NCBI RefSeq assembly: GCF_000003605.2
Contig: NW_003132373.1
Span: 15,755-36,767, forward strand
DNA: 21,013 nucleotides
Source of the DNA: Saccoglossus kowalevskii
Lineage: Eukaryota > Hemichordata > Enteropneusta > Harrimaniidae
Reading direction: 5' to 3'
Made by a program: the position numbers and the translations under genes. The notes below the pieces were generated by a model, which saw only the letters and a list, made by a program, of their open reading frames with translations, made no database searches and had not been told where the DNA came from. Positions 1 through 21,013 of this stretch are shown here, one piece after another; within the stretch, counting starts at the first letter, position 1; every line of letters starts with the position of its first letter.

Positions 1-937
1 GGCAATTAGACTTCCCGTCATTTCAGTCGTTTATTATTTAATTTCACCAAAGCGCATCGTCGCGATTTGAATGTTTTCACTGCACCTTTGGCTTCGTTGA
101 TTTACTAGTATTAAGTAGTGGGATGTTAGGCATCTTGAATCTGTATGAATCCGTCATCAAACGAGTGAATTATGTGCCATATTATAGATATGCATTAAAG
201 TTGAGTGGTATTTTGAGAACTGATTTTTTAATATTTTAAAATTTAAAATATTGCTTTATTTACGAAAATAACCATTTCTAGTGATGAGTTTTTTTTAGCT
301 AGGTCACAATCTTATTTTGATGTTGTCCGCGCACTGTTTACGTGACTGTGTTCATTTGGTAATTGAAATCTTGTTTGGCACAATATTATATTGAGATACA
401 CCCAGCTTAGTGGGCGTTATTCACGCTGTGCTTTGTGGCATAGAAATTCTCACGTGATTTTACGTTGCTTAGTAGATTACGTCGATGGCATTTAGCGTGG
501 ACGGTGTGTGTATAAAACTGTCACACAGAATCTAACTTCACTAATATTTTTAATCATCGCCAATTCGTGCTGTGGGAGGTATTGTATGTCCTGATTGGCT
601 TAAGGCGTGTGGCTTTTTGAAAAGAATACTGAATTTTTCAACGCTAGAATGTTTTATAAGTGTATCTAACTTGAAAATAATTTCTGAGAAGGAACAGATT
701 TTTTTATTCGCTGTCTGTAAATATGATTTAGTTTGCATATTCAAAGATGTTTTTAAAAATTGAAGACAAAAATACCTAAGGCATCGAAATTCCATCTTCA
801 TTATCTGCTTCTCAATGATTTGTTCTCTATCTGCTATAAGTGTGTAATATGACGTTATCACGAGGATTTTGCTAAGTGTGTATGAAAGCAATGTACATAC
901 CAATGCATGGCAAATGGCAATGCGATCCAATACTGCC
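1..937. other. Gene-free 5' flank
   Basis: No convincing exon was found. The longest open frame is on the minus strand at 550-930 (126 codons); it has no recognisable domain and the composition of translated AT-rich DNA. A TATAAAA stands at 511-517, about 60 bp after a CACGTG near 452, which could be a chance promoter-like arrangement. No coding start follows it convincingly. Confidence 0.5.
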
Positions 938-1335
938 TGAGTGCATATTTTTGCGGTGTTCTTGTGAAAACCATATCTTATTTCTCAGCTCGTGGTAATA
1001 ATTTAAGGAGTCATAAAGCCACAAATGCCTTTATTGATGCGACTATATGTCCATCACGCCCTGTAGTATTCGAACATGATGACGCAGTTTACCCAATATG
1101 AGGGAAATTCTGAAGGTGGAGTAAGTGCAGATACGTATTGGAACGAATGCAGATAAGTTTTTAAGATATATAGAATAAAATAACCGCAATGTATGAACGA
1201 AGGCAGTACGGCGGCCAGACGCGTAACGAAACTCGATGTGTTCCCGTACAGTCTAAGTGCATATTTTGCGGCATTCTCCTGATAACCTTATTACTATACA
1301 TCTTTTCTCTGATTGTCATAATTTAATGAGATGCC
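938..1335 (+). repeat. Diverged direct repeat pair (about 80 bp)
   Basis: The segment around 938-1012 reappears in diverged form around 1250-1335. Both contain a GTGCATATTTTTGCGG-like block (one T fewer in the second copy), a TCTTNTGA-AACC-like block and an ATAATTTAA block in the same order. The unit is not recognised, and the interval between copies holds no supported gene. Confidence 0.4.
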
Positions 1336-1655
1336 ATTCAGGATACCCGGAATTCTATTTCGATCACAGGATTTTGTTAACGCTTCTGCATCTTGAGTGA
1401 ACAAAGGAAACGCGGTCATGACGCTTTCAAATACGTCCGTAAGACGTATTACAGACGGGTAAGTTCTTTTGTTTTCGGTGCAAGGTGTATAATAATGAAG
1501 TGCATCATTTTGTCTTCTACTAATGTTTAAAGTAGTTTGACTTAGCAGCCGATTGGACAGAGTGGAATTGCATCACGGTACAATACACCAAATAAACAAT
1601 AAACAGTATGTAAAAGTATAAATTTAGAGGGGGGATATACAAAAGTTTGTTATTG

Positions 1656-1817
1656 TTATGGGGAAGTCGTCGCCTGCGCATGCGTCCGATGGACATAGCG
1701 TGTCATTGTTTACAAACAAGCGTCTATCCTTGAGCCTTTGCGTTTTTAGCGTGTGTTGTTATCGTCGCTTGGAACTCAATTCCCGCGCGTGCGCAGGTGA
1801 CGACCCTCCCGCTTTAA
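1656..1817 (+). mobile_element. TTAA-flanked MITE, copy 1
   Basis: This is a 162-bp copy of the element also found at 12500-12664 and, inverted, at 20684-20848. The right end is intact (GACGACCCTCCCGCTTTAA). The left end has lost a few bases and its TTAA has become TTAT. The interior shares a CATAGCGTGTCATTG core and an ACAAACAAGCG block with the other copies. It has no coding capacity; the 80-codon open frame across it is incidental. TTAA target duplications and short terminal inverted repeats are typical of piggyBac-type non-autonomous elements, but no transposase is visible, so that assignment is inference. Confidence 0.8.
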
Positions 1818-3211
1818 CATGCTTTGTACACAATTTCACTTATATGTCTTCTATGTACGAGTATGCAGAAATACTGCACACAATAATGCACTGCGACTGA
1901 ATAACATAAATATCTCTTTACAAATCACACACTGAAAATAGCATTCATCGTGCACAGCTATATCGGTTCGGGTTGGGACAAACATATATGTTAAAGTTAG
2001 TTGCATGTAAGTGTAAACGCCCCAATCAATCAACTTTGAGCTGATTGACTGCGAATCGTCCAAAACTAAATAATGTTATTTATTCGTTGACCAAAATATA
2101 TATTCTGGACTTTACCCCCACACAAAACCATGTCTTCTAAATTCACTAGTGGGTGAAATGGTCTCACTGTAATGCACTAGAAATTACTTATATTGTCGAA
2201 TGAATATGTTTGCTACAAAAAAATCATTTTCAATCTACTATAAAACATAATATCTTGCTTCTATTAATGTACAATACCAGACGCATTTTATTTAAACGTT
2301 TTAAAATATATTATATATTTATATTGCCTGTCTAACGGTTATCCAGAAGAGAGTGACTTTTTTTATAAACACATGAATTACAAATATGCAAATGAAAGGG
2401 AGTCCGCTCATAATGCTGTTGGTAAAAAGTTGACGTGAGCTGCGAGACAGAAAATATAATTTTTTGAAACAAGTATAATTTAAGGTAGGCGATTCATAAT
2501 AACGTAGACACCTTTCCAAAATGGACCCTGTCCGCTTCATCTCTCATGTCGCCGTTCCGGTCTGAATGATCTTCCGCATCTTTGACTATGTAATGCTTAA
2601 TGATGGCAGATTGCCATTAATAGCAAACATGCTACAATGCATTCTCCAAATCACGAATACTGTAGGCTCTGAAAATAGGCATATTCCTTAGTCACACAAA
2701 GAAACAGTGACTGCAATAGGTGTACATGGAATGGCGTCCATTCATGAAAATTACGTTTCTGATGATAGATGTTAAACGGGTGTATATGGCATCAAGATTT
2801 TATGAATCAGATTAAATAAATCTCACCCGTGAAATATATTCTTTATATTATCACATATATGCCATTGAGAATTGAAATGATTATGATTATATTAATGTAA
2901 ATTGTGTGACGAACACGCACAAGTCATTGTACCGAAGATGGTTTACTAAGTAATCTCAATCTGGAGGGGAAATTCTGATAACTGCAGTCAGTATTAGATT
3001 TCACGTTGGCCTTATTCCTTGTACATTACTAATAAATTATTACAATTAGATCATATGAATATGTATCGAGTGCATTATGATTATTCATGAGCCCTGATAT
3101 GACTCAATATATGAAATGAAAGGAAATAGAATAGCACAATAGGATTTATAGCAGAATTCTCCCCGTATTTGCGCTGATAGTATCGCATCGCTTCGTTCAC
3201 TTGGAATCACG
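1818..3211. other. Intergenic DNA with an old repeat copy
   Basis: No exon could be supported. The part from about 2085 to 2400 is a diverged copy of 8510-8770 (see the repeat entry). A small imperfect hairpin (ATGGCA, three bases, TGCCAT) lies near 2603-2617. The rest is AT-rich and unremarkable. The GPCR promoter should lie in the last few hundred bases, but no TATA box or other site is clear enough to call. Confidence 0.5.
2085..2400 (+). repeat. Old interspersed repeat, copy 1 (paralogous to 8510-8770)
   Basis: Ordered matches link this stretch to 8510-8770: TTGTCGAATGA, ATAAT-TTGCTTCTAT, GTACAATA, TTTATTTAAACG, an ATTGCC...TAACGGTTAT block and AAATATGCAAAT. Spacing is similar, with small indels. 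The direct orientation and heavy divergence suggest two old copies of an interspersed element. No ends, inverted repeats or coding frame could be identified, so the class is unknown. Confidence 0.6.
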
Positions 3212-3293
3212 ATGAACAACGTAACCGAAGACACGATAAACAACTGTAATTCTGCCGCCACTCTGGGTAACAAGATACACTGGTTATCTGGAG
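3212..3293 (+). other. Candidate GPCR N-terminus in a shifted frame
   Basis: ATG at 3212 opens MNNVTEDTINNCNS and onward. This is short, polar and carries an N-V-T glycosylation sequon, as expected for the extracellular tail of a class A receptor. Its frame is +1 relative to the seven-helix frame, which itself is blocked by TAA at 3237-3239. One base lost between about 3240 and 3293 would join the two. The segment has no consensus internal intron: any GT to AG span here would be only about 27 bases. Either the receptor carries a frameshift (real or from assembly), or the true start is in an upstream exon and this ATG is coincidental. Confidence 0.45.
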
Positions 3294-4184
3294 GTGATCT
3301 TTACCATCATTGCACTTTTCGGAAACACTTTGTTCGTGTTTGCCGTGATCCTGAAACGCAAACTTCGTAATTGGTCCAACTGTTTTCTTGTGAATCTCGC
3401 ATTCACTGATCTCATCGCTGCGGTCCTTGTCACACCACTTTCCGGGGCGCTCCATCTTCAACGCGGCTGGCATTGGGGGAAACCCTATTGCGATTTTTAT
3501 CTAATGGCAACTATCCAACTTCTAGGCACCTCGCTCTGGCTGAGCGCGTGCACCGCTGTGAATCGGTACATATATATTGTATGTAACAAGATGTACACCA
3601 AAGTTACTAACAAGATAACAGTTTCGCTGGCTGTAGTATTTGTATGGAGCTTCCCAATAGCTATTACTGTTTATGAGTACTATAGATCACCTCCCGTGTA
3701 TTTGCCATCATCGTTTCGCTGTCGTACAGTAATAGCTCTAGGATCAAGCACTCTTCTTTATTATATCCCTTCTATCGTGGTAGGTGTATGTTACGCGTTG
3801 ATATTTGTATATGTCCGTCGCAGCCGAGCACGTGTTCAGTCGCATGCACAGCCACATCAACAACAGGGACAGAACGGGAAAATTGTCACCCATCAAGAGA
3901 TCCGTATGTTATTTGTTTTCTTCGGCGTGTACGGGCTGATTCTCATGGGTTATTTACCGTTCAGTGTGATATTAATGATCTATTCTGGTCTTGGACAAAT
4001 CCCACCGCCAACATTGCTGATATTTTGGTACTCTGGCATGCATATTGCCGGTGTATGTAACCCCATATTATATGGTCTGTGTAACGTGAATATCCGCGAA
4101 GCGTACAAAGAAATCTTAACCTGTAAAATAAAGATCCAGATACGACACGTTACTGCTACCGATATGACCGGCACTGATGTTTAA
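3240..4184 (+). CDS. Class A GPCR, melatonin-receptor-like (frame open from 3240; start unresolved)
   Basis: This is a seven-helix rhodopsin-class receptor of the plasma membrane. Numbering from the GTG at 3294 as residue 1: helix 1 holds the GN pair (GNTLFVFAV), helix 2 NLAFTDL with the conserved Asp at 39, and Cys66 can pair with Cys123 in the second extracellular loop. Helix 3 ends in NRY (90-92) instead of DRY, which is characteristic of melatonin receptors. Helix 7 holds NPILYG and leads into a short helix 8 (NVNIREAYKEIL), again close to melatonin receptors. Helix 6 lacks the usual CWxP tryptophan (GYLPF). The third intracellular loop is basic and Gln/His-rich. The ligand is unknown; related orphan receptors are an alternative. 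The open frame extends upstream to a TAA at 3237 and reads LPPLWVTRYTGYLEV into helix 1, but has no in-frame ATG there. The stop is TAA at 4182-4184. No introns interrupt the helices. Confidence 0.82.
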   Translation, partial: TTVILPPLWVTRYTGYLEVIFTIIALFGNTLFVFAVILKRKLRNWSNCFLVNLAFTDLIAAVLVTPLSGALHLQRGWHWGKPYCDFYLMATIQLLGTSLWLSACTAVNRYIYIVCNKMYTKVTNKITVSLAVVFVWSFPIAITVYEYYRSPPVYLPSSFRCRTVIALGSSTLLYYIPSIVVGVCYALIFVYVRRSRARVQSHAQPHQQQGQNGKIVTHQEIRMLFVFFGVYGLILMGYLPFSVILMIYSGLGQIPPPTLLIFWYSGMHIAGVCNPILYGLCNVNIREAYKEILTCKIKIQIRHVTATDMTGTDV

Positions 4185-4221
4185 ATCACCCTTTAATTTA
4201 ACTTTCGCCACCTTTCATAAA

Positions 4222-4227
4222 AATAAA
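4222..4227 (+). other. Probable polyadenylation signal of the GPCR gene
   Basis: AATAAA lies 38 bases after the GPCR stop codon in AT-rich DNA. The match is the canonical hexamer, but in sequence this AT-rich it could be chance. Confidence 0.5.
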
Positions 4228-6128
4228 ACATTATATAATTTTCACAATTTTTTTTTTCACAAGTTTTGACCAAGATCTGTAGCCAATAGAATATGATGTC
4301 TATTAGGTTCAAATATTTAAAGAAAGGCAGAATGTTGCTACAAAACTTAGTGGGAAATACATAGCGCTGAATAATACAAACAATGAGGGACAATATTGGA
4401 AACTACAAGGTCACCATAGCAAGTGAAACAATCGTGGACTAACACAATGCGTGTTTTCACGCTATATTGTTGACAGTTGTGATAGTTTGGGATAACTAAT
4501 GCCGAATTCTCTCTGTACATAAAACAATTACTTTTAATATTACCTACAAAACTACGAAAGTATTGCCTCTGGTCATGTTTCTGCTGAATTGGTTGGAAAG
4601 AAGTTGACTGTCCACTTATTTTGTTCGTTTTCAGTTTTGATTACATACGTAAAATCTGTATTAGAAGTCGCAGCCATTTTGTTTTGAACAATTGAGAAGA
4701 AAAAAATCACACTTTCTCATTTCTATAGATGTTCTAATAGAAGATGCACCCGCTCTGTTGCATTGTACAATTCTAATAGAAACCGCGGCTTTTAATACTG
4801 ATTTTACAGTACTTTTTATTGAATTTCCGAAGAGTGACTGTATTGCTTATTCAGAGCAATATATTAACAAGTTAGATAATGTATTTATCATTTTACAAGT
4901 TTTAAGACTCTTGGAATTTGTTCTCACTTCATTGATGTTTTAAATATGATTGTTGTATAATAATAATACCCCCCCCCCCTTCCGCTCGAAACGTTTTCAT
5001 TGTCACAAAGCAGCATATTTAAAGTGTTTGAAGTAAGTTCTATTATAATAGCGATACGCAAATATTGATTTGTAGTTGAAATCATATTGATACTGTATTA
5101 TATATTCGTAGTAATGCCGTTTGTTAAAACTCCTGTTAGGTAGATTTAAGTAATTAAAAAACATAACACGATATACCCTATTATGTATATGGTTTGTTCG
5201 AAACTGTACCTTGATTGATGTGAATGTTGTAATAAAGATGCATTTGAACATGACTTAGTGCGAAATTTACCAAAATATTCTTAGCAGCATTTCGTATGTG
5301 TTTGTCACGCTTTGCCTGTTGTGCTTTGCTTAATAAATTTTGCTATTAAATAGTGTAATTAATCGGTGTTCTTACCTGAGATTCATCTTTGTATGGATGT
5401 GAATAATGGGAATAGCAATGATACGTCGGTCGATACTCCAGATGTACTGTCTTTGTACATACTTTGAGGTATTCTCGTAATAACCTCATATTATTACTAC
5501 ATATGACACGAGGAGAAAAAGTGCATGCCACAATGTTATAAAAACTTTTTTTTTTTAGTTTTGTGCACAATAATAAAAGAATTAGAAATGCGAATAATAA
5601 GTATTTCTTAGAAATAAGTATGAACTTAAAGTATAAATAAGACTTTGTTTTTGTACGCCTATTTTCAAACGTATTTCCTAAATGATGATGCATTGTGACC
5701 ATGCATGTTATATATTTTCTAAATAGCCTATTCAGAAATACAAATTTATGTGACCGAAACAATCCACGAAGTACTGCACCCAAGACGATGTTTTGGATTC
5801 TTTGAATAATTTGCATAGTTAAGAGTCTGATTTGCAAGTAAAGATATGTCGTATACGTCATTGTAAAGATCACATTATTACTTATATGCGGATTTTGTCG
5901 GGCTTCGCCTAATTTCCAATGTAAACCTTAATGGTATTAATGGTAGCCTAATTATAAGTAGTTCAATTTCATATAAGTGGAAATATGCCTACCGCAATAG
6001 GCATTTCGTGTAGAAATCTAGAACAAGTTTAAAGGAATGAGTTGTGGTCCACTGCTTAGTTTGTAAACACGGGTAAATCGATTGGTATAATACAATATTG
6101 GAATAATCATGTATATCACTATCAACCG
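4228..6128. other. Intergenic, no supported gene
   Basis: This is AT-rich sequence with an 11-C run at 4969-4979. A 175-codon open frame on the minus strand (5346-5873) has no recognisable domain. Its last part ends at a good splice donor, CAG|GTAAGA, with the exon edge at about 5377, so a small minus-strand exon cannot be excluded. No matching neighbour exon was found. Confidence 0.45.
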
Positions 6129-6261
6129 TTAAAGTGTTGCGGTCGTCGTGCGGCACGTCTTTGAATTTCATGTAAACAAACACAGTATTTTACACGCGTT
6201 GTATGCGTCGTTATGACGCCCATATCAAACAGAACGCGACGCGACGACCGCCGCCCTTTAA
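6129..6261. mobile_element. TTAA-flanked MITE, second family (133 bp)
   Basis: The left end reads TTAAAGTGTTGCGGTCGTCG. The right end, read from the other strand, is TTAAAGGGCGGCGGTCGTCG. The inverted repeats thus match over about 20 bases, with TTAA at both edges. The interior is about 90 bp with no coding frame. A left end of the same type occurs alone at 12442 (TTAAAGGGCGGTGGTCGTCG), and degenerate ends are visible near 11880 and 19510. The terminal motif resembles that of the 165-bp family, which suggests one mobilising transposase. That last point is inference. Confidence 0.7.
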
Positions 6262-7732
6262 ATGTAATAAATACAGTCATTCATACTTTGTTAACATCAT
6301 TTATCCTTCATTTTCCACTCTGATCTAATGGCATTATTACTAATATCACAGCGATCTGAAATCGCTCTGAAATATAAATTAGTCACGAACAAGGGATTTC
6401 ACACGAAATTAGATATGGTAGGTATACATGATGCACTTCCACAGTTGGTGTTATTTATGAAGAACTGTAGTTGGTTGAAATTGTGCTGGACTAACTCAGT
6501 TTAAGAAAAAAGACCAGAATTCTATGACAATGCCTTCTCACAATCTCCCCTGGGAATATGTGGTATACTGTATGAAAGACGTTCCAAATACAGCTTTCAT
6601 TAAACGTCTTGCGTGCCATTAAACCCATCAACAATGCCTGATGAAATGCCTCTAGCGGGCATTCAAATTAAATCATTTGATATTTATGCCAATGAATTTA
6701 TATGCGTCATGAATGCATATTTATATATTGCCTAAAGTTAAATTGTTGTATAGACTAATCATAAAGAAATCGTGGAATTACTGAAACAGCTTTATTTGAT
6801 TTGAGTATTCCCTATACATCACACGAATAGTAAGTAATCATTAAATAACGTTAATTTTCATCCTTGCATGAACAATGAAAAACATGCTGTCCCGAGAGTC
6901 TGTAAGCCTCAGGCGAGTACAGTATCGAGCTATAAAATATCTTAATTCAATATGGGGAAATCATTGATTGATATTATGATGTATCGTCATGATGAAGTAA
7001 TGATTATTACCACCTTAAATTTAACTGAATTGCGATTATTTTCCTGTGCGTACAGCGCTATAAATTGACTATAATTTTTTATAACATTGATTTAATTAAA
7101 ACATTTCACTGGTTTACGTTTTGAAATGTGTGTTCGGAGTGTCAAATGTACGTCAAAATCTGGCCCAAATGTTTTATAAAGGTGTTAAAATGATGTCAAA
7201 CTGTGGCTAATACAATCCCCAACACAACTCCCGTCCACATCACCAAGCAGATAATATGCTCTGGTTTTTGTTTCATTGATTCAAAAATGCAACCAGGTAA
7301 GTTTGGTTTACTCTTGACAAAAATCAGGTGCAGCTATGGAGCTGTTCATCGGAAAAAAACTGTTCCAAAGGATTTTTGTTGAGAGCAGGTGATTTTTTCT
7401 ATTTTTTGTAGGGGACGGGAAATATTAGTACCCCCCCCCCCCAGTTGGCAGGGCAGATTTCTAAAAAATGCAAGGACAGGGACACTTTTTTTAGTGGGTA
7501 AGGTACTTACGTAAAAAAATATCACAGGGTGGGCAAAACAGCCTTTAGGGCAGGGTATAATAAAAAACGCATTGGGGGAAATAACATCTGCTAAATGTGG
7601 GCAGCCGTGTGCTATCAATAACTGAAAATGCGAGTCGCCCACTGATCTGCTGAGTGGTTAATGTACTAGTATTCAAGAAGCCCATAGAAGCCAATGACTC
7701 GATGAATTACGCCACCAATCGGCAGAGCTATG
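6262..7732. other. Intergenic, no supported gene
   Basis: The sequence is AT-rich with no exon I can support. A 12-C run lies at 7431-7442. The stretch after about 7370 is unusually rich in G runs and A/T runs and continues into the tandem repeat at 7733-7881. It may belong to an unrecognised G-rich repeat. Confidence 0.45.
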
Positions 7733-7881
7733 TAGGCAAAAAAGTGGGTTTTTTTAATGCGGGGGGGACGATGAATTTGGTCAGCAGGAGGGCAAGAAAG
7801 GCAAGTTGGCGGTGGGGGAGTAGGCAAAAAAGTGTTGTTCTTTTTAATGAGGGCATGGGAAAGATGAATTTGGTCAGCAGG
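7733..7881 (+). repeat. Two-copy G-rich tandem repeat (about 90 bp period)
   Basis: The units at 7733-7788 and 7821-7881 both run TAGGCAAAAAAGTG, then a T-rich tract, then AATG plus a G-rich stretch, then GATGAATTTGGTCAGCAGG. The 86-codon open frame across them (7654-7914) is a by-product of the repeat and shows no domain. The family is unknown. Confidence 0.6.
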
Positions 7882-8079
7882 TCAAAAGGCCCATCAAATA
7901 CATTTTGTCCCTGAGAATTGACTATTTCAATTTATTACTCATTGGCTGCACCTGTAAAATACTACTACTCATCAAAAACATCAAACTTGGAGTACTGGAG
8001 CTGGAATTTTGAAGCAGGTGAATACGGCCATTTAAAAATAAGAATGCGGAGTCAGATGGACACAAAGTCGTACTTACTA

Positions 8080-8176
8080 GTCACGTGCATGATCAGTGAT
8101 GTTATGCTAATTTAAAATGTTAATTTGACGACACCAGATACATGACATGATATATTAGCTTATCTATAAAACGCGG
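8080..8176 (+). promoter_or_regulatory. Promoter-like duplicated segment, copy 1
   Basis: CACGTG at 8082-8087 is followed exactly 83 bp later by TATAAAA (8165-8171) inside TCTATAAAACGCGG. The arrangement and much of the intervening sequence recur at 9797-9893. Weaker similarity extends upstream, where GGAATTTTGAAGCAG around 8000 matches GGAATTTGTATGCAG around 9750. It could be a promoter carried by a retroelement remnant, or a duplicated gene promoter. No coding start follows either copy. Confidence 0.45.
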
Positions 8177-9540
8177 AATCTGTGGAGCAACACACACACA
8201 CACAGGGGAATGACTTTCAGGGAACTATACTATAGTTACAGTGTTACTTGGAAGAAATACACAGAGCACCTTTTCCGAAAAAGTGAGACAAACGTGTGAT
8301 AACTTATCATAATATATGAAAACAAATATTGAACTAAGATTTGAGCCTAACTCATAATTCTCTTGCGAAATCGAGCTTTGTTTACAGCATAGCTGGAGTA
8401 CATATGATTAATTTATGTTCCTAAACTTGCGTCAGTAAAATTTTTAAAAGTGGGTTGCAAATAAAGCCGATTGGATTAATGTTGCTCAAAACTGGGTGGT
8501 GAAATTTATTCTACGGCTAAAATATACTATTTCGTTCTTGATCCCACACGAACAATTAAATACTGCAGAATTATAGTTCTCACTGAAAATGCACTTGAAA
8601 ACATTTATTTTGTCGAATGATAATTTTGTTTAAACCTATTTTATTATAAATCATAATCTTGCTTCTATCAAGGTACAATATAAAATCTATTTATTTAAAC
8701 GCCTTATTTAAATTGCCTTATAACGGTTATAAAAGACCCACTCTTCATAGATAAAATATGCAAATAACAGAGACAAATAATGACACATATTTGACGTGGG
8801 GTGTTTATTTAAATTTGAGCGGACTTTTATTACAAATATATGTACTGCATATTTCCCACCTATGACATCATAGAACAGCACTGGAATGTCTCAACAATTT
8901 ACAAATGAGATACAATAATCTCAGTAAGGTATTTGCACATGTAAATACATCACTAAGTACTTGAAATAAGACCACGAACTTTAAGCAACTTCATGTTTCC
9001 GTTATTCTAATTAAATGAGTTCAGGTATCCTGGAAATCACATTTTAAAAGGTTTCTATAAGTTATGGCATGAGTGGAATTCAGGATTAGAGTATTTTTGA
9101 TTTTTTGAGATGTATTTAGATCAATACAATGTGTTTGCGATAGAATATGTGTATGTAGCCAGCCTTGATAAGTTGGTGGCGGCCATCTTTTATTTCAGGC
9201 TACGGCGGAGTAGTGCAGGCGATATTGATTGGATTTGATGTATTTCTGACCTTATATGGCTTTACATGGTACTGTTATGCAAATGAGAATTGATGAACGT
9301 AAAATACTACTGTAAACACATTTGACAGATACACCCATTGTAACGTGAAAGCGTTCAGAATTTATTCGAATTTGGAAACTTGTAAAATATTCATATCCGG
9401 TCTTCGTTTTCCCCATTTTTTCTTAAAGTCTTTCTTTGTGGCGTGAAGGGAATTTGGGTTACGTTTAATTATTTTGAATATCTTAGATGTGATATGGTGA
9501 ATTAGACGAAATGAAACTCCGTCTTTGTAATTTGGCGATG
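8177..9540. other. Intergenic, mostly repeat-derived or unassigned
   Basis: This holds a short (CA)n run near 8191-8203 and the old repeat copy at 8510-8770. No exon with consensus splice sites and an informative frame was found on either strand. Confidence 0.45.
8510..8770 (+). repeat. Old interspersed repeat, copy 2 (paralogous to 2085-2400)
   Basis: This direct-orientation, diverged partner of 2085-2400 shares the ordered blocks TTGTCGAATGA, AATCTTGCTTCTAT, GTACAATA, TTTATTTAAACG, TAACGGTTAT and AATATGCAAAT. It begins about 335 bp after the TATA box of the first promoter-like segment, so the two may belong to one larger element. Confidence 0.6.
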
Positions 9541-9594
9541 AAGGTAATTGATTTCACGTAAAAACAGTGTCGAGGTGCAAAAGTTCACTGTCAG

Positions 9595-9602
9595 TGACGT
9601 CA
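9595..9602 (+). promoter_or_regulatory. CRE-like palindrome TGACGTCA
   Basis: This is a perfect cAMP-response-element palindrome. A second copy lies 198 bp further on at 9793-9800, where it overlaps the CACGTG of the second promoter-like segment. The pairing of two 8-bp palindromes in a gene-free region is suggestive only. Confidence 0.3.
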
Positions 9603-9792
9603 CGAAATTCCGATGAACATCTGGGCTCAAGGTTACTGTCAGTCATTATTATATACAAGAATAGAACGAACACTTATTCGTTCACTGACGTGTTATGATT
9701 TGAATATTAGTGTTTCTGTTGAATGTGCGTGAACTTGGAGTAGCAAAGTGGAATTTGTATGCAGATAAACACGAAGTAGTATTCCGTAACGA

Positions 9793-9893
9793 TGACGTCA
9801 CGTGCGTAGTCATTGATGTTGGTCCAATCCAAAAGTTTTATTTGAAGACAACAGATAAAAGACATGTTACATTAAGTTGTCTATAAAACGCGG
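9793..9893 (+). promoter_or_regulatory. Promoter-like duplicated segment, copy 2
   Basis: TGACGTCA (9793-9800) overlaps CACGTG (9799-9804). A CCAAT box follows near 9824, and TATAAAA (9882-9888) sits in TCTATAAAACGCGG. The 83-bp distance from CACGTG to TATA equals that in the copy at 8080-8176. No open frame begins within the next few hundred bases, so a transcript from here would start non-coding or be spliced. Confidence 0.45.
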
Positions 9894-10282
9894 TACTTTA
9901 GTTTAGTCAAAATAACTCGTATAGACTCGATTTCTTTAAATTGTTTTCAATATTTATTTTCTAATGAGGCAATTCCGGTTTCTGTCCCGCGTTTTATAAA
10001 CAATCGCAATTACTGGCAAATAATACAAGACATCCCAGCGTTGGTCCAAATGCCACGCCTGGAGAGGCATGCATATTAGTCATGTGTTTCAAACAAATAA
10101 GTGGTCAATACCACGAAATCGGGGCAATTTAGGAATGCTCAATAATGTGTCTATGTGCAGGTAAAACCACTACTCATTGGAGTCTTAATATATTACACAA
10201 GAATGTTAACTTTATGTGAACATTTCCAGACAATGAAAACTCTCGGCAATCAGCAGTACATTGATGACACATATTTGAGCCA

Positions 10283-10644
10283 GTGAATATTTAATGACAA
10301 TGACATGATAAATGTTTGTATCATTTGAGTCAGTGTTGGTGAATGTCAGTAAATGTTTGTGTCAGTGAATATTTAATGACAATGAGTTGATAAATGTTTA
10401 AGTCATTTAATTTGGTGTCAGTGAATGTCAGTAAATGTTTGTGTCAGTGAATATTTAAAGACAATGACTTGACAAATGTTTAACTTATATAAGTCAGTGT
10501 CAGTGAATGTCAGTAAATGTTTATATCAGTGAATATTTAATGACAATGAGTCGATAAATGTTTAAGTAATTTGAGTCGGTGCCGGTGAATGTCAGTAAAT
10601 GTTTGTGTCAGTGAATATTGAAGCCATTGTACAAGTGAATGTCA
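10283..10644 (+). repeat. 82-bp minisatellite, four copies
   Basis: Units start at 10283, 10365, 10447 and 10529, with a truncated fifth at 10611, giving an exact 82-bp period. Each unit runs GTGAATATTTAATGACAATG, a variable middle, then GTCAGTAAATGTTTGTGTCA. A shorter GTCAGTGAATGT sub-motif recurs inside and at the right edge (10641-10652), where it supplies the glycosyltransferase stop codon. On the minus strand three of the four units carry ATTAAA, a common variant polyadenylation hexamer, so the array may serve as the 3' UTR and poly(A) region. That role is inference. Confidence 0.9.
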
Positions 10645-11721
10645 GTGAATGTTAACTCTACAAGAATCTTGGAAGTCCTTGTGAGAATTGTAAATGGATT
10701 TCAAAGTCAGCAATCTATACTTCAGTTTACGTGCTCTATCAAACGCTACGTCATAGTTAATAAGTACATCTAATATATACTTTGTCCACGTGTCAACGTC
10801 ACGTTCAAGTGACACATTATTGAGTCCGACGTTAACAATTAATTGACTTGCTTCATCCGGGATATTCTCATTTAAGAACTGAGCCAGACCTGAATGTATC
10901 GTGACCAGTACAGGAATCCCAGCAGCCAATGCCTCTAAGCCTGCCATACCGAATGGTTCACTGCGAGACGCCACAATTACAAGGTGGCTCTGTCTCAAGT
11001 CAGTCCTTATTTGGTCATGTGATCCGTATGGGTAGAGGTTAACTTTCAAATACGCAGACATGACATGCTCAAAAATGTGTTCTTTGGTCTGTTGGTGTTC
11101 TCCAAATGGAATGCCCCGAATTGTCCACGTTGGCGGAATCTTGTTCATTTTGTGAAATACCTCCGCGACTTGACTGAGAGCCATGGCAATTACGTCATAA
11201 CCTTTGAGATGTTTGACTCCAATCACCCGTCCAATTGTTAAAATCCGACGGACGTGATTAGGTTCAGGTCTCATAGGATCAATGTCAAAAAAGTCTTTCG
11301 CGGGCACCGGAAGGAATAGCCTGTGGTCAATGTACGTCGACGCGAGGAATTTATTATCAAAATGATTGAAAACTCTTGGTCCAACAGAAAATACTATATC
11401 TGCTTGCTCAGCTTGGAGTCTGATTTCTGTTTCTTTGTCTTCTATGAGTGCCGGCGTCCAATTATCTTTGTAAATTTCAGTGTCTTCGGGAATCACGTGG
11501 TTGAAAAGTATAACTTGCGCATGCGGGAACACCTCGTCCCTGACAAAGATGGCAGATTCTGACGTCATAGGTACGTGACCAACAATGACGTCGGCACTGA
11601 TATCACGCAACAATGGAAAGTATGTCATGGGGTGTAGCATCGTCATATGAATGTCGTGCTGCAAACTCGTCCTTAACTTAGGAAGTAGCAAAGTTATGTT
11701 TCTCTTCTGTGCGTCCCTTTG
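10642..11721 (-). CDS. Glycosyltransferase exon 4 (catalytic domain, 3' end)
   Basis: The acceptor is TTATTATAG followed by CAA AGG GAC, in phase 0 with exon 3. The exon encodes residues 140-498, including both conserved glutamates and most of each Rossmann fold. The frame before the leucine codon TTG at 11691 is also coding, adding ten residues (QRDAQKRNIT). The final codons AAC ATT CAC TGA are copied from the minisatellite motif on the other strand. Confidence 0.88.
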   Translation of the reverse strand, partial: QRDAQKRNITLLLPKLRTSLQHDIHMTMLHPMTYFPLLRDISADVIVGHVPMTSESAIFVRDEVFPHAQVILFNHVIPEDTEIYKDNWTPALIEDKETEIRLQAEQADIVFSVGPRVFNHFDNKFLASTYIDHRLFLPVPAKDFFDIDPMRPEPNHVRRILTIGRVIGVKHLKGYDVIAMALSQVAEVFHKMNKIPPTWTIRGIPFGEHQQTKEHIFEHVMSAYLKVNLYPYGSHDQIRTDLRQSHLVIVASRSEPFGMAGLEALAAGIPVLVTIHSGLAQFLNENIPDEASQLIVNVGLNNVSLERDVDTWTKYILDVLINYDVAFDRARKLKYRLLTLKSIYNSHKDFQDSCRVNIH

Positions 11722-12110
11722 CTATAATAAATGATAAAATACTGTGAGTGTATCCTATAGTTTAATGCCCGCGTCCTGTTCCATATAGAGACGCACACAG
11801 CGCGCACGTGTAAAATACATTGTTTATTTACTTGAAATTCGATCATGCGCTGCGCATGCGCGACAACCACCGCGCTTTAAACACATCCACGGTCGTGGCT
11901 GTCACTGCTAATAGCCACACACGTACGCTTCGCACAATGCTATGAAATTTCATGAAATATAGAGTTACTATGGATACAACCCTGATTTTTTATAGTAATT
12001 AGTGGTGTGGAGGTAGGCAGTGATTGTGTATTATCAAATACTAGTACACTAAACAAGTCACAATTATAAAGTTGGATTTCTACTATCGAAGAATTCGAAT
12101 GTACTATGTA

Positions 12111-12152
<42 letters not shown>

Positions 12153-14164
12153 AGTTGTGGATATTGCAAAAATCGAAAAAGCGTTTGTTATTAAAAAGTG
12201 TAAAGCACTACTATTAGCCCAGATATTTCCAAGAGAACGATTTGAATTCACAGGTGTGTATCTGGGAGTTTTAGTGCCATGGTCGCTATTTCCATACACA
12301 CATGCTATCACCAAATGCTATCAGCTGGATTTGGGTTTCCCATTACTCAGTATTAATAATACAAAGTATTATAGTGTCTTTGTCGGTTGGATTGTTATTG
12401 GAATGTGTATGAATATGGTATCGGTATGATGTGATCTCTAATTAAAGGGCGGTGGTCGTCGCGCCGTGCACGAGTTCAAAAAAAGAACGTTATCAAGGTT
12501 TAAAGCGGGGAAGTCGTCACCTACGCATGTGTCAGATAGCCATAGCGTGTCATTGACTACAAACAAGCGCCTACCCATGAGCCTCTGCGTTCTTAGCGTG
12601 TAGTGTTGTCATCGCTTGGGACTCAATTCCCGCGCGTGCGCAGGTGACGACCCTCTCGCTTTAAATAGATTCATTTTAATTCATATCCATTTGGTTTGCA
12701 TCAATTGTAATGGCATATGTATGAAAAGTAGATATATGCGTCAGTGTTACTTACAATAATGTTCACATCTCACCTCTTTCTCAGATGCTTGTAAAACAAT
12801 TGATGTAACATTGTGACCAGCTTGTCTCGCGAGATTCGATATCAGGTAATGCACACTGGTAATTCCGCTGCCATGCGCATGCCCCATTCCCCAATAGTCT
12901 CCAATGATTAAAACATTACTACAGAATCAAGACACGGATAAGGTTATATCACCCTCTGGATATTATCATGAAGCAATGTGAAGTAATTTTATATTAAAGG
13001 CGCGATTGGAATTAGTAATGGTCGCCAGCGCATGCATGTGCTGGAAAAAAAAAAACAAGCACAAAAAATTAGACCTGCTTCTAAAAATGTGAAATTTTGC
13101 TAATCAGAGACATGTGATAAGTCTGGATTAGGTGTGATAAGCCGATTTGACCACCGCCATTATGAACATAATGTGTATTTGTTCGTACATTACTGGCTGC
13201 TTACCTATTGGTGTATGGTTTACTGCATCCAGAATCTAAAGGAGTTGATTGTGGCTTGCGGAAATCTGTAAAACAAAAAGTATAGTGTTTATGTTTGGAT
13301 TTATGAGTATATTTTAGATCAAGTTATTATCAAGTTCAATAAAGCTTTAAAGCAAATGGCTGCCGAGATTTCGTTGAGCGAATCACGTGACAAGTTCTTG
13401 CCCCGTGTCCAGCTTTCTTCATACTTCCGGTAATCGCATCCACTGTTCCCCTGATCTACGTAACCATGGTATTTGAAACAGTGGATTCTATGTCCGGGGA
13501 GAATGGGATTATTATTTGAGGGGCAAAGACTTTAAATCTGGTGGCACTCTCACTCTCAACGAGATATCGGCGGCCATTGAACATTACACAGTGTAATGAG
13601 ATTCAATTTTGAACACTGCAGTGGGAACTATATATTGTTACCAGATTAAATGTTTAACACGGTGCAATATTATTAGATTTAATTTTGAACTCCGCACAAA
13701 TTTATCAATATCAAATTTACGCTTCGTACTAAGTACGGAATATATATTATTCCTACTGGATATTTAAGTCTTGGGGCACCAATGCCAATTTTGGTAAAAT
13801 GATTTTGTATAGTCTGCATTTTAAAAATGGACAAATATTTTAATAAAAACTAAAAACAATATTTGAAACAGCCTGTATTGTCCAAAATGATGATGAAATT
13901 TAGGAAATTTTCTACAAAATGTGAAAATATTTGCACTAAATTTTGTTGTGAAAAAATCTGGCACATTAAAATGTTTTAATATTGTAGGTGCGTTCATAGG
14001 ATAATATGTGATAGTTTGGCGCTGATTCTGTATCTTATTCATAGAAATAACAGCTTGTTTTTCTAATCTAGTTTGAAAATCCGAAATAATTTATTCCTTG
14101 TTATACCTGGTGTGAGTTTATGGCTGTCAGGATACTTGTTCAACTCGTCTTGTAGCACTTGCTT

Positions 14165-14213
<49 letters not shown>

Positions 14214-14317
14214 GGCACCGGTGTTTGTTGTGATTGTTGGTACCCGGATCCAAAGATAATGTATATCAACACACACGTGACAAATGACGTCATTCCATAG
14301 AGAACAAACCAATGCAT
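10642..14317 (-). CDS. GT-B glycosyltransferase (GT4-type), type II membrane protein, four exons
   Basis: The spliced coding sequence joins 14107-14317, 13205-13265, 12774-12918 and 10642-11721. It totals 1497 bases, giving 498 residues plus stop, with every junction in phase and GT-AG. Residues about 6-23 form a hydrophobic anchor with little before it, typical of Golgi or ER type II enzymes. A Gln-rich stem with 16 consecutive Gln follows. Residues about 92-139 give the first Rossmann strand and helix (NVLIIGDYWGMGHAHG). Residues about 300-498 give the second Rossmann domain with GRVIGVKHLKG and the family motif SEPFGMAGLEALAAG, whose E394 and E402 form the E-x7-E that contacts the donor sugar nucleotide. 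Family knowledge supports a retaining transferase using an NDP-sugar; donor and acceptor cannot be read from sequence. I know no vertebrate orthologue, so no symbol is given. A 5' UTR intron acceptor (TTTTTCAG) lies 23 bases before the ATG. Confidence 0.85.
12112..12150 (+). repeat. (GTT)13 microsatellite
   Basis: Thirteen perfect GTT units are followed by GTAGTTG. On the gene's sense strand this is (AAC)n, the same trinucleotide class as the polyglutamine tract in exon 1. The long valine-rich or threonine-rich open frames across it are artefacts. Confidence 0.95.
12500..12664 (+). mobile_element. TTAA-flanked MITE, copy 2 (165 bp)
   Basis: This copy is complete, with TTAA at 12500-12503 and at 12661-12664. 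The ends read AGCGGGGAAGTCGTCACCT and, from the other strand, AGCGAGAGGGTCGTCACCT. The interior matches copy 1 in the same orientation. It lies in intron 3 of the glycosyltransferase. Confidence 0.88.
12774..12918 (-). CDS. Glycosyltransferase exon 3 (N-terminal Rossmann strand)
   Basis: This exon is 145 bases with acceptor TTCTGTAG and donor GAG|GTGAGA. Its first base, T, completes a serine codon begun in exon 2. The next 48 codons give residues 92-139: strand NVLIIG, a glycine/histidine-rich loop (GMGHAHGSG) suited to nucleotide-sugar contact, then helix SVHYLISNLARQAGH and strand VTSIVLQ. It is too interrupted to show as a long open frame, but splice sites and domain logic agree. Confidence 0.85.
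13205..13265 (-). CDS. Glycosyltransferase exon 2 (stem linker)
   Basis: This 61-base exon has a strong acceptor (TTTTTGTTTTACAG) and donor (ATAG|GTAAGC). It encodes a polar linker, FRKPQSTPLDSGCSKPYTN, flanked by split Asp and Ser codons. The one-base overhang of exon 1 and the two-base overhang needed by exon 3 both fit exactly. Such a junction match is unlikely by chance. Confidence 0.8.
13266..14106 (-). other. Glycosyltransferase intron 1
   Basis: The donor is CCAG|GTATAA and the acceptor TTTTACAG. Inside are a perfect 17-base palindrome at 13582-13598 (CATTACAC-A-GTGTAATG), a pair of 10-base inverted arms (ATCCACTGTT and AACAGTGGAT) near 13438-13487, and a short diverged direct repeat (TTCAATTTTGAAC and TTTAATTTTGAAC). 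No further exon is evident. Confidence 0.6.
14107..14317 (-). CDS. Glycosyltransferase exon 1 (membrane anchor and polyQ stem)
   Basis: ATG at 14315-14317 begins MHWFVLYGMTSFVTC, which leads into a hydrophobic segment of about 18 residues. A stem follows with Q-rich sequence and 16 consecutive glutamines, all encoded by CAA. The 211-base coding part ends in G|GTATAA, leaving one base for the next exon. An intron acceptor at about 14340 (TTTTTCAG|GG) leaves a 23-base 5' UTR in this exon. The open frame that continues past the donor to 14063 is read-through into the intron. Confidence 0.82.
14165..14212 (+). repeat. (TTG)16 = polyglutamine (CAA)16 in coding sequence
   Basis: Sixteen perfect TTG units occur, read as CAA glutamine codons on the minus strand with no CAG interruptions. 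Pure tracts of this length are usually length-polymorphic, which would vary the stem of the glycosyltransferase. Confidence 0.95.
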
Positions 14318-14453
14318 TATTACATTCTTCAGTGGAATCCCTGAAAAATCAACTCATTTCTTTCATGTCGTCTATTCTAGGCGTTTTTTTACCCATTAAC
14401 AACCATACCTTAATGATACTGATCCATGCCACCAAATGCTTCATCTCTGATAA

Positions 14454-15481
14454 TCGCCATACCCTAAGTAAGACCCGTTGAATACCATAGGATAAATAGG
14501 ACCTGTTGAACACCATACCCTAAATATAACACGTTGAACACCATACACTAAATAGAACACGTTGAACACCATACCCTAAATAGGACCTGTTGAACACCAT
14601 ACCCTAAATAGAACATGTTGAACACCATACCCTGAATAGGACATGTTGAACACCATACCCTAAATAAAACCCTTTGAACACCATACCCTAAATAGAACAC
14701 GTTGAACACCATACCCTAAATATGACCTGTTAAACACCACACCCTAAATAGAACACGTTGAACATCATACCCTAAATATGACCTGTTAAACACCGTACCA
14801 TAAATAAAACCCTTTGAACACCATACCCTGAATAAAACCCTTTTGAACACCATACCCTAAATATGACCTGTTAAACACCGTACCATAAATAAAACCCTTT
14901 GAACACCATACCCTGAATAAAACCCTTTTGAACACCATACCCTAAATATGACACGTTGAACACCATACCCTAAATAAAACCCTTTTGAACACCATACCCT
15001 AAATATGACACGTTGAACACCATATTCTAAATAAACCCTGTGCTCTCAATGGAACACCATACCCTAAATAAAGGTTCTCAATAGAACACCATACCCTAAA
15101 TAAGACCCATTGAACACCGTACCCCAAATAAGACCCGTTGAACACCGTACCCCAAATAAGGGCTCTCAATTGAACACCATACCCTAAAAGTGGCATTGCA
15201 ATTGAACACGGTTCCCTAAATGAAACATCTCAATGGAACACCATTCCCTAATTGAGACCTCTTAATTGAATACCATACCTCAAATGAAACCTCTCCATTA
15301 AAAAACATACCCCAAATGGAACCTCTCAATTGAACACTGTTTTCGAATGAAACCTCTCCATTTAACACCGTTCCCTGAATGAGATTTATACAGTGAATAT
15401 CGTTACCTAAGGAGACCTCTTAATTGAACCCTATGCAGTGTCATAAATGAGATTTCTGCATTGAGAACCGTGCCCTGGATG
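14454..15481 (+). repeat. 28-bp minisatellite with 85-bp higher-order repeat
   Basis: There are about 36 tandem units of roughly 28 bp around TTGAACACCATACCCTAAAT plus a variable GGACCTG, AACACG or AAACCCT tail. Units in the middle are very similar, while those after about 15180 decay gradually. Two successive 85-bp blocks (14771-14855 and 14856-14940) are identical and each comprises three unit variants, a sign of recent block duplication. Each unit contains CCCTAA, the telomere hexamer complement, but with 28-bp rather than 6-bp spacing. The array lies just 5' of glycosyltransferase exon 1, probably within its 5' UTR intron. Open frames inside are artefacts. Confidence 0.95.
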
Positions 15482-15800
15482 GTGTATACACTTTTATATT
15501 TGACCACCACTTGTGAAACAGAATTGGACAGATATGTTCATTAAAATCCAAACGAACCAGCACTAAAAAGAATTAAAAATATATTAAGGTCAATACACCT
15601 AATGAATATAACAATATTCGCCGCTTTTACAAAGGATAGTGGTATGACAAGTTCCCCCCCCCCGTGTATACACACACACACACTTTCAACCATTATATAT
15701 ATAAACCATATATATCTAAATTATAATATGTAAGCATTTAAAATTTATTTTGTGACATTTAACATTTTTAAACCTGCAAATAAACATGCAAAGAGATGAC
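15482..15800. other. AT-rich spacer with simple repeats
   Basis: The spacer holds a 10-C run (15654-15663), (CA)n near 15670 and an ATATATAT-rich tract near 15690-15720. No gene is seen. Confidence 0.5.
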
Positions 15801-15819
15801 ATCATCGTCTGCTTTGTTC

Positions 15820-16560
15820 GCTAAAGCGCAGTCGGTCGCAGCGTCCCATCTAGAAAGCGCGCGCTTCTAGTTTCCGCGACTGGTGGCACTGTCCTGTTCG
15901 TTGCCTCCCAACTGTGTTGCCCAATCGTGTCGATGAACTAAGGTAATTCGAGGGTGATTTATCCAAGCAAATGCGATAAACGAAGTGGGATTATGTCTAC
16001 AGAGCGCGAGTAGAGAGAGGTGAATTTGTTCTGTACTTTGTAGTGAGTAGTACTGTAACATTATTTGCGAAACGACATCGACGAAAGACCGACGTGATTT
16101 GTATTATCTTGGCGTCGACTTCACAGCCCGGGCACATTTTGCATAAACAAATGAAATTATCCCTGTTCTCAGGTGTGTTTTTCTTGTTTATACAGTCAGA
16201 TTAAATCAACAGTTGTTCCTCCTTCTATGATGGCTAACACCCACTAACTTTTCAATCATGTTCGTTCGCTGGATACCTTCTATTAAGTTTCGTTTGGCTT
16301 CGGCAAATCCCCGGCCTCTCGTAGAATTTGAAAATAACTGTTTACATAGACGGGACAGTTGCAAATAGCATGGTGTAACGATACGTCTACGTATATGTAC
16401 ACCGGATACGCACCCCTACGTATATATACGCACGCTGGCACAGACAGCCGATCCGCCGCGGCGATCTGGGGAATACTATGCGTACACACACTAGTGTAGC
16501 GTAGTGCAAGGCCGTAGCGGACACCGAGGCGGCGTACCAGTCAGTGACTGTCACGGTTTG
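15820..16560. promoter_or_regulatory. CpG-rich block, candidate promoter region
   Basis: CpG density rises sharply here, especially at 15830-15900 and 16430-16560 (GATCCGCCGCGGCGATC), against a CpG-poor surrounding. A near-perfect 21-base palindrome, CTAGAAAGCGCGCGCTTCTAG, lies at 15850-15870. A tract of alternating purine and pyrimidine, TACGTATATATACGCACGC, lies near 16418-16436. The position upstream of the minus-strand glycosyltransferase suggests its first (non-coding) exon and promoter. No exon can be placed with confidence. Confidence 0.35.
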
Positions 16561-16601
16561 CCTTTCGCTCGGGTGATCCCTACAATGCTACTCCACACCA
16601 C

Positions 16602-16935
16602 ACAACAGTCACTCGCCCACTTTGTCATATGCTGTTGTGAAGACAATTTCCAGAAAGACATTTTAAATTACTTATGCAGATTAAGCGGCCAGTGACTGTG
16701 AAACTGTTCCTGCGGATTTTTCAACAAGTTTTCCGCTTTTCAGTGGCAGCAAATCCACTAGTATTGACAACGCTACAAATAATAACAATAATGAACTCCC
16801 TGCCAACCCAAAATGGACTCAAGCACACTTTGATATGTCGCAGAGGGAGCTTTGGCCCATTACGGGTTGGCGGGTCGTTCATTATTGTTTAAATATTGAT
16901 TTGATATAGGCATATTTCAGAAAACGTAAAGGAAC
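16602..16935 (+). repeat. Duplicated segment, copy A
   Basis: This is highly similar to 18116-18432 over blocks AACAGTCACTCGCCC, TTTGTCATATGCTGTTGTG and most of the last 210 bases. Copy A holds a roughly 70-bp stretch after GAAGACAA that copy B lacks, and copy B has its own insertion after ACTCGCCCGC. It includes the foldback at 16784-16889. The few mismatches in the shared blocks suggest a fairly recent event. Confidence 0.88.
16784..16889. mobile_element. Foldback element within copy A (106 bp)
   Basis: Left arm AACAATAATGAAC-TCCCT-GCCAA pairs with the right arm ending GTTCATTATTGTT. The 32-base arms continue through ATAATGG and further imperfect pairing (ACTCAAGC with GAGCTTTGG). It has the shape of a short MITE or a long hairpin transcript. 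No target duplication is clear. Confidence 0.6.
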
Positions 16936-17000
16936 TTATCTGCCGCAAAAAAATCACCTCTCCCCCATTTATTGATTCTACAGGGAATGGTATGACGCAC

Positions 17001-17144
17001 CTTGGCTGCGCTTTATTGTAATATGGCCTCTTTCTCGGTTGTATGTTTTGGTTTTCACGCTTGGTTTCCGATGATTCAGACAATTGCTGTTGATATCGTC
17101 GTCCCTTATATCTCGGAAAAGTAGTCCTGGAACGAGGCGGTCTT
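17001..17144 (-). CDS. Candidate exon, possibly the 3' continuation of the LRR gene
   Basis: This is a 144-base segment with a strong acceptor (TTAATTCATTTTCAG) and a good donor (CCAAG|GTGCGT). Two of its three frames are open. In the phase dictated by the LRR donor at 18510 it reads EDRLVPGLLFRDIRDDD and onward, 48 codons that are hydrophilic and without a known domain. In the other open frame it reads an Arg/Gln-rich sequence (RPPRSRTTFPRYKGRRYQQQ), which would require a different upstream exon. Either way a further exon must lie to the left, and I could not identify it. Membership in the LRR gene is inference. Confidence 0.35.
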
Positions 17145-17509
17145 CTGAAAATGAATTAACATAAATACATTACAGCTGTATGCTACTGAAGCTCAAATAT
17201 TGCATTGTTCTCGTTTTTTCCGTTCACTGCGGATTACAATATCAACATGAGCCGAGAAAATTGTTTTTAAATAACAGATCGGACTCATATGACTCCTGCT
17301 TTCGAGTGTAATGAGAGTATGACGTGCGTACGTCGTTGGCCTGGCTGCTGTGCATCAACTACAACACAATACACTGTACGTAATTTGATTCCATGGTGTA
17401 ATTCCGTATAAGTGGGTCCCATGTTACCCCACATTTTAATTGTTGTCACCTTTCATATAATAAACCTACATAATACCCTGATAATACCAGTAATAGTACA
17501 TTATTCCTA
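17145..17509. other. No feature seen
   Basis: This is unassigned sequence between the candidate exon and the TA element. If the exon belongs to the LRR gene, this is intron. Confidence 0.4.
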
Positions 17510-17761
17510 TAAATTACGCCCTCTAGTGACGGAAAGCAACTGTGGCCTGAAAATTGCGTATGACGAGGGCGCTGCCGTTTAAAAAGACCTCTGTGTGTGA
17601 CTGTAAAGTCGTTTGTCATCTGGAATATAGTAAAATCTCTTAAAACAGAGTTTTCATTGATTAACGACTAATATAGATCAAATAGATATCGACGACTTGA
17701 CCGGTATTCGTATCACTCATTTACGTCATAGATGTGCTTCGACACTGGAGGGCGTGATTTA
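17510..17761. mobile_element. TA-flanked MITE with AATYACGCCCTC ends (252 bp)
   Basis: The terminal inverted repeats are AATTACGCCCTCTAGTG on the left and, from the other strand, AATCACGCCCTCCAGTG on the right. That is 15 of 17 matches, with TA at both outer edges. The interior has AGGGCGC motifs and no coding frame. A TA duplication fits mobilisation by a Tc1/mariner-type transposase (inference). A further AGAGGGCGCGATTT just outside the right end (17773-17786) looks like part of a neighbouring or nested copy. Confidence 0.7.
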
Positions 17762-18115
17762 CAACGATGATAGAGGGCGCGATTTCACACAGGCGAAGCA
17801 CTGGTGTTGTCTGTGGCAGCACAGAGGTTGCGTAAACTAGTTTAATTTCCTCGAAAACTGCTCGCACGAAAACAATGTTTTTGGTTGAATCAATGCTTAA
17901 TCAGTTGAATTATTTTTCTGGGAAATTTTTCTGGGAAAATTAACGTGTGTTTTTAATATTCCTAGAGTGACACGTTTGTAAATCACTAAGTGACACATAA
18001 CTTGTTTTATTTGACATTTTTCTTGGCATTTCTCTTATTCTAAATTGATAGGAAGTGGAACAAATATTCTATGGTTATAATTATGTGTTTGCCCACAGAA
18101 ATGTAATAGCAAATT
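17762..18115. other. No gene seen
   Basis: AT-rich sequence with a short ATTTTTCTGGGAAA tandem repetition near 17920-17940. It lies within the putative LRR-gene intron. Confidence 0.4.
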
Positions 18116-18432
18116 CAACAGTCACTCGCCCGCTTGCAATGTAAATGATTCAAAATAATATTTGATGGATAAAAAACAGTTTCGTTCTTAGTTTGTCATA
18201 TGCTGTTGTGAAGACAAGTTTCACCAAGTTTTCCGCTTTTCAGTGGCAGCAAATCCACTAGTATTAACAACGCTACAAAATAATAACAATAATGAACTCC
18301 CTGCCAACCCATAATGGACTCAAGCACACTTTGATATGTGGCAGAGCGAGCTTTGGCCCATTATTGATTGGCGGGTCGTTCATTATTGTTTAAATATTGA
18401 TTTAATGTAGGCAAATTTCAGAGAACGTAAAA
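18116..18432 (+). repeat. Duplicated segment, copy B
   Basis: Direct-orientation partner of 16602-16935, about 1.5 kb away. Blocks shared at high identity include CAACAGTCACTCGCCC, GTTTGTCATATGCTGTTG and the 210 bases from AAGTTTTCCGC to GAGAACGTAAA. The foldback lies at 18285-18390. The copy ends only about 64 bases from the LRR stop codon. Confidence 0.88.
18285..18390. mobile_element. Foldback element within copy B (106 bp)
   Basis: It has the same inverted arms as 16784-16889: ACAATAATGAACTCCCTGCC on the left and, from the other strand, ACAATAATGAACGACCCGCC on the right. The loops differ by a few substitutions between copies, so both were duplicated with the larger segment. Confidence 0.6.
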
Positions 18433-18495
18433 AATGTAAACTTAGTTAGTTCTTTGGTGTTCGGTTTAGATATGTTGTATTGTTAAACCATACTG

Positions 18496-19194
18496 TTAAG
18501 AACGCTCACCAGTGTCGTTCATCGTTAACTTAATATTATTGTAGTCATGGCAACCGTCGAGTACTTTTCCTAGGCCTGTCTCGGCGTTCTCTTTATTCCT
18601 GAGTGGTGTATTCTTGTATTCAACTTTGATGGATTGTCTAAGATTAGGCAGGCGTTGTAAACTCGTGTATGACATGCCGACTTCCTTGAGATTAACATTG
18701 TTGTTCAAACTGTCTGGCAGAGTGTCAATTTTCTTGTTTTGGTCAAGAAAGAGTTCTCTCAGTTCCTGCATATCTTCAACGTCTCTTGGAAGTATGTCTA
18801 TGTTATTATCTCTCATATCAAGATGGCGTAGTCCTGTCATCTTGCAGACGACAGTTGGAAACTTGACGAACCTGTTGCTATGAATGTCCAATTCGTCCAA
18901 TTTTTCTAATTGTCTTATTTCATCTGGCAATTTGGATAGGCGATTTTTACCAAAACACAAAATTGTCAGTGACCTTAACTCGCAAAGTATTTTTGGAAAT
19001 CGAGAAAACTGGTTATTTTGGAGGTTTAACTCGAAAATGCTCTCCAGCCTCACCATTTCGGGCGGAAGTGACGACAGATAATTTCCTCTCAGCCACGCCA
19101 CTTTCACGTGATAGTTGTGTTGCCATAGCTCATCGGGTACGTCTGTCAAACTGAGAGCATCTTTGCAATACAATTCTTCCTTCAAGTTCATCAT
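18496..19194 (-). CDS. Leucine-rich repeat protein (LRRC/SHOC2-like), 232 residues or longer
   Basis: About eight LRRs of 23 residues span residues 15-200, with the pattern LxxLxLxxNxLxxLPxxLxxL (for example ELNLQNNQFSRFP, ELDIHSNRFVKFP, HLDMRDNNIDILP, ELFLDQNKKIDTLP). This is the short intracellular type seen in SHOC2, LRRC2 and LRRC39 relatives. No signal peptide or membrane segment is seen, so a cytosolic or nuclear scaffold is likely; partners are unknown. The start is ATG at 19192-19194, followed by a second ATG. An in-frame TGA lies only 21 bases upstream, and a 3' splice site (TTGGTTTTAG) at 19219 shows that the 5' UTR is spliced. The tail after residue 205 is polar. The stop is TAA at 18496, but ACTG|GTGAGC at 18510 is a good donor just before it, so the real protein may continue elsewhere. 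Confidence 0.8.
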   Translation of the reverse strand: MMNLKEELYCKDALSLTDVPDELWQHNYHVKVAWLRGNYLSSLPPEMVRLESIFELNLQNNQFSRFPKILCELRSLTILCFGKNRLSKLPDEIRQLEKLDELDIHSNRFVKFPTVVCKMTGLRHLDMRDNNIDILPRDVEDMQELRELFLDQNKKIDTLPDSLNNNVNLKEVGMSYTSLQRLPNLRQSIKVEYKNTPLRNKENAETGLGKVLDGCHDYNNIKLTMNDTGERS

Positions 19195-19218
19195 AATATA
19201 TTTTCCAAACAATCAAGC

Positions 19219-20163
19219 CTAAAACCAAGAATGATAAAATTTTAGAATGTTACTAATTGTAAATATCCAATGCAAAGACGAGTGCATAATGTAATAGCGC
19301 CCCCATCGGTATAGATAAGTTTTTTTTATAAAATACACATACGAAGTTTAGCATATAAACACGTGACCATGGTTGTTTAATATTCAACATTGTTGATTGT
19401 GTCCATGTGATAAAATCGAATGCGCAATACAATGTAAACAAATATTTCAAATAGAAAACCGGATCATCATAAAATAAAGCTTTGGGAATGATAAATATAT
19501 ATGTTGTTGGATGTTAGTGGTGTTGGTCGTCGCCGCGCATACTACCAAGTCTAACTTGGTAATTAATTCTTTGGATGATTAGAACTCATCGGCGGACCAA
19601 AGGAGTAAAATTCGGTATTTAGTGCACATCGCGGCGAGACCAAAACTCACATCCATGCTCACCACTGGGAGATTAGAAAGATTGTATAAAATCACTGTTT
19701 ACCATCACAAATCCTACGCGCAGACCACCGCTCTAAGTTTCCCACAGTCTCTTCTTCAAACATTATTGTTACATATTAATGATCAAAGTAATTAGGTACA
19801 TACTAGAATAATTATGATGTAGAGTTAGAAGCTCTCTGTGCACGCACGGTACTGAATATTTGAGTATAGTCAGTAATTCTATTTGTGGACATCTTCGTAT
19901 ATTCTCAATTCGTCCTGTGCAATATAAGAACACAATAAATAATTTTAAAATTATTAAATTTAAAAAAAAAACATGTTCAATGGTCATTTGAAGAATAGAA
20001 GCTTGCGCATGCATGCAACGGTGGATATGTTGTCCATTACATCTAATATGTTGACTGGGCATGCGCATGAATACAAATATCTACTCAAACACAATGAGTG
20101 TTAGCATCCCATGCTCCCAACATATTGTACGATATGCTTTTTTGGCTAACATGTTCTTGTAGC
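19219..20163. other. Upstream region of the LRR gene, no exon placed
   Basis: This probably includes the 5' UTR intron of the LRR gene. A degenerate TTAA-element end (GTTGGTCGTCGCCGCGCAT) lies near 19523-19541, followed by a small hairpin, ACCAAG-TCTAA-CTTGGT (19544-19560). GCGCATGCATGC and GCATGCGCATG motifs lie near 20004-20068. No coding frame is convincing. Confidence 0.45.
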
Positions 20164-20374
20164 TACTGTAAAATACTTTATTTTCGCTTGGAATTATTTT
20201 TTGCCATTTTCGCTGAAGAAATGATTAAGTGAAAATAAAATCCAGCGAATATACCTTTTTACTATATTTTACATTCAACTCACCAAAAATCAGTGAAAAT
20301 AAATTCCATTAAAAACATCCAAAAAGTCTTTACAGTGAAAATTAATTCCAGCTAAAATAAAATATTTTACAGTA
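20164..20374. mobile_element. TA-flanked MITE with CTGTAAAATA ends (211 bp)
   Basis: The left end reads TACTGTAAAATACTTTATTT. The right end, from the other strand, reads TACTGTAAAATATTTTATTT. The arms match for about 35 bases with few changes, and TA lies at both edges. The interior is full of GTGAAAATAAA and CGCTGGAATT-like subterminal motifs in both orientations. It has no coding capacity. The TA duplication suggests Tc1/mariner-type mobilisation (inference). Confidence 0.8.
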
Positions 20375-20683
20375 ATTAGGTAATCTATAATTTCGCTAAA
20401 TCAAGTTGTCACTAAGTTAAAATAAAATATATTTTCACAATGAGATTGTTGGTAAATTTATAATTTGGTAATCTGATAATTTACAAATTGAGTCAAATTC
20501 GCTAAAAAAAGACAGGTAGCAATTCCACGTGTTTTTCAGTATACACATCTTCGCCATATTTTATAAAATACATGTACCGATCACACAAATAACTTATATA
20601 ATAATTATTATAATTGCTAATTGTAGTGATAGTGGTAAGCGCATATATGCCGTTGCCCTGACACCATCCCCCATCCCCTAACT
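20375..20683. other. AT-rich spacer, no gene seen
   Basis: This contains repeated GGTAATCT-ATAATTT motifs and further AAAATAAAATAT stretches resembling the interior of the neighbouring element. It may be a decayed second copy. Confidence 0.4.
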
Positions 20684-20848
20684 TTAAAGCGGGAGGGTCG
20701 TCGCCTGCGCACGCGCGAGAACAGAGTCCCAAGCGATGATGACAACGCCAGCTTAAAACGCAAAGGCTCATGGGTAGACGCTTGTTTGTAAACAATGACA
20801 CGCTATGGCCATCTGACGCATGCGCAGGTGATGACTCCCCCGCTTTAA
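20684..20848 (-). mobile_element. TTAA-flanked MITE, copy 3 (165 bp, inverted)
   Basis: This copy is complete and lies in the opposite orientation to copies 1 and 2, with TTAA at 20684-20687 and 20845-20848. Its length is the same as copy 2. Inside, ACGCTTGTTTGTAAACAATG and GACACGCTATGGCC are the reverse complement of the other copies' core. The terminal CGCATGCGCAGGTGATGAC includes an NRF-1-like GCATGCGC. The 119-codon open frame across it is incidental. Confidence 0.88.
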
Positions 20849-21013
20849 CATATATAAACATGACCTATGTAAATACGTTTACGCACGTGTAATACTTACA
20901 GGGTACATTCGACATAGCTGTATAAATTATTGAAAATCTTAAAACTAGTAACCATAAAAATAACTGCGTATCTAACATAACATGTCTTTGCTACATTATA
21001 TCGGGGGTGTCGT
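20849..21013. other. Window end, nothing supported
   Basis: A short AT-rich tail with no recognisable feature. Confidence 0.4.

Follow-up and report, generated by a model that had tools for sequence, protein, structure and literature searches.

The window analysed here, a 21,013-nt stretch of the Saccoglossus kowalevskii genome (GCF_000003605.2, NW_003132373.1:15,755-36,767, forward; all feature coordinates are window positions), raises the question of what kind of glycosyltransferase gene lies on its minus strand and where the coding sequence of that gene begins. The original prediction had joined four minus-strand segments into a membrane-anchored enzyme. We reproduced this chain (Table 1): all three introns are GT-AG, the phases run 1, 2 and 0, and the sum of 1497 nt gives 499 codons including the stop, or 498 residues. 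Judging from sequence, we consider it likely that the locus is an animal GT4-conflict gene with five coding exons, which would encode, from the N-terminus onwards, an LRR, a membrane helix, a stem of polyQ and linker, and the GT4 domain. The GT4-conflict family is known; what sets this gene apart, in our best model, is the LRR ahead of the GT4 with a membrane helix between them.

Table 1. Features of the GT4 locus, with positions counted from the first letter of the window.
Feature	Position	Strand	Details
Four-exon chain	14317-14107 (211 nt), 13265-13205 (61), 12918-12774 (145), 11721-10642 (1080 including stop)	-	reproduced
Five-exon model	19194-18510, 14340-14107, 13265-13205, 12918-12774, 11721-10642	-	2205 nt; 734 residues plus stop
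LRR exon, probable first coding exon	18510..19194	-	685 nt; ATG 19194; phase-1 donor ACACTG/GTGAGC, score 8.6
Proposed intron 1 (five-exon model)	14341..18509	-	4169 nt; donor 18510/18509, acceptor GATTTTTCAG before 14340 (4.5), both phase 1
Membrane-helix and polyQ exon	14107..14340	-	234 nt, phase 1->1; exon 1 of the four-exon model is 14107-14317, from ATG 14317
Pure (CAA)16 microsatellite coding polyQ	14165..14213	.	16.3 copies, 100% matches
Linker exon	13205..13265	-	61 nt, phase 1->2; such phases and score in 0/400 shuffles
First Rossmann strand and glycine loop of GT4	12774..12918	-	145 nt, phase 2->0
Second (CAA)16 microsatellite, within intron 3	12111..12158	.	16.0 copies, 95% matches
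Catalytic exon	10642..11721	-	1080 nt with stop; PF20706 198 bits alone; H, R, K and EX7E present
EX7E motif	10933..10959 (Glu codons 10959-10957 and 10935-10933)	-	read from the sequence; alignment columns E255 and E263

Splice sites and phases of the exon chain

All GT (n = 190) and AG (n = 184) sites in 14400-10600 were ranked with a generic matrix of general splice-site frequencies. In the numbering of the four-exon model, the top two GT sites were the exon-3 and exon-2 donors, and the acceptors of exons 2 and 4 ranked second and fifth among the AG sites; the donor of exon 1 (5.2) and the acceptor of exon 3 (4.9, 17th) were weaker. When 14106-12918 was subjected to 400 dinucleotide shuffles, an open internal exon with a summed splice score at least equal to that observed arose once, and never with the phases of the linker exon. 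By comparison, when 4.1 kb was shuffled 100 times, a membrane-helix first exon with a phase-1 end arose in five of the shuffles, so exon 1 of the four-exon model is by itself only modestly above chance.

Paralogs support exons 2-4 as predicted. A phase-2 acceptor opens the GT4 exon in all 12 close paralogs examined, as in the window, and a short linker exon can be read as 1->2 in six of them (the shuffle controls apply to the window sequence only); in L093, L098 and L099 the linker phase is ambiguous, the exon being open in more than one phase. A match between window exon 2 and sequence upstream of L094/L095 (DFRKP..., E 29) was discarded because the phases are incompatible.

The GT4 domain and its relatives

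Adding exons 1-3 to the catalytic exon raised the PF20706 (GT4-conflict) score by 24 bits, to 222 bits (cut-off 26), and extended the profile match so that it began at position 3 instead of 45 (3-372 of 385). The exon at 12774..12918 thus supplies the first Rossmann strand that the catalytic exon lacks, in line with the original prediction, which had also suggested this profile search of the joined protein and had set the enzyme apart from housekeeping animal GT4 proteins. PF20706 is a lax profile, with matches above cut-off in 14 of 14 control genomes. The GH, R, K and EX7E residues, on which GT4 catalysis depends, are all present in the window row, and the window GT4 is predicted to have its catalytic residues intact. 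A housekeeping ER/Golgi GT4 of the ALG2, ALG11, PIGA or glycogen-synthase kind, or a decayed copy, is very improbable. Generic profiles do match (PF00534, the next-best Pfam family, at 46 bits; Glycogen_syn at 21.5 bits, under its cut-off), but PF20706 leads every other Pfam profile by about 176 bits; moreover, the genome holds many such matches, LRR or DED frames lie upstream of paralogs, and the frame is open with R, K, E and E intact. We discarded both the housekeeping and the pseudogene readings on the profile scores and the intact residues.

The 572 Mb genome contains 36 PF20706 matches. In 23 of the 35 others the full-length GT4 domain lies in one open frame, so the intron within the domain of the window gene is absent from most paralogs, which agrees with the earlier suggestion that introns were gained. 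The paralog most like the window gene is L092; an AU test of these two as sisters was undecided (p 0.30). Much of the family (15 of the 28 rows examined) may tentatively be read as having turned into pseudo-enzymes. L106, L111, L112 and L116 have C-terminal tails that resemble TRADD-N on visual inspection, yet no TRADD-N profile was found in them at E 0.01.

Among the relatives found, those nearest to this animal family appear, by sequence comparison, to be bacterial proteins. The top bacterial blastp matches are of the conflict type (L006, 434 bits; L005, an HTH-NB-ARC-TPR-GT4 protein, 418 bits), and in a tree of 13 bacterial rows with S. kowalevskii as the sole animal, the animal rows adjoin L005 and L006 (support 85/75, unstarred). 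A scan of genome contigs returned at least 74 loci. PADLOC and phage records gave no match, nor did viral contigs in one scan with a single protein query, which is sensitive to close relatives only. The idea of a lineage-specific family of microbial origin fits the number of paralogs and the bacterial affinity, but lateral transfer of GT4-conflict had already been proposed (Kaur et al. 2021, PMC8195603). Nor is this an unfamiliar class in animals, as had been claimed: the same authors describe the family in bacterial conflict systems and marine invertebrates, with animal GT4-TRADD-N-LRR proteins and an expansion to over 500 paralogs in Acropora, and treat the animal domains as predicted effectors whose substrate is not known (PMC8195603).

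The LRR exon and the membrane helix

A Pfam scan upstream of the helix exon, which covered the LRR frame among the listed open frames of at least 75 residues, matched this frame to LRR_8 at 57.8 bits. Spliced to the helix exon, it gives a five-exon chain that is open and consistent in phase throughout. The intron proposed between the two exons holds a 28-bp minisatellite and a duplicated 213-bp element. With 150 of 168 candidates scored, the top other match of the window LRR in the genome was the LRR of L092 (C4179:318370-318957; 83.3 bits, 30% identity across 195 residues), 8 bits above the next (75.4). This LRR shares its strand with the L092 GT4 exon (C4179:315582-316721) and precedes it by 1.6 kb. 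Across 36 own-genome pieces (229,927 bases), matching LRR frames occurred in the window and L092 only. In place of an LRR, DED frames lie upstream of the GT4 in L099 (37.8 bits) and L093 (44.1; cut-off 35.9), and the 7 kb of sequence preceding L098 had no significant match to LRR or DED queries. Phase-1 donors occur near the ends of all these front-end frames (window 8.6, L092 12.5, L099 4.8, L093 4.4-4.7), which are putatively linked to the GT4 by phase, strand and homology. This gene family seems to use several front ends, the LRR among them.

The helix is strongly hydrophobic (KD 2.17 across 19 residues). The summed splice score of its exon, 9.6, is inside the scan background; the same scan gave weak helix exons in other upstream stretches (L094 12.6, L097 10.9, L101 9.8, L090 9.1). 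In L087 a hydrophobic stretch in frame ahead of the domain was rejected as an anchor, since an AG acceptor (7.9) follows it and translation of a polypyrimidine tract probably accounts for it. Two paralogs, L098 and L099, have strong helix exons of phase 1->1. They were identified prior to tree building, and the tree groups the window with L098 and L099 (support 93/90, and 92/93 in a 17-row tree; unstarred). Some catalytic residues are absent from these relatives (K in L098; R and K in L099). In L099 the DED frame is followed by the 1->1 helix exon, whose splice sites are good, so that this exon looks internal there, and the anchor exon of the window is probably internal as well, after the LRR exon. 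The predicted membrane anchor thus holds as a helix exon but probably not in its N-terminal position; coding very probably starts upstream of the four-exon chain, at the LRR exon, and with an LRR before the helix the protein would probably be something other than a simple N-anchored Golgi enzyme. The polyQ, which had been taken as a stem feature, is a pure (CAA)16 microsatellite with a similar repeat in intron 3, and is therefore no evidence for a conserved stem.

Two other readings of the front of the gene have to be weighed against this five-exon model. The gene could be the four-exon chain itself, starting at ATG 14317 and encoding a 498-residue type II membrane glycosyltransferase, with the LRR frame an independent neighbour gene. 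Such a chain is open, the LRR frame has its own in-frame stop 14 nt past the donor, the acceptor ahead of the helix exon is weak (4.5), and 4.2 kb with repeats separate the two exons. We nevertheless regard this as unlikely, because the best own-genome relative of the LRR (150 of 168 candidates scored) likewise sits just ahead of a same-strand GT4 exon, and because of the internal helix exon behind the DED frame of L099. A little less unlikely, though still doubtful, is that the helix exon is a skippable 1->1 cassette and that an L092-like soluble LRR-linker-GT4 protein, with the working enzyme in the cytosol, is made besides or instead of the membrane form; the "besides" part overlaps with the five-exon explanation. 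The LRR donor and the linker acceptor are both phase 1, L092 combines an LRR with a linker and showed no helix exon in the 3 kb examined, its LRR frame starts with MGQEHS, which we take to be a possible myristoylation start, and the bacterial relatives are assumed to be cytosolic. Against the cassette, the helix exon is open and encodes a strongly hydrophobic segment, and its carriers form one tree group (unstarred).

A possible transmembrane sensor-effector

In our model, splicing would join the LRR exon to the helix exon, the LRR would be cytosolic and the enzyme would face the lumen or the cell exterior. Sequon counts weakly favour this topology: the GT4 region of the window has 4 (1.8 expected) and the three helix-bearing rows pooled have 13 (6.7 expected), compared with 60 (54.4 expected) in the remaining 26 rows (duplicate L095 excluded). 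The protein may be an immune-type sensor-effector whose LRR, through binding, controls or places a retaining GT-B enzyme; this enzyme would take a sugar from a nucleotide sugar and attach it to a target. Each of the four front-end exons identified (two LRR, two DED) can have a phase-1 end; with or without the symmetric helix exon, front ends could thus be exchangeable on one GT4 chassis without a change of frame. We offer as a tentative reading that the gene encodes a transmembrane sensor-effector with a cytosolic LRR (in a paralog, DED), one helix and a conflict-type GT4 that works on the other side of the membrane, within the secretory lumen or on the cell surface, in a family diversified by phase-1 shuffling and including many pseudo-enzymes, which may act as decoys or sugar-nucleotide sensors.

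Golgi type II glycosyltransferases have a single helix and a stem, followed by a C-terminal catalytic domain. The four-exon model resembles them in placing one helix and a stem ahead of the catalytic domain, but the window GT4 is of the conflict type, a folded LRR (as proposed) rather than a short tail lies on the N-side, and the polyQ is a microsatellite. Bacterial STAND-GT4 proteins (e.g. Amycolatopsis L005) similarly have a C-terminal GT4 in which the G loop, GH, GR...KG and EX7E are present; it is fused to sensor or adaptor domains, as is proposed for the window gene. Their identity is 26-28%, and the window gene, in contrast, has a membrane helix and introns and no NB-ARC in the described exons. 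With the animal GT4-TRADD-N-LRR proteins and the Acropora paralogs (PMC8195603) the window gene shares the GT4 family, lineage-specific expansion and, probably, variable fused domains, but in our model its LRR is N-terminal to the GT4 with the helix between; the sections of Kaur et al. 2021 drawn on here make no mention of a membrane-anchored GT4. A Crassostrea virginica family (Cys-rich ectodomain, transmembrane helix, DED, TRADD-N) is membrane-spanning with a DED on one side, like the proposed L099, although the sections describing it do not mention GT4 (PMC8195603). Acropora glycos_transf_1 genes with LRR/NACHT, TPR or ankyrin combine a GT4-type domain with LRR in an expanded family, as is proposed here; the coral LRR forms often carry NACHT, according to the relevant parts of PMC12314368, and the words "transmembrane" and "membrane" are absent from its main text.

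If the sensor-effector reading is true, an effector of bacterial conflict would be at work in the secretory lumen or at the cell surface. An anchored enzyme that keeps its catalytic set and has a sensor on the opposite side would place activity where nucleotide sugars meet surface glycoproteins, and the exon-phase pattern suggests a simple route to diversity of architecture. The window gene may thus serve as a concrete case for testing predicted immune glycosylation.

Exon structure and identity of the enzyme

It was originally predicted that four minus-strand segments with GT-AG introns join in phases 1, 2 and 0 into a membrane-anchored GT4-type glycosyltransferase. We recovered these segments with those borders and phases: they measure 211, 61, 145 and 1080 nt and sum to 499 codons, stop included. 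The joined protein, used in a profile search, matched the Pfam family GT4-conflict (PF20706) at 222 bits (198 bits for the last exon alone), the runner-up being PF00534 at 46 bits. PF20706 is a lax profile, with over-cut-off matches in 14 of 14 control genomes, and the cut-off alone is therefore insufficient to call a conflict protein.

Splice sites were scored with a generic matrix against the 190 GT and 184 AG sites in 14400-10600. The top two GT sites were the exon-3 and exon-2 donors, and the acceptors of exons 2, 4 and 3 ranked second, fifth and 17th. An equal of exon 2 appeared in one of 400 dinucleotide shuffles, and in none of 400 when the right phases were required; a helix-bearing first exon turned up in 5 of 100. 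Because of these ranks and counts, exons 2-4 stand as well supported, but exon 1 by itself does not. By eye, the gene's stop codon falls within a motif of the 82-bp repeat unit.

Features of the window and its gene models
Feature	Position	Strand	Remarks
Predicted exon 1	14317-14107	-	211 nt
Predicted exon 2	13265-13205	-	61 nt
Predicted exon 3	12918-12774	-	145 nt
Predicted exon 4	11721-10642	-	1080 nt
LRR frame	19212-18496	-	
LRR exon, five-exon model	19194-18510	-	phase-1 donor, score 8.6
Helix/polyQ exon, five-exon model	14340-14107	-	phase-1 acceptor, score 4.5
213-bp element, two copies	16719-16930; 18219-18431		94% identical; internal inverted repeat; looks MITE-like; within proposed intron 1
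28-bp minisatellite	14457-15384		about 25 copies, just upstream of helix exon; longer-period copies beyond
~165-bp dispersed repeat	1660-1817; 12500-12665; 20684-20848		also at paralog loci L088, L092, L096, L097
82-bp tandem array	10274-10680		directly after gene
Degenerate 82-bp copy	10517-10680		61%; overlaps gene's last codons
Rhodopsin-type GPCR frame	3240-4184	+	single exon; 7tm_1, 99 bits

The GT4-conflict family in S. kowalevskii and bacteria

Kaur et al. 2021 (PMC8195603) report metazoan GT4-conflict expansions (more than 500 paralogs in Acropora digitifera) in which the domain can be fused to TRADD-N and LRR, and they propose that it spread by lateral transfer; a second paper (PMC12314368) describes coral genes combining a group-1 glycosyltransferase with LRR/NACHT, TPR or ankyrin. 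The literature listings searched, which are no proof of absence, name no membrane-anchored animal GT4-conflict protein.

PF20706 matched the S. kowalevskii genome (572,110,611 bases, 4830 contigs) at 36 places, the window's included; 34 sequence pieces cover the other 35. In 23 of these 35 a single stop-free frame covers the profile, starting at position 1-2 and reaching 364 or beyond, so most paralogs have no intron in the GT4 domain. The window's domain is interrupted at about profile position 45 by an intron holding a (CAA)16 microsatellite and a copy of the ~165-bp repeat. The window protein is 44% identical to each of its three best relatives. Two paralog contigs (L094, L095) are 99.5% identical across the 3 kb that precede the GT4 exon and are probably haplotypes separated in the assembly. 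By eye, four GT4 frames (L106, L111, L112, L116) carry TRADD-N-like C-terminal tails of 165 to 228 residues, for which a profile search at E 0.01 brought up no TRADD-N. Also by eye, a frame in L089, some 2.4 to 3.0 kb ahead of the GT4 exon, resembles a retroelement polymerase piece.

Plasmid records yielded nine weak matches (25-27% identity), three of which were among the seeds, and a scan of genome contigs at least 74 loci. Among the matches listed, the top two by blastp to the window protein were the bacterial proteins L005 (Amycolatopsis; 418 bits) and L006 (434 bits). L005 has the order HTH, NB-ARC, TPR, GT4, the STAND-GT4 arrangement of Kaur et al. 2021 (PMC8195603). Our 41-row tree held 28 own-genome rows, window included, and 13 bacterial rows; eight of the 36 matches (partial, broken or duplicate) were left out. 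A single branch (100/100) set apart all animal rows, which come from this one genome; they adjoined L005 and L006 (85/75, not starred), and with that sampling the tree is no proper test of transfer.

Linker, helix and upstream exons

The window's clade counts 13 rows; exons were surveyed in all 12 besides the window, and the shuffle controls cover the window exons only. A phase-2 AG acceptor, matching that of the window's exon 3, lies 4-10 nt ahead of the domain start in 12 of 12. Within ~0.6 kb upstream, six of the 12 (L092, L093, L094, L097, L098, L099) have a short exon readable 1->2 that resembles the window's 61-nt exon, also open in another phase in L093, L098 and L099; within that distance none exceeded threshold in the remaining six. 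L088 and L091 instead carry a 0->2 exon containing an ATG, which may start a soluble form.

L098 and L099 each carry a phase 1->1 helix exon whose splice sites are strong (22.9 and 17.4), and a later tree groups these two paralogs with the window (93/90; 92/93 in a 17-row tree). Against this agreement count the weaker helix exons elsewhere, some outscoring the window's 9.6: L094 (12.6), L097 (10.9) and L101 (9.8), and likewise upstream of L088, L090, L100 and L111. The helix exon and linker of L098 are separated by a cysteine-rich frame (799 to 421 bases ahead of the domain) that contains a coiled-coil-like stretch, has a phase-1 donor and is possibly an extracellular stem.

The window's helix exon can be opened ahead of the originally predicted ATG and joined to the upstream LRR exon, giving a five-exon model of 2205 nt (734 residues plus stop). 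In L092, the paralog most like the window, the GT4 exon is likewise preceded by an LRR frame, homologous to the window's (30% over 195 residues; phase-1 donor 12.5). Searching the genome with the window LRR gave 95 matches with 150 of 168 candidates scored, among which the best outside the window was the L092 LRR (83.3 bits vs 75.4 for the next). It lies 1.6 kb from its GT4 exon; chance placement within 3 kb upstream, on the same strand, of any of the 36 matches has a probability of about 1e-4. Death-effector domain (DED) frames with moderate phase-1 donors lie upstream in L099 (37.8 bits) and L093 (44.1 bits). Sisterhood of these two was rejected (AU p 0.0002; the pair was chosen with the first tree already in view). 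This is consistent with front-end exchange or repeated loss.

Catalytic residues and a possible mode of action

The window copy retains the G loop, both histidines, the R, the K and both EX7E glutamates. A single alignment, built from divergent rows, shows the full R, K, E, E set in 10 of 13 window-clade rows, 0 of 15 other own-genome rows and 11 of 13 bacterial rows. Those 15 (L100-L103, L105-L112, L116-L118), out of 28 own-genome rows, have each lost at least one of the four and form a large block of probable pseudo-glycosyltransferases. By this retention pattern, the family comprises probable enzymes and probable pseudo-enzymes.

In the window, the helix has a lysine ahead of it and none immediately behind, and sequons exceed expectation (4 vs 1.8; 6 vs 2.2 in L099; 3 vs 2.7 in L098). 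Lysine placement, sequon excess and the L098 cysteine-rich frame weakly suggest an LRR inside and an enzyme outside. The GT4 domain would act as effector, and the LRR, or the DED, as the sensing or recruiting part. Since the helix exon is symmetric, transcripts that skip it would encode a soluble form.
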